Counted from the first letter of the stretch, positions 1-64,000 are shown. The stretch: DNA of 64,000 bases from Pelagibacteraceae bacterium AG-359-E06 (GCA_003280495.1 QCET01000002.1:35610-99609), one strand, 5' to 3'. Program-made: numbers and translations. The notes: generated by a model from the letters alone, not told the origin.

Positions 1-2
1 AT

Positions 3-551
3 AATTTAAAATCAGCTATCAATAAATCTAAAGAGATAACACTAGAAAAGTTTATTTTTTCTTTAGGAATAAGACACATTGGACAAGAGAATGCAAAAAT
101 TTTAGCTAATTATTTTTTAGATATAAATAGTTTTTCTAAAATTTTTGACAAAAAAAACAGAGAAAAGATAATTAATGGTATAATCGACTTAGATGGAGTT
201 GGAGAAACACAAATTAAATCAATTCAAAATTTTTTTTCAAATTCATCGAATACCAAAGCTGTATCTGAATTAATTAAAGTTTTAAAAATTACTGACTTTA
301 AATTAAAAAAAGATGGTAAATTTCTTGAAAAAACTTTTATGTTAACAGGGGGGCTATCTAGAATGAGTAGATCAGAGGCGAAAAATATTATAGAACAAAA
401 TGGAGGAAAAATTTTAGGCACACCGAGCAAAAAGCTAAATTATTTAATAGTTGGCGACAGCAAACCTACTACAAAGAAGATTGAAAAAGCTAAAAATAAT
501 GGCGTTTCAATTTTAAGCGAAAAAGCTTGGTACGACATGCTAGATAGCTGA
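3..551 (+). CDS. ligA: NAD-dependent DNA ligase LigA, C-terminal part (5' truncated by window edge)
   Basis: Open frame from window start (NLKSAINKSKEITLEKFIFSLGIRHIGQENA...) with HhH-like region and C-terminal BRCT domain (FMLTGGLSRMSRSEAKNIIEQNGGKILGTPSKKLNYLIVGD). Confidence 0.92.
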   Translation, partial: NLKSAINKSKEITLEKFIFSLGIRHIGQENAKILANYFLDINSFSKIFDKKNREKIINGIIDLDGVGETQIKSIQNFFSNSSNTKAVSELIKVLKITDFKLKKDGKFLEKTFMLTGGLSRMSRSEAKNIIEQNGGKILGTPSKKLNYLIVGDSKPTTKKIEKAKNNGVSILSEKAWYDMLDS

Positions 552-2237
552 ACAAAGATCTTCCAAGTACTTTTTCTCATTTGAGCTCAAAAATTCATTT
601 AAATTTTTAAATACTTTTTTGTGGTAATTATTTATCCATTTTATCTCATTTTTTGACAGTAATTTGGTATTGAGACCATTTTTATCAAATGGTACGAGTG
701 TTAAATTCTCAAAATATTTTTTATTTTTTTCTTTTTTAACTATCATCATATTTTCTAATCTCACGCCAAAATGTTTCTCTTTATAGTATCCAGGTTCATT
801 TGACATAATTTGCTTTTCAAAAAATTTTGTTTTACTGTTAAATGATATGTTTGGGGGGTTTTCGTGAACATTAAGAAAATAGCCAATACCGTGTCCGGTT
901 CCGTGATTATAATTTTTTCCATATTTTTTAAGAAAAAACCTAGCTTTTTTATCTACCTCTAGTCCTTTTGTTTTATTAGTTAACTTAAAACTATTAACCG
1001 CAATGTGACCTTTTAAAACATAGGTATATATATTCTTGTGGAAGTTACTAACTTTACCCAGTGCAAAAGTGCGAGTAACATCTGTAGTACCAAAGTAATA
1101 TTGTGACCCAGAGTCTAATAAATAAAAATTATTTTTTTTAAGGAACGTTTTTTTTTTTACGTTTTTAGCATTATAGTGAATTATCGCACCATTTGATCCG
1201 AAAGCTGAGATAGTTTCAAAGCTCGGGGAAATATAATTTTTATTTACTTTTTTAATATTTTCCAACTTATTTTGAACGTCGATCTCCGAAATTTTACCAC
1301 CAACGAAGTTATTTTTTAACCAAAACATTAGTTTTATCAAAGCAATACCATCGTAAATTTGAGCTTTTCTTATATTTTTTATTTCGATTTTATTTTTAAT
1401 GGATTTTAAAAAGTTAATTGGATCTTCTTTAGGTTTGATTAGTATTTTCTTTCTTTTGATCTTGTTTATAAAATTTATTGATATTGAATTTTGGTCTAGA
1501 TAAACTGTATTTAATTTTTTGATATCCGAGAAAATTTTATATTCGTCTGATAATTGTATGTTTTTACTAAGTTTTAAATTTTTTTTTATATATCTCTTAT
1601 TTAAATAAATAGATAATTGATTTTTTTTAACTATTGCTTTTGATTTTATTATTGGATTAAAAGGTACTCTTGCCCTCAAATTAGACAGCCAACATATATT
1701 CTCGCAATTTGATATTAAAAATCCCTCTTTTTTTTTTAGCTTTAATAATTTAGTTAATTTTTTAAGTTTTTCCTTAAATCTTAAGCCATGAAATTTGCTA
1801 TTCAGTGCAAAAATGTTAATTTTGTCAGATTTCTTAAAGCAAGGTAGTGATAAGGGATGATGAATAAACTCATTCTTATACTTTTTAAAGTTATTTACAA
1901 AATTTAATTGAAAATACCTGTCATCGTATGCAATTTTTTTACGCTGTTTAAATTTTTCATTTATAAAGTCTTCAAGTTGACTTATACTTTTGATTTGAAA
2001 TTTTTTACCAGACTCTTTTTTAGCTTGAGTGGTGTACCTCCCATCTACAAATAAATAATTATGTTTTTTTGTTATAATTGCCATTCCAAAAGAACCGGTA
2101 AAGCCACTAAGTTGTCTTAATATATCTGCTTTTAGATTATCTGGAGACTTGAAATATTCATCATTTTTTGTAACTAAATAACCATATATATTTTTTTGAT
2201 TAAGAAATTCTCTTATCTTATTTATTTTAATCAGCAC
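540..2237 (-). CDS. pepP: Xaa-Pro aminopeptidase (M24 metallopeptidase)
   Basis: 565 aa; creatinase N-terminal and M24 motifs (LLDSGSQYYFGTTDVTRT, GHGTGHGIGYFLNVHENP, SNEPGYY). Confidence 0.88.
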   Translation of the reverse strand: MLIKINKIREFLNQKNIYGYLVTKNDEYFKSPDNLKADILRQLSGFTGSFGMAIITKKHNYLFVDGRYTTQAKKESGKKFQIKSISQLEDFINEKFKQRKKIAYDDRYFQLNFVNNFKKYKNEFIHHPLSLPCFKKSDKINIFALNSKFHGLRFKEKLKKLTKLLKLKKKEGFLISNCENICWLSNLRARVPFNPIIKSKAIVKKNQLSIYLNKRYIKKNLKLSKNIQLSDEYKIFSDIKKLNTVYLDQNSISINFINKIKRKKILIKPKEDPINFLKSIKNKIEIKNIRKAQIYDGIALIKLMFWLKNNFVGGKISEIDVQNKLENIKKVNKNYISPSFETISAFGSNGAIIHYNAKNVKKKTFLKKNNFYLLDSGSQYYFGTTDVTRTFALGKVSNFHKNIYTYVLKGHIAVNSFKLTNKTKGLEVDKKARFFLKKYGKNYNHGTGHGIGYFLNVHENPPNISFNSKTKFFEKQIMSNEPGYYKEKHFGVRLENMMIVKKEKNKKYFENLTLVPFDKNGLNTKLLSKNEIKWINNYHKKVFKNLNEFLSSNEKKYLEDLCSAI

Positions 2238-4452
2238 TTAATTTCATAACAAACTTATCAATTACTTTTTTTTCACCATATTTTTTAAAGTTTATTAAAA
2301 GTTTGTTACCTTCTATATGAATGATTTTTCCTTCACCAAAGTCTTCATGTTTTACGCCTTCCCCAACTGTAAAGTTAGTAAAATTCTCGCAGAATGCAAT
2401 AGATTTTACTCTTTCCTTATTTTCAATATTTTTTTTCATTCTCAACCAGCCAGGACTATTTTTGCTACTTGATACTTGAATTTCTTGGCTAAACTCAAAA
2501 TCATTATTTTCATTTATCACATTATCTGTGATTTCAATAAATTCTTTATCTATCTCGTCTATAAATCTGGATGGCATTGATGGCATCCAATCATCAACAT
2601 TTTTGTTGCCAAAAAATTTTCTATTATTTGCAAACAACATAAACAAATTATTTTTTGCTCTGGTCATCGCAACATAGGCCAACCTTCTTTCCTCTTCTAC
2701 AGCTGCATGCCCGTTATCATCGATTGATTTTTGATGTGGGAATAAACCTTCCTCTAATCCCGGTAAAAAAACTACTTCAAACTCTAAACCCTTAGCGGCA
2801 TGGACAGTCATAATATTAATTTTATCTCCATCCCACTCTTCGTCCAAAGAAGTTTGTAAGGAAATATTTTCTAAGAATTCATCTAAATTATCATAAACCT
2901 TCATTGATGATCTAAGCTCTTTTAAATTTTCTAATCTACTCTCAGCTTCTGGGCTTCTCTCATTTATTAACATCTGAGTATATCCAGACTCATCTAATAT
3001 TTTTTCCAACAGGCTAACGTGATCTATCTCACTAGAAATTTTTTTCCATGTTAAAATATTTTGCACAAAGTTATTTACATTAATTTCTGTTTTAGGTTTG
3101 AATATTTTATTATCAATCATATGTAAACTTGCATCAAATAATGATAATCTCTCCTTTCTTGCAACCTCATGAATTTTTTTAACGGAACTCTCTCCGATAG
3201 ATCTTTTTGGTTGATTTATTATTCTTTCAAAGGCTAAATCGTCATTTGTATGTTTTATTAATCTTAAATAACTTACAGCGTCTTTGATTTCTGCCCTTTC
3301 GTAAAATTTGAGTCCACCAATAATTCTATAAGGCAAACCAATTCTAATAAATCTTTCTTCAAACTCTCTAGTTTGAAAAGCAGCACGGACTAAAATGGCT
3401 ATATTATTAAGTTTTGTATTTTTTATTAATGTTTTTTCTATTTGGTCGGAAATAAAAATTGCTTCTTGTAGACCATCTGAAAATGACTGAATTTGTACTT
3501 TATCTCCCTCACTAAATTCCGACCATAATTTTTTAGGATGACGACTGTCATTGTTTGAAATTAGAGATGAGGCTGCAGATAAAATATTTTTTGTTGACCT
3601 ATAATTTTGCTCAAGTTTTATAATTTTTGTATTTTTAAAATTTTTTTCAAAATTTAGTATATTTTTTATTTCTGCCCCCCTCCAACTGTAAATTGATTGA
3701 TCATCATCTCCAACCACGCAAATATTTTTATTATCATTGACTAATAATTGTAACCAAAGATTTTGTATAAAATTTGTATCTTGGAATTCGTCTACTAAAA
3801 TATATTTAAAATTATTTTGGTAAAATTTTCTAATTTTATCAAATTTTTGAAAGATTGTTACGCAGTGTAATATTAAATCACCAAAATCAACACAGTTCAT
3901 CATTTTTAACTTTTCTTGATAAATTTTATAAATCTTCAAACTTATAGCCTTCTCAACCTCAGCTTTGTTGAGAGTTACATTACTAGGTACTAAACCTAAA
4001 TTTTTCCATCGATCAATATTGTACAATATTTGTTTTGGTGGATTTTGTTTGATATCAATATTTTCAGCTTCTAAAATATTTCTAATAAGTTTAATTTGGT
4101 CCAATGTATCTATAATTGTAAAATTTGGTTTTAAGCCGACAGCTTCAGCGTGTTTTCTTAATATCTTATTGCTAAGAGAGTGAAAAGTTCCAAGCCATGG
4201 TACCGCATTAGATTTATTATTAATTAACTTAAGAACTCTCTCACGCATCTCGTTTGCAGCTTTATTAGTAAAAGTAACGCATAAAATTTGTTGTCCGAAA
4301 CACTTTTTATTAAAGATTAAATTTGCTACTCGAGTCGTTAATACTTTAGTTTTTCCTGATCCTGCTCCAGCAAGAATTAACAACGGTCCCTCAAAATGAC
4401 TAACAGCTGTTTTTTGTTGATTATTTAAAGAATTTAAATAATTGTTATCCAT
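2227..4452 (-). CDS. uvrD: UvrD/PcrA-family ATP-dependent DNA helicase
   Basis: 741 aa; Walker A LAGAGSGKTKVL, VDEFQDTN, GDDDQSIYSWRGA, TVHAAKGLEF, VAMTRAK. Confidence 0.93.
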   Translation of the reverse strand: MDNNYLNSLNNQQKTAVSHFEGPLLILAGAGSGKTKVLTTRVANLIFNKKCFGQQILCVTFTNKAANEMRERVLKLINNKSNAVPWLGTFHSLSNKILRKHAEAVGLKPNFTIIDTLDQIKLIRNILEAENIDIKQNPPKQILYNIDRWKNLGLVPSNVTLNKAEVEKAISLKIYKIYQEKLKMMNCVDFGDLILHCVTIFQKFDKIRKFYQNNFKYILVDEFQDTNFIQNLWLQLLVNDNKNICVVGDDDQSIYSWRGAEIKNILNFEKNFKNTKIIKLEQNYRSTKNILSAASSLISNNDSRHPKKLWSEFSEGDKVQIQSFSDGLQEAIFISDQIEKTLIKNTKLNNIAILVRAAFQTREFEERFIRIGLPYRIIGGLKFYERAEIKDAVSYLRLIKHTNDDLAFERIINQPKRSIGESSVKKIHEVARKERLSLFDASLHMIDNKIFKPKTEINVNNFVQNILTWKKISSEIDHVSLLEKILDESGYTQMLINERSPEAESRLENLKELRSSMKVYDNLDEFLENISLQTSLDEEWDGDKINIMTVHAAKGLEFEVVFLPGLEEGLFPHQKSIDDNGHAAVEEERRLAYVAMTRAKNNLFMLFANNRKFFGNKNVDDWMPSMPSRFIDEIDKEFIEITDNVINENNDFEFSQEIQVSSSKNSPGWLRMKKNIENKERVKSIAFCENFTNFTVGEGVKHEDFGEGKIIHIEGNKLLINFKKYGEKKVIDKFVMKLSAD

Positions 4453-4493
4453 GACTATTCTTTATAACAAATATAAAAAAAAATAATAAAATA

Positions 4494-5900
4494 ATGATTA
4501 AATTAATTAAAAAAAAAGCTCTCATAACTGTATTTTTTTTTTTATTAACGCTTTTAATTTATATTTTATCCCCATTATTTTTAAATTTGAATAACTTTAA
4601 ATTAAATTTTGAGGAAACTATTGGATCAAATTTAAATACACAAACAAGTATAAGTGGAGATATTAATTACAAATATTTTCCTCTACCATCAATTTTGATA
4701 AAGGATATAGAGCTTGGCGAAGATATTGAAACCAAAAGTAGAATAGAAAGTACAACAATTAATATATATCCTCATAATTTACTTCTTAAAAAATTTAGTA
4801 TTTCAAACATTGCTTTTAAAAATGGTCAATTCCCTATTAAAATTAATGAGATTAATGATCTAAAATCCTTCGGCGATTTTAAAATAAAAATTAAATTTAG
4901 AAATATTAACATAAAATTAATACGTGATGATAAAATCTTAGTTATATCTAACAGCAATTCTAAAATTGATATCAAGAATTCAACTATAAATAAAATTAAA
5001 TTAGATGGAGTATACGAGGAAATACCGTTTTATTTATTTTTTAAAAAAAACAAATTAGAAATCAAAGCGAAGGAAATAAACTTAAAAACAAAAATAGTAT
5101 TTGATCAAAATATCAATAAAGTAATTTTTTCATACGATGATAAATCGTTATTTCCTGGACTCGAGAATATTTTGGTTAAAGGCAAATTTACTAATCAAAA
5201 TAAAACTTTAATTTTTAAAAGTGCGAATATATCCTCAAAATTAATTAATGGTAAATTTGATTTTGAATACCAATACGGAAGTAATTATGTACCAAAGATA
5301 AAACTCAATTTAGACACAACTAGAATAGACAAGATTCAAGCTGAAAAGCTGGTCTTATTTATGAAAGATGATATTTTTGAGTTAGCTAGATTTTTTAATT
5401 TAAATTTAATTATTCAAATACCAAAGGCAAAGTTTAATAACAAAATTTTTAATAAAGTTTTTGTCGATTTACAATTTGTAGCTGGAGATATTATTGTAAA
5501 AAAGTTTATTTTAAGTTCCTCATCTAACAAATTAGAAATTAAGGGTAAAATATTAAAATTTGGCAAAGATAAACTATTTTTTTATAAATCGAAATTTTCA
5601 ACAAATAATTATGAAAAAATAATCAAAAATCTATCAATAAATAAAGAAATACAAAACAATATAGTCGATCAAAACATTTTTTCTGTAATTTCGTCTGGAT
5701 ACTTAAATTTAAATAAAGCAAAAATTTATATTGAGCAAAATGAAACAAATTACTTTACTATTACCGATCCTTACGTAGATAAGCAAATTACTTACAAGGG
5801 AAACAAACTTGAAGATTTAAATAAAAGGTTTAATGAAAAAATATTGGAAGGAAAATTGATAAATTTTTTTAATTTGCCTAAATTTTTTGAACTATATTAA
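4494..5900 (+). CDS. AsmA-like membrane-anchored protein
   Basis: 468 aa; N-terminal TM then long beta-rich region resembling AsmA family (ISGDINYKYFPLPSILIKDIEL). Confidence 0.6.
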   Translation: MIKLIKKKALITVFFFLLTLLIYILSPLFLNLNNFKLNFEETIGSNLNTQTSISGDINYKYFPLPSILIKDIELGEDIETKSRIESTTINIYPHNLLLKKFSISNIAFKNGQFPIKINEINDLKSFGDFKIKIKFRNINIKLIRDDKILVISNSNSKIDIKNSTINKIKLDGVYEEIPFYLFFKKNKLEIKAKEINLKTKIVFDQNINKVIFSYDDKSLFPGLENILVKGKFTNQNKTLIFKSANISSKLINGKFDFEYQYGSNYVPKIKLNLDTTRIDKIQAEKLVLFMKDDIFELARFFNLNLIIQIPKAKFNNKIFNKVFVDLQFVAGDIIVKKFILSSSSNKLEIKGKILKFGKDKLFFYKSKFSTNNYEKIIKNLSINKEIQNNIVDQNIFSVISSGYLNLNKAKIYIEQNETNYFTITDPYVDKQITYKGNKLEDLNKRFNEKILEGKLINFFNLPKFFELY

Positions 5901-5936
5901 CTTGGTCTAGTCATTTTTTTTGGATTCATTACTTTG

Positions 5937-7286
5937 TTAAACGTTTTTTTCCTCAATCAATCCACTTTTTAAAGCTTCAAATCTGAGTGTGGTTCCATTT
6001 TTATGCGCACTCTTTGCGATCTTACTTGCATTGTCGTAACCTATAATCGGAGATAACGCTGTAACAAGCATCAATGACTCTTTTAAATATTTATTTATCT
6101 TTTTCTTATCTGCTTTAATTCCATTTAGACAGCTGCTAATAAAACAATTTACAGAATCAGAGATAAGATCAATTGATTGAACTATGTTATGAATTATTAA
6201 AGGTTTGAACACATTGAGTTCAAAATGTCCATGTGATCCTGCCATAGTAATTCCATTATGATTTCCAATAACTTTCACACAAACCATTGTTACCGCCTCA
6301 CACTGAGTTGGATTTACTTTTCCCGGCATTATTGAAGAGCCCGGCTCATTTTCAGGTAATATTAATTCACCATATCCAGCTCTAGGACCTGATCCTAAAA
6401 ATCTAATGTCATTTGCAATTTTCATTAATGCCACTGCAGTTGTATTAAGGGTACCAGAAAAGTTAACTATTGAGTCATGCGCTGCTAAGGCTTCAAATTT
6501 ATTTTTTGCTGTTTCGAAAGGTAATCGCGTAATTTTAGATATTTCTTTTGCTATTTTTTTATCCCATCCTTTTTTTGTATTTATTCCTGTCCCAACAGCA
6601 GTCCCGCCTTGTGCTAACGGATATATTTCCTTTAATGCTCTTTTAATTCTAGCAAGACATTTTGTAACTTGCATGTGATATCCTGAAAATTCTTGACCTA
6701 ATGTTAATGGGGTAGCATCTTGTAAATGAGTTCTACCTATTTTTACGATATCTTTAAATTGATTAGCCTTTTTACCTAAGGTTTTTTCAAGTTTTGTTAT
6801 GGCTGGTATTAATTTTTTATTTGCCATCATAGCAATTGATATATGCATTGCCGTAGGAAATGTATCGTTGGTTGATTGAGCTTTATTTACGTGATCGTTA
6901 GGATGAACTGGTTTTTTTGCACCCAATTTAGAACCTAATATCTCATTGGCTCTGTTTGCAATAACCTCATTTAAATTCATGTTGGTTTGTGTCCCCGAAC
7001 CTGTTTGCCATACTACAAGTGGAAAATGTTCATCCAATTTACCAGAGATAACCTCATCTGCAGCCTTTATGATTGCTTTTGCAATTCTATTTTCCAAATC
7101 ACCAAATTTCGCATTAGTAATAGCAGCAGCTTTTTTCACAATTGCCATAGAATGAATTTGCTCTATCGGAACTTTAAATTTGCCGATTTTAAAATTTTTT
7201 AATGATCTTTGAGTAGATGCACCCCAATATTTATCTGATGGAACTTTGATTTTCCCAAAACTATCGCTTTCTGTTCTAGACGCCAT
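5937..7286 (-). CDS. fumC: Class II fumarate hydratase
   Basis: 449 aa; [16 protein letters not shown] signature and [18 protein letters not shown]. Confidence 0.96.
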
Positions 7287-7358
7287 GTACCTTTAATATA
7301 TATACATTAAAATCGATTTTACAATGAGGCCAGAATTTATGAAATAGGACTAAATTAC

Positions 7359-7511
7359 TTAGCCTTTAAAAATAACTAAATATATCATCAATATGACAAG
7401 CAAGTTCGCCCCAAGAATTAGGGCCACACCTTTAGAAAAAAATCCTTCTTTTTTTTCAGATATTTCTATCGGATCAACTTCAGCAGGTCTTACTAAGTTA
7501 ACTTTTTTCAT
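7359..7511 (-). CDS. Small single-TM membrane protein (50 aa)
   Basis: My own translation: MKKVNLVRPAEVDPIEISEKKEGFFSKGVALILGANLLVILMIYLVIFKG*; below the ORF-track length cutoff. Confidence 0.55.
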   Translation of the reverse strand: MKKVNLVRPAEVDPIEISEKKEGFFSKGVALILGANLLVILMIYLVIFKG

Positions 7512-7560
7512 ACTTTAATAGTTAATATTAAAATGTGACCAAGTCTTGATTAAAATTTGT

Positions 7561-7923
7561 TTATTTTTTTTCTATCCACTCTTTGTATCCACCAGCCATA
7601 TTTTTCACGTTTTTTAAGCCCATTTCTTTCATGGTTTTTGTGGATAAGGTGCTTTGACCACCGAGACCGCAGAATACAACATACTCTTTATCAGGGTTAT
7701 TTTTGAAGAACTGATTCTCTAGGGGACTACCCTCAGCTAAAAAGAATTCTAGCAAACCTCTTTCTAAATGAATAGCATTACCTATCGTTCCTTTTTCAAA
7801 AGAACTTTTATCCCTAACATCTATAAATTGAACATTTGGGTCATTTAATTTTTTCTTTGCATCTTCTACTGAAATATTTTCTATTTCATTAGAAACTTTC
7901 ATTAAATCTTCAAATTTTTTCAT
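7561..7923 (-). CDS. Rhodanese-like domain protein
   Basis: Start placed at MKKFEDLMKV (ATG 7923), giving a TAATG overlap with the upstream peroxiredoxin; VQFIDVRDKSSFEKGTI...YVVFCGLGGQSTL. Confidence 0.85.
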   Translation of the reverse strand: MKKFEDLMKVSNEIENISVEDAKKKLNDPNVQFIDVRDKSSFEKGTIGNAIHLERGLLEFFLAEGSPLENQFFKNNPDKEYVVFCGLGGQSTLSTKTMKEMGLKNVKNMAGGYKEWIEKK

Positions 7924-8591
7924 TATTTCTCTAGATCTTGATGTTTTACTTCTCTTATATAAGGCTTTACTGTTTTCCAACCATCAGGAAATAATTTTTT
8001 TGCTTCATCATCTTTCACTGCAGGAACGATAATTACGTTATCCCCCTTTTTCCAATTTGCAGGAGTCGCTACTTTATGAGATGCAGTTAATTTTAATGAG
8101 TCTATTACTCTAACTATCTCATCAAAATTTCTTCCAGTGGACATTGGATAAGACAAGATAAGTTTTATTTTTTTATCTGGGCTTATAATAAAAACACTTC
8201 TTACAGTTTGATTATCAACGGCAGTTCTGTTTTTGTAATCACCTGAAGTACTTGCAGGGAGCATGCCATAGATTTTAGATATCTCTAAATTTTTATCTCC
8301 TATTAAAGGGTAGTCTGGTTTGTAACCTGTAACATCTTCAATATCTTTGCTCCATTTTTCGTGATCCTCTACAGGGTCCACACTTAATCCCAATATTTTT
8401 ACATTTCTTTCATCAAAAGACTTCTTAATTTTTTGAAGATTTCCTAGTTCGGTTGTACAAACAGGAGTAAAATTTTTTGGGTGTGAAAATATTACTACCC
8501 ATTTTTCCTTAGACCAATCATAAAAATTGATTTTGCCATGAGTTGTATCTGCGTTAAAATTTGGCGCGGTATCGTTTATTTTTAGAGACAT
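7923..8591 (-). CDS. Peroxiredoxin, 1-Cys (Prx6/AhpC-TSA) type
   Basis: 222 aa; SHPKNFTPVCTTELG active-site motif. Confidence 0.92.
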   Translation of the reverse strand: MSLKINDTAPNFNADTTHGKINFYDWSKEKWVVIFSHPKNFTPVCTTELGNLQKIKKSFDERNVKILGLSVDPVEDHEKWSKDIEDVTGYKPDYPLIGDKNLEISKIYGMLPASTSGDYKNRTAVDNQTVRSVFIISPDKKIKLILSYPMSTGRNFDEIVRVIDSLKLTASHKVATPANWKKGDNVIIVPAVKDDEAKKLFPDGWKTVKPYIREVKHQDLEK

Positions 8592-8597
8592 TCGGTT

Positions 8598-8843
8598 TTA
8601 ACCTTCTAACAGTTTGAGGGCTTGTTTGAGAATTTTAACAGATTCAGCATGATCTCCTTCTTTATGAGCTTTATGACCACCATCTCTTAGTTTTTTTATT
8701 TCTGAAAGTTGCTCTTTGCTTAACTGTTTTGTTTGAGATAGCAAATTATCAATTTTTTTTACTAATAGTGGGCACGAACCAGCATTTGCAAATGAAGTGC
8801 TTATTAATACAGCAGATGTAACTATTAAAAATTTTTTAATCAT
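8598..8843 (-). CDS. Small secreted/periplasmic helical protein, unknown function
   Basis: 81 aa with signal peptide (MIKKFLIVTSAVLISTSFANA); cotranscribed orientation with peroxiredoxin. Confidence 0.65.
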   Translation of the reverse strand: MIKKFLIVTSAVLISTSFANAGSCPLLVKKIDNLLSQTKQLSKEQLSEIKKLRDGGHKAHKEGDHAESVKILKQALKLLEG

Positions 8844-8933
8844 ACTGTCTATAATTTAACCTTTTTTAATTTTCAAATAAGGCGACATTTTGTATTTTTC
8901 TTTAATTTTAGATGCGTATATATACACAAAAAT

Positions 8934-9530
8934 ATGTTTTTTAAATGCTTAAAAATTACATTAATATTAGCTATAATTATTCTTTTACCAAGGATCAGTA
9001 TGGCGATTGAAAAAAAGGCGATTTTTGCAGGTGGTTGCTTTTGGTGCATGGAAGAAGCCTTTGACAAGCTTGAAGGGGTTAAAAACGTAATTTCAGGCTA
9101 TACTGGGGGCGATTTAAAAAATCCATCTTATGAAGAAGTAACAAAAGGTAATACTGGCCATTATGAAGCTATAGAAGTAACCTATGATAGTGAAAAAATA
9201 CAATACTCACAATTATTAGATTTTTTTTGGCAAAATATAGACCCATTTAATAATAGAGGTCAATTTTGTGATTTAGGTTCTAGTTATCTATCAGCTATAT
9301 TTTTTAAAAATGATGAGGAAAAAAAAGAGATAAGCAAATCAAAAAATAGACTTAAAATAAATACTGGAAATATCCAAACGCATATTTTACCATTTAAAGA
9401 ATTTTATAGAGCTGAGGAATATCATCAAAATTTTTATCAAAAAAATCCAGATCATTACAAAGCTTACAAATCTGGGTGTGGTAGAGAGAAAAGACTCAAT
9501 CAGGTGTGGAATACAATAAAAGACAAATAA
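8934..9530 (+). CDS. msrA: Peptide-methionine (S)-S-oxide reductase
   Basis: GGCFWCMEEAFDKLEGVKNVISGYTGG; signal-like N-terminus suggests an exported form. Confidence 0.95.
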   Translation: MFFKCLKITLILAIIILLPRISMAIEKKAIFAGGCFWCMEEAFDKLEGVKNVISGYTGGDLKNPSYEEVTKGNTGHYEAIEVTYDSEKIQYSQLLDFFWQNIDPFNNRGQFCDLGSSYLSAIFFKNDEEKKEISKSKNRLKINTGNIQTHILPFKEFYRAEEYHQNFYQKNPDHYKAYKSGCGREKRLNQVWNTIKDK

Positions 9531-9610
9531 ATCCAAGATTTTAAAGCATTTTTTATTGTTGCAAATAGGTCACACTACAGGATAACTTAAAAAAGTACGT
9601 TATTTGGGGT

Positions 9611-9616
9611 TATAAT
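9611..9616 (+). promoter_or_regulatory. Candidate -10 box (TATAAT) for the porin-like gene
   Basis: Consensus TATAAT about 84 nt upstream of the ATG; no convincing -35. Confidence 0.3.
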
Positions 9617-9644
9617 TGTAGATTAAATAGAATATAAAAATCTT

Positions 9645-9669
9645 GTTTTTAAGGGAGATTCTTAAAAAC
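9645..9669 (+). promoter_or_regulatory. 5' UTR stem-loop upstream of outer-membrane protein gene
   Basis: Perfect 9-bp stem GTTTTTAAG / CTTAAAAAC with 7-nt loop GGAGATT. Confidence 0.5.
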
Positions 9670-9699
9670 GTTAATTAATTAATTAATAAAGGATAAAAC

Positions 9700-10356
9700 A
9701 TGCTTAAAAAGTTTTTAACTGTTTTCGTTTCTTTGATAACACTAACTTACTCTGCACATGCAGAAATGAAAGCTGGTGGTTCAATCGCTATGGGACTTGC
9801 AGAAGGTGATGCTACTGTTACAGAAGGTAGTACTACTGAAACAGGTAGTGGCGATGACACTAGACCACTAATCCAAGCTTTCTTAGAAGGTCAAGTACCA
9901 AACGCTCCAGTATCTGTTGGAATAGCATTTATGCCACTAGCAGAAATAGCTGATGCGGATGGAACAGTGACTGATGCATCAGTAGAAGTTAGAGGCCACG
10001 TAACACTTTATCTAAAAGCTGGTCAAGAAATACCACAAGGTGGTGAAGTTTACGTAAAAGCTGGTATATCAAGAGGAACTGTTAAAATTGCAGATTTAGC
10101 TACAACATCTGGTTCATCATTAACTGATGATGAAGACACTCTACTAGGTCCAACATTTGGTATTGGATATGAAAGAGAAGGTGCGAATGACACATTTTAC
10201 CGTGTTGAGTTAAATCACACTGCATATGATGAAGTAACATCAAACAACGACGGAGCAAGTAATACCGGAGCAGGTACTGACAACGATACTGGTAAAACAT
10301 TGAAGGCAGACGTTGATCTTACTATGCTGATGTTCTCATTTGGTAAGAAATTTTAA
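9700..10356 (+). CDS. Predicted outer-membrane beta-barrel protein
   Basis: 218 aa; signal peptide (MLKKFLTVFVSLITLTYSAHAE), alternating beta-strand pattern, Asp/Thr/Gly-rich loops, C-terminal Phe (MFSFGKKF*). Confidence 0.65.
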   Translation: MLKKFLTVFVSLITLTYSAHAEMKAGGSIAMGLAEGDATVTEGSTTETGSGDDTRPLIQAFLEGQVPNAPVSVGIAFMPLAEIADADGTVTDASVEVRGHVTLYLKAGQEIPQGGEVYVKAGISRGTVKIADLATTSGSSLTDDEDTLLGPTFGIGYEREGANDTFYRVELNHTAYDEVTSNNDGASNTGAGTDNDTGKTLKADVDLTMLMFSFGKKF

Positions 10357-10377
10357 TATTTAAAACATAAAATAATA

Positions 10378-10414
10378 AAAGCGTCTTTGACATATTCAAA
10401 GACGCTTTTTTTTT
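10378..10414 (+). terminator. Rho-independent terminator
   Basis: AAAGCGTCTTTGA-CATA-TTCAAAGACGCTTT stem-loop followed by T run, directly after the OMP gene. Confidence 0.92.
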
Positions 10415-10429
10415 GCTATATTCAAAGTA

Positions 10430-11191
10430 ATGGAAAATTCAATTTGGATTACAGGAGCTAGCAGCGGAATTGGCAAAGCTCTTGCTTTAAAATTTGCGAA
10501 AAATAATTGGAAAGTTGCTATTTCGGCTCGTAGAGAAGAATTGTTAAAAGATATAGAAAAATCTAACCAAAATATAAAATCTTTCAAACTAGATATAAAA
10601 AATGCCGAAGAGTGCAAAGACGTATTTTCCAAAATACGATCAAATTTTGGAGATATAAGCGTGGCAGTTTTTTGTACTGGTATTCACGATCCTCAGTCTG
10701 AAAAATCTTTTAATCTGGCTAAAATTAAAGAAATTAATGACGTGAATTATATGGGAACAATTAATTCTATTAATTCTGTCTATGAGTATTTTAAAAATAA
10801 AAAAAATGGACATATTTCAATAGTATCGTCTGTTGCTGGTTACAGAGGTTTACCAAATGCCGGAGCTTATTGTGCATCAAAATCTGCGCTTAACAGCTTT
10901 GCCGAAAGTTTATATTTTCAACTTAGACCTCATAATGTAGGCGTTTCTCTTGTGTGTCCTGGTTTTATAAAAACACCAATGACAGACCAAAATGATTTTC
11001 CTATGCCAATGATAAAATCACCTGAATATGCTGCTGAAAAAATATATGACGGAATAATTAATAAAAATAGTTTTGAGATACACTTTCCAAAAGGCTTCAC
11101 TTACCTAATGAAATTAATACAATTACTACCAAACTGGTTGTATTTTGGAGCAATTAATTTAGGAAACAAGTACATGAAAAGAGACAAGTAA
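10430..11191 (+). CDS. Short-chain dehydrogenase/reductase
   Basis: 253 aa; TGASSGIGKALA, NAGAYCASKSA (YxxxK). Confidence 0.9.
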   Translation: MENSIWITGASSGIGKALALKFAKNNWKVAISARREELLKDIEKSNQNIKSFKLDIKNAEECKDVFSKIRSNFGDISVAVFCTGIHDPQSEKSFNLAKIKEINDVNYMGTINSINSVYEYFKNKKNGHISIVSSVAGYRGLPNAGAYCASKSALNSFAESLYFQLRPHNVGVSLVCPGFIKTPMTDQNDFPMPMIKSPEYAAEKIYDGIINKNSFEIHFPKGFTYLMKLIQLLPNWLYFGAINLGNKYMKRDK

Positions 11192-11200
11192 ATTTCAATT

Positions 11201-12520
11201 ATGAAAATTTTGATTTTGGATCCAGAGAGAAAAGTGCCATATAGAATTTCAAAAGATACAAGCGGAGGTTATGGTACCGGAAATGATTTCGGCGATACTT
11301 TTATTCCTAAGTTTTTAAAAAAAACTCTTAGATTAGTTCATGATTGGCCACCTCTCTTTGCAATTTATTCTATGTCTGTTTTAAAAAATTACGGTCATAA
11401 GGTTAATTATTCTAAGACTTTAGATAATCATTTTGAGGAATATGATTTATATATTGTAGTATCTTCAATTGTTTGTTGTGAAACTGAGTGCGAAAATATT
11501 AAAAAATTAAAAAAGCTGAATAAAAAAATTCTCGTAATTGGACCATTTGCTACAAGTAATCCAAAAAAATATATAGAAGCCGGAGGTTCAGTGATACTTG
11601 GAGAGCCTGAATTTTTCTTTCTTAAATATAAAAATCTAAATGAGATAGAATTTTCAGAAACAGTTATTTTTAATCATGAATTTAAATTAGACGATTTACC
11701 TTATCCAGATTGGAAAGGTGTAATTAAGAAAAATAAAACAAGTTTATTATTTGGTATGGAAAAATCACTTCCAATTTTGGCTACAAGGGGATGTCCATAT
11801 TCTTGCTTTAAGTACTGCGTATATCCGCTCCAGCAAGGACGCAAGCCGAGACATAGAAGTGCTAGAAATATTGTTGATGAGATTGAGTATTGGAAAAATA
11901 AATTAAATATTAGAATGTTTATTTTTAGAGACCCTGTATTCTCAATTAATAAAAAACATACTATTGAATTTTGTAATGAACTAATTTCTAGGAAACTAAA
12001 TATAAGATTTGTAATTGAAACTCACTTAAGAATATTAGATTCAGAATTAATAAAAAAATTAAAAAATGCAGGCCTAAAAGCTGTAAAAGTTGGTGTCGAA
12101 AGCGGCGTTGAGGAAGTGCTTAAAAGCGCAAGTAGATTTACTGTTAAGAAAGATGAACAATTATCAAAAATAAGAGAATTAGAAAAAAATAATATACTTA
12201 TCTCAGCTATGTTTATCATTGGTTTTCCGACAGATAATGAGGACTCAATAATGAAAACTATTGAATATGCAAAAAAATTAAATACAACTTTTTCACAATT
12301 TAGTGTTTGGACACCATATCCAGGAACGCCAGTCTACAAAGAATTTGAAAACAAAATTACTGCTAAAAATTTTGAGCAATTCGATCAATATCATTTAGTT
12401 TTCTCTCATGATGTTTTATCTCCAGAAAAAATTAGAAATATGTTAAGTAAAACTTATACCATGTATTATGGTAGAATTAATTGGCTTTTTAAATTTGTAA
12501 AAAATTCCTTAGTTGCTTAA
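11201..12520 (+). CDS. B12-binding-domain radical SAM protein with CX3CX3C cluster motif
   Basis: 439 aa; N-terminal B12-binding-like region, RGCPYSCFKYCVYPLQQG, downstream VGVESGVEEVLK and GFPTDNEDS. Confidence 0.8.
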   Translation: MKILILDPERKVPYRISKDTSGGYGTGNDFGDTFIPKFLKKTLRLVHDWPPLFAIYSMSVLKNYGHKVNYSKTLDNHFEEYDLYIVVSSIVCCETECENIKKLKKLNKKILVIGPFATSNPKKYIEAGGSVILGEPEFFFLKYKNLNEIEFSETVIFNHEFKLDDLPYPDWKGVIKKNKTSLLFGMEKSLPILATRGCPYSCFKYCVYPLQQGRKPRHRSARNIVDEIEYWKNKLNIRMFIFRDPVFSINKKHTIEFCNELISRKLNIRFVIETHLRILDSELIKKLKNAGLKAVKVGVESGVEEVLKSASRFTVKKDEQLSKIRELEKNNILISAMFIIGFPTDNEDSIMKTIEYAKKLNTTFSQFSVWTPYPGTPVYKEFENKITAKNFEQFDQYHLVFSHDVLSPEKIRNMLSKTYTMYYGRINWLFKFVKNSLVA

Positions 12521-12570
12521 TTTTTTTTTTAAGAGTTGAAATGTTTTTTTTTTTAATATAATAAAATTAA

Positions 12571-13317
12571 ATGCGTTTTATTATCATTGCTTTAATTTTA
12601 CTGTTCTACAGTCCTGTAAATGCTAAAGTTACGAAAATTGATGTTCCTATAAGTGATATGCCAATGAAAGCAATTGAAAGTCCAAACTCAAAAGTGAATT
12701 TAATTATGTTTGTTGGTGGACCAGGTTTAAAACATGGTAAGTTAGGCAAAGTAAAAAATCCACTAATAAGAGCAAAATCAATCTTTAAACAATCTGGTGC
12801 CAATTTATATTTTTTTCCAAATCCTAAAAAGGGAAAAGCAATGAAACTTAGTCATAGAATTAGTAGAAAACATGCTGATAATATTTTAAAAGTTTCTAAA
12901 ATAGTAAAAAAAAGAAATAATTTACCAACTATTTTAGTTGGACATAGCAGAGGTGGCACATCAGTTTCTAACGCTGCGGCTGTTCATGGAGCAAAAATTG
13001 ACGGAATTGTAAACGCTGCAGCTATGACAACAACTTCTAATAAAGTATCCTCTAAACATATAATCACAAAGATTTTAAAAAAAGGTGTAGATACTCATAT
13101 TTTAATTGTTCACCCAGAAAAAGATACATGTTTAGTAACTCCTTATAGACCTTTACCTAAGCTCATGAAAAATTTGAAAGCAAAAAGTAAAAAGTTAGTA
13201 ACTGTTAATGGCGGGGGAACTACTGGTAGAGAATGTGGACCATTACATAGACATGGTTTTGAAAACACTGAAAAAGAATTAGCAAACTCTATAATAAATT
13301 GGGCTTCAGGTTTATAA
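12571..13317 (+). CDS. Secreted alpha/beta-hydrolase-like protein
   Basis: Signal peptide; GHSRGG nucleophile-elbow motif; candidate Asp/His (HPEKDTC, GPLHRHGFE). Confidence 0.65.
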   Translation: MRFIIIALILLFYSPVNAKVTKIDVPISDMPMKAIESPNSKVNLIMFVGGPGLKHGKLGKVKNPLIRAKSIFKQSGANLYFFPNPKKGKAMKLSHRISRKHADNILKVSKIVKKRNNLPTILVGHSRGGTSVSNAAAVHGAKIDGIVNAAAMTTTSNKVSSKHIITKILKKGVDTHILIVHPEKDTCLVTPYRPLPKLMKNLKAKSKKLVTVNGGGTTGRECGPLHRHGFENTEKELANSIINWASGL

Positions 13318-13325
13318 TATTTAAA

Positions 13326-13715
13326 TTATTTTAAAATTTTCCAAATACCTTCGGCAGTTGCAAGAAGTTTTTCATTGCATTTTAATTCACCATACATGAA
13401 TATTAAAGATCTTGTTTGTTTTTTTATTTTAGCATACCCGATTATTTCATCACCCGGTTTTGAACCGCCTATAAAATTTATACTCATTGATATTGTTACC
13501 GCTCCACCTTCAATATTCTGATGAGCAGCAGTACCCATTCCAGAATCTAACATTGACATCACATATCCTCCATGCGTGACCCCTCCAGCATTCATATGAA
13601 AGTCTTGTATGGTTGTCTTGTATTCATATTCACTCTCTGACAACTTTCTGAAGACTAAACCTCCGTTATGCTTCATGAAACCTACCTTGGAGATATTTCG
13701 AAATTCTTTTTCCAT
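13326..13715 (-). CDS. PaaI-type hotdog thioesterase
   Basis: 129 aa; NAGGVTHGGYVMSMLDSGMGTAA. Confidence 0.82.
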   Translation of the reverse strand: MEKEFRNISKVGFMKHNGGLVFRKLSESEYEYKTTIQDFHMNAGGVTHGGYVMSMLDSGMGTAAHQNIEGGAVTISMSINFIGGSKPGDEIIGYAKIKKQTRSLIFMYGELKCNEKLLATAEGIWKILK

Positions 13716-14095
13716 TATTCTGGTTTAAATATTAAAGCCTTTCCATTATTGCAATATCTTTTTCCTGTTGGCGCTGGCCCGTCATCGAAAATATGACCGT
13801 GATGCCCACCGCATTTCACGCAATGGTATTCAGTTCGAGCATATCCTATTAAATGATCTGTTTTAGTTTCAAAAACATCTTTACAGCTTTTAAAAAAAGA
13901 TGGCCAACCGGTTCCACTATCAAATTTCATTGAAGAATCAAAAAGTTTTGTATTACAACCGGCACAATAATACGATCCTTGTCTTTTTTCTGAATTTAGT
14001 TCACTACTTCCTGCTCTTTCAGTGCCTTCTTCCCTAAGAATCATATATTGTTCAGTATCTAGCTGTTTTTGCCACTCCAATTTGCTTTTTTTCAT
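13715..14095 (-). CDS. msrB: Peptide-methionine (R)-S-oxide reductase
   Basis: GSYYCAGCNTKLFDSSMKFDSGTGWPSF, CVKCGGHHGHIFDDGP, RYCNNG (Asn at the usual resolving/Ser position). Confidence 0.94.
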   Translation of the reverse strand: MKKSKLEWQKQLDTEQYMILREEGTERAGSSELNSEKRQGSYYCAGCNTKLFDSSMKFDSGTGWPSFFKSCKDVFETKTDHLIGYARTEYHCVKCGGHHGHIFDDGPAPTGKRYCNNGKALIFKPE

Positions 14096-14142
14096 AGTTG
14101 ATAATTATATCCTTTTTTTATAAAGGATACGCAGTTAGTCAA

Positions 14143-16809
14143 ATGAAAAAAAATTTAAATAGTTTCAATGCATTAAAAAGTCTAAAAGTTGGCGAAAAAG
14201 TTTATAAATATTTTAATATAAAAGATGCAGAAAATAACGGTTTGAAAGGGGTAAGCAAACTTCCTAATTCATTAAAAGTTTTATTGGAAAATTTATTGAG
14301 GAATGAAGATGGGGTAGCAGTAAATAAAAACCAAATAATTGCAATAAAAGACTGGTTAAAAAACAAAAGTTCAAAAACTGAGATTGCCTTTACACCTGCA
14401 AGAGTTTTAATGCAGGATTATACAGGCATTCCTGCAGTAGCTGACCTTGCAGCAATGCGTGATGCTGTGGCATCTAAAAAAAAGGATCCAAGCAAAATAA
14501 ATCCTTTATCAAAGGTTGATCTTGTAATTGATCATTCAGTTATGGTTGATAAATACGCAGGCAAAGACTCATTTAAAAAAAATGTAGAAATAGAATTTTC
14601 AAGAAACGGGGAACGATATTCCTTTTTAAAATGGGGGCAACAAGCGTTTGATAATTTTAATGTAGTGCCTCCAGGAACAGGAATATGTCATCAAGTTAAC
14701 TTAGAATATTTAGCCAAAGTTGTTTGGTCAAACAAAGTTGGCAATGACATATTCGCTTATCCAGATACACTCGTTGGAACCGATAGTCATACGACTATGG
14801 TGAACGGTCTTTCTGTTTTAGGCTGGGGTGTTGGTGGAATTGAAGCTGAAGCCGCAATGTTAGGACAACCTATTTCTATGTTAATACCCGAGGTAATTGG
14901 ATTTGAACTGACAGGTAAATTAAAAGAGGGAACTACAGCAACTGACTTAGTCTTAACAATAGTGCAGATGTTAAGAACAAAAGGGGTTGTAGGTAAATTT
15001 GTAGAATTTTATGGATCTGGATTAAAAAATTTATCATTAGCAGATAGGGCAACAATTGGTAACATGGCACCAGAATATGGTGCGACTTGCGGATTTTTTC
15101 CAATAGATGAAGAAACTATTAAATATTTAAAATTTTCTGGTCGTAACAACGAAACCATAAACCTGGTAGAGGAGTATGCGAAAGAACAAGGTATGTGGTC
15201 AAGTAATGATTTAGAATTTACAGATACACTTAAACTTAATATGACAGATGTAGTTCCGTGTATATCTGGACCAAAGCGTCCTCAAGACAAAGTAGAATTA
15301 ACATCCGCTGCGAAGTCTTTTTCTGAGTCATTTAAACTATATACAAAACGAGATAAATTTAAAGAAAGTAAAGTTGATAATGAAAGTTATAAACTAAGAG
15401 ACGGCAATATTGTTATTGCCGCAATCACATCATGCACCAACACTTCAAACCCAAACGTACTGATCGGAGCTGGTCTAGTAGCAAAAAAAGCAATTGATAA
15501 AGGATTAAAAGTAAAACCTTGGGTTAAAACATCACTAGCACCCGGATCGCAAGTGGTGACTGATTATTTGGATAAAGCTGGTTTAACTAAATATTTAGAT
15601 GAACTTGGTTTTAATTTAGTTGGTTATGGTTGTACAACGTGTATCGGTAATTCAGGTCCATTAAATGAAAATATTTCAAAAGCCATAAATAATTCTGACC
15701 TTTATGCAGTATCTGTACTTTCGGGAAACAGAAATTTTGAAGGAAGAATTAGTCCTGATGTAAAAGCAAATTATTTGGCTTCTCCACCTTTAGTAGTTGC
15801 TTATGCTTTAGCGGGTTCTATGGATATAGATTTATATAAAGACTCATTAGGAAAAGATAAAAATAACCAGGATGTATACTTAAAAGATATTTGGCCAAGT
15901 AATAAAGAAATTGAAGATTTAATACTCAAATCAATAAATGCTGAAATGTTTAAAAAAAGGTATGAAAATGTTTCATCTGGTCCCAAGGAATGGCAAAAAA
16001 TAAATATACCTGCAAGTGAAATTTATTCATGGGATGATAATTCAACTTACGTCAAAAAACCTCCTTTCTTTGAAAACTTAACTGAGAAGCCCGAGGGATT
16101 TAAATCAATTAAAGATGCAAGACCACTTTTAATGTTAGCTGATACCGTAACCACGGATCATATTTCTCCGGCTGGCTCAATCCAAAAGGATGGACCAACA
16201 GGTGAATATTTTATGAAAAGACAAATTATGCCAAAAGATTTTAATTCATATGGAACCAGACGGGGTAACCACGAGGTAATGATGAGAGGTACTTTTGCAA
16301 ATATTAGAATAAAAAATGAGATTGCTCCAGGCACAGAAGGTGGTTTAACTAAGCTATATCCAGACGATGAAGTAATGAGTGTATATGATGCATCAGTCGA
16401 ATACCAAAAACGTGGTGTCGATTTAGTTGTTATTGCAGGAAAAGAGTATGGCACTGGCTCATCTAGAGATTGGGCAGCAAAAGGAACAAAACTTTTAGGT
16501 ATAAAAGCTGTTCTTGCTGAAAGCTTCGAGAGAATTCATAGGTCAAATTTAGTGGGTATGGGTATACTACCTCTACAGTTCGCTAATGATATTAATCGAA
16601 AAAATCTTAATTTGAATGGTTCAGAGCTATTTACAATATTAAATATCGAAAAAGGTGTCAATCCACGAGACGAAATCATTGTGGAGATTAAGTATGTTGA
16701 TGGTACTTTAAAAAAGATAAAAACTATTTGTAGAATTGATACTGAAAATGAAATTGAGTATTATAAAAATGGCGGTATTTTACAGTATGTTTTAAGGAAA
16801 ATGATTTAG
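14143..16809 (+). CDS. acnA: Aconitate hydratase (AcnA/IRP type)
   Basis: About 888 aa from ATG 14143; [48 protein letters not shown]. Confidence 0.95.
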
Positions 16810-18314
16810 TGCAAGAAGTTTTAGTTAAAGTTTATCCATCGAAAGCAAAATTAAAAAAAGAAGATCAATTAGCTTGGAAAATAGCTGAGATAGCATCTGA
16901 TAAAGCACCACTTGACGATGATGCAGTTGAAATGGTGATCAATCGTATAATAGATAATGCTTCTGTAGCTATAGCTTCTTTTGGACGTAGACCTGTTACT
17001 ACGGCTCGAGAAATGGCTTTGGCTCACCCTAGAAAAAAGGGTGCAACTATATTTGGAATTAATTCAAAAAAAAAATTTGATTGTGAATGGGCCGCATGGG
17101 CAAATGGAACCGCAGTTAGAGAATTAGATTTTCATGACACTTTTTTGGCTGCAGACTATTCTCATCCTGCTGATAATATTCCACCCATTCTTGCGGTTGC
17201 GCAACAGTCAGGCTGTGACGGAAAATCATTAATAAAAGGAATATTAACTGGATATGAAGTTCAAGTGAATTTAGTAAAAGGAATATGTTTGCATGAACAC
17301 AAAATTGATCATATAGCTCATTTAGGACCAAGCGCGGCAGCTGGTATTGGCACTTTACTTTCGTTAAAGACTGAGCAAATTTATCAAGCTGTACAGCAAG
17401 CATTACATGTTACGGTATCAACCAGGCAATCGAGGAAAGGTGAAATTTCATCTTGGAAAGCTTTCGCGCCAGCTCACGCTGGTAAATTAGCAATCGAAGC
17501 TGTTGACAGGGTGATGAGAGGTGAGGGAGCTCCAAGTCCTATTTATGAAGGTGAAGATAGCATCATTGCTTACGTTCTATCAGGCCCACAAGCAGAATAT
17601 AGAGTACCATTACCGAATTTAAACGAGCCAAAGAAAGCAATTTTAGAAACATATACTAAAGAACATTCAGCAGAGTATCAAGCTCAAGCATTAATTGATC
17701 TTGCAATAAGTCTTAATAAAGAAATAAAAGATTTTTCAAATGTAAAGAATATTGATTTGCATACAAGTCATCATACACACAATGTAATTGGAACAGGCGC
17801 AAATGATCCACAAAAAATGGATCCAAAGGCAAGTCGCGAAACTTTAGATCACTCGATAATGTATATTTTAGCTGTGGCGCTTGAGGATGGGAAATGGCAT
17901 CACATAAATTCTTATACTTCTAAAAGAGCAAACAAACCTTCTACAATTAATCTTTGGCAAAAAATAAAAACATTTGAAGATTCAGAATGGACAAATAAAT
18001 ATCACGATCCAGACCCAACTAAGAGGTGTTTTGGAGGTAAGATAACAATTAATTTTAATGATGGTTCAGTAATTTCAAGAGAACTTGAAATTGCTAATGC
18101 AAACCCTAATGGAAAAAAGCCCTTTAAAAGGCAGAATTATATTGAAAAATTTAAAACATTAACTGACGGGTTGATAAAAGAAACTGAAAGTAAAAGATTT
18201 TTAAAACAAGTGCAAGATTTACATAAATTAAAAAAAGGCGAGCTTTACAAACTAAATATAGAGGTAAAAAGCAAATTTAATAAAAAGATAAAGAAAAATA
18301 AAACTATTTTTTAA
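16809..18314 (+). CDS. prpD: MmgE/PrpD family protein (2-methylcitrate dehydratase-like)
   Basis: 501 aa; GTG start overlapping the acnA stop (TAGTG); [45 protein letters not shown]. Confidence 0.88.
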
Positions 18315-18753
18315 TCTGAATTTGTTGTCCCTCTAACCACTTAGCATCTTCACCTTTATAATGTTCTTTTTTCCATATCGGTGTCTTTTTTTTTATCTCT
18401 TCTATTATAAATCTTGAGAACTCGTAAACTTGACTTCGGTGTTTGCAAGCGACCGCGATAATAATAGATATTCCACCCAATGGTACATAACCTTTAACGT
18501 GTTCGACAAAAGCCACAGGATGTTCAAGCTTTAATTTTTTAATAGCATCTTCATAAATTTCTTTAAAACTTTTTTTTACCATCTTGTCATGTGAGTCATA
18601 AGTAATACCAGTGACTTCTTTTTCATTGTTCATGTCTCTAACTGTACCAATAAAAAATAATGAAGCACCGCACTTATGAGACTCTATGAAATCTGTAGCT
18701 CTTTCTAAAGAGATTTTACTTATCTTCAAATTTACAACATCACAGTGAAACAT
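18304..18753 (-). CDS. moaE: Molybdopterin synthase catalytic subunit
   Basis: [42 protein letters not shown]. Confidence 0.94.
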
Positions 18754-19022
18754 TAACCTCCTCCTATTGGTGGAATAATTGCCAATTTTTGATCTTTATT
18801 TAATTTATAATTATCTTCAACAATTTCGTTATCTTCTGAGCTAAAAGCAGATTTTTTCACTACTTCTAAATAATTATTATTTTTAGGAAATTCATTTTTA
18901 ATCATTTGCTCTAATTTAATTCTTAAATCCTTAACCGTTATTTCATTATCAAATTCAAAATGTAAAAATTCGTCTTTACTAAACTCTTTACTCATTCCAA
19001 ATAACTCTAACTTAATAATCAT
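18753..19022 (-). CDS. moaD: Molybdopterin synthase sulfur carrier subunit
   Basis: 89 aa ubiquitin-like, C-terminal ...AIIPPIGGG. Confidence 0.9.
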   Translation of the reverse strand: MIIKLELFGMSKEFSKDEFLHFEFDNEITVKDLRIKLEQMIKNEFPKNNNYLEVVKKSAFSSEDNEIVEDNYKLNKDQKLAIIPPIGGG

Positions 19023-20175
19023 AATAATCTACTCGAGATCCTTTTTTTACAATACTTTTTTTTTGACTCAATTTAATCCAACAATTTGCATTTACTAAGC
19101 TTTTTATTCTAAAAGATTCCTGGCCACTTAAAATTTTGAGAGTTTTATTATTTGTTATGCCCCTTAAAAATAGAGTTAAATTTTTATTTTTTTTATAATT
19201 TTGTAGCATGCGTCCATTTTTTAATTTTAAGATTTTGCTTTGTAGTTTTAACAATAAAGGCGTAATTAAAAAGTGAAACCCCACAATTGTAGAAATTGGA
19301 TTACCAGGTAAACCAAAATAGTAACTACTTTTTTTAATTGCAAATAAAGTTGGCCGACCAGGTTTCATCAAAATTTTATGAAAAATTACCTTAAACTTAT
19401 TTTTTTTAAGCACTTGAGGAATGAAATCTTTGTGTCCTGCAGATACTCCTCCAGTTGATATTATAATCACATTTTTTATTTTTTGAATTTTTCTAATTTT
19501 ACTGTGTAGCTGTTTAACATTATCTTTTAAAATACCAAGATATATAAATTTAAAATTCAGCCTCTCACTAAATGATTTTATATATTCTGGTATAGAATTA
19601 ATGACTTTATCATTAATTTTTACGTTATCTATAATTTCATTACCTGTGCAAAATAAAATTATAGTTGGTTTTTGATAAACTTTAATATTTTTGATTCCAA
19701 GAGATTTTAAAGCTAAAAGATCTGGAGCAGTAATAGTAGTATTTTTTTTTAAAATAATCTGTCCTTTTTTGTAATCACTGCCAATTTTTCGAACATTTGT
19801 ATTTTTGCTAATTTTTTTTTTTAATTTTACTGCTCCTTTTTCAATTTGCAGATTTTCATATGGCATCATACAGTCATATGGATGAAATATCTTTGCGCCT
19901 GTACTAATTTTATAACAACAATTTTTTTTGTATTTAATTTTATTTTTTTGACCCGCTGAAGTTGCGCCTAAAATTTTAAAACTTTTATTAGATACTGTAT
20001 CAGATGATTTAAATGCAAATCCATCGAGTAAACTATTATTAAAAAAAGGGTTATTTTTTTTTGAATTAATATTTCTTACACAAACATGTTGTAAAGACTT
20101 CTCGACTTTTACAATACTCGTTTTCTTACGAGCAAAATTTAATACTCTTTTCAAAGCAGCTGAGTAAGTTAACAT
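19012..20175 (-). CDS. moeA: Molybdopterin molybdenumtransferase
   Basis: NPFFNNSLLDGFAF, STGGVSAGHKDF, MKPGRPTLF, GLPGNPIST. Confidence 0.92.
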   Translation of the reverse strand: MLTYSAALKRVLNFARKKTSIVKVEKSLQHVCVRNINSKKNNPFFNNSLLDGFAFKSSDTVSNKSFKILGATSAGQKNKIKYKKNCCYKISTGAKIFHPYDCMMPYENLQIEKGAVKLKKKISKNTNVRKIGSDYKKGQIILKKNTTITAPDLLALKSLGIKNIKVYQKPTIILFCTGNEIIDNVKINDKVINSIPEYIKSFSERLNFKFIYLGILKDNVKQLHSKIRKIQKIKNVIIISTGGVSAGHKDFIPQVLKKNKFKVIFHKILMKPGRPTLFAIKKSSYYFGLPGNPISTIVGFHFLITPLLLKLQSKILKLKNGRMLQNYKKNKNLTLFLRGITNNKTLKILSGQESFRIKSLVNANCWIKLSQKKSIVKKGSRVDYYDY

Positions 20176-20176
20176 T

Positions 20177-20719
20177 TTACTTTAAATGAGATAGAAATTC
20201 TGGAAGACCGTTGGGGTTTAGCCATAATCCACTTTTGCCACCTTGTTTTACTAGTAGTCTGATTTCTTCTATAGACAAGTCTGGATTTACAATTTTACTT
20301 AAATCGTAAATAGTTATTAGAGCAGCATTTACACCCATAATAGCTTCCATCTCTACACCTGTTTTTGCGTGTGCGGATACTAAACAATAAACTTCCAAGG
20401 AATAATTACTTTTATTTAAAACTATTTTAATCGAAGAATGCTCAATTGATAATGGATGACACAAAGGAATTAAATCGCTTGTTTTTTTAACGCCCAATAA
20501 ACCTCCAACTTCTGCCAAACTAATAGGATCACCTTTTGGCATATTTTGATTTTCAATTAAATTAAAAACTTTTGAACCGACTATTATTGATCCACATGCT
20601 AAGGCTCTCCTAAGCGTAACTTTTTTGTCAGAAACATCTATCATGTTGTATGATTTTTCTTCAAACAACTCTTTAGTCCAATCTTTAAGATCTTCCTTTG
20701 TTACAATTTTTAATTTCAA
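20177..20719 (-). CDS. moaC: Cyclic pyranopterin monophosphate synthase
   Basis: MIDVSDKKVTLRRA, PLCHPLSI, GVEMEAIMGVNAAL. Confidence 0.94.
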   Translation of the reverse strand: MKLKIVTKEDLKDWTKELFEEKSYNMIDVSDKKVTLRRALACGSIIVGSKVFNLIENQNMPKGDPISLAEVGGLLGVKKTSDLIPLCHPLSIEHSSIKIVLNKSNYSLEVYCLVSAHAKTGVEMEAIMGVNAALITIYDLSKIVNPDLSIEEIRLLVKQGGKSGLWLNPNGLPEFLSHLK

Positions 20720-20720
20720 A

Positions 20721-21758
20721 CTAACCTCCTATTGAAGCTAAATGCGGGGTTGCTCCTGTATCTCCGAGTTCAAGATAGTGAGATTCTTTTTTAAATCTTA
20801 ACTGAGTTAGAATTAAGTTTAACAACTCTTTTTTCTGCGAAGCATCTTTTAATAAGGGTCTTAAACTAACTCCAGTATTACCAAATAGACAAAGTCTTAA
20901 TTCACCCTTTGCGGTCACTCTTAACCTGTTGCAACTTTTGCAAAAATCTTTTGAGTAAGGCGCAATAATACCGAATTTACCTTTTGAACTTGGATTTACA
21001 TAATTTATTGAAGGCCCTGCATCACTTACTCTATCTATAGAATTCCATTTATTTTTAATAAGATAATCTTTAAATATTTTTGATGGTACATGGTATTTAT
21101 TAAAATAATTCAAATTATCTCCAGTTTGCATTAATTCTATATACCTAAAGTCAATTTTCTTTTTGTTTATAAAATCTGACCAAGCATCAAAATCTCTTTC
21201 AGTGTCATTCACTCCTTTTAATAACACAGCATTTATTTTAATATTCGTAAAACCTTTGCTTTGTAAAATATCAATTCCCTCAAGAATTTGTTTTAATTTG
21301 TCATGACCTGTTACTTCTTTAAAGGTTTGAGAATTTAAGCTATCAATACTAATATTAATCCCGTTAATTTTTGTATCGACTATTTGTTCTGCTATTTTAT
21401 TTAATTTATAGCCATTTGTTGTAATTACCACATTGTGAATATTTTTTTTATTTTTTATTATCTTAATTATATCAAAGAAATCTTTTCGTACGGTCGGTTC
21501 ACCACCAGTTATTCTAATTTTAGATACGCCTAAATCAGATAAAGCATCAACAAGATTGTTAATTTCACTAATGTCTAAAAACCCGGGTGCATTTGAAGGT
21601 TTAAAATAACCATTAGGCAAGCAATAGCCGCACTTAAAATTACAAACATCAGTAATTGAAAGCCGAATATATGGAAACGATCTCCCGAAATTGTCCCTCA
21701 ATTTTTCCATTGAGGACAGAGTATCACTATTAAGTATTATTGGAACATTTTTATTCAA
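20721..21758 (-). CDS. moaA: GTP 3',8-cyclase (radical SAM)
   Basis: LRLSITDVCNFKCGYCLP-like motif (IRLSITDVCNFKCGYCLPNG), second cluster CKSCNRLRVTAKGELRLCLFG, C-terminal IGG. Confidence 0.95.
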   Translation of the reverse strand: MNKNVPIILNSDTLSSMEKLRDNFGRSFPYIRLSITDVCNFKCGYCLPNGYFKPSNAPGFLDISEINNLVDALSDLGVSKIRITGGEPTVRKDFFDIIKIIKNKKNIHNVVITTNGYKLNKIAEQIVDTKINGINISIDSLNSQTFKEVTGHDKLKQILEGIDILQSKGFTNIKINAVLLKGVNDTERDFDAWSDFINKKKIDFRYIELMQTGDNLNYFNKYHVPSKIFKDYLIKNKWNSIDRVSDAGPSINYVNPSSKGKFGIIAPYSKDFCKSCNRLRVTAKGELRLCLFGNTGVSLRPLLKDASQKKELLNLILTQLRFKKESHYLELGDTGATPHLASIGG

Positions 21759-21850
21759 CTAAAAATTGATAATGCAAAATACAACCAATAGTAGATACCA
21801 AGATATTTTAATTGCATATATTATGTTGCTTAGCAAAAACAGGAGGGGTT

Positions 21851-23059
21851 ATGAAAAAAAGAAAAAGTAATATTAATCCTAGTAGAAGAAAATTTTTAAC
21901 TGGTTCGGCTACAGTTGCTGGAGTTGCGGCAGCTAGTGCATTAGTTCCAATTAAAGTTTCTTATGCAAATCATACTGCCAGCGATGCTAAAGGTTTACCA
22001 GGCTTTATTAAGTGGAAAAAAAGATCTTCATTGATCATTCACTCAGATAAAACAATGGAGACACATAGAGAAGCTATTGGTTCAAGTGTGATAACGCCTA
22101 TTAGACATATATATATTAGAAATAACATGCCAACAATGACTGATGCTCAAATTGGTAAAAAATCTCAATGGAAACTAAAAGTTGAAGGTGTAAAAAATCC
22201 TAAAACATTTACTCTGTCACAACTACAAAATCTTGGAAGAACTACAATGGCAACTGTTCTACAATGTTCAGGTAATGGTAGAGGTTTCTTTCCTCATAAA
22301 CCAAGAGGCTCTCAGTGGAAAACTGGAGCAGCTGCTTGTGTAATGTGGACAGGTATTCCATTATCAACTGTAATAAAAGCTTGTGGCGGATTATCAGGTG
22401 GTGCAAAATATGTTACTGCAACTGGTTCTGATATGCCATCAAATCTTGATCCCAAAAAAGCTTTAGTTGAAAGATCAGTACCAGTTAAAGTTAAAAAGGA
22501 TGCGATGCTCGCTTGGGAAATGAACGGTGTAGCATTACCTAATGCACATGGAGGACCATTACGTTTCATTCCACCAGGATACTTCGGAATTAATAACGTA
22601 AAGCATTGTGGTAAAATTGCATTCACAAAAGATCAATCACAAGTGAAATATATGAAAAAAAGTTATAGAATTTCACCGATTGGAAAAAAAGGATCACAAT
22701 ACCCAAGTTGTTGGGAAATGCCAGTCAAATCATGGATCACTTCACCAATGAAAAGATCTTCTTCAGGAAATGTAAGTATTTCTGGAGTAGCATTTGGTGG
22801 CACAAGAAAAGTATCCAGTGTTTCCGTATCAACTGACGGCGGTAAAAATTGGAAAAAAGCTAAACTTATAGGTCCAGATCTGGGTAAATTTGCATGGAGA
22901 CAATTTGTATTTAATGCAAAATTAAAACCAGGGAAATATAATATCGCAAGCAAAGCTTCAGCTGGTGGAAAATCTCAACCAAAATTGAGAATGGAAAACA
23001 GAAGAGGTTACGCCCATAACGGTTGGAGAGACCATAGCTTAAATATTAGTGTCAGCTAA
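21851..23059 (+). CDS. soxC: SoxC/SorA-like molybdopterin sulfite dehydrogenase with Tat signal
   Basis: Start placed at MKKRKSNINPSRRKFLTG behind a strong AGGAGGGG RBS; VLQCSGNGRGFF, GGPLRFIPPGYFG, dimerisation domain. Confidence 0.85.
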   Translation: MKKRKSNINPSRRKFLTGSATVAGVAAASALVPIKVSYANHTASDAKGLPGFIKWKKRSSLIIHSDKTMETHREAIGSSVITPIRHIYIRNNMPTMTDAQIGKKSQWKLKVEGVKNPKTFTLSQLQNLGRTTMATVLQCSGNGRGFFPHKPRGSQWKTGAAACVMWTGIPLSTVIKACGGLSGGAKYVTATGSDMPSNLDPKKALVERSVPVKVKKDAMLAWEMNGVALPNAHGGPLRFIPPGYFGINNVKHCGKIAFTKDQSQVKYMKKSYRISPIGKKGSQYPSCWEMPVKSWITSPMKRSSSGNVSISGVAFGGTRKVSSVSVSTDGGKNWKKAKLIGPDLGKFAWRQFVFNAKLKPGKYNIASKASAGGKSQPKLRMENRRGYAHNGWRDHSLNISVS

Positions 23060-23363
23060 TTTTTATAAAATATTAACAATCTTAGTTTTGTTCTCGTCGG
23101 CAGCAATTGCCGACGAGAATGCTAAAGGAATGAAGCTTTTCAATGAGAAAGCTATGTGTGCTACATGCCACACCATGAAAGCCGCTGGTTCTAAAGGAAA
23201 TGTAGGACCGAATCTCGACACATTAAAACCGACCGTTGCTCAAGTAAAAGATATTGTAACTCACGGATTAGGCGCCATGCCTGCTTTTGGCGAGGATGGA
23301 TTGCTAACACCAGAAGAAATTGATACTGTGTCAATTTATGTTGCCAAAAACGCAGGAAAGTAG
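23049..23363 (+). CDS. c-type cytochrome, probable electron acceptor of the sulfite dehydrogenase
   Basis: 104 aa; signal peptide, CATCHTMKAAGSKGNVGPNL, overlaps soxC end. Confidence 0.88.
   Translation: MSANFYKILTILVLFSSAAIADENAKGMKLFNEKAMCATCHTMKAAGSKGNVGPNLDTLKPTVAQVKDIVTHGLGAMPAFGEDGLLTPEEIDTVSIYVAKNAGK
23091..23119 (+). repeat. Perfect 12-bp inverted repeat within cytochrome c signal-peptide codons
   Basis: TTCTCGTCGGCA-GCAAT-TGCCGACGAGAA. Confidence 0.9.
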
Positions 23364-23375
23364 GTATAAGAGATT

Positions 23376-23576
23376 ATGATTGATTTTCTAAATATGGATG
23401 GTTATGGAATATATATTTGGCCGGCATACGCTATTGCGTTTAGTTTAATTTCATTTTTATATTTTAGATCTATTAAGCAGCTTAAAAAACTTGAAAAAGA
23501 AATTCAGGCCCTTGAACAAAAAGCTGCAGCGGAGAAAATTAAAACCGCAAGAAACTCTATAAGTCAAACTGCTTAA
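23376..23576 (+). CDS. ccmD: CcmD-like heme exporter small protein
   Basis: 66 aa; FLNMDGYGIYIWPAYAIAFSLISFLYFRSI...LEKEIQALE matches CcmD pattern. Confidence 0.65.
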   Translation: MIDFLNMDGYGIYIWPAYAIAFSLISFLYFRSIKQLKKLEKEIQALEQKAAAEKIKTARNSISQTA

Positions 23577-24313
23577 AAAATCTTAAATCCAATTCTTAAG
23601 GCTACAGCAATAACTAATACCGATGTTATCATTGCTAATATTCTTGTCGGAATTATTTTAATACTTAAATAGTTTCCTATTTGACCACCAATAAATACGG
23701 CTAAAAATAAATACCAAAAATTAAATATTTCATTGATTATTCCATACTTAGTTAATTGACCAAATATTCCTGATACTGAATTGATAAGAATAAATATTGA
23801 TGCAGAAGTTATTATGATTTTAGGTCTTTCAGCTCTAAGCAGGAATAAAATTGGGCTTAAAAATATACCACCTCCTATTCCGACAATACCAGATATAAAT
23901 CCTAAAATTGATCCTATGATAAAGCAAATAAATTTAGGTAACGACCTATAATTTTCAATATTGTCGTCGTAAGTTTTAAAATTAAACAAAATTAAAACAC
24001 CTGCTATCAATAAAACTGTAAATAGTAATAATTCGAAAATATATTTATCGATTAATAGTGTTCCACCAAAATAAGCGAATGGAATTGAGCCAACTAAAAA
24101 AGGTGCTAAAAAATTTATATTGTAGTTGCCCCTTCTAATATAATTAAAACAATTTCCTGAAACAACAATGATATTACACATTAAAGCTATTACGGGAAAA
24201 ATTGCATAGGAGATACCCCATAGAAGCATTAAAGCCAGGTAAGTAGAGCCACCTCCAAAGCCAACGCTGGAATAGATTATTGAAGTTATGAAAAACAATA
24301 AAGCTAAATTCAT
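23573..24313 (-). CDS. TauE/SafE family sulfite/sulfonate exporter
   Basis: 246 aa polytopic; GFGGGSTYLAL, GIVGIGGGIFLSPIL. Confidence 0.88.
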   Translation of the reverse strand: MNLALLFFITSIIYSSVGFGGGSTYLALMLLWGISYAIFPVIALMCNIIVVSGNCFNYIRRGNYNINFLAPFLVGSIPFAYFGGTLLIDKYIFELLLFTVLLIAGVLILFNFKTYDDNIENYRSLPKFICFIIGSILGFISGIVGIGGGIFLSPILFLLRAERPKIIITSASIFILINSVSGIFGQLTKYGIINEIFNFWYLFLAVFIGGQIGNYLSIKIIPTRILAMITSVLVIAVALRIGFKIF

Positions 24314-24367
24314 ATATAAACTATTGTTAAAAATTATATCTCACTATATAAAATAAGCACTCACTAA

Positions 24368-24895
24368 ATGCCTATAGATAGTCAAAAAGAATTTAAACCA
24401 ATAAATATATCTGTATTAACTATTTCAGACACTAGAACTGAAGCGACTGACAAATCAGGTCAAATTTTAGCAAATAAAATTAAGGAGAAAGGTCATGGCC
24501 TCAAGCATAAAGAAATAGTTATTGATGATAAAGAAATAATTAAATCTAAAATTCAAGAGTGGTGCAATATTAAAGATGTTGATGTAATTATTGCAACGGG
24601 TGGGACTGGCTTAACTGGAAGAGACACAACCCCAGAAGCACTAGATGAAATTAAAGATAAAGAAATACCAGGTTTTGGAGAATTATTTAGACTAATAAGT
24701 TATAAAAAAATCGGAGCTTCTACAATTCAATCAAGGGCAATGGCAGTATTAGTTAATGGTAAATATATTTTTGCACTTCCAGGATCGAGCGGTGCAGTTG
24801 CTGATGCTTGGGAGGAAATTTTAAAATATCAGCTGGATTCAAGATTTAAACCTTGTAATTTTATAGACTTAATACCTCGACTTAAAGAAAAATAG
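24368..24895 (+). CDS. moaB: Molybdenum cofactor biosynthesis protein B
   Basis: ISDTRTEATDKSG, IATGGTGLTGRDTTPEA, ALPGSSGAVADAW. Confidence 0.93.
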   Translation: MPIDSQKEFKPINISVLTISDTRTEATDKSGQILANKIKEKGHGLKHKEIVIDDKEIIKSKIQEWCNIKDVDVIIATGGTGLTGRDTTPEALDEIKDKEIPGFGELFRLISYKKIGASTIQSRAMAVLVNGKYIFALPGSSGAVADAWEEILKYQLDSRFKPCNFIDLIPRLKEK

Positions 24896-24900
24896 AAAAT

Positions 24901-25299
24901 TTATAATTTACACCTTTTGCATAACCCGTAAAATTCTAAATTATATTTTTCATATTTCATTCCGGTATTGTCTTGAAAATTTGTTAAATAAGTTGAAAGC
25001 TTTGAATTCATTATTTCTGTTATTTTTTGACATTTTTTACAAATTGAAAATGCTGTTGCTTTTGAGGTCTCGCATTCTGAATTCTTACAATCAACAAATG
25101 CATTTTTGCTTTCTATTTTATGTATTACTCCCAGTTCTACCAATTTTTCTAATGCTCTGTAGACCTGCGGGGGAGCGTTAATACCTTTTTTTTTAACACT
25201 CGATAAAATAGAATACGCCTTTAATGGTTTTTTGGCTTTTCTAATCGTTTCTAAGACTATCTGTTGATTTTTACTTAAGTTAACTTGTTTATGCTTCAT
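24901..25299 (-). CDS. zur: Fur-family zinc uptake regulator
   Basis: 132 aa; winged-helix (PPQVYRALEKLVELGVIHKIES), two CxxC metal motifs; adjacent to znuBC. Confidence 0.85.
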   Translation of the reverse strand: MKHKQVNLSKNQQIVLETIRKAKKPLKAYSILSSVKKKGINAPPQVYRALEKLVELGVIHKIESKNAFVDCKNSECETSKATAFSICKKCQKITEIMNSKLSTYLTNFQDNTGMKYEKYNLEFYGLCKRCKL

Positions 25300-25307
25300 A
25301 ATATAAA

Positions 25308-26117
25308 TTATACCACCTTACCTTTTATCTTTATACGCTTTAAATTTATTAGAGATAACAAAAACAAAGATAAAGCTGCCACAATAATTGACGGTCCGGA
25401 GGGTGAATTAAATTCTAATGAAGCAAACAATCCTAACAAAACTGAAAGCGCACCACCAACTGTTGCAATAAAGACCATCATTAAAGGGTTATCTGAAAGG
25501 TTTCTTGCCATCGCTGCTGGCATAATCAACATACCAGTTATCAAAAGAAGACCAACCATTTTTATAGAGATTGCAATAATTGCAGCCATCAGTAAGGTAA
25601 ATATTATATTTACTCTATCCGGGTTCATTCCTTCGGCTTGAGCAAGATCGTAATTTACAGTTGATGCAAACAACGGTTTCCAAATTATTTTTAGAGTAAT
25701 CAATATAATTGCACCCCCTAACCAAATAATTAAAATATCTAAATTATTCACTGACAGAATATCTCCAAAAAGCAAACCCATAATGTCAAATCGTATAAAT
25801 GATAAAAAACTAATGGTAACAAGACCCAAGGCCAAAGTAGAGTGGGCTAATAAACCTAGTAAAGCATCTCCAGGGAGGTTTGTTACTCTTTGTAAATTAA
25901 TTAAAAATATAGCAACAACGGCAGATATGAGAAAAACTGCAAATGAAATATTCATTTCAAATGACAAAGCCAACGTAACACCTAAAAGAGCAGAATGTGC
26001 CAATGTATCTCCAAAAAATGAAAGTCTTCTCCAAATAGTAAAACATCCTAAAGGACCAGTTACTATTGCTACTCCCAAACCAGCAATTAAAGCTCTTATA
26101 AAAAAATCATCTAGCAT
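25308..26117 (-). CDS. znuB: Zinc ABC transporter permease
   Basis: ABC-3 family polytopic protein; FFGDTLAHSALLGV. Confidence 0.92.
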   Translation of the reverse strand: MLDDFFIRALIAGLGVAIVTGPLGCFTIWRRLSFFGDTLAHSALLGVTLALSFEMNISFAVFLISAVVAIFLINLQRVTNLPGDALLGLLAHSTLALGLVTISFLSFIRFDIMGLLFGDILSVNNLDILIIWLGGAIILITLKIIWKPLFASTVNYDLAQAEGMNPDRVNIIFTLLMAAIIAISIKMVGLLLITGMLIMPAAMARNLSDNPLMMVFIATVGGALSVLLGLFASLEFNSPSGPSIIVAALSLFLLSLINLKRIKIKGKVV

Positions 26118-26860
26118 TAAATTTTTTTCGTTTTTATTGTTCCATCTGCTGAGTGAGTATGGTCGTGTTTGTGTTCATAAATCGATAACGTATTAGATGC
26201 CCTATCACCAAAAAGCTCTTTATAATTATGATTATTTGCTACAGTTTTAGGCGTTCCTGAACAGCAGATATGACCATTTAAACATACAACATAATCTGTA
26301 GCAGACATTACAACGTGTAAATCGTGAGAAATTAGTAATATTCCGCATTTTAGATTTTCAGAAATCAATCTTATTAATTCGTATAGCGCTATCTCACCTT
26401 TAAAGTCTACACCTTGGACTGGTTCATCCAATACTAAAAATTCAGGTTTTTTTGCAATAGCTCGCGCAATCAATACTCTTTGAAACTCACCACCGGATAA
26501 ACTTTTAATATTCCTATATTTTAAATTTTTTACGCCAGTTAAATTTAAAGCATCATCTAAATCTTTTTCTTTTAACTGTTCTGTAAGGTTCATGAAATCA
26601 ATAACACGTACGGGCAAAGTCCAATCAATTGAAATTTTTTGCGGCACGTATCCAATTTTATTTGTATATTTATCAACATGGCCTTCAGCATTTTTGTAGA
26701 TTCCTAATGCAATTTTTGCTGTTGTTGATTTACCCGACCCATTAGGCCCTATAAGAGTTACAATTTCTCCTTTTTTTACTTCAAACGAAACACCCTTTAC
26801 TAACCATGTGTTATTTATCTTAAGTCCGGCATTATTCAATTTTGCTACAACATTATTCAT
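26117..26860 (-). CDS. znuC: Zinc ABC transporter ATP-binding protein
   Basis: LIGPNGSGKSTTAK, SLSGGEFQRVLIARA, LVLDEP. Confidence 0.93.
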   Translation of the reverse strand: MNNVVAKLNNAGLKINNTWLVKGVSFEVKKGEIVTLIGPNGSGKSTTAKIALGIYKNAEGHVDKYTNKIGYVPQKISIDWTLPVRVIDFMNLTEQLKEKDLDDALNLTGVKNLKYRNIKSLSGGEFQRVLIARAIAKKPEFLVLDEPVQGVDFKGEIALYELIRLISENLKCGILLISHDLHVVMSATDYVVCLNGHICCSGTPKTVANNHNYKELFGDRASNTLSIYEHKHDHTHSADGTIKTKKI

Positions 26861-26893
26861 AATAATAAATTAATTTATTGACAAATACGTAAT

Positions 26894-26908
26894 TGTTACA
26901 TTATAACG
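26894..26908. promoter_or_regulatory. Second, degenerate Zur-like box
   Basis: TGTTACATTATAACG, 2 mismatches to the palindrome beginning 17 bp downstream. Confidence 0.5.
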
Positions 26909-26910
26909 CT

Positions 26911-26925
26911 TGTTATAATATAACA
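26911..26925. promoter_or_regulatory. Zur-box-like palindrome in the znuC/znuA divergent promoter
   Basis: TGTTATA-A-TATAACA, perfect 7-1-7 palindrome matching the proteobacterial Zur core TGTTATANTATAACA. Confidence 0.85.
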
Positions 26926-26933
26926 TTATAATA

Positions 26934-27908
26934 ATGAAAAAAGCATTATTAAATATAATCAATTTTACCATTATTTTCTTACTTTCTGTATCAATAACTG
27001 CAAAGTCAGAAATAAAAGTTGTTACTTCTATTAAACCGATACATTCATTAGCTTCGTATTTAATGCAAGGCATTGGTTCACCCTCGCTAATTGTAGAAGG
27101 TAGTAATTCACCTCACAACTTTACTTTAAAACCTTCTCATGCAAAAATGCTGCAACAAGCCGACCTTGTATTTTGGGTAGGAGAAAATTTAGAAACGCCC
27201 CTAGAAAAACCCATTAAATCTATTTCAAAAAAATCTAAAGTAATTGAATTATTAGAAATTAATGGGTTAAAAAAACTAGAATTTAGAGAAAAAAACATAT
27301 TTGACGGTCACGATGACCACGGACATAAAAAACACGATGACCACGGACATAAAAAACACGATGACCACGGACATAAAAAGAAGGATGACCATGGACACGC
27401 ACATGGTGACCATGACCCGCATATTTGGTTAGATCCTTCAAATGCAAAAGTAATTGCAAAAAAAATGACTAAAGAGTTAGTCTCTTTAGATAAAGAAAAC
27501 GCCAAAACTTATAAAGAAAACTCAAAAAAATTGATTAAAGAGATTGATCTTTTAATAAAAGATATAAAAAATAATACAAATAAAAACGCCAGCTTTATTG
27601 TATTTCACGATGCTTATCAATATTTTGAAAAAAAATTCCGTGTAAATGCGATTGGAGCTTTAACAGTCAATACCGATATACTTCCTGGTGCAGAACAATT
27701 AAAAGATATAAGAAATGTAATTAATAAAAAGAAGGCAAAGTGTATATTCTCCGAACCTCAGTTTAATCCAAATATAATTAACGCAATAGCAAAAGATACA
27801 AATATTAAAACTGGCGTTTTAGATCCTCTTGGCTCGACGTTACCTGCTGATAAAAATCAGTACTTTATGTTAATTAAAAATATATCGAATTCTTTAAAGC
27901 CCTGCTAA
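26934..27908 (+). CDS. znuA: Zinc ABC transporter substrate-binding protein with His/Asp-rich loop
   Basis: Signal peptide; TSIKPIHSLASYLMQGIG; His-rich HDDHGHKKH repeats; HDPHIWLDPSNAK. Confidence 0.93.
   Translation: MKKALLNIINFTIIFLLSVSITAKSEIKVVTSIKPIHSLASYLMQGIGSPSLIVEGSNSPHNFTLKPSHAKMLQQADLVFWVGENLETPLEKPIKSISKKSKVIELLEINGLKKLEFREKNIFDGHDDHGHKKHDDHGHKKHDDHGHKKKDDHGHAHGDHDPHIWLDPSNAKVIAKKMTKELVSLDKENAKTYKENSKKLIKEIDLLIKDIKNNTNKNASFIVFHDAYQYFEKKFRVNAIGALTVNTDILPGAEQLKDIRNVINKKKAKCIFSEPQFNPNIINAIAKDTNIKTGVLDPLGSTLPADKNQYFMLIKNISNSLKPC
27312..27383 (+). repeat. 24-bp in-frame tandem repeat (3 units) encoding DDHGHKKH
   Basis: gatgaccacggacataaaaaacac x2, third copy diverged at its end (aagaag). 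Confidence 0.92.
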
Positions 27909-27910
27909 TT

Positions 27911-28096
27911 TTAAAAGATATTATTAATTATATAATAAGTTAATCCAACAATACCAACTGCAAATACAACGCTTTGTACCCAAAAATTTAGTAGCTTGCT
28001 AAAGGGCGCTTTAGTAAATCTTTTCCAAGGAATAAAATAATAAGCTATTAAAGTTACTAAAATATAAAACAATATTGTTTCAGTTAATGTAATCAT
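27911..28096 (-). CDS. Small membrane protein, 61 aa
   Basis: Two predicted TMs; overlaps the upstream DUF1244-like ORF end. Confidence 0.6.
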   Translation of the reverse strand: MITLTETILFYILVTLIAYYFIPWKRFTKAPFSKLLNFWVQSVVFAVGIVGLTYYIINNIF

Positions 28097-28338
28097 TTTT
28101 GATATTTATCTTTCCATTCTTCATAACTCATACCATATATTTCCTTTCTTGCATCAGGATCTGATATATTTTCACCTAGTTTTATTGCCTCTTCTCTGTA
28201 CCATTTGGATAGACAATTTCTACAAAATCCAGCTAAATTCATAAGATCAAGATTTTGAACATCCTTTCTTTCTCCAAGATGTTTTATTAATCTCTCAAAT
28301 GCTTTAGCTTGTACTTTCTTTTTTGTAGCTTCATCCAT
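28093..28338 (-). CDS. DUF1244 family protein
   Basis: LAGFCRNCLSKWYREEA...GMSYEEWKDKYQ pattern of DUF1244. Confidence 0.8.
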   Translation of the reverse strand: MDEATKKKVQAKAFERLIKHLGERKDVQNLDLMNLAGFCRNCLSKWYREEAIKLGENISDPDARKEIYGMSYEEWKDKYQK

Positions 28339-28360
28339 AAAAATAATTATATTGTTTTAT

Positions 28361-28915
28361 ATGAAATTATCAGGTTCTTATGAAATTCCAACTGATAAAC
28401 AATCTGTCTGGGATGCATTAAATAGTCCAGAAATTCTTCAAAAATGTATTCCCGGTTGCGAAGAGTTCAAAAAAAATTCTGATACTAGCTTTACTGCAAC
28501 AGCAACTAACAAAATTGGACCATTTAATGCTAGTTTCACAGGAGAGATTGAATTAAAAGACTTAAATCCTCCAGATAGTTACAAAATAGTTGGACAAGGA
28601 GATTCTCCTGTAGGCTTTGCTTCTGGCGAAGCAAGCGTAAAACTGGTGGAAAATAGCGGTGTAACAACATTAACTTATAGTGTCGAAGCGCAAGTCGGTG
28701 GTAAAATAGCTCAGGTTGGCTCAAGGTTAATTGATATGACAGCAAAAAAAATGGCAGATATCTTCTTTGGAAAATTTTCTGAGTCTATCTCACCAGCAGG
28801 TTCAAAACCAAAAGAAAACGTGAAAGTATCAAATAAATCATCAATTAATAAAAAATTATTAATCGCATTGGGTTGCTCGGTCGCGATAGGCGCTATTTTG
28901 TTGATAATTTTTTAA
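28361..28915 (+). CDS. coxG: CoxG/SRPBCC family protein (CO dehydrogenase subunit G-like)
   Basis: MKLSGSYEIPTDKQSVWDALNSPEILQKCIPGCEEF; C-terminal TM anchor. Confidence 0.87.
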   Translation: MKLSGSYEIPTDKQSVWDALNSPEILQKCIPGCEEFKKNSDTSFTATATNKIGPFNASFTGEIELKDLNPPDSYKIVGQGDSPVGFASGEASVKLVENSGVTTLTYSVEAQVGGKIAQVGSRLIDMTAKKMADIFFGKFSESISPAGSKPKENVKVSNKSSINKKLLIALGCSVAIGAILLIIF

Positions 28916-28930
28916 ACAACCTACGGTAGA

Positions 28931-28942
28931 GACAATATTGTC
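28931..28942. promoter_or_regulatory. 12-bp palindrome upstream of the CODH-like operon
   Basis: GACAATATTGTC between coxG and coxS. Confidence 0.3.
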
Positions 28943-29002
28943 ATATTGAGATTTTCGATCAATTTAGTAAGTTTATTATTAAAAAATTTTTAAGGGGAGA
29001 AC

Positions 29003-29464
29003 ATGAAATCTATAAATCTTACTATAAACGGTAAAAAAATTTCCAAAGAAGTTGAAGATTATACTTTATTATCAACATTTATAAGAGAAAATTTAAATTT
29101 AACTGGGACACACATAGGATGCGATACAAGTCAGTGTGGTGCGTGTGTTGTTCACGTAGATGGAAAATCTATGAAAAGTTGTGCATTATTAGCTGCTGAT
29201 GTTAATGGCGCTAAAGTAACGACCATAGAAGGTCTAGCAGAAAATGGCAAACTTCACCCAATGCAAGAGGCTTTCAAAAAGCATCACGGTTTACAGTGCG
29301 GCTATTGTACACCGGGTATGGTAATGAGCGCAGTTGATTTATTGAAAAATAAAAAGAATCCTAGCGATAAGGAGATTCGTGAATGGTTAGAAGGTAACAT
29401 TTGCCGATGTACTGGATACCAAAATATTGTTGCAGCTGTTAAAGATGCTGCATCAAAAATGTAA
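29003..29464 (+). CDS. coxS: Mo-hydroxylase 2Fe-2S small subunit (CoxS-like)
   Basis: [47 protein letters not shown]. Confidence 0.93.
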
Positions 29465-29493
29465 ATAAACAGAAATAAAAAAGGAGAAAAAAA

Positions 29494-31872
29494 ATGGCAG
29501 CAAGCATGATAGGTTCTAAAGTAGAAAGAAAAGAAGATAAAAAATTTTTAACAGGTAAAGGACGATATACAGCTGATATCACATTAGCTAATCAAACATT
29601 TGCGTATTTTATCAGGTCACCACACGCTCGCGCGAAAATAAAAAATATAGATACCTCTAAAGCAAAAAAAGCTAGCGGTGTAATAGATGTATTAACTGCG
29701 AAAGAATTAAATGAAGATAAAATCGGCGGATTAATTGCTGGTTGGAAAATTGTTAGCAAAGACGGTACGGACATGAAAATACCTCCACATCCGGCTCTTG
29801 CAAGTGATAGCGTTAATTATGTTGGAGATCATGTAGCACTTGTAGTTGCGGAAACATTGCAGCAAGCAAGGGATGCGGCTGAACTAGTTAAAGTTGATTA
29901 CAAAGTTTTAAAAGCAGTTGTAAACACTGGTGATGCAATGAATTCAGAGTCAATTCATGATGGAATAGATAAAAATTTGTCATTTGACTGGGAACTTGGA
30001 GACAAAGCAAAAACTGATGAAGCTTTCGCAAGTGCTGACAAGATTGTTAAAATGACTTTGACAAATAACAGATTAGTTCCAAACGCTATGGAGCCAAGAG
30101 CATCGATCGGTGATTTTAATCCATCATCAGAAGAATTAACTTTATATACAACAAGCCAAAACCCGCATTTATCTAGACTTGTAATGTCAGCTTTCAATGC
30201 AATTCATCCAGAACATAAATTTAGGATCGTTGCGCCTGATGTAGGTGGAGGATTTGGTTCCAAAATTTATCCTTACGCAGAAGATGTAGTGGTTGCGTGG
30301 GCTGCAAAAAGATTACAAAGACCAGTTAAATGGGTTTGTGAAAGAACTGACTCATTTTTATCAGACTGTCATGGGAGAGATCACATCACTAATTGCGAAC
30401 TTGCAATTAAAAATGACGGAACAGTTACAGGATTAAAAGTTGATACAATTGCTAACCTAGGAGGCTACGCATCATTATTTGCAACTGTTACTCCAACTTA
30501 TCTTTATGGACCATTGGTTTTAGGACTTTACAATATTGCTTCAGCTTATTGTAATGTAAAAGCAGTGTACACTAATACAGCACCAGTAGATGCTTATCGA
30601 GGTGCAGGTCGACCGGAAGCTACGTACATGATCGAAAGATTAATGGATAAGGCTGCTAAAGAGATGGGAATGGATAGAGCTGAATTTAGAAAGAAAAACT
30701 TTATCAGACAATTTCCACACCAACAGTGTTTAGTTCATAATATAGATTCAGGGGATTATGAGGCACACTTCAATAGAGCATTAGAACTTTCTGATTATTC
30801 AAACTTTGAAAAAAGAAAAGCTGAGTCTGCTGCAAAAGGTAAGTTAAGAGGAATTGGTTTCTCAACTTATATTGAAGCCTGTGGTATCGCACCATCAGCT
30901 GCAGTAATGTCTTTAGGAGCTGGCGTTGGACTTTGGGAGTCAGCTGAAATCAGATTTAATGCCACTGGAAATATATCAGTAATGACAGGTACTCACAGTC
31001 ATGGACAAAGTCATGATACTACCTTCGCACAAATCGTAGCCGATAAACTTGGCGTGCCAATGGAAAATATTGATTTAGTTCACGGAGATACGGACAAAGG
31101 ACCATTTGGGATGGGTACATATGGATCAAGATCACTTGCAGTTGGCGGAACAGCTATTGCTAAAGCTTGTGATAAGATTGTAGAAAAAGGTAAAAAAGTT
31201 GCTGCACATATGCTTGAAGCTAATCCAGATGAGATTGAGTTTAAAGACGGTGAGTTTATTGTTCCAAATTCTAACAAGAAAAAAACTATAGGTGAAATTG
31301 CCTTTGCTTGTTATTTACCAGGCACTTATGGTGAAATAAAATCTCCACTTCCTGAAGGGGTTGAACCAGGGTTAAAAGAAACTGCATTTTATGACCCAGT
31401 AAACTTTTCATTCCCAGCAGGCTCACATGTTTGTGAGGTAGAAGTAGATCCAACCACAGGAGAAACAAAAGTAGATACTTATACTTGTGTTGACGATTTT
31501 GGAAATTTAATTAATCCAATGATTGTTGAAGGACAAATACACGGTGGATTAGCACAGGGTATTGGTCAAGCTTTATACGAAAATGCCTATTATGATGAGA
31601 CTGGCCAATTAGTGACCGCTTCATACATGGATTACACAATGCCAAGAGCTGACAATTTTCCAGAGTTTAGAATTGACTATACTTGCACGCCAGCAACATC
31701 TAATCCTTTAGGTGTAAAGGGTTGCGGAGAAGCCGGCGCTATTGCTTCACCACCAGCCGTGATGAATGCAGTAATTGATGCAATTGGAACAGAAGTTTCT
31801 ATGCCAGCAACTTCTGAAAAAGTTTGGAAAGCTTTAAAAGATAAGTCTGATACTAAGAAAAAAGCAGCTTAA
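29494..31872 (+). CDS. coxL: Mo-hydroxylase large subunit, form II CODH-like (xanthine dehydrogenase superfamily)
   Basis: 792 aa; active-site loop DAYRGAGRPEATYMIE (AYRGAGR = form II, not the AYxCSFR of form I CODH); GxGEAGAIASPPAV. Confidence 0.92.
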   Translation: MAASMIGSKVERKEDKKFLTGKGRYTADITLANQTFAYFIRSPHARAKIKNIDTSKAKKASGVIDVLTAKELNEDKIGGLIAGWKIVSKDGTDMKIPPHPALASDSVNYVGDHVALVVAETLQQARDAAELVKVDYKVLKAVVNTGDAMNSESIHDGIDKNLSFDWELGDKAKTDEAFASADKIVKMTLTNNRLVPNAMEPRASIGDFNPSSEELTLYTTSQNPHLSRLVMSAFNAIHPEHKFRIVAPDVGGGFGSKIYPYAEDVVVAWAAKRLQRPVKWVCERTDSFLSDCHGRDHITNCELAIKNDGTVTGLKVDTIANLGGYASLFATVTPTYLYGPLVLGLYNIASAYCNVKAVYTNTAPVDAYRGAGRPEATYMIERLMDKAAKEMGMDRAEFRKKNFIRQFPHQQCLVHNIDSGDYEAHFNRALELSDYSNFEKRKAESAAKGKLRGIGFSTYIEACGIAPSAAVMSLGAGVGLWESAEIRFNATGNISVMTGTHSHGQSHDTTFAQIVADKLGVPMENIDLVHGDTDKGPFGMGTYGSRSLAVGGTAIAKACDKIVEKGKKVAAHMLEANPDEIEFKDGEFIVPNSNKKKTIGEIAFACYLPGTYGEIKSPLPEGVEPGLKETAFYDPVNFSFPAGSHVCEVEVDPTTGETKVDTYTCVDDFGNLINPMIVEGQIHGGLAQGIGQALYENAYYDETGQLVTASYMDYTMPRADNFPEFRIDYTCTPATSNPLGVKGCGEAGAIASPPAVMNAVIDAIGTEVSMPATSEKVWKALKDKSDTKKKAA

Positions 31873-31897
31873 CTTTTAATAAAAAAAAGGGGGACAT

Positions 31898-32686
31898 ATG
31901 AAGGCATTTAATTTTCACGAAGTTAAGAGCGTGAAGGAAGCAACTAAACTAGCATCTAATAAATCAACTTTTCTTGCAGGTGGTATGACTTTAATCCCAT
32001 CAATGAAAATGAGATTATCAAGTTTTTCAGATGTCATCGATATAAAAGAGATAAAAGAACTTTATGGAATTAAGGTTAAAGGCAAATCAGTAATAATAGG
32101 AGCAAATACTAAGCACGCTGATGTTGCGGCTTCTAAGGAAGTACGAAAAGCTGTACACTCTTTAGCAGGCTTAGCTGAAGGAATAGGTGACCCCCAAGTT
32201 AGAAATTGCGGAACATTAGGTGGCTCTATTTCAAATAATGATCCAACAGCGTGTTATCCATCAGCATGTATTGCGTTAGACGCAACAATTCACACATCAA
32301 GTAGAAAAGTCGAGGCTGAAAAATTTTTTACAGGCATGTTTGAAACATCATTAAAAAAAGGTGAATTAGTTACCGCAGTTGAATTTCAAATACCAGAAAA
32401 GTCTTGTTACATTAAATTTCCAAATCCCGCATCAAGATATGCTATGGTTGGAGTTTATATTGCAAAATTTAAAAAAGAGGTACGCTGCGCGGTTACAGGC
32501 GCACAATCAGTTGTTTACCGTTGTAAAGAAATAGAAAAAGCTTTGAATAATAATTTTTCAGAAAGCGCCTTAGATAGTGTAAGTTTAAAATCATCAAACT
32601 TAAACTCTGATATTCATGCTTCTGCAGAGTATCGTGCTAGTTTAATTGTATCTTGCGCACAAAAAGCAGTAGCTGGTTCAAAGTGA
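31898..32686 (+). CDS. coxM: Mo-hydroxylase FAD-binding medium subunit (CoxM-like)
   Basis: FLAGGMTLIPSMKMRL, RNCGTLGGSISNNDP. Confidence 0.92.
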   Translation: MKAFNFHEVKSVKEATKLASNKSTFLAGGMTLIPSMKMRLSSFSDVIDIKEIKELYGIKVKGKSVIIGANTKHADVAASKEVRKAVHSLAGLAEGIGDPQVRNCGTLGGSISNNDPTACYPSACIALDATIHTSSRKVEAEKFFTGMFETSLKKGELVTAVEFQIPEKSCYIKFPNPASRYAMVGVYIAKFKKEVRCAVTGAQSVVYRCKEIEKALNNNFSESALDSVSLKSSNLNSDIHASAEYRASLIVSCAQKAVAGSK

Positions 32687-32820
32687 TACTAAGAACTATA
32701 ATTGGTTTAAAAATAATTAAATACTCGTTTTTAACAGGAATATTGGCAGGTATTTGTTTAAATCACTGCAATAAAAACAAAAAAAACTCAAAAAAAGTTA
32801 CCGTTTCAAAAAAGAATTAG
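32683..32820 (+). CDS. Small TM protein (45 aa) inside the cox-like operon
   Basis: GTG start overlapping the coxM stop (GTGA); MILRTIIGLKIIKYSFLTGILAGICLNHCNKNKKNSKKVTVSKKN*. Confidence 0.5.
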   Translation: MILRTIIGLKIIKYSFLTGILAGICLNHCNKNKKNSKKVTVSKKN

Positions 32821-32833
32821 TATTATCCTAGTA

Positions 32834-33166
32834 ATGAAAAATTCTTTTGATGAAAAAATCCTAGATGAGGCACATCAGTGGATACAACAGAAGCGAAATG
32901 TTGTTTTAGCTACTGTGATACAAACATGGGGCTCTTCACCAAGGCCCATTGGAAGTCGAATGATAATTAATGATAAAGGCGATTTTTCTGGATCAGTTTC
33001 GGGTGGCTGTGTTGAGGGGGATGTTGTTAGACAATCTATCGAATTATTATCTAAACCAGAAAATTTTAAAAAAATTGAGTACAAAGTTTCTAATGAGAGT
33101 GCCTGGGAAGTAGGTCTTGCTTGCGGTGGAGAAATTGCAATATTTTTGGAAAAGATTCACTACTAA
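32834..33166 (+). CDS. XdhC/CoxI N-terminal domain protein
   Basis: VVLATVIQTWGSSPRPIGSRMIINDKGDFSGSVSGGCVEGDVV. Confidence 0.87.
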   Translation: MKNSFDEKILDEAHQWIQQKRNVVLATVIQTWGSSPRPIGSRMIINDKGDFSGSVSGGCVEGDVVRQSIELLSKPENFKKIEYKVSNESAWEVGLACGGEIAIFLEKIHY

Positions 33167-33847
33167 ATGAAAATAGATCTATTATCTAAAGTTATTGAAT
33201 TAAAAAGTAAAAAAAAAGAATTTTCCATCATTACCGATTTACAAACTGCAAAAAACTATGTTTACGATCCTAATTGCAAACTAGATAAAGATTTAGAGGA
33301 TTTTAAAATAAATATAAAAGAATCATTCACTAATCGCAAAGATGGCATGATAAAAGATACAAATCTTTTTATAAAAAACTATTACAGACCAATACAAGTT
33401 GTAATTGTTGGAGCAGTACATATCGCGCAATACTTCGTAGAATTTGCCAAAAATTTAAATATTGAAATTAACATTATTGATCCTAGAGGGTACTTTGCAT
33501 CTGAAAAAAGATTTCCAGACACAAACATAATAAATCAATGGCCAAAAGATGCATTTAAAAAAATTTCACTAAATGAAAGAACTGCATTAATTGCATTAAC
33601 TCATGATCCAAAAATTGACGACCCTGCAATTCAAGAAGCCCTTAAAAGAAAATGCTTTTATATTGGTGCTCTTGGTAGCAAAAATACACATAAAAACCGA
33701 TGTGAAAGGTTAAAGGAAAATGGCTTTAAAGACGATGAAATTCAAAAAATTTTTGGTCCAATTGGTATCAAATTTGGTGGAAGATCGGCCCCTGAAATAG
33801 CCTTATCAATAATTTTTCAACTAATGACAGAGATTTATAGAAAATGA
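33167..33847 (+). CDS. XdhC Rossmann-domain (C-terminal) protein
   Basis: IVGAVHIAQYFVEFAKNLN, GALGSKNTHKNRCERLKENGF; same frame as preceding ORF, separated by one TAA. Confidence 0.85.
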   Translation: MKIDLLSKVIELKSKKKEFSIITDLQTAKNYVYDPNCKLDKDLEDFKINIKESFTNRKDGMIKDTNLFIKNYYRPIQVVIVGAVHIAQYFVEFAKNLNIEINIIDPRGYFASEKRFPDTNIINQWPKDAFKKISLNERTALIALTHDPKIDDPAIQEALKRKCFYIGALGSKNTHKNRCERLKENGFKDDEIQKIFGPIGIKFGGRSAPEIALSIIFQLMTEIYRK

Positions 33848-34404
33848 TTTCAGCTATTTTGCTAGCTGCAGGACAATCAAAACGTTTTGGCAATCATAAT
33901 AAGTTAATAACTAAATATAAAAATAAAAATTTAATACATTCGTCTCTTACAAATATTGTAAATAGTAATATTGATAATGTGATTGTTGTTTTGGGACATG
34001 ATCAAACTTTAATAAAAAAAAAAATTAAAAAAAACAGAAAAATTAAACTGGTTATTAATAAAAATTTTCGTTCTGGCATGGCTTCATCAATTAAAGCAGG
34101 TTTAAAAAAAATTAATATAAAAACAAAAGGATTTTTTGTCTGTCTTGGAGATATGCCAAAAGTAAATAAAAATATCTACAACAGAATAATAAAATGTTTT
34201 AATAAGCATAATCAGATAATAGTTCCATATTTTAATAACAAAAGAGGAAACCCTGTAATTTTTCCAATAAAATATAAAAAAAAATTTTTTAAATTAAAAG
34301 GTGATAATGGCGCTAAAAAATTTATCAAAAATAATAGTCAAAAAATTATTTTTAAAAATAATGCAGTTGTGTTTGATATTGATTATAAGAAAGATCTTAA
34401 ATAA
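33844..34404 (+). CDS. MobA/MocA-like nucleotidyltransferase (probable molybdenum cofactor cytidylyltransferase)
   Basis: ISAILLAAGQSKRFGNHNKL, CLGDMPKV, RGNPVIFP; ATGA overlap with XdhC. Confidence 0.85.
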   Translation: MISAILLAAGQSKRFGNHNKLITKYKNKNLIHSSLTNIVNSNIDNVIVVLGHDQTLIKKKIKKNRKIKLVINKNFRSGMASSIKAGLKKINIKTKGFFVCLGDMPKVNKNIYNRIIKCFNKHNQIIVPYFNNKRGNPVIFPIKYKKKFFKLKGDNGAKKFIKNNSQKIIFKNNAVVFDIDYKKDLK

Positions 34405-34996
34405 AATTTTGAATATAGTCTTTTAATTTACCTGGGTCATCCAAGGTAATTATATTAATACCAAGGTTTTGTGCAGCTTCAGTATTTTCTGGTCTGTCGT
34501 CAATAAATAATGTTTTACTAGGATTACAATCAAATTTTTTAATTGCTAATTCATAAATCCTTTTATCTGGTTTTTTCAGCCCAACTTTTCCAGAAATAAT
34601 CATATCATCGAATTCATTTAAAAATTTATTTTCTTTCATAAAATTATCAAATTGATCTCCAGGAAAATTACTTAAAATATAAATTTTTTTTCCCTTTTTT
34701 TTTAGATTTAACGCTATTTTTAAATTTTCTTCGTAAATTCCATCAATCATTTCTAAAAATCTCCCATAAAAAGCTTCAATAGGTATTTTATAATTTGGGT
34801 ATTTCTTTATAAGTGAGTCAGCAGCCTTAGATGTATCATACTTTGTATCTTGTTGAATGTGCCAATCCCAAGTACAAATGTTATTTAAAAAATATTTAAT
34901 TTCCCTATCGGTTTTAAAAAACTTTTTAAAAAGATTTTCTACTTTGAATTTTACAATTACTTTTCCAAGATCAAAAATATATTTGTCTATGAGCAT
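34397..34996 (-). CDS. HAD-family hydrolase
   Basis: YIFDLGKVIVKF, ILSNFPGDQF, KKPDKRIYELA, FIDDRPENTEAA. Confidence 0.87.
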   Translation of the reverse strand: MLIDKYIFDLGKVIVKFKVENLFKKFFKTDREIKYFLNNICTWDWHIQQDTKYDTSKAADSLIKKYPNYKIPIEAFYGRFLEMIDGIYEENLKIALNLKKKGKKIYILSNFPGDQFDNFMKENKFLNEFDDMIISGKVGLKKPDKRIYELAIKKFDCNPSKTLFIDDRPENTEAAQNLGINIITLDDPGKLKDYIQNFI

Positions 34997-35079
34997 TAAT
35001 TAATCTTGGGAGCTACAAAAAATATAAATGTGGTAAATGCAAATATTATTATTAAGAAAATAAATAAATCGTCGTTCAT
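34996..35079 (-). CDS. Unannotated 27-aa membrane microprotein
   Basis: MNDDLFIFLIIIFAFTTFIFFVAPKIN*; start overlaps the upstream DUF2237 stop (ATGA) and stop overlaps the downstream HAD start (TAATG). Confidence 0.6.
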   Translation of the reverse strand: MNDDLFIFLIIIFAFTTFIFFVAPKIN

Positions 35080-35450
35080 GATAAATCAATAGCATACTTT
35101 TTTAAAACATCTAAATCTATAATTTCCAGTGTTTTTATATTTGTGCTCTTTAAAAATATCTTACATGGATGTCCTGAATCTACCGCTCTTTTAAACCAAG
35201 TAGCGCACACGCACCAACAATCTCCGTCTTTCAAACCCTCAAAATTAAACTCTGGTCTTGGTGTTATAAGATCATTGCCGTTTTCTTTGCACCAATTTAA
35301 GAAATCAGAATTAACTTTGGCACAAACGGTATGAGTACCTTTGTCATTTTCGTCAGTATTGCAACATCCGTCTCTATACCAACCTGTAACAGGATTTAAT
35401 GAGCATAATTCAAGTTTATCATTTAAAACATTCTTTTGATTTGAACTCAT
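35076..35450 (-). CDS. DUF2237 family protein
   Basis: LNPVTGWYRDGCCNTDENDKGTHTVCAKV, DGDCWCVCATWFKRAVDSG. Confidence 0.87.
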   Translation of the reverse strand: MSSNQKNVLNDKLELCSLNPVTGWYRDGCCNTDENDKGTHTVCAKVNSDFLNWCKENGNDLITPRPEFNFEGLKDGDCWCVCATWFKRAVDSGHPCKIFLKSTNIKTLEIIDLDVLKKYAIDLS

Positions 35451-35914
35451 AATTTTGTTGGGTTTGGCATTCCTTTATAAACTTTTTCTGGATCAAATTT
35501 TTTTTCTTTTTCTTCAAACTTTAAAGTTGTATCATTATTTTTACTATCACTATCGATTGAGCGATAAAAACATGATTTGTATCCAACGTGACAGCTGGCG
35601 CCATCTCCTATATCTACTGCAACCCAAATAGAGTCTTGATCATCATCAATCCTGATTGATTTTACCTTTTGTATAAACCCACTTGTTTTACCTTTGTGCC
35701 AAATTTCATTCCTTGATCTACTAAAGTAGTGTACTTCTTTTGTTTCAATAGTTTTTTTTAATGCTTCCTCATTCATAAAACCATGCATTAGCACCTCTTT
35801 TGTATTAAAGTCAGTTGTAATAACAGGAATTAAACCTCTTTCGTCAAATTTAGGTGATAAATTTTTACCCTCTTCAACTTCTTTTACCGATATTCGTTTT
35901 TTAAACATTGTCAT
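35447..35914 (-). CDS. hisI: Phosphoribosyl-AMP cyclohydrolase
   Basis: MHGFMNEEALKKTIETKEVHYFSRSRNEIWHKGKTSG, DGASCHVGYKSCFYRS. Confidence 0.93.
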   Translation of the reverse strand: MTMFKKRISVKEVEEGKNLSPKFDERGLIPVITTDFNTKEVLMHGFMNEEALKKTIETKEVHYFSRSRNEIWHKGKTSGFIQKVKSIRIDDDQDSIWVAVDIGDGASCHVGYKSCFYRSIDSDSKNNDTTLKFEEKEKKFDPEKVYKGMPNPTKL

Positions 35915-35972
35915 GTAGCTCTTCTCTTGTATACTGCATTTTCAAAAATTTATTAGGGGTTTTTTTTAAAAA

Positions 35973-36575
35973 ATGAAAAATGTAGCAGATTTTAAAGCAA
36001 AAGTGCTTGAAAAAGTTTCAAAAGATGAAGCAGAAAAAGCAATCAAGGTAGTGCTGAAATATATTGGGGAAAACCCTAACAGGGAAGGACTAGTTGAAAC
36101 TCCAAAAAGAGTTATTAAAGCATTCAATGAATATTTTAGTGGTTATAGTGAAAATCCTGAAGAATACTTATCTAAAACTTTTGGGGATGTTGAAGGATAT
36201 GATGACATGGTTATTCAAAAAAATATCTCAGTTCAAAGTCATTGTGAGCACCACATGGCTCCAATATTAGGTACAGCACATGTTGCCTACATGCCAGCAG
36301 AAAAAGTAGTAGGTTTAAGTAAACTCGCTAGAGTGGTTGATCTCTACTCGCGTAGACTTCAAACACAAGAAAGATTAACAATGCAAATAGCAAATTCTAT
36401 CTACAAAGGATTAAAAGCACATGGATCAGCTGTCAGCATTGATGCAGTACACCAGTGCATGACAACAAGAGGTGTAAGGAAAGAAGAAGCCAGGACGGTA
36501 ACCAATTATTTTACAGGTGTTTTTAGAGACAGTCATAATCTTCAGGAAAGATTTCTTCATTATATCAAAAAATAA
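35973..36575 (+). CDS. folE: GTP cyclohydrolase I
   Basis: VQSHCEHHMAPILGTAHVAYMPAEKVVGLSKLARVVD, QCMTTRGV. Confidence 0.96.
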   Translation: MKNVADFKAKVLEKVSKDEAEKAIKVVLKYIGENPNREGLVETPKRVIKAFNEYFSGYSENPEEYLSKTFGDVEGYDDMVIQKNISVQSHCEHHMAPILGTAHVAYMPAEKVVGLSKLARVVDLYSRRLQTQERLTMQIANSIYKGLKAHGSAVSIDAVHQCMTTRGVRKEEARTVTNYFTGVFRDSHNLQERFLHYIKK

Positions 36576-36579
36576 TTTT

Positions 36580-36813
36580 ATGGTTGTAATACCAGAAAAA
36601 TATAATCATTTAAAAAAAATTTACGTTGATACTACTCGTATTGCTACACAGCTTGATAGTCCTAAGGTGTATTATACTATCAAGCCTGAAATTGGTTATG
36701 TAGTTTGTGGTTATTGTAATATATGTTTTGTATTAAAAGAAAATGCGGACATAGATACTGAAAAAGTATATTTCTATAATGAAAGGGAGAGTAAAAAATA
36801 TGAGCAAGTTTAA
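36580..36813 (+). CDS. Small zf-CHCC-like (NDUFS6-type) zinc-finger protein
   Basis: Start re-assigned to ATG 36580; SPKVYYTIKPEIGYVVCGYCNICFVL resembles HPRVyLxI...CPYCxxxFVL. Confidence 0.55.
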   Translation: MVVIPEKYNHLKKIYVDTTRIATQLDSPKVYYTIKPEIGYVVCGYCNICFVLKENADIDTEKVYFYNERESKKYEQV

Positions 36814-37798
36814 AGCAATAGTTTTAAATCAAGATGGGGAAAATTTTACTAGAGATATAAAAGAAATAGACAAGTCATTTTTAAAACATGGTAACGTACT
36901 TGTTAAAATAGACTTCTCCTCACTAAACTATAAAGACGGAATGATTTTAAAAAATGGCGGAAAACTAGTGAAAGAATACCCACATATTCCAGGAATTGAT
37001 TTTTCAGGAACAGTGGAGGAAAGCGAAAGTAATAATTTTAAACCTGGTGATAAAGTAATTCTTACAGGTTGGAGAGTTGGAGAAATATACTATGGCGGTT
37101 ATTCACAATACGCAAAAGTCCAAGACAGTTTTTTAGTCAAGTTACCAAAAGATTTAGATACTAAAAAAGCAATGATCCTTGGAACCGCGGGTTTAACAGC
37201 GCTAATGTGTGTCTTAATAATTCAGGCAAGAGAAACAATTTTAAAAGGTGATGCTATCAAAGATGTTTTAGTAACTGGTGCAACGGGAGGTGTAGGGAGT
37301 GTTGCCGTCTTAGCATTAAGCAAATTAGGTTATAATGTTCATGCTGTAACTGGTAAAAAAGATAAGTCTGAATTTTTGAAATCTATTGGTGCAAGTAATA
37401 TTGTTGATAGATCGGAACTTGACCAGGAAGCAAGACCACTAGATAAGGCTCTGTACGATGGAGTTGTTGATACAGTTGGAGGTAAAATTTTAGCTAAAGC
37501 TTTATCGCATACAAGGTCAAATGGGATGGTTGCAGCATGCGGTTTAGCAAGTAGTTACAAGTTAGATACAACTGTAATGCCATTTATAATTAGGGGTATT
37601 AAATTATGGGGAGTTGATTCAGTAACAGCACCGACAGTTAGAAGACAATTTTTATGGTCACAAGCTACAAGCTATGTTGATTTTGATAAATTAAGTAAGG
37701 GAGTAAGCATTTGGGGTTTAAAAGATTTAATAGACTCTTCATCCAAAATATTAAAAGGTGAAATTTCTGGAAGAGTACTAATAGACGTAAATAAATAA
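36800..37798 (+). CDS. acuI: AcuI/YhdH-type NADPH:quinone/acrylyl-CoA reductase (MDR family)
   Basis: Start at MSKFKAIVLNQ; DFSSLNYKDGMILKNGGKLVKEYPHIPGIDFSGTV, VTGATGGVGSVAV. Confidence 0.85.
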   Translation: MSKFKAIVLNQDGENFTRDIKEIDKSFLKHGNVLVKIDFSSLNYKDGMILKNGGKLVKEYPHIPGIDFSGTVEESESNNFKPGDKVILTGWRVGEIYYGGYSQYAKVQDSFLVKLPKDLDTKKAMILGTAGLTALMCVLIIQARETILKGDAIKDVLVTGATGGVGSVAVLALSKLGYNVHAVTGKKDKSEFLKSIGASNIVDRSELDQEARPLDKALYDGVVDTVGGKILAKALSHTRSNGMVAACGLASSYKLDTTVMPFIIRGIKLWGVDSVTAPTVRRQFLWSQATSYVDFDKLSKGVSIWGLKDLIDSSSKILKGEISGRVLIDVNK

Positions 37799-38688
37799 TG
37801 GATTGGGATAAACTAAAAATATTTCATGCTGTTACCCAAGCAGGCAGTTTTACAAAAGCGTCTGATGTACTTAATTTAAGCCAGTCTGCGATCAGTAGGC
37901 AAATACAGTCGTTAGAATATGAACTCAAGACCAGCTTATTTGAAAGACATGCTAGAGGCTTAGTTTTAACAGATAGTGGTCATAAACTTTACTCAACTGC
38001 GAATGAGGTGATCTCTAAAATTAAAGAAGTTGAAACAGACTTTACCGAACAAAAACATAAGCCATCTGGAAAATTAGTTGTTACGACTGTTGTGGGTTTT
38101 GGTGGAATTTGGCTTACACCTCGCATAAAGGAATTTAGAGATAAAAATCCAGACATTGAAGTTGAATTAATCGTAACAAATGAAGAGCTTGATTTGAGTA
38201 CTAGAGAAGCCGATGTTGCCATATGGATGAGAGCTCCAAAACAAAAAAATTATATTCAAAAAAAGATTATAGATATAAATTACCATATATATGGATCATC
38301 AAAATATTGCGAGGAGCATGGACTACCAAGAACATTAAATGATCTAGATAAGCATAATTTAATTACTTATGGAAAGGGATCTCCATCCCCATTATCTGAA
38401 AAAGAATGGATTTTAAAAGTTGGTAGTAAAGATAAACACAAAAGAAAATCAGTTATGAAAGTAAATAACATTTATTCATTATTATTAGCTGTCGAGAGCG
38501 GTGTAGGATTGGCAGCATTACCAGATTATATGGTTGCAAATAAACCTGGATTAGTAAAAGTTTTGGGTGATCACAGTGGTCCAAAATATGAAGCTCATTT
38601 TGTGTATCCACAATCATTAAAAAATGTTGCTAGAGTTAGAACATTCAGAGACTTTATATTAAATAAAGTCTCTGAATGGAAATTTTAA
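37798..38688 (+). CDS. LysR-family transcriptional regulator
   Basis: N-terminal HTH FHAVTQAGSFTKASDVLNLSQSAISRQIQSLE; ATG overlaps the acuI stop (TAATG). Confidence 0.93.
   Translation: MDWDKLKIFHAVTQAGSFTKASDVLNLSQSAISRQIQSLEYELKTSLFERHARGLVLTDSGHKLYSTANEVISKIKEVETDFTEQKHKPSGKLVVTTVVGFGGIWLTPRIKEFRDKNPDIEVELIVTNEELDLSTREADVAIWMRAPKQKNYIQKKIIDINYHIYGSSKYCEEHGLPRTLNDLDKHNLITYGKGSPSPLSEKEWILKVGSKDKHKRKSVMKVNNIYSLLLAVESGVGLAALPDYMVANKPGLVKVLGDHSGPKYEAHFVYPQSLKNVARVRTFRDFILNKVSEWKF
38642..38678. repeat. Perfect 16-bp inverted repeat at the 3' end of the LysR gene
   Basis: CATTCAGAGACTTTAT-ATTAA-ATAAAGTCTCTGAATG, between convergent genes. Confidence 0.93.
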
Positions 38689-38925
38689 TTATCTTCTTCT
38701 TCTTTTCTTGGATTTTCTTACAGGTTTTCTAGTAATTTTTTTTCTTTTTCTTAAAGCTTGCTCCCATTTTCGCAAACTTTTTTTTCTTTTCCTCAAGCCT
38801 GCTTGCTCCTCTTTGTATGCATTCTTTAGATTTTTTTGGACAAAGTCCAATCTAAAGTGAAGCAAAAATAAAAGAAAAAAGTAGATAGCAAGTACACCTA
38901 ATCCTTGGCTGGCTAATTGTCCCAT
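38689..38925 (-). CDS. TM protein with extremely basic C-terminal tail, bactofilin operon
   Basis: 78 aa; N-terminal TM (GVLAIYFFLLFLLHF), tail LRKRKKSLRKWEQALRKRKKITRKPVRKSKKRRRR. Confidence 0.65.
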   Translation of the reverse strand: MGQLASQGLGVLAIYFFLLFLLHFRLDFVQKNLKNAYKEEQAGLRKRKKSLRKWEQALRKRKKITRKPVRKSKKRRRR

Positions 38926-38926
38926 T

Positions 38927-39250
38927 TTACACTCCCTTTTTTGTTAAAGCTTGTATTTTTAACTTTGCTCCATCTTCTATGGACAAACTCTCAGTTATTA
39001 AATCGCCCTCAACATCAGCACTTTGTTTAATAGATAATTGTTTTGAAGTTACCGCACCTTTTACTTTTCCTTCTATAGTAATCTTATTCGCATTCACGTC
39101 GCCTATAATATTCGCACGATCTGAGAATGTTACATCTTCAGCAGTAACGTTTCCTTCAAACCTACATCCGATGATAATATTATCTTTCTCGGTGATTTTA
39201 CCTTTTAACTCAACATCATCTAATAGAATTGAATTTGATGAAGATGGCAT
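38927..39250 (-). CDS. Bactofilin-family polymer protein
   Basis: 107 aa beta-helix; IIGCRFEGNVTAEDVTFSDRANIIGDVNANKITIEGKVKGAVTSKQLSIKQSADVEGDL. Confidence 0.83.
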   Translation of the reverse strand: MPSSSNSILLDDVELKGKITEKDNIIIGCRFEGNVTAEDVTFSDRANIIGDVNANKITIEGKVKGAVTSKQLSIKQSADVEGDLITESLSIEDGAKLKIQALTKKGV

Positions 39251-39264
39251 AGCTAATGTTTATA

Positions 39265-39771
39265 TTAGTTTTCTTCCGATTTGGTTGTACCGAAGAAACC
39301 ACCAGATTTCTTCTTGTCTTCATCATCCTTGACTAATTTAATTTTAGATTTGCTTGCCTCATCATCGCTCATTTCAGCAATGGTTCCGCTAATTTTTCCG
39401 CCAAGTGCTATTTCTAAATCTTTATATCTAATTTCTCCCTTAGCTACTCCTGAAGAAGTAACCGAAAGCGTACCAGCAACTGCCAAATTACCGTCGTAAG
39501 ATCCTTCGATTTCTGCAGTCTCTACACTAGATTCTCCGTCTACTTTTCCACCATTTTTAACAGTGATTTTACTAGAAACAACTTTTCCAGTGTGCTTCCC
39601 GTTTACTGAAACTTCGTTTGGTGCATCTATGTCCCCTGTAACTGATACTCCTGCGCCAATTACAATACTACCTTCTTTAGTATCAAGAGTTGATCTTGAA
39701 GTTGTCGATCTTCCAAATGGTGTTGAAGATCCACCCTCTTTTTTTTGGTTTTCATCATCAAAAATTGCCAT
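39265..39771 (-). CDS. Bactofilin-family polymer protein
   Basis: Start re-assigned to MAIFDDENQKK; SIVIGAGVSVTGDIDAPNEVSVNGKHTGKVVSSKITVKNGGKVDGESSVETAEIEGSYDGNL. Confidence 0.88.
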   Translation of the reverse strand: MAIFDDENQKKEGGSSTPFGRSTTSRSTLDTKEGSIVIGAGVSVTGDIDAPNEVSVNGKHTGKVVSSKITVKNGGKVDGESSVETAEIEGSYDGNLAVAGTLSVTSSGVAKGEIRYKDLEIALGGKISGTIAEMSDDEASKSKIKLVKDDEDKKKSGGFFGTTKSEEN

Positions 39772-39866
39772 AAATAATCCCTTTTTTATAATGTTATAGA
39801 TCAACTAGAGATAAGAATCTAGACAAAATAACCTTAAAATATGCTATCTTTTTATCAAAAATATTA

Positions 39867-40484
39867 ATGATTTATTTGATCATCGGCCTATTAGTAGGTT
39901 TTTTCGTGGCATTACCCGTGGGAGCAGTAGCTGTTTTATGTATAAATAGAACTCTACAATATGGCATTAAATCAGGTATTTATACGGGTATTGGAGTTGC
40001 AGCAGCCGACTTTTTATATGGCACATTAGCAGTTTTTGGACTTGTTGCTGTTTCAGGTGAGAGTTTGCAAAATCAGCCAGTTTTGAGATTAGTTGGTGGA
40101 TTATGCATAATGTTTATAGGAGCTCAAATGATGGCAAAAAAAATCGATGACATAAAATTAGTAGACTTGCAAAAAGAGAATAATTTTAAGAACGCAGCAA
40201 CTGGAGCATTATTAACTATTAGCAACCCAGTTACGGTATTAGCTTTTATTTCAGTTCTATCATATTTAAATTTTCTTTTACATCAAGTTGCTTGGATAGA
40301 CTCAATTTTCATAGTAGTAGGTATTTTTTTTGGTTCCCTTATTTGGTGGGTGACACTTTGTTGTCTTGCATTGAAATTAAAAGATAACCTTAATTTAAAA
40401 AAGTTAAAAAAAATTAATTTATTTTCTGGTTTTTTAATATTTTTTTTCGGTGTACTATTGATATTGAGTACTTATAAACTTTAA
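39867..40484 (+). CDS. LysE-family exporter
   Basis: 205 aa polytopic; FFVALPVGAVAVLCINRTLQYGIKSG, TISNPVTVLAF. Confidence 0.82.
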   Translation: MIYLIIGLLVGFFVALPVGAVAVLCINRTLQYGIKSGIYTGIGVAAADFLYGTLAVFGLVAVSGESLQNQPVLRLVGGLCIMFIGAQMMAKKIDDIKLVDLQKENNFKNAATGALLTISNPVTVLAFISVLSYLNFLLHQVAWIDSIFIVVGIFFGSLIWWVTLCCLALKLKDNLNLKKLKKINLFSGFLIFFFGVLLILSTYKL

Positions 40485-41581
40485 TGACTTATATTCTATC
40501 TTTTATAATATTAATATCAATTGTAGTGTTTGTTCACGAATATGGACATTATTACTACGCGAAAAAATTTGGCGTTGGAGTTACAGATTTTTCAATTGGT
40601 TTTGGAAAAGAAATCTTTGGATATAATGATAAGCATGGCACTAGATGGAAATTGTGCTTAATACCACTTGGGGGTTATGTAAAGTTTTATGGCGATACAA
40701 ATGCCTCATCCGTGCCAAATAGTGACGACCAGAGAGACGATTTAGAAAAATCAAAACTATTAAACTATAAACCCCTTCATCAAAGAGCGATAATTGTATC
40801 GGCAGGCCCTATTGCAAATTTTGTTTTAGCTATAATTATCTTTGCAATTATATTTTTGACAGTTGGAAAAGATAAAACTATTCCAATTATAAGTAGTGTG
40901 GTTGAAAATTCACCAGCTCAAAGAGCAGGCTTACAATCTAATGACCAAATAACTTTTGTAAATAATAAAAAAATAAATAGTATTAATGAAGTAGCCAAAT
41001 ATATTTCGTTGTCTGATTCTGATGTCGTTAGAATTGAGGTGTTAAGACAAAACAAACCTTTGGCTTTTAGCATCAAAACTGAAACCAAAAGTGTAAAAGA
41101 CAATTTCGGAAATAATATAAAACGTAAAATGATAGGTATCAAAATTTCTCCTTTAAAAAATAAATTAACAAGAGAAAAACTAGGACCTGTTAAGTCTATA
41201 TATTTCGCATTTCTTGAAACTTATAATACGATAGCTATTACTCTATCTTACATTGGAAAAATAATAACAGGATCAGAATCAGCAGATCAATTAGGGGGAC
41301 CTATTAAAATTGCCCAGGTGTCAGGTCAGGTAGCAGAACACGGACTTATACCTTTTTTGAGTATAATGGCTTATATTTCAATAAGTCTTGGTCTAATTAA
41401 TCTTTTTCCTATTCCATTACTTGATGGAGGACATCTATTTTTTTATTTTATTGAGTTCATTAGAGGCAAACCATTGAGTGGAAAAGTTCAGTTAATATTT
41501 TATAAATTTGGAGTATTTATTCTTTTCTCTTTAATGTTTTTTGCTACTTTTAATGATTTAAAGAGCCTTGGTTTATTTTAA
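40484..41581 (+). CDS. rseP: RseP-like site-2 zinc metalloprotease (M50B) with PDZ domain
   Basis: VFVHEYGHYYYAKKFGV (HExxH), PDZ AQRAGLQSNDQI, LLDGGH. Confidence 0.92.
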   Translation: MTYILSFIILISIVVFVHEYGHYYYAKKFGVGVTDFSIGFGKEIFGYNDKHGTRWKLCLIPLGGYVKFYGDTNASSVPNSDDQRDDLEKSKLLNYKPLHQRAIIVSAGPIANFVLAIIIFAIIFLTVGKDKTIPIISSVVENSPAQRAGLQSNDQITFVNNKKINSINEVAKYISLSDSDVVRIEVLRQNKPLAFSIKTETKSVKDNFGNNIKRKMIGIKISPLKNKLTREKLGPVKSIYFAFLETYNTIAITLSYIGKIITGSESADQLGGPIKIAQVSGQVAEHGLIPFLSIMAYISISLGLINLFPIPLLDGGHLFFYFIEFIRGKPLSGKVQLIFYKFGVFILFSLMFFATFNDLKSLGLF

Positions 41582-41711
41582 TTAATAATTTCAAATACTT
41601 AATTTTCTAAACTTTAAGTTGTATTTTTAAATTGTTGAAAAAGCTAAGTTTTCATTGATTTTTTAATAATTTAATTGAGTATTATAGTAACGATTCGAGA
41701 AAGGGCCTAAA

Positions 41712-41987
41712 ATGAATAAAAAACAACTAGTTGCTAAAATATCAAGCAATATGAACTTGAGTAAGGCTGATGCTGAGAGAACATTTGATAGCATTACCAA
41801 CATTATTTTAGATGCGCTAAAAAATGATGACCAAGTCAAAATTGCTGGTTTCGGTACATATAAAGTGGCTAAAAGAAAAGCTAGAACAGGAAGAAATCCA
41901 AGAACTGGTGAAAGTATTCAAATTTCAGCTTCTCAAAAAGTCAAGTTTTTACCTGCAAAAGCACTTAAGGAAATGTTCAATAAATAA
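41712..41987 (+). CDS. hup: HU-family DNA-binding protein
   Basis: 91 aa; VKIAGFGTYKVAKRKARTGRNPRTGESIQI. Confidence 0.96.
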   Translation: MNKKQLVAKISSNMNLSKADAERTFDSITNIILDALKNDDQVKIAGFGTYKVAKRKARTGRNPRTGESIQISASQKVKFLPAKALKEMFNK

Positions 41988-41995
41988 ATTATTAA

Positions 41996-42033
41996 AAACA
42001 GCTCTATTTTACTGAAAAATAGGGCTGTTTTGT
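41996..42033 (+). terminator. Rho-independent terminator after hup
   Basis: AAAACAGCTCTATTTT-ACTG-AAAAATAGGGCTGTTTT stem-loop. Confidence 0.88.
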
Positions 42034-42090
42034 CGTTTTGTGTTGTTGCAAAATCCTCCTGAAAAATTATAAGTAATTATAGGTGAATCA

Positions 42091-42762
42091 ATGTTTTCTA
42101 AAGATTTAAGCGAAAAATTAGATGAATTTCATTTGTTAAAACACCCTTTTTATATTGCATGGAATAAAGGGGAACTATCAAGGGAAATTATTAAAGATTA
42201 TGCAGAACAATATTATCATCATGTTAAAGCTTTTCCGCGTTACATAAGCGCCACCCACTCTTTATGCGAGGATATAAGCAAAAGAAAAGTTTTGTTAGAA
42301 AATCTTCAAGAGGAAGAAGATTTTGAAAACGATCATCCAAAATTATGGAAAAAATTTGCAATAGCGCTAGGGTCTGATACGAAGGAGATAGAAAGCATTA
42401 AACAAGAAAACTTTACAATGGATATGATAAATAATTTCTTTAAGCAAGCCCGCTCAAGTTTCGCTGAAGGCCTTGGTTCGTTTTACACTTACGAGAGGCA
42501 AGTTCCAGAGATAGCTGTAACAAAAATCAAGGGACTAAAAAAATTCTATGATATTGACTCTAAAGAAGGTTTGATGTTTTTTGAAGTACATAAAGAAGCA
42601 GATATTTTGCACAGGTCAGAGTGTGAAAAACTTTTAGATACATTAAATGATGAAGAAAAAAAATTAGCTGAGAAAGCAGCTTTAACTACCGCAAAATTTA
42701 TGTGGAATTTTTTATCGGGACTTGCAATTAAACATAAATTACCTCTTCAAACTGCCGCATAA
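42091..42762 (+). CDS. CADD/PqqC-like heme-oxygenase-fold diiron protein
   Basis: 223 aa; YAEQYYHHVKAFPRYISATHSLCED, EEEDFENDHPKLWKKFA, LYTYERQVPEIA-like FYTYERQVPEIA, HKEADILHRSE. Confidence 0.78.
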   Translation: MFSKDLSEKLDEFHLLKHPFYIAWNKGELSREIIKDYAEQYYHHVKAFPRYISATHSLCEDISKRKVLLENLQEEEDFENDHPKLWKKFAIALGSDTKEIESIKQENFTMDMINNFFKQARSSFAEGLGSFYTYERQVPEIAVTKIKGLKKFYDIDSKEGLMFFEVHKEADILHRSECEKLLDTLNDEEKKLAEKAALTTAKFMWNFLSGLAIKHKLPLQTAA

Positions 42763-42797
42763 ATCAATATTAGGTTAAAGGTAATTTATAATTAATT

Positions 42798-43946
42798 ATG
42801 TCTCAGCCTCAGCAAAAACCTATTAATCCCTTTTTTTCATCTGGACCATGTAAAAAAAGACCTGGGTGGAATATAAGTAATTTATCGACAGAAACATTGG
42901 GTAGATCTCATAGAGCAAAAAATGCTAAATCAAAGCTAAATCTCATTATTGAAAAATCAAAGTTTATTTTAAATCTTCCAAAAGATTATAAAGTAGGAAT
43001 CTTAGCTGGATCTGATACGGGAGCTATCGAAGCTGCAATGTGGGGTATGCTAGGTGAAAGAAAAGTAGAAATTTTGGGTTGGGAGAATTTTGGTTACGAT
43101 TGGATAATTGATATTAAAGAACAATTAAAATTAAAAAACTTAATTATTCACAAAACTGATTATGGAATCTTGCCTGACTTAAAAAAAATAAATTTTGAAA
43201 ATGATGTTATTTTCAATTGGAATGGTACAAGTTCTGGAGTTTGTGTACCAAATGGGGAATGGATACCAAAAGACAGAAAAGGACTTACTTTTTGTGACGC
43301 TACTTCAGCTGTGTTTGCAATGAAAATGGACTTTGAAAAACTTGATGTTATTACATGGTCTTGGCAAAAAGTATTAGGTGGAGAAGCCGCACATGGAATG
43401 ATCGCTTTATCACCCAGAGCTATAGATAGACTAACTGGTTATGAACCACCGTGGCCTATTCCTAAAATTTTTAGACTTGCGAATAAGAAAAAAATTTCTG
43501 AGGGTGTTTTTAAAGGCGAAACAATTAATACTCCTTCAATGCTATGTGCCGAGGATGTATTGGATTCTTTAAATTGGATTGAAAACATAGGTGGAGAAAA
43601 AGAAGCGATAAAAAGATCGCAAAATAATCTTCAAGTTGTTAAAGATTGGTTGAAAAACAAAAATTGGATAGAGTTTCTTGCAAAAGACCAAAATACAATT
43701 TCATCTACAAGTATTTGTTTAAAAATAGTAGACCCAACCTTTATAAAATTATCAGATGAAGATCAAAAAACAAAATTGAAAAAAATGAACCAATTATTAG
43801 AGAATGAAAATGTCGCTTATGATATTAACTCTTACAGAACCGCTCCTCCCGGCTTTAGAATTTGGGGCGGAGCCACAGTTGAGAGTGATGATATAGCTAA
43901 TTTATTGCCTTGGATTGAGTGGGCTTACACTGTAATACATAAGTAA
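42798..43946 (+). CDS. serC: Phosphoserine aminotransferase
   Basis: 382 aa; [37 protein letters not shown]. Confidence 0.93.
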
Positions 43947-45527
43947 ATGTTCAAAGTATTAATAGCAGATAAACTTAGCAAAGAAGCTGAAAAAATTTTT
44001 AATGATAATGGTTTAAAAGTTAAAATTAAAACTGGTCTAAAAGAAGATGAATTAATTCAAGAATTAAACGATTGTGACGCTTTAGTAGTAAGGTCTGCAA
44101 CAAAAGCTACAAAAAAAGTTATTGAGAAATCTAAAAAATTAAAAGTTATTGGAAGAGCAGGCATAGGAGTAGATAACATTGATATATCGTCTGCAACGGA
44201 TAATGGAAAAGTTGTAATGAATACACCTTTTGGAAATTCCATCACCACAGCTGAGCATGCTATTACCCTAATTCTTTCGACTGCGAGACAAATTCCCTAT
44301 GCAGATAAAACAACACATGAAGGAAAATGGGAAAAATCATCAATAAAAGGAACAGAAGTGACAGGAAAAAACCTTGGTATTATTGGCTGTGGCAACATAG
44401 GCACGATAGTTGCAAAGAGGGCTTTAGGGTTGGAGTTTAAAGTAAATGTTTATGATCCTTTTTTACAAGAAGAAAAAGCAAGGGAACTAGGGGTTAAAAA
44501 AATTTCTTTAGATGAATTATTTTCTAAATCAGATTTTATAACTCTACATACACCTTTAAATGAAAAAACTAAAAATATTATTAATAAAGAATCCTTTTTA
44601 AAAATGAAGAATGGGGTAAGAATAGTTAATTGTGCGAGAGGTGGATTAGTTGACGAGATTGCATTAAAAGAAAACCTAGAAAACGGAAAGGTTGCTAGTG
44701 CCGCGTTGGATGTTTTTGTTAATGAGCCACCTAAAGATAGCAATTTACTTGGAACAAAAAATTTAATATTAACTCCTCATCTTGGAGCATCTACAGCTGA
44801 GGCCCAAGAGAAAGTTGCTATGCAAATTGCAGAACAAATTTGTAATTTTCTAAAGACTGGTGCTATTTCAAATGCGGTAAATACTTTTTCTCTATCAGCT
44901 AAAGAGTACAACTTAGTTAAACCTTATTTAAGACTGTCAAACTTGTTAGGTAGTTTTGCTGGGCAACTTACCGAAAACGCGATAAAAAAAATCGAGGTAG
45001 AATTTGAAGGCCAAGCTTCAAAAGTAAATACACAACCATTAGTTCAAACATTAATATGTTCTTTGTTAAAATCTACATTTGATAACGTTAATATAATTAA
45101 CGCAATGAGCGTTGTAAAAGACAAATCTATAGACGTTACGGAGACTAAACATGATAGAGTTTGCGAATATCAGTCTTGCATAACATTGTCTATCACTACA
45201 GATAAACAAAAGCGTTCAGTTAAAGGTACATTATTTGGAAATAAACCTAGAATAGTTTCTATAAAAGGTATCAAAATTGAAGCTGAGCTTCTTAAGCATA
45301 ATTTATATATAAGCAATGAGGACAAACCAGGATTTATAAGTAATCTTTCAAAAATTTTAGCGGATAACAATATAAATATTGCTACATTCCATTTGGGCAG
45401 AAAAGATAGTGGAGGTGAGGCAGTGGCACTAATTTCGACAGATAATTTTATTGATAACTCGGTTATTGGAAAAATTAAAAAATTACCTTTAGTAATTCAA
45501 GCCAAATACATAACATTTGATGACTAA
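43947..45527 (+). CDS. serA: D-3-phosphoglycerate dehydrogenase
   Basis: 526 aa; GRAGIGVDNIDI, GIIGCGNIGTIVAKRA, NCARGGLVDE, C-terminal ACT domain. Confidence 0.96.
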   Translation: MFKVLIADKLSKEAEKIFNDNGLKVKIKTGLKEDELIQELNDCDALVVRSATKATKKVIEKSKKLKVIGRAGIGVDNIDISSATDNGKVVMNTPFGNSITTAEHAITLILSTARQIPYADKTTHEGKWEKSSIKGTEVTGKNLGIIGCGNIGTIVAKRALGLEFKVNVYDPFLQEEKARELGVKKISLDELFSKSDFITLHTPLNEKTKNIINKESFLKMKNGVRIVNCARGGLVDEIALKENLENGKVASAALDVFVNEPPKDSNLLGTKNLILTPHLGASTAEAQEKVAMQIAEQICNFLKTGAISNAVNTFSLSAKEYNLVKPYLRLSNLLGSFAGQLTENAIKKIEVEFEGQASKVNTQPLVQTLICSLLKSTFDNVNIINAMSVVKDKSIDVTETKHDRVCEYQSCITLSITTDKQKRSVKGTLFGNKPRIVSIKGIKIEAELLKHNLYISNEDKPGFISNLSKILADNNINIATFHLGRKDSGGEAVALISTDNFIDNSVIGKIKKLPLVIQAKYITFDD

Positions 45528-46404
45528 TACATTTCTCACCATAGTAGCAAATCAAAATTTTAAATACGATGAGAGCGTCGATTTTTTAAAAAATCATTTT
45601 TATTTAGATATAGCGAACTCTACAATTTTATCAGATAATGCGATTTCTTTTGAAATAAGAGATTTTGATGAGTCAAAAAAAACACACATGAAAAAAGTCT
45701 TTACGCAAAAAAAAATAGATTTCTGTTTTCTTGATAAATTTAAAATTCCAAGCAAAATTTTTTTATGTGATATGGACTCTACAATTATTAAAAACGAGAC
45801 GTTAGATGACTTAGTTAAAATGTGTGGAGCAGAAGCAAGGGTTATTGATGAAACTAGTAGATTAGCAATGGAGGGAAAAATAGATATTAAGTCTACTTTG
45901 TCATCAAGAGTATCTTTATTAAAAGGAAAGCCTAAATCTATGATTGAGGATGTTATTAAAGGTATAAAATACAATCAAGGATCCAATACATTAATCAAAA
46001 CACTTAATAATAATAAATTTAACACCTACTTAATAACCGGCGGCTTTAAACCTATATCAACTTATGTTGGCGAACGATTAGAATTTCAAAATATTATAAG
46101 CAATGAATTCGAGTTTGAAAATGATAATACCTTCAAAGGTACATATGTACCCATAGCTGGTGAAAAAAATTCTAAATTAGAATTTATGAGAAAATTATCT
46201 GCCGAAAAGGATGTTGAATTTAAGGATTTTGTAGCTTTGGGAGATGGCGCAAATGATCTCGGTATGCTACAAAATTCTGGCCTTGGGATTGGATACAATT
46301 CACATAAAATTATTAAAGATAATATAGAAACTCAAATAAACTTTACTGATTTAACAAGTGTGCTTTATTTCTTACAAATTAAAAAAGAAGACTTTATTCG
46401 TTAA
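45520..46404 (+). CDS. serB: Phosphoserine phosphatase
   Basis: CDMDSTIIKNETLDDL, ITGGFKPIS, ALGDGANDLGML. Confidence 0.95.
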   Translation: MTNTFLTIVANQNFKYDESVDFLKNHFYLDIANSTILSDNAISFEIRDFDESKKTHMKKVFTQKKIDFCFLDKFKIPSKIFLCDMDSTIIKNETLDDLVKMCGAEARVIDETSRLAMEGKIDIKSTLSSRVSLLKGKPKSMIEDVIKGIKYNQGSNTLIKTLNNNKFNTYLITGGFKPISTYVGERLEFQNIISNEFEFENDNTFKGTYVPIAGEKNSKLEFMRKLSAEKDVEFKDFVALGDGANDLGMLQNSGLGIGYNSHKIIKDNIETQINFTDLTSVLYFLQIKKEDFIR

Positions 46405-46855
46405 TTTTTTTAACAAAATCAAGCACTCTTTCTACATGGCCTTTAACTTTTACGTTATTCCAAACTTTTAAAATCTTTAATTTTTTATCAACTAATATAG
46501 TAGTTCTTTTAACACCCATAAACTTTTTTCCATATAATCTTTTTTCTCCCCAGGCTTTTAACATTTTAATAACTTTAATATTTTCATCAGACAAAAGCTC
46601 AAACGGAAAGTTATATTTATTTTGAAATTTTTTGTGACTTTCAATACTGTCTTTTGATATACCGACAATATCTGTTTTATATTTTTTAAATTGACTATAT
46701 TTTTTTTTAAAATCCAAAGATTCTAAAGTACATCCGGGTGTATTATCCTTTGGGTAAATAAAAATGATCAGATTATTTTTAATATTATTTAATTTAAAAG
46801 TTTTTTTTGCAGTTGAATTCAAGGAAAATTTTTTTAGTTTTGTATTTTCTCTCAT
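46394..46855 (-). CDS. bcp: Bcp/PrxQ-type peroxiredoxin
   Basis: IFIYPKDNTPGCTLESLDFKKKY. Confidence 0.92.
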   Translation of the reverse strand: MRENTKLKKFSLNSTAKKTFKLNNIKNNLIIFIYPKDNTPGCTLESLDFKKKYSQFKKYKTDIVGISKDSIESHKKFQNKYNFPFELLSDENIKVIKMLKAWGEKRLYGKKFMGVKRTTILVDKKLKILKVWNNVKVKGHVERVLDFVKKINE

Positions 46856-46880
46856 TATGATAATTTGATATAGATATTAT

Positions 46881-47270
46881 ATGAATATAAAAACATCAAA
46901 ACAATTAGTAGATGAAGCCATGAAGGATATTGTCACACTAGATGCAGAACAAACTAAAAAAAATTTAGAAACTGATACAGATACCTTGTTAATCGATATT
47001 AGAGACATTAGAGAATTAAAAAAATTAGGAACAATAGAAAATTCAACTCATATTCCGAGGGGCATGTTAGAATTTTGGTTAGATCCTGAAAGTCCATATT
47101 ATAAAACGGAACTTGCACCAGAAAAACCTAAAATATTATTCTGTGCGTCAAATTGGAGAAGCGCTTTAGCTGTGAAATCGTTAAATGAAATGGGTTTTAA
47201 AAATGTCAGTCATGTAGCTGGTGGATATGAAGCTCTTTTAAAATCAGGTTTTAAAATTAAGAATATTTAA
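46881..47270 (+). CDS. Rhodanese-like domain protein
   Basis: TLLIDIRDIRELKKLGTI, ILFCASNWRSALAVKSLNEMGFKNVSHVAGGY. Confidence 0.9.
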   Translation: MNIKTSKQLVDEAMKDIVTLDAEQTKKNLETDTDTLLIDIRDIRELKKLGTIENSTHIPRGMLEFWLDPESPYYKTELAPEKPKILFCASNWRSALAVKSLNEMGFKNVSHVAGGYEALLKSGFKIKNI

Positions 47271-47864
47271 TTATTTTAAGGCTTCTCTAAAAACAAATTC
47301 CAATCTGTCTTGTCCAAAATAAATTTTCGAACCTACTACAAAAGTTGGACATCCAAATATCCCCTTTTTAAATGCATTGTCAGTCCTATTTTTAAGATCA
47401 TCTTTTATTTTTGGATCATTTAACTTTTGAATAAAACTTTCTGGATTTAAATCCATGTTTTTCAAAAATTTTTCAAAAATTTTTTCATCATTTAAGTTTA
47501 GAGAATCAACCCACGCAGCTTTAAAGAACTTATCAACATATTGACTTAAGAAACCCTCTTTAATTGCAACAACAGATCCTCTCATTATATGTATTGTTTT
47601 TACAGGAAAATATCTGTTAAATTGATACTTAATTTTATACCAGTCAGCGCACATTTTTAAATCCTTTATCATGTGTTTAGCTTTTTGAGGATGTAATCCA
47701 GCAGGTGTAATATCAGCAGTTCTATGCAGTCCGGCTAAAAACACAGGACAATAATTTACTTTTATTTTTTTGTCTTTTTCAAACTTTCTTATTTGGGTAT
47801 GAGCCAGATACGAGTAAGGACTACTAATATCGAAGTAAAAATCAATTTTTTTAATTTTACTCAT
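47271..47864 (-). CDS. DsbA-family 2-hydroxychromene-2-carboxylate isomerase-like protein
   Basis: FYFDISSPYSYLAHTQIRKF, GIFGCPTFVVGSKIYFGQDRLEFV. Confidence 0.85.
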   Translation of the reverse strand: MSKIKKIDFYFDISSPYSYLAHTQIRKFEKDKKIKVNYCPVFLAGLHRTADITPAGLHPQKAKHMIKDLKMCADWYKIKYQFNRYFPVKTIHIMRGSVVAIKEGFLSQYVDKFFKAAWVDSLNLNDEKIFEKFLKNMDLNPESFIQKLNDPKIKDDLKNRTDNAFKKGIFGCPTFVVGSKIYFGQDRLEFVFREALK

Positions 47865-48354
47865 GTAATTTAAACTTTTGAACTACTAACAATCTAAGTA
47901 TTAGGTAAAAACATAATCCAACAGGCCCTGTAAAATAAGTAAGTACTAATGGAAAAAACACAATTGATTTATGCATATTATATTTTAAAGCATCTTTTGA
48001 TATCCAATGACCTAAAAATAAACTTAAACTCAAAAAATGTATCCAAAAAATAAGAACAAATAATTCATTTTTCATTAGTTCAATTAAGTAGCTTAAGCCT
48101 AAATATAGGTTGAAGTTATCAATGACTGTGTCAAAATTTATTTCTTCATTCAAACCCAGTGGATAAAGTTGTTGATACACTATATAACCGTATGTGAAGG
48201 CTAAAACTGTAGGTATAAAAAGATTATTTATAAGCGCGTTAGTAAACTTAGATGCTGGCGCAAAAAGCACAATCAGCCACAATGGTATAACACCAATATT
48301 GACAAACTGATAAATCATTTCAATCGTAAAAAATTCTTTGATTGTTTCTAACAT
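47857..48354 (-). CDS. DUF4281/ABA4-like membrane protein
   Basis: 165 aa; FWIHFLSLSLFLGHWISKDALKYN...LTYFTGPVGLCFYLILR pattern. Confidence 0.65.
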   Translation of the reverse strand: MLETIKEFFTIEMIYQFVNIGVIPLWLIVLFAPASKFTNALINNLFIPTVLAFTYGYIVYQQLYPLGLNEEINFDTVIDNFNLYLGLSYLIELMKNELFVLIFWIHFLSLSLFLGHWISKDALKYNMHKSIVFFPLVLTYFTGPVGLCFYLILRLLVVQKFKLHE

Positions 48355-48371
48355 ATGGTAAATGAATATAT

Positions 48372-48932
48372 ATGAAACAGATCAAATCAACCAATCAAAA
48401 AATTGAAACGGAGCAAGATATTAAAGAGCTAGCTTTAAGATACCTTGATAAATATCAGCCATCTAAAAAAGATTTGAAATTGTACCTTTTTAGGAAAATA
48501 CAGGCTAATCCATTTCAACTTATACCAAAAAATGAGATAATGACTAAAATTCAAAGTGTTGTCGATGATTTAGAAAACCTTAATGTCTTAAACGACGAGT
48601 TATACAGCGAACTGAAATCAAAAAATTTTTTAAAAAGAGGATATTCAATTAATAAAATTAGAATGCACTTAATAAACAAAGGTATTGATGACAAGTTATT
48701 AAAAGAAACTATTCACAAAATTACCAAAGATGACAACAACCCTGACTTCTATTCGGCAATCCGAATTTGTAAAAAGCGAAGAATTGGACCTTACAGACCA
48801 GAGGCAAATAGGACTATTTTTTATAAGAAAGACATAGGAGTGTTGGCTAGAAATGGTTTTTCTTATGATCTATCAAAAGATATACTTTCATTAGACAAAA
48901 AAGAATTGAAAGTATTTGAAAAAAAATTATAG
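48372..48932 (+). CDS. recX: Regulatory protein RecX
   Basis: 186 aa; helical RecX repeats, LNDELYSELKSKNFLKRGYSINKIRMHLINKGI. Confidence 0.75.
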   Translation: MKQIKSTNQKIETEQDIKELALRYLDKYQPSKKDLKLYLFRKIQANPFQLIPKNEIMTKIQSVVDDLENLNVLNDELYSELKSKNFLKRGYSINKIRMHLINKGIDDKLLKETIHKITKDDNNPDFYSAIRICKKRRIGPYRPEANRTIFYKKDIGVLARNGFSYDLSKDILSLDKKELKVFEKKL

Positions 48933-49061
48933 TTTTTTTTTCTTTTTTTCGTTTTTAACTAATTCTTCGATTTTATTCTTCATAGCTCTTCTTACAATAC
49001 TAAAAATCAAAATACCTAAAATAGAAACTGATATTATAATTATTAATATTGTTTTTAACAT
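48927..49061 (-). CDS. Small single-TM protein (44 aa), cysQ operon
   Basis: MLKTILIIIISVSILGILIFSIVRRAMKNKIEELVKNEKKKKKL*; ATG overlaps cysQ 3' end (ATGTTAA). Confidence 0.5.
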   Translation of the reverse strand: MLKTILIIIISVSILGILIFSIVRRAMKNKIEELVKNEKKKKKL

Positions 49062-49825
49062 TGGAGGTCCCTTTTTCTTACTAGCAAAGATGGATTACTA
49101 AAGTCTGATTTACCGTATCGAATCGGCTCATTGTCGTGAGTTGATACAATTGCACCGGCATTTTCTGCAATTGCATGACCTGCAGCTATATCCCACTCTT
49201 TAGCTCTCGGATTTGCAGCATATAAATCGAACTCACCATTAGCTATCAAACAAAATTTAAGGGAACTTCTCATGCTTTTAAATTTAACTACTTTATAATT
49301 ATCTAAAATTCTCATGATCTTGTCGGAAGGTGAAGATGAGTTAGATAAAGCTATAGTCTTATCATTTAATTTTTGGCAATCAATTTTAATTTTTTTATTA
49401 TTTTTAATTTCATAAGCATTATTAGTGCCATATGAAAAAAATAGCCTATTTTTTTTTGGAGCATATATAATTCCTGCAACAGCTTTTTTGTTTATTACAA
49501 GACCTGCATTTAATGTATACTCGTCTCCACCATTTATATATGAATTAGTCCCATCGATTGGATCAATTAACCACAAATCCTTCCGCTCTTTAGTTTCAAC
49601 ATCCCCAATATTCTCTTCTGATACAATTTCAATATTTGGTGATATGGTTTTTAATTTTTCTATAATCATTTCATTTACGGCTAAGTCACCATTAGTGACA
49701 GGTGTATTATCATCTTTTGTATTGATTTTGAGTTTTTTGTTAAAAAGATCTATTGACTCTTCGCCGGCCTTTAAAAAAGTAGGTATAAGCTCTAAAATAA
49801 TTTTCTGAATTTCATCTTGTTTCAT
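49055..49825 (-). CDS. cysQ: 3'(2'),5'-bisphosphate nucleotidase CysQ (inositol monophosphatase family)
   Basis: WLIDPIDGTNSYINGGDEYTLNAGLV, AKEWDIAAGHAIAENAGA. Confidence 0.9.
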   Translation of the reverse strand: MKQDEIQKIILELIPTFLKAGEESIDLFNKKLKINTKDDNTPVTNGDLAVNEMIIEKLKTISPNIEIVSEENIGDVETKERKDLWLIDPIDGTNSYINGGDEYTLNAGLVINKKAVAGIIYAPKKNRLFFSYGTNNAYEIKNNKKIKIDCQKLNDKTIALSNSSSPSDKIMRILDNYKVVKFKSMRSSLKFCLIANGEFDLYAANPRAKEWDIAAGHAIAENAGAIVSTHDNEPIRYGKSDFSNPSLLVRKRDLQC

Positions 49826-49991
49826 CTTCGTACTTTTCTAATGAGACTATACTTATATTGATTGTTTTTTTTCCAGCATTTTCAAAATTAACTGTTACCT
49901 TGTTTTTTATGACTGATTGAACTTGCCCTATACCCCATTCCTTTTTATTCGGGTTAATAACAAAATCTCCGGGGTCAAAGTCATAAATCAT
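49812..49991 (-). CDS. DUF3553-like small protein (59 aa)
   Basis: MIYDFDPGDFVINPNKKEWGIGQVQSVIKNKVTVNFENAGKKTINISIVSLEKYEDETR*; overlaps the cysQ start; below ORF-track cutoff. Confidence 0.72.
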   Translation of the reverse strand: MIYDFDPGDFVINPNKKEWGIGQVQSVIKNKVTVNFENAGKKTINISIVSLEKYEDETR

Positions 49992-50028
49992 AATTTAATA
50001 ATTAATAATAACGTGCTATAAAAAATAT

Positions 50029-51165
50029 ATGTTTACACCATTATTAGAAAAAAATGAAACAGATTTGATTGGCTCTGGAAAGTCAAATGAAAAAACAAAG
50101 GTTGTAGTGGCTATGTCAGGTGGAGTGGACTCTTCTGTTGCCGCATCAATTATTAAAGAACATGGTTATGATGTCGTTGGAATAACACTTCAATTATTTG
50201 ATTATGGAAAAATTGGTAAAACAAAAGGTACGTGCTGTGCTGGTAAAGACATTTATGATGCAAAAAAAGTGTGCGATAAAATTAAAATAGAACACCAAGT
50301 AATGAATTATGAAGACATTTTTAATGATGAGGTCATTGAAAAATTTGCAGATAGTTATATCAAAGGCGAAACCCCAATTCCATGTATTGACTGCAACCAA
50401 ACAGTAAAATTTAGAGACCTTTTTAAATTTGCAAAAAAATTAAATGCAGATGCTCTTGTAACCGGTCATTATGTTAAACGTATTGATAAAGAATATCCAA
50501 AAATGTATCGCCCAAATGATTTAGATAGAGATCAAAGTTATTTTTTATTCTCGACTACCCAGGAACAACTTGAATATTTAAGATTTCCATTAGCTAATCT
50601 ATCTAAAAAAGAGACTAGAGAAATTGCAAAAAAAATGAACTTAATAGTTGCCAACAAACCAGACAGCCAAGATATTTGTTTTGTACCAAGTGGAAATTAT
50701 AAAAAAATTATAGAAAAATTAAGACCAGAGTCTTTTAAAAAGGGAAATATCGTAGACAAAAATGGAAAAATTCTCGGATATCATAATGGAATAGTCAATT
50801 ACACAATTGGACAAAGAAAAGGTATTAAGATTTCTAATTCAGAGCCATTATTTGTAATGAAGTTAGATACTAACAAAAACGAGGTTGTAGTAGGTAATAA
50901 AAAAGATTTGTTAGTAAATAAAATATTTTTAAGAGATTTAAACTTTTTGACACGTAATAAGGAAGATTTGAATAATAATATAATGGTAAAAGTTCGTTCC
51001 ACTGGCAAATTATTAAATTGTAAGTTTAACAATGTCAGAAATGAAATATTATTAGACAAAGGTGAGGAGGGCGTATCTCCGGGTCAAGCTTGTGTATTTT
51101 ACAAAGAAGATAGTGACGGGACACGCGTCTTAGGAGGCGGATGGATTAAAAAAACAGAGAATTAA
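50029..51165 (+). CDS. mnmA: tRNA-specific 2-thiouridylase
   Basis: VAMSGGVDSSVAA, CIDCNQTVKF, DSQDICFV, SPGQACVFY. Confidence 0.96.
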   Translation: MFTPLLEKNETDLIGSGKSNEKTKVVVAMSGGVDSSVAASIIKEHGYDVVGITLQLFDYGKIGKTKGTCCAGKDIYDAKKVCDKIKIEHQVMNYEDIFNDEVIEKFADSYIKGETPIPCIDCNQTVKFRDLFKFAKKLNADALVTGHYVKRIDKEYPKMYRPNDLDRDQSYFLFSTTQEQLEYLRFPLANLSKKETREIAKKMNLIVANKPDSQDICFVPSGNYKKIIEKLRPESFKKGNIVDKNGKILGYHNGIVNYTIGQRKGIKISNSEPLFVMKLDTNKNEVVVGNKKDLLVNKIFLRDLNFLTRNKEDLNNNIMVKVRSTGKLLNCKFNNVRNEILLDKGEEGVSPGQACVFYKEDSDGTRVLGGGWIKKTEN

Positions 51166-51249
51166 TTATTTCTTTTTGTTTTTTCTTCTGTTTCTTCTTC
51201 TCTTTGATCCGATTTTTCTTCTTCCTCTATGTTTTTTTGGATATCCCAT
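51166..51249 (-). CDS. Candidate 27-aa highly basic microprotein
   Basis: MGYPKKHRGRRKIGSKRRRNRRKNKKK*; fills the mnmA 3' gap exactly, stop abuts the mnmA stop. Confidence 0.4.
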   Translation of the reverse strand: MGYPKKHRGRRKIGSKRRRNRRKNKKK

Positions 51250-51312
51250 TTTTTTAAAATTGTTTGTTGAAAAATACCAAAATTTACTGTTTAATCAATT
51301 AATTTTTAAAAT

Positions 51313-51495
51313 ATGCCGCCAAAAAAAAACATGAATTTTGTATCTGAAACCAGCGAAGACAGCAGATCAATAGATATTTTTAAATTACAATCAGAAAGAA
51401 AATTAGAGGAAAAAAAAGAAAAAAAATCTAATACAATTTACGTAGTTTCTATTGCAATTTTAGTAGTTTGCATCATTTCACTTGTATATATTTAA
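51313..51495 (+). CDS. Small C-tail-anchored membrane protein (60 aa)
   Basis: MPPKKNMNFVSETSEDSRSIDIFKLQSERKLEEKKEKKSNTIYVVSIAILVVCIISLVYI. Confidence 0.6.
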   Translation: MPPKKNMNFVSETSEDSRSIDIFKLQSERKLEEKKEKKSNTIYVVSIAILVVCIISLVYI

Positions 51496-51503
51496 TTATC
51501 TAA

Positions 51504-52103
51504 ATGATAGATGTTGAATTAACTATTGGGTTAATTACTTTCTATTTTATTATGTTTGTAACTCCAGGGCCAAACAATGTGATGTTAACAGCTTCTGGTA
51601 TAAAGTTTGGTTTTAAAAGAACAATTCCCCATTTACTCGGAATACCATTAGGCCATACTATTCAAATTACCCTAGTCACTCTTGGCCTAGGTGTAATTTT
51701 TGAGAAATATCCGTCAATACAAATCGTACTAAAATTTTTAGGATGTGGTTATCTGTTTTTTTTAGCTTATAAAATGTTTGGCTCTCTAGATATTAAGGGC
51801 ATTAAAAATTCAGGAAGACCATTAAAATTTTATGAAGCGTCTCTTTTTCAATTTTTAAATCCAAAAGCATGGTTAGTAGCAACTACTGCAGCATCTGTTT
51901 TTTTTCCAGAAAATATTAATTTTATGACTGGATTAATTTTTATTGTGTTTCTAGCACCAATTGTTTGTTTACCATCAATAACTATTTGGGCTATATTTGG
52001 TAGTACTATTAAAAACTTTATATCAAATTATAAAATAAAAAAAATAATTGAAATAATTTTGGCAATTTCATTAGTAATAACAGGATTATTAATATTGGTA
52101 TGA
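51504..52103 (+). CDS. LysE-family exporter
   Basis: FVTPGPNNVMLTASGIKFGFKRTIPHLLGIPLGH, FLNPKAWLVATTA. Confidence 0.9.
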   Translation: MIDVELTIGLITFYFIMFVTPGPNNVMLTASGIKFGFKRTIPHLLGIPLGHTIQITLVTLGLGVIFEKYPSIQIVLKFLGCGYLFFLAYKMFGSLDIKGIKNSGRPLKFYEASLFQFLNPKAWLVATTAASVFFPENINFMTGLIFIVFLAPIVCLPSITIWAIFGSTIKNFISNYKIKKIIEIILAISLVITGLLILV

Positions 52104-52519
52104 TTCAAGAAACAAATGAAATATCCTTAGAGACAAAAGGACAGAGACTTTTTAATATTACAAATTTAATTGAAAACGTTATTACACTATCAAAATTAAA
52201 CACAGGATTAGTAAATATAAGTATACTGCATACTAGTGCTTCATTACTAATTCAAGAAAATGCAGATACAAATGTGCAAAAAGATCTATTAAACTTTTTT
52301 GACAAAATCGCTCCAATGAATGAGAATTTGTATATACATAATGACGAAGGAAAAGATGACATGCCCGCCCATATTAAATCAGCTCTTACACAAACAAATC
52401 TATCGCTTAGTTTTGGAAATAAAAAGTTAAAATTGGGCACTTGGCAGGGTATTTATTTGTTCGAACACAGAATAAAGCCTCAAAAAAGAACAGTTTTAGT
52501 ACATTTGATTGGCGAATAG
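52100..52519 (+). CDS. yjbQ: YjbQ family protein (secondary thiamine-phosphate synthase-like)
   Basis: LHTSASLLIQENADTNVQKDL, GTWQGIYLFEHR. Confidence 0.9.
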   Translation: MIQETNEISLETKGQRLFNITNLIENVITLSKLNTGLVNISILHTSASLLIQENADTNVQKDLLNFFDKIAPMNENLYIHNDEGKDDMPAHIKSALTQTNLSLSFGNKKLKLGTWQGIYLFEHRIKPQKRTVLVHLIGE

Positions 52520-52560
52520 CTTTGACAAAAAAAAAACTTTAAATTAAAAGCTAGTTACTT

Positions 52561-52974
52561 ATGGCAAAAAAAAGAAAGATTCGTAGAACAAAAAAAAGTA
52601 AATCTAATAATATGTTATTAATTGGTGGTGCAGCAGTACTATTGGCTGTTGTTGCATTATCTCAAATTAATACAGGACCAGTTGTCAAAGTTAAGGACAG
52701 CAATGTTTCTGATATTAAGAAAACCAAAGAAGCATCTGAGCCACTAAATATACCGAAAAAAGAAAAGGCAATAAATAAAAAAAGCATAAACGAAAGAGAA
52801 TTGATGATTAGATTTGCCGAGCTTGACTGGAACAGTAATAAACTAGTTTCTAAATCAGAGTATTTATATTACTTCAAAGATAAATCGACTGGAAAAAAAC
52901 AATTTAAAATTATTGATAAAGATAAATCTGGATCTATAAGTTACAAAGAATATAAAGCTTACAGAACAAGATAA
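52561..52974 (+). CDS. Membrane-anchored protein with two EF-hand-like loops
   Basis: Basic N-terminus and TM; DWNSNKLVSKSE and DKDKSGSISYKE calcium-loop patterns. Confidence 0.65.
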   Translation: MAKKRKIRRTKKSKSNNMLLIGGAAVLLAVVALSQINTGPVVKVKDSNVSDIKKTKEASEPLNIPKKEKAINKKSINERELMIRFAELDWNSNKLVSKSEYLYYFKDKSTGKKQFKIIDKDKSGSISYKEYKAYRTR

Positions 52975-53018
52975 CCAAGTTGTTTTAATATCTAAACTAT
53001 TGTAAATTAAATTTTTGT

Positions 53019-53095
53019 GGCGGGATAGCTCAGTTGGTTAGAGCACGGGACTCATAAGCCCGGGGTCGGCAGTTCAACTCTGCCTCCCGCTACCA
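53019..53095 (+). tRNA. tRNA with CAT anticodon (elongator Met most likely), CCA encoded
   Basis: Cloverleaf GGCGGGA..TAGCTCAGTTGGTTAGAGC..CTCATAA..GTTCAACTC..TCCCGCTACCA. Confidence 0.95.
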
Positions 53096-53106
53096 TTTGA
53101 CTAATA

Positions 53107-53583
53107 GTGGAAAAATTTTTGAAAATTATATTTAAAAATATGAGAATATATTTATCTTTAGTATTAATTTTTTTTACAACTGATAGTTTATCATTAAATC
53201 ACAATATTGTAGGAACAATTAAAAAATCATCGATTAAAACAACACAATTTAACGAAGGTAAAGCTCTTTATTTAAAGAACTGCGCGTCCTGTCATAAAAA
53301 AAATTTATCAGGTCAAATAAATTGGGATGCGAAACTAGATAAAGACGGCCACAGACTTGCTCCTCCAATGAATGGAGATGGACACACCTGGCATCATGAC
53401 GATAGTACACTTTTTTACATCACAAAATATGGATTAGGTAGATATGTAAAAAATTACAAAGGTAAAATGGGGGGTTTTTCAGATAAGCTGACTGATAACC
53501 AAATTAAGAATGTTTTAGCTTATGTTAAATCGTACTGGCCGGAAAAAAAATATCGATATCAACTTAAACTAAATGAAAGGTAA
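53107..53583 (+). CDS. c-type cytochrome (monoheme); GTG start or alternative ATG at 53140
   Basis: NCASCHKKNLSGQINWDAKLDKDGHRLAPPMNGDGHTWHHDDSTLFYITKYG. Confidence 0.85.
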   Translation: MEKFLKIIFKNMRIYLSLVLIFFTTDSLSLNHNIVGTIKKSSIKTTQFNEGKALYLKNCASCHKKNLSGQINWDAKLDKDGHRLAPPMNGDGHTWHHDDSTLFYITKYGLGRYVKNYKGKMGGFSDKLTDNQIKNVLAYVKSYWPEKKYRYQLKLNER

Positions 53584-53587
53584 TATA

Positions 53588-54091
53588 ATGAAAAAATTAA
53601 TTTTATTAACTGTATTCATGCAGATATCTTTTAATGTATTTGCAGCACCAATGAAAATGATTGGCACAAAAGGTAAAATTTCTGAAGTAAGTAAAACAAT
53701 TAAAATCTCAATGTATGATAATTATTACGAACCCAAAGTTATTAACGTTAAGAAAAATGAAACCATAAAATTTATTGTAGAAAACAAAGGTATGCTCGTG
53801 CATGAATTTAATATCGCTACAATGAAAATGCATAAAAAACATGGTCCCGAAATGCTTGAAATGATGAAAAAAGGTATTTTGCTTCCCACTAAAATTAATA
53901 AAATAAAAATGAAAGAAATGTCTAAGCACGATAAAAAAATGGCACATAGTCATTCGAATAGCGTTTTGCTTGAACCAAATAAATCTGGAGAGTTAATCTG
54001 GAAATTCTCAACAAACGCCGATTTATACGTAGGATGTAATGTACCAGGTCATTTGGAGGCCGGGATGATTTCAAAAATTAATATTAACTAA
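53588..54091 (+). CDS. Cupredoxin-domain periplasmic protein with Met/His-rich insert
   Basis: Signal peptide, MLVHEFN, YVGCNVPGHLEAGM copper site. Confidence 0.85.
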   Translation: MKKLILLTVFMQISFNVFAAPMKMIGTKGKISEVSKTIKISMYDNYYEPKVINVKKNETIKFIVENKGMLVHEFNIATMKMHKKHGPEMLEMMKKGILLPTKINKIKMKEMSKHDKKMAHSHSNSVLLEPNKSGELIWKFSTNADLYVGCNVPGHLEAGMISKININ

Positions 54092-54094
54092 ATA

Positions 54095-54538
54095 ATGGAT
54101 TTAGCACTAAAAAACTTTCACTGGAGATGTAAAAATACTTGGATTAAAAGTGCGAAGAATACACTTTGGTGCGTTTTTGGATGTTCAATAGGCGATTTTG
54201 GAACAATTCTTTTTTTCCAACTCACAAAAATACCTTTCCCTATACTTGGTATTATGACATTGGCTATAATTAATGGGTTGATTACTAGCATTTTATTAGA
54301 AACTTTTATTCTTTTAAAACAAAATTTTAGTCTTAAAGATGCAATTAAAACTGCATTTGGAATGAGTTTTATATCTATGTTATCAATGGAAATCGCGATG
54401 AATTTGACTGACTATCTCTTAACTGGAGGAGCAATTTTGACATGGTGGGTGATACCTATCATGTTATTAGTAGGTTTTTTAACACCTTGGCCATATAATT
54501 ATTGGAGATTAAAAAAATTTAATGAGTCTTGTCATTAA
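54095..54538 (+). CDS. DUF4396-like membrane protein
   Basis: 147 aa, four TMs; FGMSFISMLSMEIAMNLTDYLLTGG, TPWPYNYWRLKK. Confidence 0.7.
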   Translation: MDLALKNFHWRCKNTWIKSAKNTLWCVFGCSIGDFGTILFFQLTKIPFPILGIMTLAIINGLITSILLETFILLKQNFSLKDAIKTAFGMSFISMLSMEIAMNLTDYLLTGGAILTWWVIPIMLLVGFLTPWPYNYWRLKKFNESCH

Positions 54539-54544
54539 AAATAT

Positions 54545-55072
54545 TTAATGTCCTGGAAACTTTATTAAACTAAAAGATTTATAATCTTTTTTCTCTAATT
54601 TTTCGTTACCAGGCAAATCGAATAAATTAATTAAAAATATATATCCCGCGACTTTCCCTTTGCATTTTTCAATTAGTTTCGCTGCAGCAAGAGCTGTGCC
54701 ACCTGTTGCTATCAAGTCATCAACAATTAATATTCTATCATTTTTTTTGACTGATCTTTTATGTACCTCAATTGTTGCTTTTCCATATTCTAAGGTAAAT
54801 TTTTGTGAAATTCTTTTATCTGGAAGTTTATTTTTCTTTCTTAACAATATTAGAGGTTTTTTTTCTAAATACGCAAGCACAGAAGCAAAAATAAAACCCC
54901 TAGACTCAATAGCTGCAAGCTTATTATGAGGTATTTTTTTTGTAATTTTATACATTCTTTTTATAGTTGTATTAAATGCTTTCTTATTTTCTAATAGAGA
55001 TGTGATATCTCTAAAAAGAATACCTTTTTTAGGATAATCAGGAATTGATTTAATTGTTTTTTCTAATTTCAT
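54545..55072 (-). CDS. apt: Adenine phosphoribosyltransferase
   Basis: PDYPKKGILFRDITSLL, ESRGFIFAS, ILIVDDLIATGGTALAA. Confidence 0.95.
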   Translation of the reverse strand: MKLEKTIKSIPDYPKKGILFRDITSLLENKKAFNTTIKRMYKITKKIPHNKLAAIESRGFIFASVLAYLEKKPLILLRKKNKLPDKRISQKFTLEYGKATIEVHKRSVKKNDRILIVDDLIATGGTALAAAKLIEKCKGKVAGYIFLINLFDLPGNEKLEKKDYKSFSLIKFPGH

Positions 55073-55107
55073 TATAAGAATAATTAATATAATTAAGTTA
55101 ATTAGTC

Positions 55108-55974
55108 ATGAGTAAATTAGGAATAATCGGTGGTAGTGGTTTATATAATATAGAGGGTTTATCTAACGAAAAGTGGATAAAAGTTAAAACTCCATGGGGT
55201 GAACCATCTGACCAAATTCTAGAGGCAAAATTTGCAAAACAAAGCTTTTGTTTTATGCCAAGACATGGAAGGGGACATTTGATATCCCCATCTAATATAA
55301 ATTTCCGAGCTAATATAGATGCACTTAAACAACGGGGAGTGACCGATATAATTTCAGTATCCGCAGTTGGCTCTTTGAAAGAAGAACTTGAACCTGGTAA
55401 ATTTGTTATAATCGATCAATTTATTGATAGAACCTTCGCGAGAAAGAAAACTTTTTTTGACAATGAAATAGTTGCGCATGTTTCAATGGCTCATCCAACG
55501 TCGAAATCTTTGATGGACGCATGCGAGTCATCTATTAAAAAATTAAAAATTCCCTTTCAACGAGGAGGTACGTATGTAGCCATGGAGGGACCGCAATTTT
55601 CCTCATTAGCAGAGTCGCAATTATACAGATCATGGAAAGCTGACGTTATAGGCATGACAAATATGCCAGAAGCAAAACTAGCAAGAGAGGCAGAAATTCG
55701 TTATGCTTCAATATCAATGGTAACAGATTACGATTGCTGGCATCCAGACCACGAGAATGTAGATGTTCAACAAGTTATTAAAGTGTTGCTAGAAAACGCA
55801 TCAAAAGCAAAAGATATGATAAAAGATATTATAGAAAATTACACAAAGTATGTTGATGATAAAGATCCTGCAACAAAATGCTTAGACATTGCGATCATTA
55901 CTGATCCAAAAAAAAGAACAAAAAAAACAATAAAAAAGTTAGCAACTATTGCAGGCAGGGTTTTAAAAAAATGA
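55108..55974 (+). CDS. mtnP: S-methyl-5'-thioadenosine phosphorylase
   Basis: GIIGGSGLYNIEGL, FMPRHGRGH, AMEGPQFSSLAES, GMTNMPEAKLAREAEI. Confidence 0.94.
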   Translation: MSKLGIIGGSGLYNIEGLSNEKWIKVKTPWGEPSDQILEAKFAKQSFCFMPRHGRGHLISPSNINFRANIDALKQRGVTDIISVSAVGSLKEELEPGKFVIIDQFIDRTFARKKTFFDNEIVAHVSMAHPTSKSLMDACESSIKKLKIPFQRGGTYVAMEGPQFSSLAESQLYRSWKADVIGMTNMPEAKLAREAEIRYASISMVTDYDCWHPDHENVDVQQVIKVLLENASKAKDMIKDIIENYTKYVDDKDPATKCLDIAIITDPKKRTKKTIKKLATIAGRVLKK

Positions 55975-57023
55975 AAATTGCAGGTGAGAATTATAGAACT
56001 ATATGGTTTGAGCCTTCAGAAAAAGTTGTTAAAATTATTGATCAAACAAAATTACCTTTCAATTTTGAAGTTATTTCCCTAAATAATTTTATTGATGCAT
56101 TTAATGCTATTAAGGAAATGAAAGTAAGAGGAGCGCCACTTATTGGAGCGACAGCAGCTTATGGTTTATATTTAGCTTCCAAAGAAAAAGAAGATATTAA
56201 TTTTGTGAAGGAAAAGGCCAAAGAGATAAAAAAAGCAAGACCGACAGCTGTAAATTTATCTTGGGCTGTAAATAGAATTTTAAATAAAGTGAACGCTCAA
56301 AACATTACACACTCTATACTGGAAGAGTGTATTAAAATATGCGAAGAAGATATAAAGATCTGTGAACAAATTGGAGAACATGGATTACAAATATTACAGA
56401 AAATTAAAAAGAAACAAATTAATATCCTTACGCATTGTAATGCAGGATGGTTAGCTACGATTGATTGGGGAACTGCTACAGCGCCAATTTATAAAGCAAG
56501 AGACGAGGGCATTGATCTTAATATTTGGGTAGATGAGACTAGACCTAGAAACCAGGGTTCATCTTTAACATCTTACGAATTAATTCACGAAAAAATAAAT
56601 CATAAAGTGATAGCAGATAATACAGGAGGTTTATTAATGCAAAGAGGTGAAGTGGATTTGTGTATAGTTGGTACAGATAGGGTTAGCAAAAATGGTGATG
56701 TTGCAAATAAAATCGGAACTTATTTAAAAGCTTTGGCAGCCAAAGATAACAATATCCCGTTTTATGTAGCTCTTCCTAGCACAACTTATGATCCAAATTT
56801 AGAGAATGGAGGTCTCATTCCAATTGAAGAAAGATCTGATGATGAGCTAAAGCAAGTCGTTGGTGTAGATGAAGATAATACTATCAGAAAAGTAAATATT
56901 TATCCAAAAAATACAAAAGGTCTTAATTTGGGGTTTGATATTACCCCAGCAAATTTAATTAGTGGATTTATAACTGAAAAAGGAGTCTTTAAGCCCGAGG
57001 ATATAAAAAAAATATTACAATGA
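55971..57023 (+). CDS. mtnA: S-methyl-5-thioribose-1-phosphate isomerase
   Basis: KVRGAPLIGATAAYG, LTHCNAGWLAT, WVDETRPRNQGSSLTSYEL, GTDRVSKNGDVANKIGTY. Confidence 0.95.
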   Translation: MKIAGENYRTIWFEPSEKVVKIIDQTKLPFNFEVISLNNFIDAFNAIKEMKVRGAPLIGATAAYGLYLASKEKEDINFVKEKAKEIKKARPTAVNLSWAVNRILNKVNAQNITHSILEECIKICEEDIKICEQIGEHGLQILQKIKKKQINILTHCNAGWLATIDWGTATAPIYKARDEGIDLNIWVDETRPRNQGSSLTSYELIHEKINHKVIADNTGGLLMQRGEVDLCIVGTDRVSKNGDVANKIGTYLKALAAKDNNIPFYVALPSTTYDPNLENGGLIPIEERSDDELKQVVGVDEDNTIRKVNIYPKNTKGLNLGFDITPANLISGFITEKGVFKPEDIKKILQ

Positions 57024-57661
57024 ATTCACTAAAAATTAAAAAGGAAATTATAAGATATTCAAAATTGCTTAATACCACCAATCTTTCTCCTCTTAGATCA
57101 GGCAATATCTCAGTTAGATATAAAAATGGTTTTTTTATTACTCCTAGTGGTAAAAAATATTCAAGCTTAAGATCTAGTGATATTGTTTTTGTTTCTTTAG
57201 AGGGACGCTACTTAAAGAAACATACCCCTTCATCGGAATGGAGGTTCCACAGAGATATATATAAGGCAAAAAAATACTCAGGATCAATTGTTCATTGTCA
57301 CTCACATAATGCCTTAATATTATCATGTTTAAGAAAAAAAATTCCGTCCTTTCACTATATGGTTGCAGTGGCAGGTGGTGAGGATATTAGATGCGCAAAA
57401 TACGATACCTTCGGTACTTCAAAATTATCTAAAAATATTATTATATCGTTAAAAGATCGGAAGGCTTGTCTGATAGAGAACCACGGGCAAGTGGCATTTG
57501 ATATTAATTTATCAACAGCCTTTGAGCTAGCACAAGAGGTTGAGTATCTTGCGAGTCAGTATATAGATTGTCTAAGAGTTGGAAAACCAAAACTTTTGTC
57601 GTATACTTTAATGAGAAAAGTATTAAAAAAGGTTAAAAACTATAAAAAGGGAGATACCTAA
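57020..57661 (+). CDS. Class II aldolase/adducin family protein (candidate 5-methylthioribulose-1-P aldolase)
   Basis: 213 aa; LRSGNISVRYKNGFFITPSGKKY, SSEWRFHRDIYKAKKYSGSIVHCHSHNA; ATGA overlap with mtnA. Confidence 0.85.
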   Translation: MNSLKIKKEIIRYSKLLNTTNLSPLRSGNISVRYKNGFFITPSGKKYSSLRSSDIVFVSLEGRYLKKHTPSSEWRFHRDIYKAKKYSGSIVHCHSHNALILSCLRKKIPSFHYMVAVAGGEDIRCAKYDTFGTSKLSKNIIISLKDRKACLIENHGQVAFDINLSTAFELAQEVEYLASQYIDCLRVGKPKLLSYTLMRKVLKKVKNYKKGDT

Positions 57662-58702
57662 ATGGTTAAAGTTGGAGATCATATAACTTTAGATTTTTTA
57701 GGAGTTAAAGAAGATTACACGCCAGAATTTTACGAAAAAGTAATAAATAAAATTGCAAAAGCAGCAAAAGTAGGAATTATCAATATATCAAAATACGAGT
57801 TTTCACCCCAAGGACTTACAATGGTAGCATTACTAAAAGAAAGCCATATGAGCTTTCACACTTTTCCTGAACACGGTATTATAAGTTTTGATTTCTTTAC
57901 ATGCGGAAGAATTAATCCAAATGTTTCTTTAAATATTCTAAAAAAAGAAATAAATCATTCTTGTGTTGTTAAAAAAGAGTTTTCAAGAGATACGATACAT
58001 CATTATCATGATATTTATAGTTCTGATGGGTACAAGAAATCCTATGTAGTTGAAAAAATAATTAAAGATTTTAAATCTAAAATGGGCCAGCATATTGAAA
58101 TCTTAAAACTCAAAGAGTTTGGAAATGCATTATTTATTGATAACGAAATACAGGTTGCTGAAAAAGATGAAAAGCTTTATTCGTCAACATTTGTTAACTC
58201 TGGTTTAAAGCTTTCAAAAAAAAATAATTCCGCTGCAATTATAGGAGGAGGAGATGGCGGAGTCGCAAGAGAATGTATCAATAATAACTTTAATTACATT
58301 GACTGGTTTGAATTAGATGAAGAAGTAGTGAAAGCATGCCAAATGTATTTACCCACTGTTTTTAAAAATGTTAATAAAAGCAATAAAGTTAATTGCATTT
58401 GGGGTGATGCATTTAAAAACATTAAAAAATGTGAAAATGAAAAATACGATCATTTGTTCATAGATTTAAATGATGATCAGTATTGTATTAACCTTGCTGA
58501 AAAAAATATCTCTGAGATTAAAAGAATTGTAAAATCTAATGGAGTTATAACAGCTCAAGTTGGCTCTAAAAATAAAAAACCCCGTCAAGTTGATAGTTGG
58601 TTAAAAACATTTGATAAAGCATGTGGTAATTGCGAAATATCTGAAATCTTTATTCCAAGTTTTGATTGTAGTTGGAATTTTGTAAGCTCGATAAATAGGT
58701 AA
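57662..58702 (+). CDS. SpeD-like AdoMet decarboxylase domain fused to aminopropyltransferase (spermidine/spermine synthase-like)
   Basis: 346 aa; N-term LLKESHMSFHTFPEHGIISFDFFTCG (SpeD pyruvoyl motif), C-term AAIIGGGDGGVARECI (SpeE motif). Confidence 0.88.
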   Translation: MVKVGDHITLDFLGVKEDYTPEFYEKVINKIAKAAKVGIINISKYEFSPQGLTMVALLKESHMSFHTFPEHGIISFDFFTCGRINPNVSLNILKKEINHSCVVKKEFSRDTIHHYHDIYSSDGYKKSYVVEKIIKDFKSKMGQHIEILKLKEFGNALFIDNEIQVAEKDEKLYSSTFVNSGLKLSKKNNSAAIIGGGDGGVARECINNNFNYIDWFELDEEVVKACQMYLPTVFKNVNKSNKVNCIWGDAFKNIKKCENEKYDHLFIDLNDDQYCINLAEKNISEIKRIVKSNGVITAQVGSKNKKPRQVDSWLKTFDKACGNCEISEIFIPSFDCSWNFVSSINR

Positions 58703-58704
58703 TT

Positions 58705-59505
58705 TTGAAATTTAAAGTAGCATGTATCCAGTTATGTTCATCATATAATGTAGATGAAAATCTCTCTAAAATTTTACATTATTCAAAAAAAGCAATCGAG
58801 GATAATGCTGAATTTATTACAACTCCTGAAAATTCGTCATTATTTTCTTTAGATAAACAAGAACTTCTCTCAAAGGCGGAGAGTTTTGAAAATAATAATT
58901 TTATAAAAGCGATTTGTGATTTTGTGAAAACAAATAAAATATGGTTTTTGATTGGTGGAATGCCAGTCAAAGATAAAAATAATAAATTATTTAATAGATC
59001 TATTTTAATAGATCAGAGTGGAAAAGTTGTTAATTATTATGATAAGATACACATGTTCGATGTAAAACTACCAAATGGTGAAATATATGAAGAGTCAAAA
59101 AAATTTCAAGCTGGTAACAGTTTGAAAATTCACAACTTGCCATGGGGTAAAATTGGCTTAACAATATGCTATGATCTAAGATTTCCGTTAATGTATCGAA
59201 AACTTACTAAAGATGGAGCAATTTTTATTTCAGTTCCATCTGCATTTACTAAAAATACAGGAGAAAGACACTGGCATATTTTGTTAAAAGCACGTGCAAT
59301 AGAAAATATGTGTTATATTTTTGCGCCAGCACAAACTGGAATTCACCCAAATCAAAGAGAAACTTATGGCCACTCACTTATTATTTCACCAGATGGAGAA
59401 GTGTTAGCTGAAAAAAAAGATGGCGAAGGAATACTTTTGGCTGATGTTGATACAGAACTTGTTACAAGACTTAGAGCTCAAATACCAAGTCTAGATCAAG
59501 ATTAA
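58705..59505 (+). CDS. Carbon-nitrogen hydrolase (nitrilase superfamily, Nit1/deaminated glutathione amidase-like)
   Basis: TTG start; KIHMFDVKLPNGEIYEES, GLTICYDLRFPLMYRKL. Confidence 0.87.
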   Translation: MKFKVACIQLCSSYNVDENLSKILHYSKKAIEDNAEFITTPENSSLFSLDKQELLSKAESFENNNFIKAICDFVKTNKIWFLIGGMPVKDKNNKLFNRSILIDQSGKVVNYYDKIHMFDVKLPNGEIYEESKKFQAGNSLKIHNLPWGKIGLTICYDLRFPLMYRKLTKDGAIFISVPSAFTKNTGERHWHILLKARAIENMCYIFAPAQTGIHPNQRETYGHSLIISPDGEVLAEKKDGEGILLADVDTELVTRLRAQIPSLDQD

Positions 59506-59909
59506 TATTTTTTATAACTTTTGACTTCAACAATTTCAGAATTAGTAATTTGATTTAGCTTTTGTTTAAGAGAAGCCCGTTTATCATTTGTTAAATAAAC
59601 ATTCCGCGCCAATTCAATGAATTCGTCGTTAAATTTTTTAATAGACTCAAGTTGTCTGATATCATCTTCAATTTTCCACAATTTACGATTTGCAGTATTT
59701 AATTCTTCTTTTAAGGAATTTATAGTTTTTTTTTGATCCTCGGAAAAATTTATATCTGCAAGTAATTTGTTAAGACTTTCTAACTCATGTTTTATAAATT
59801 TTTGTTTATTATTATCCTGTATTTTTTCTGTCTTAATCTCTAAAATTGTTATTTTATCAATTAATTCACCTATTGAAATTGGCGCTAAAATTTTATTAGA
59901 AGAATTCAT
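59502..59909 (-). CDS. DUF6165-like coiled-coil protein
   Basis: Start placed at MNSSNKILAPISIGELIDKITILEIK; C-term VYLTNDKRASLKQKLNQITNSEIVEVKSY. Confidence 0.7.
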   Translation of the reverse strand: MNSSNKILAPISIGELIDKITILEIKTEKIQDNNKQKFIKHELESLNKLLADINFSEDQKKTINSLKEELNTANRKLWKIEDDIRQLESIKKFNDEFIELARNVYLTNDKRASLKQKLNQITNSEIVEVKSYKKY

Positions 59910-59937
59910 AACTTGCTGATATTTAATATATTTTAAT

Positions 59938-60870
59938 ATGTCAAATATTCTCATAATCAAACATGGCTCTTTGGGTGATATAGTACAAATTTCTGGTGTT
60001 TTAAAAGATATAAGAGAACATCATAAATCAGATAAGATTTATTTCATGACAACTAATAAATTTTCAAACCTTTTTAAAAATTGTCCATATATTGACAATA
60101 TAATTTTAGATGAAAGAAAAGCCAGGATAAATTTTTTTTATTATTTTGGTTTATTTAAAAAACTAAACTACCTTAAATTTTCGAAAGTTTATGATCTTCA
60201 AAACTCTTCAAGAACATATTTTTATCAAAGATTTTTAAGGTCTTCTTGGTCTTCTACTAGAAATATACTTACATCTGATGAAACTAAAGAAAAATTTGAT
60301 AAAGAGGGTGTTTTAGAAAGATTTCAAATACAATTAAAGCGATCAGGAATTCAAAAATGCGAAAATACTCTTTACCCAGATTTTAATTGGGCAGTTGACA
60401 AGAATTATAGAATTAAATTTCAAAATTATATTTATATTGCTCCATTTTCATCAAAAAATTTAGTTCATAAAAGGTGGCCATATTTTAAAGAATTAATAAA
60501 TATTATAAAAAAAAAGCATCATAATTTAAATTTGGTAACAGCTCCTGGAAATTATGATGAAATTACATTAGCAAAAAAACTTGGTCTGGAGATTATATTA
60601 AACAATAATAATCCAACATCAATTCAAAATCTTGCCAGTATCATTAAAAACTCAAAGTTCGTAATTTCGAATGATACAGGACCTGCACATATTGCTGCAC
60701 ATTTAAATTGTGATGGTATTGTAATTTTTGGAACTCACACAACTCCAAAAAAAGTTAGTATTGAAAGAAGTAATTTTAAATCCATATCCACTTCTCACTT
60801 AAAAGATCTAAGTGCGGAGGATGTTTATAAAAAAATTTCAGAAAAATTAATTAATATCTCAAATGATTAA
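59938..60870 (+). CDS. Glycosyltransferase family 9 (heptosyltransferase-like)
   Basis: IIKHGSLGDIVQISGVLKDI, VISNDTGPAHIAAHLN. Confidence 0.9.
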   Translation: MSNILIIKHGSLGDIVQISGVLKDIREHHKSDKIYFMTTNKFSNLFKNCPYIDNIILDERKARINFFYYFGLFKKLNYLKFSKVYDLQNSSRTYFYQRFLRSSWSSTRNILTSDETKEKFDKEGVLERFQIQLKRSGIQKCENTLYPDFNWAVDKNYRIKFQNYIYIAPFSSKNLVHKRWPYFKELINIIKKKHHNLNLVTAPGNYDEITLAKKLGLEIILNNNNPTSIQNLASIIKNSKFVISNDTGPAHIAAHLNCDGIVIFGTHTTPKKVSIERSNFKSISTSHLKDLSAEDVYKKISEKLINISND

Positions 60871-61077
60871 ATTAAAAAATCCTATCCCGAAAAGAGGTAT
60901 TTGAAGCCCAAAGTTTGTCAATACCGCTTTATCTTTAGATAAGTAACCAGCTAAAGTCCAAACACAAACCCCAAATCCATGAAAAAAAATATTTATAGGA
61001 TAAAAATTTAAATTTGTTAAAAGTATTCCAACTAGTACGAAAAATGTCCCTAGCCATTTAAGAGTTTTTATATTCAT
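60859..61077 (-). CDS. Small membrane protein, 72 aa
   Basis: Three hydrophobic segments; directly downstream of the glycosyltransferase. Confidence 0.55.
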   Translation of the reverse strand: MNIKTLKWLGTFFVLVGILLTNLNFYPINIFFHGFGVCVWTLAGYLSKDKAVLTNFGLQIPLFGIGFFNLII

Positions 61078-61079
61078 AT

Positions 61080-62186
61080 CTATTTCCTTTCATTAATAAG
61101 ATTTATTATTTTTTTTATTTGATTTTCCCATGAAAATTCTTTTGAATAAATTTCGGCTGATTTGCCCATCTCAATATATTTATCACAATCAAGCATCTTC
61201 AATAAAGCATTATAAATTTCAGATTGTTGTTCGCCGTCGCATAAGAGACCAGTTTCGCCATTTTTAATTATATCAGCCGCCCCTCCTTTTATTCCCCCAA
61301 TTGATGGTACACCATATTTTGCAGCTTCTAAAAAAACTATTCCAAAACCTTCTACAGAGCGCCCCTGTTGTATAGAGGGCATTACAAAAATATTTGAGGA
61401 TTTTAAAATAGCATTTTTTAAACCTTGAGAAGCATCTTGTATAAAATCTACAGTGTCATTAAGTTTCAAATTGCTGACAATTTTATTTAGATTTTTATAT
61501 TCATCACCATCGCCTAAAATAATATATTTTAAACTTTCATATTTAGATTTTAAATTTTTAATAGATAACAAAACCTTATCAATAGATTTTCTTGGTTCCA
61601 AACGAGCTATAGTTACTATTATTGGTGAATTATTTTTAATTATTTTTTTTGCATTTTTTAAATCTGACTCATGAATACTGTGGTTTAAATCAATACCTGG
61701 ATTTATTACCTCAATTTTGTTAGAGGCGATTTTTTTTTCTATAGCTAAATTTTTTGTAAAATTAGAATTTGCAATTATTTTAAATGACTTATTTAATGAA
61801 CTTATCATTCTAGTATGTATAGGAGAACCTATAGGATGATTAATTTCCTTTCCATGAATTAAACACAAAATTTTTTGTTTATTGCAAAAATTTAAAGGTA
61901 GTTTTTCAATACTTTTCCAATGGTCTGAAATTATTGCTCTTGGATTATTTTTTGAGGATACAAAATTTTGGATTTGTGAAACTTTCCTATATTTTGCCAA
62001 AAATTTAATACCTTTAATTCTCTTAACTGCGAAATCTAGTGAATTATCAAAATCGTTAGAATTTTTAAAATCATCGGCAAATACCTGAACAGGTCCGTGT
62101 CTAACAAGATTTTTAGCAATACCAAACATTAAAAATTGCATACCGCCCACGTCCGGAGGAAAATTTCTAGTTGTAATTACAAACAT
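61080..62186 (-). CDS. Glycosyltransferase family 4 (GT-B)
   Basis: RNFPPDVGGMQFLMFGIA, IVTIARLEPRKSIDKVL, FLEAAKYGVPSIGGIKGGAADIIKNGETGLL. Confidence 0.9.
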   Translation of the reverse strand: MFVITTRNFPPDVGGMQFLMFGIAKNLVRHGPVQVFADDFKNSNDFDNSLDFAVKRIKGIKFLAKYRKVSQIQNFVSSKNNPRAIISDHWKSIEKLPLNFCNKQKILCLIHGKEINHPIGSPIHTRMISSLNKSFKIIANSNFTKNLAIEKKIASNKIEVINPGIDLNHSIHESDLKNAKKIIKNNSPIIVTIARLEPRKSIDKVLLSIKNLKSKYESLKYIILGDGDEYKNLNKIVSNLKLNDTVDFIQDASQGLKNAILKSSNIFVMPSIQQGRSVEGFGIVFLEAAKYGVPSIGGIKGGAADIIKNGETGLLCDGEQQSEIYNALLKMLDCDKYIEMGKSAEIYSKEFSWENQIKKIINLINERK

Positions 62187-62187
62187 A

Positions 62188-62739
62188 TTATTTCCACTTT
62201 ATATTGCATCCCATACTCGGGAATTGTATTTTTGGCCCCAAACCAGTTTTTGATATTTGTATCATGGCGTCTAATAATTCGTTTGGTTTATTTGGTACTG
62301 GTTTTAATTCTTTCATTTCACGAAGTCGGCCACGATATTGTAGTTCGTCTTTATTATTATAACCAAAAAAATCAGGAGTACATACAGCACCAAATTCTTT
62401 CGCTATAACTTGGCTCTCATCAATTACGTATGGAAAATTGAAGGAGTTATCTTTTGCAAATACTTTCATATTTTCGAAACTATCTTCTTTATAATTTACC
62501 GTGTCGTTAGACATAATAGCTACTGTTGAAATTCCGACTTTCTGCAATTCTTTAGATGTCTCTACTATCTCCGAAATTACTGCCTTAACGTATGGACAGT
62601 GATTGCAGATAAAAATTATCAATGTCCCTGCTGAGCCTTTAATATCAGATAATTTGATATTCTTATTTTCAGTAGATTTTAAAGAAAAATTTATAATTTT
62701 TTCTCCAAACTTACATATAGGCGTTTTAGTTAAAGACAT
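62188..62739 (-). CDS. Thioredoxin/AhpC-TSA-fold redoxin
   Basis: 183 aa; GTLIIFICNHCPYVKAVISEI, VCTPDFFGYNNKDELQYRGRL. Confidence 0.87.
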   Translation of the reverse strand: MSLTKTPICKFGEKIINFSLKSTENKNIKLSDIKGSAGTLIIFICNHCPYVKAVISEIVETSKELQKVGISTVAIMSNDTVNYKEDSFENMKVFAKDNSFNFPYVIDESQVIAKEFGAVCTPDFFGYNNKDELQYRGRLREMKELKPVPNKPNELLDAMIQISKTGLGPKIQFPSMGCNIKWK

Positions 62740-62775
62740 TTTAAAAATATTTTATATAATTAATTTATATATTAA

Positions 62776-63297
62776 ATGACAATTTATCAATTAGGTAATA
62801 AAAAAATTCAAAGACATGTTGAAACTTGGATAGCTAATAACGCTATAGTTATCGGAGATATAACTTTAAAAGAAAATTCCAGTGTTTGGTTTGGAGCCGT
62901 TTTAAGAGGTGACATTGAAAATATTGAAGTTGGAGATGGATCAAATATACAAGACAATTGTGTTTTGCATACAGATGCTGGCTTTCCCCTAACCATAGGC
63001 AAAGGAGTAACTGTTGGACACTTAGCTATGCTTCATGGATGCTCGATTGGCGACGATAGTTTAGTTGGAATCGGTGCAACTATACTAAATGGATCTAAGA
63101 TAGGAAAAAATTGCATAATAGGTGCAAATTCATTAATTGCAGAAAATAAAAATATTCCTGATAGGTCTCTAGTTGTTGGTTCACCAGGTAAAGTTATTAG
63201 ACAAGTCACAGATGAAGATATCATTGCAATAAAAGAAAATGCACTTAGATACGTAAATAATTGGAAAAACTTTAAACAAAATTTAAAAAATAATTAA
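62776..63297 (+). CDS. Gamma-carbonic-anhydrase-like left-handed beta-helix protein
   Basis: NSSVWFGAVLRGDIENIEVGDGSNIQDNCVLHTD, VTVGHLAMLHGCSIGDDSLVGIGATILNG. Confidence 0.92.
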   Translation: MTIYQLGNKKIQRHVETWIANNAIVIGDITLKENSSVWFGAVLRGDIENIEVGDGSNIQDNCVLHTDAGFPLTIGKGVTVGHLAMLHGCSIGDDSLVGIGATILNGSKIGKNCIIGANSLIAENKNIPDRSLVVGSPGKVIRQVTDEDIIAIKENALRYVNNWKNFKQNLKNN

Positions 63298-63309
63298 TTT
63301 AAACTGATA

Positions 63310-63927
63310 TTAAGGTGTTACCCATTCAGAAGTAAATTTATTTTCACTCACTAAGGATATTTTAGCTCTTCTATGGCCCTGGGAAGCTAAGTATAACCAC
63401 TCAAACTCACTTATTTTAGTATCGATTACACAAAAATTGTTATAACCAATTTCAGTACTGTCAATTTTTGGATTTTTACCTTCAAGCTCATTTGATAAAC
63501 CAGAAGTTGGACTCCCTGACGCTGTGCCTGGTGGGTTAGTAGCTAAATAACATTTTCTACTAATTATTTGAGTTTTTTCCCAGGCTTTTTGAGTAATATC
63601 ATTTTTATAATTGATTATAGCTGTTCCTTTAACTCTAACCTGGATTTTTCTTTTTTTATTATAAAAAACAAAATAAATATTATTATTATTTTTTAATATT
63701 CTGATTTTGTCTGAGCGATAATCAGTATGAAACCTTATTGTATTTATGTCTTTAAATGCTCCACGCAATACAACAACCCTCCCATCAGAAAGTTTACCGT
63801 CATTAAGAATTACAGTTGGTAATCTAAAGTCTTCACCTCTATCAACAACACCTCTTGACAGAAGGTTCCATATTTCATCGTAGATTAAATCTTTGTTATT
63901 ATAAAATTGAGGTATTTGTGTATTCAC
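63310..63927 (-). CDS. Pyridoxamine 5'-phosphate oxidase-like flavin-binding split-barrel protein
   Basis: 205 aa, probable GTG start at 63927; RVVVLRGAFKDINTIRFHTDYRSDK, NFCVIDTKISEFEWLYLASQGHRRAKI. Confidence 0.8.
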   Translation of the reverse strand: MNTQIPQFYNNKDLIYDEIWNLLSRGVVDRGEDFRLPTVILNDGKLSDGRVVVLRGAFKDINTIRFHTDYRSDKIRILKNNNNIYFVFYNKKRKIQVRVKGTAIINYKNDITQKAWEKTQIISRKCYLATNPPGTASGSPTSGLSNELEGKNPKIDSTEIGYNNFCVIDTKISEFEWLYLASQGHRRAKISLVSENKFTSEWVTP

Positions 63928-64000
63928 TATGATTTTTTTGGTAATAGGGTTATTAAACTTGAGGTATCAAATCTATTTCCGCCATCTTTCTGTATTTGTT
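63927..64000 (-). CDS. C-terminal fragment of an unidentified upstream gene (truncated by window edge)
   Basis: Frame ...QIQKDGGNRFDTSSLITLLPKKS* ends in TAG overlapping the GTG start of the next gene, the overlap style used elsewhere in the window. Confidence 0.35.
   Translation of the reverse strand, partial: QIQKDGGNRFDTSSLITLLPKKS

Follow-up and report, generated by a model that had tools for sequence, protein, structure and literature searches.

A predicted MtnP-type DHAP shunt beside spermidine synthesis genes in SAR11 bacteria

The route from MtnP through MtnA to the aldolase Ald2 is one of two variants of the DHAP shunt (PMC10986504), and it is established in Rhodopseudomonas palustris, where it makes DHAP and methylthioacetaldehyde, and in Rhodospirillum rubrum (PMC5893883). 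The SpeD-aminopropyltransferase (SpeD-APT) fusions of two cultured Ca. Pelagibacter strains make spermidine, spermine and thermospermine in E. coli (PMC11107197). In a study of polyamines in SAR11, MTA appears only in a figure legend, and neither mtnP nor any aldolase is mentioned (PMC8437039). A search of the open literature, to which a 2020 survey of the pathway did not belong, gave no description of this shunt for SAR11; this is no proof of novelty.

SAR11 are the most abundant bacteria of the ocean and need reduced sulfur. Their way of disposing of MTA decides the fate of the carbon and sulfur in this toxic by-product of polyamine synthesis: reuse, excretion as methylthioribose, or release as a methylthio-aldehyde, an alcohol or possibly methanethiol.

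The window, by which we mean the whole 64-kb stretch of DNA that was analysed, lies on contig 2 of a MAG of 842 kb that is 79.6% complete. Among the matches listed, Ca. Pelagibacter MAGs and HIMB114 are nearest to it, which places it in SAR11 and the family Pelagibacteraceae. The locus at 54545-58702 begins with apt (adenine phosphoribosyltransferase, 175 aa, 54545..55072, minus strand; TIGR01090 200 bits, cut-off 186), which is divergent from mtnP with 35 nt between them. On the plus strand follow mtnP, encoding S-methyl-5'-thioadenosine phosphorylase (288 aa, 55108..55974; NF006492 451 bits, cut-off 437; TIGR01694 310 bits, cut-off 275), mtnA, encoding 5-methylthioribose-1-phosphate isomerase (350 aa, 55971..57023; TIGR00512 408 bits, cut-off 279), a class II aldolase gene of the FucA/DrdA type (213 aa, 57020..57661; PF00596 156 bits), and speDE, a speD-speE fusion for S-adenosylmethionine decarboxylase and aminopropyltransferase (346 aa, 57662..58702; PF02675, PF17284 and PF01564). 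In the product of the last gene, SpeD-APT, the AdoMet_dc domain is N-terminal and the spermine/spermidine synthase domain C-terminal. The mtnP/mtnA and mtnA/aldolase junctions each overlap by 4 nt, and the aldolase gene abuts speDE. Reading frames, sequence and protein families agree with the gene content and order given in the first-pass annotation, including its head-to-tail genes with overlapping or abutting junctions.

Further downstream, 2 nt after speDE, starts a nitrilase-family (CN_hydrolase) gene (58705..59505, plus strand, TTG start; PF00795). Its best model, deaminated-glutathione amidase, is below cut-off, and among the loci read it adjoins speDE only in genera g1, g9 and g12. No RNA regulator was found at the locus, and the whole window yields one tRNA only (53019-53092). 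The gene arrangement is kept in dozens of SAR11 genomes and is therefore not due to chance.

The components of the DHAP shunt are present at the locus: an MTA phosphorylase, a methylthioribose-1-phosphate isomerase and an mtnA-linked FucA-type aldolase with intact metal and acid/base residues. We put the probability at roughly 85% that the locus is a spermidine-synthesis operon with its own by-product disposal, by the MtnP variant of the shunt. In substrate, direction and physiological role the pathway is predicted as follows. SpeD-APT would decarboxylate SAM and transfer aminopropyl groups, releasing MTA, which MtnP would split by phosphorolysis into adenine, to be salvaged by Apt, and methylthioribose-1-phosphate. 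MtnA would convert the latter to methylthioribulose-1-phosphate, and the metal-dependent aldolase would cleave this, giving DHAP and 2-(methylthio)acetaldehyde. MtnP, MtnA and the aldolase probably dispose of 5'-deoxyadenosine from radical-SAM reactions as well, which would give acetaldehyde.

The proposal of a DHAP shunt had been made from the window sequence, and part of it stands: the enzyme set is that of the published MtnP variant, the aldolase is not MtnB, and no MtnB, MtnC or MtnD scores above cut-off in the 120 genomes searched. However, a second substrate, 5'-deoxyadenosine, is just as plausible. The accompanying claim of complete recycling of MTA goes too far, as a fate is assigned only to adenine and three carbons and none to the methylthio-aldehyde. 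No gene of a dehydrogenase for this aldehyde is linked to the locus in the window.

One set of 120 genomes, 72 from the family of the window and 48 from a sister family, was searched for the aldolase, mtnA, mtnP, speDE, MtnB, MtnC, MtnD, the FGGY kinase and the aldolase/dehydrogenase fusion described below; 42 of these genomes are at least 90% complete. MtnB, MtnC and MtnD were found above curated cut-offs in none of the 120, that is, the genome of origin (80% complete) and 119 relatives, so that the absence noted earlier for the window extends to this whole set. With MtnP, mtnK is not needed.

These numbers bear on the reading that the aldolase-family protein is the MtnB dehydratase of classical methionine salvage, with the remaining genes in the 20% that the assembly lacks. 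MtnB does belong to the same superfamily and the MtnB model TIGR03328 gives the protein 62 bits, the most that any MtnB model does. However, the cut-off of that model is 137, the three enzymes are missing from the more complete genomes as well, and aldolases head the list of matching solved structures, on which human MtnB (APIP) comes only at rank 45. We consider this reading extremely unlikely, and on profile scores and the lack of MtnC and MtnD we reject a role as MtnB. Weak and partial matches to the MtnC profile, with scores of up to 26 bits (cut-off 128) in 42 relatives, probably belong to other HAD-type proteins.

The aldolase scores 179-194 bits against FucA-type models, and its residue numbering is that of E. 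coli FucA. In the alignment E73, H92, H94, H155, Y113, N29, S71 and S72 are kept in the SAR11 aldolases and in E. coli Ald2, and in a wider set all of these are invariant except S72, which is once a T. From what is known of FucA and DrdA, we take H92, H94 and H155 to be metal ligands and N29, S71 and S72 to form the phosphate site. An AlphaFold model built with no templates (pLDDT 86) matches the FucA structure with a TM of 0.92 and DrdA (6btd/6btg) with 0.87-0.88.

In a tree of 26 sequences, from which R. rubrum Ald2 was left out and whose deep forks are weak (64/87), the window aldolase groups with uncharacterised aldolases that adjoin mtnA in other Alphaproteobacteria; FucA-type aldolases are found beside mtnA in other alphaproteobacterial families too. 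In the same tree E. coli FucA is the partner of E. coli Ald2 (100/99), which lies apart from the window aldolase, so the specificity assigned to the latter is based on gene context, not on the tree. The comparison with Ald2 and MtnB suggested earlier is answered in one half: the protein is not MtnB, but in this tree it does not group with E. coli Ald2. Activity on methylthioribulose-1-phosphate may therefore have had more than one origin among FucA-like ancestors.

FucA, DrdA, Ald2 and the ribulose-1-phosphate aldolases of halophiles have a common fold and common catalytic residues. The substrate is therefore not fixed by sequence, and the one proposed here is read from gene context.

A sugar substrate has to be considered, since the best NCBIfam and PDB matches of the aldolase are named L-fuculose-phosphate aldolase. 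Relatives of about 45% identity belong to alphaproteobacterial operons for sugar use, together with FGGY kinases and ABC transporters, and 13 of the 33 SAR11 genomes with the window-type aldolase have an FGGY kinase. The protein could then serve sugar catabolism, cleaving L-fuculose- or L-rhamnulose-1-phosphate, and be a neighbour of mtnA by position only. However, it scores below the fucA equivalog cut-offs, and every SAR11 genome with an intact window-type aldolase also has mtnA. Further, no FGGY kinase (PF00370) was found in the genome of origin (about 80% complete) or in 19 other carriers, among them the two genus mates, HIMB114 and the complete genomes G005, G010, G022 and G050, which leaves these genomes with no known way of making fuculose- or rhamnulose-1-phosphate. 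For carriers without any FGGY kinase we reject a role in L-fucose or rhamnose use, and overall we find the sugar reading very unlikely.

Methylthioribulose-1-phosphate as the substrate is favoured by the pairing of mtnA with an aldolase across SAR11. Within the family of the window mtnA occurs in 54 of 72 genomes. Each of the 54 has one or the other of two class II aldolases, never both: 33 have the window (FucA) type, one of them broken (G046), and 21 a 680-aa fusion of an aldolase with a short-chain dehydrogenase. Among the 18 genomes without mtnA either of these aldolases is present in one only (G012), where the contig ends inside the fusion gene. In the sister family mtnP and mtnA are found in only 2 of 48 genomes, and in precisely these the fusion comes straight after mtnA. 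Fisher values for the pairing are about 1e-15, a significance that is overstated as related genomes are treated as independent. In the sister family there are also weak aldolase matches, class II proteins of about 250 aa and 21-24% identity that by contig coordinates lie beside FGGY kinases; we set these aside as a different pathway.

The pairing is not the result of one inherited event, as about seven changes of slot type are needed on a tree of speDE, where a genome of the window type (G024) nests with strong support within fusion-type genomes. The slot in question lies between apt, its divergent neighbour in nearly all relatives, and speDE. In the SAR11 loci read it holds either mtnP-mtnA-aldolase, or mtnP, mtnA, a variable cargo and the fusion, the last on the opposite strand, or one short gene resembling MTA nucleosidases. 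The latter is complete in G013, G026 and G039 and a remnant in G031, while G047 has mtnP and a remnant of the aldolase. The nucleosidase-like genes do not reach the cut-offs for MTA/SAH nucleosidases; their products are putative MTA nucleosidases. As an alternative filler such a gene points to MTA as the common substrate, and the repeated exchange of one aldolase type for the other at the same place is strong comparative evidence of function.

It is also conceivable that the main substrate of the shunt is 5'-deoxyadenosine from radical-SAM enzymes, or imported MTA or 5-deoxynucleosides, and not the MTA made by SpeD-APT. Both DrdA and E. coli Ald2 act on 5-deoxyribulose-1-phosphate (PMC6079011, PMC10986504), and the two sister-family genomes with mtnP, mtnA and the fusion have no detectable SpeD-APT. 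In the family of the window, however, mtnA always occurs together with speDE, save in one incomplete genome (G014), and genus g6 lacks mtnA and all other slot genes as well as speDE. The position of the slot between apt and speDE and its occasional nucleosidase-like content also argue against this reading, which we regard as unlikely. A role for 5'-deoxyadenosine beside MTA fits all observations, and the two probably coexist.

The fusion gives the most novel lead. It passes NF006192 with 887 bits (cut-off 639). In a set of 385 alphaproteobacterial genomes mtnA is present in 66 of the 69 carriers of close homologues and in 1 of the 12 carriers of remote, RhaEW-like ones, and in 23 genomes of nine families the fusion lies 50-154 nt downstream of mtnA. 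At three of the four rhizobial and devosial plasmid loci read, it is found beside a sugar ABC transporter and mtnK, and at the two of these that were read further mtnA comes after mtnK; at the fourth, on p42a of Rhizobium etli, neither mtnK nor mtnA is found in the stretch read.

In SAR11 the fusion stands in place of the window-type aldolase between mtnA and speDE, and in at least nine further families of Alphaproteobacteria it comes straight after mtnA, so that the SAR11 locus appears to be an exchangeable MTA-disposal cassette. We think it fairly probable that the generically annotated NF006192-type fusion is a second, non-orthologous enzyme of the DHAP shunt, which would cleave methylthioribulose-1-phosphate or 5-deoxyribulose-1-phosphate and oxidise the released aldehyde in one polypeptide. 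Against this counts that aldolases of the RhaD type normally prefer the opposite configuration at C4. In the open literature we found no paper that connects bifunctional aldolases with methylthioribulose or with mtnK. The swapping gives a widespread protein a testable role, and what merits further study here is the exchangeable aldolase/dehydrogenase module.

In comparison with known systems, the fusion has the domain architecture of RhaEW, a rhamnulose-1-phosphate aldolase fused to lactaldehyde dehydrogenase. RhaEW yields DHAP and lactate with NAD+ and gives a biochemical precedent for the architecture (PMC3870299). However, the mtnA-linked fusions fall below the rhamnulose-1-phosphate aldolase/dehydrogenase model (457 vs 568 bits) and pass a separate one, NF006192.

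The DrdK-DrdI-DrdA system of Bacillus thuringiensis, which disposes of 5-deoxyribose, has an isomerase and a FucA-type aldolase as in SAR11, but it is entered through a kinase and includes no polyamine gene, and DrdA is 33-34% identical to the SAR11 aldolase. In the shunt of E. coli ExPEC (Pfs, MtnK, MtnA and Ald2) a nucleosidase and a kinase stand where SAR11 has MtnP. Its MtnA is 51% identical to that of SAR11 (window MtnA against the DHAP-shunt cluster of E. coli S88), and its Ald2 is FucA-type and of equal length, with 38% identity.

The MtnP variant of R. rubrum and R. palustris shares its three classes of enzyme and the predicted reactions with the SAR11 locus, and has no requirement for MtnB, MtnC or MtnD. 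The difference is that in SAR11, with its streamlined marine genome, gene order ties the set to spermidine synthesis. The methylthio-aldehyde formed in SAR11 may end as methylthioethanol, methanethiol or ethylene. The DHAP shunt itself is already known; the SAR11 locus is very likely a case of it that is coupled to spermidine synthesis.

In 22 SAR11 genomes the window-type class II aldolase is swapped for a longer enzyme, in which a class II aldolase and a short-chain dehydrogenase are fused in one polypeptide. Such a fusion also adjoins mtnA, or mtnK-mtnA, in many Alphaproteobacteria outside SAR11. Among the stretches read from other genomes (L numbers), it is located at L054:3070-5109, L070:5192-7216, L161:1501-3543 and L238:5007-7061.

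A different exchange is seen in two SAR11 genera: here the interval between apt and speDE, the SpeD-aminopropyltransferase gene, holds an MTA/SAH nucleosidase-like gene instead of the entire mtnP-mtnA-aldolase block. This gene is short, about 178 aa (L073:3269-3805, L228:5838-6344 and L229:5241-5774).

In fusion-type SAR11 (L055, L056, L057, L058, L065) variable cargo genes stand between mtnA and the fusion gene, including an SMR transporter, an Ldh_2 dehydrogenase, an enoyl-CoA hydratase with a CoA-binding protein, and others. In two genomes of the sister family, G076 (stretch L070) and G114, mtnP, mtnA and the fusion gene are consecutive, in G076 with apt immediately upstream; no match to the SpeD-aminopropyltransferase fusion was found in either genome.

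In the window, a nitrilase-family gene (58705-59505) starts 2 nt after speDE. It is present at that place in genera g1, g9 and g12, while most other SAR11 loci read have amino-acid ABC transporter genes there. Just upstream of apt, genes for a cytochrome c, a cupredoxin-like protein and a DUF4396 membrane protein are consecutive (53107-54538); DUF4396 is likewise near apt in g12.

On rhizobial and devosial plasmids, the fusion enzyme is accompanied by mtnK and mtnA, by split transketolase genes and by a gene for a RuBisCO-like protein (L240:4702-10122, L241:5186-10617), adjoining a sugar ABC transporter; this gene set constitutes a putative 5-substituted-ribose pathway.
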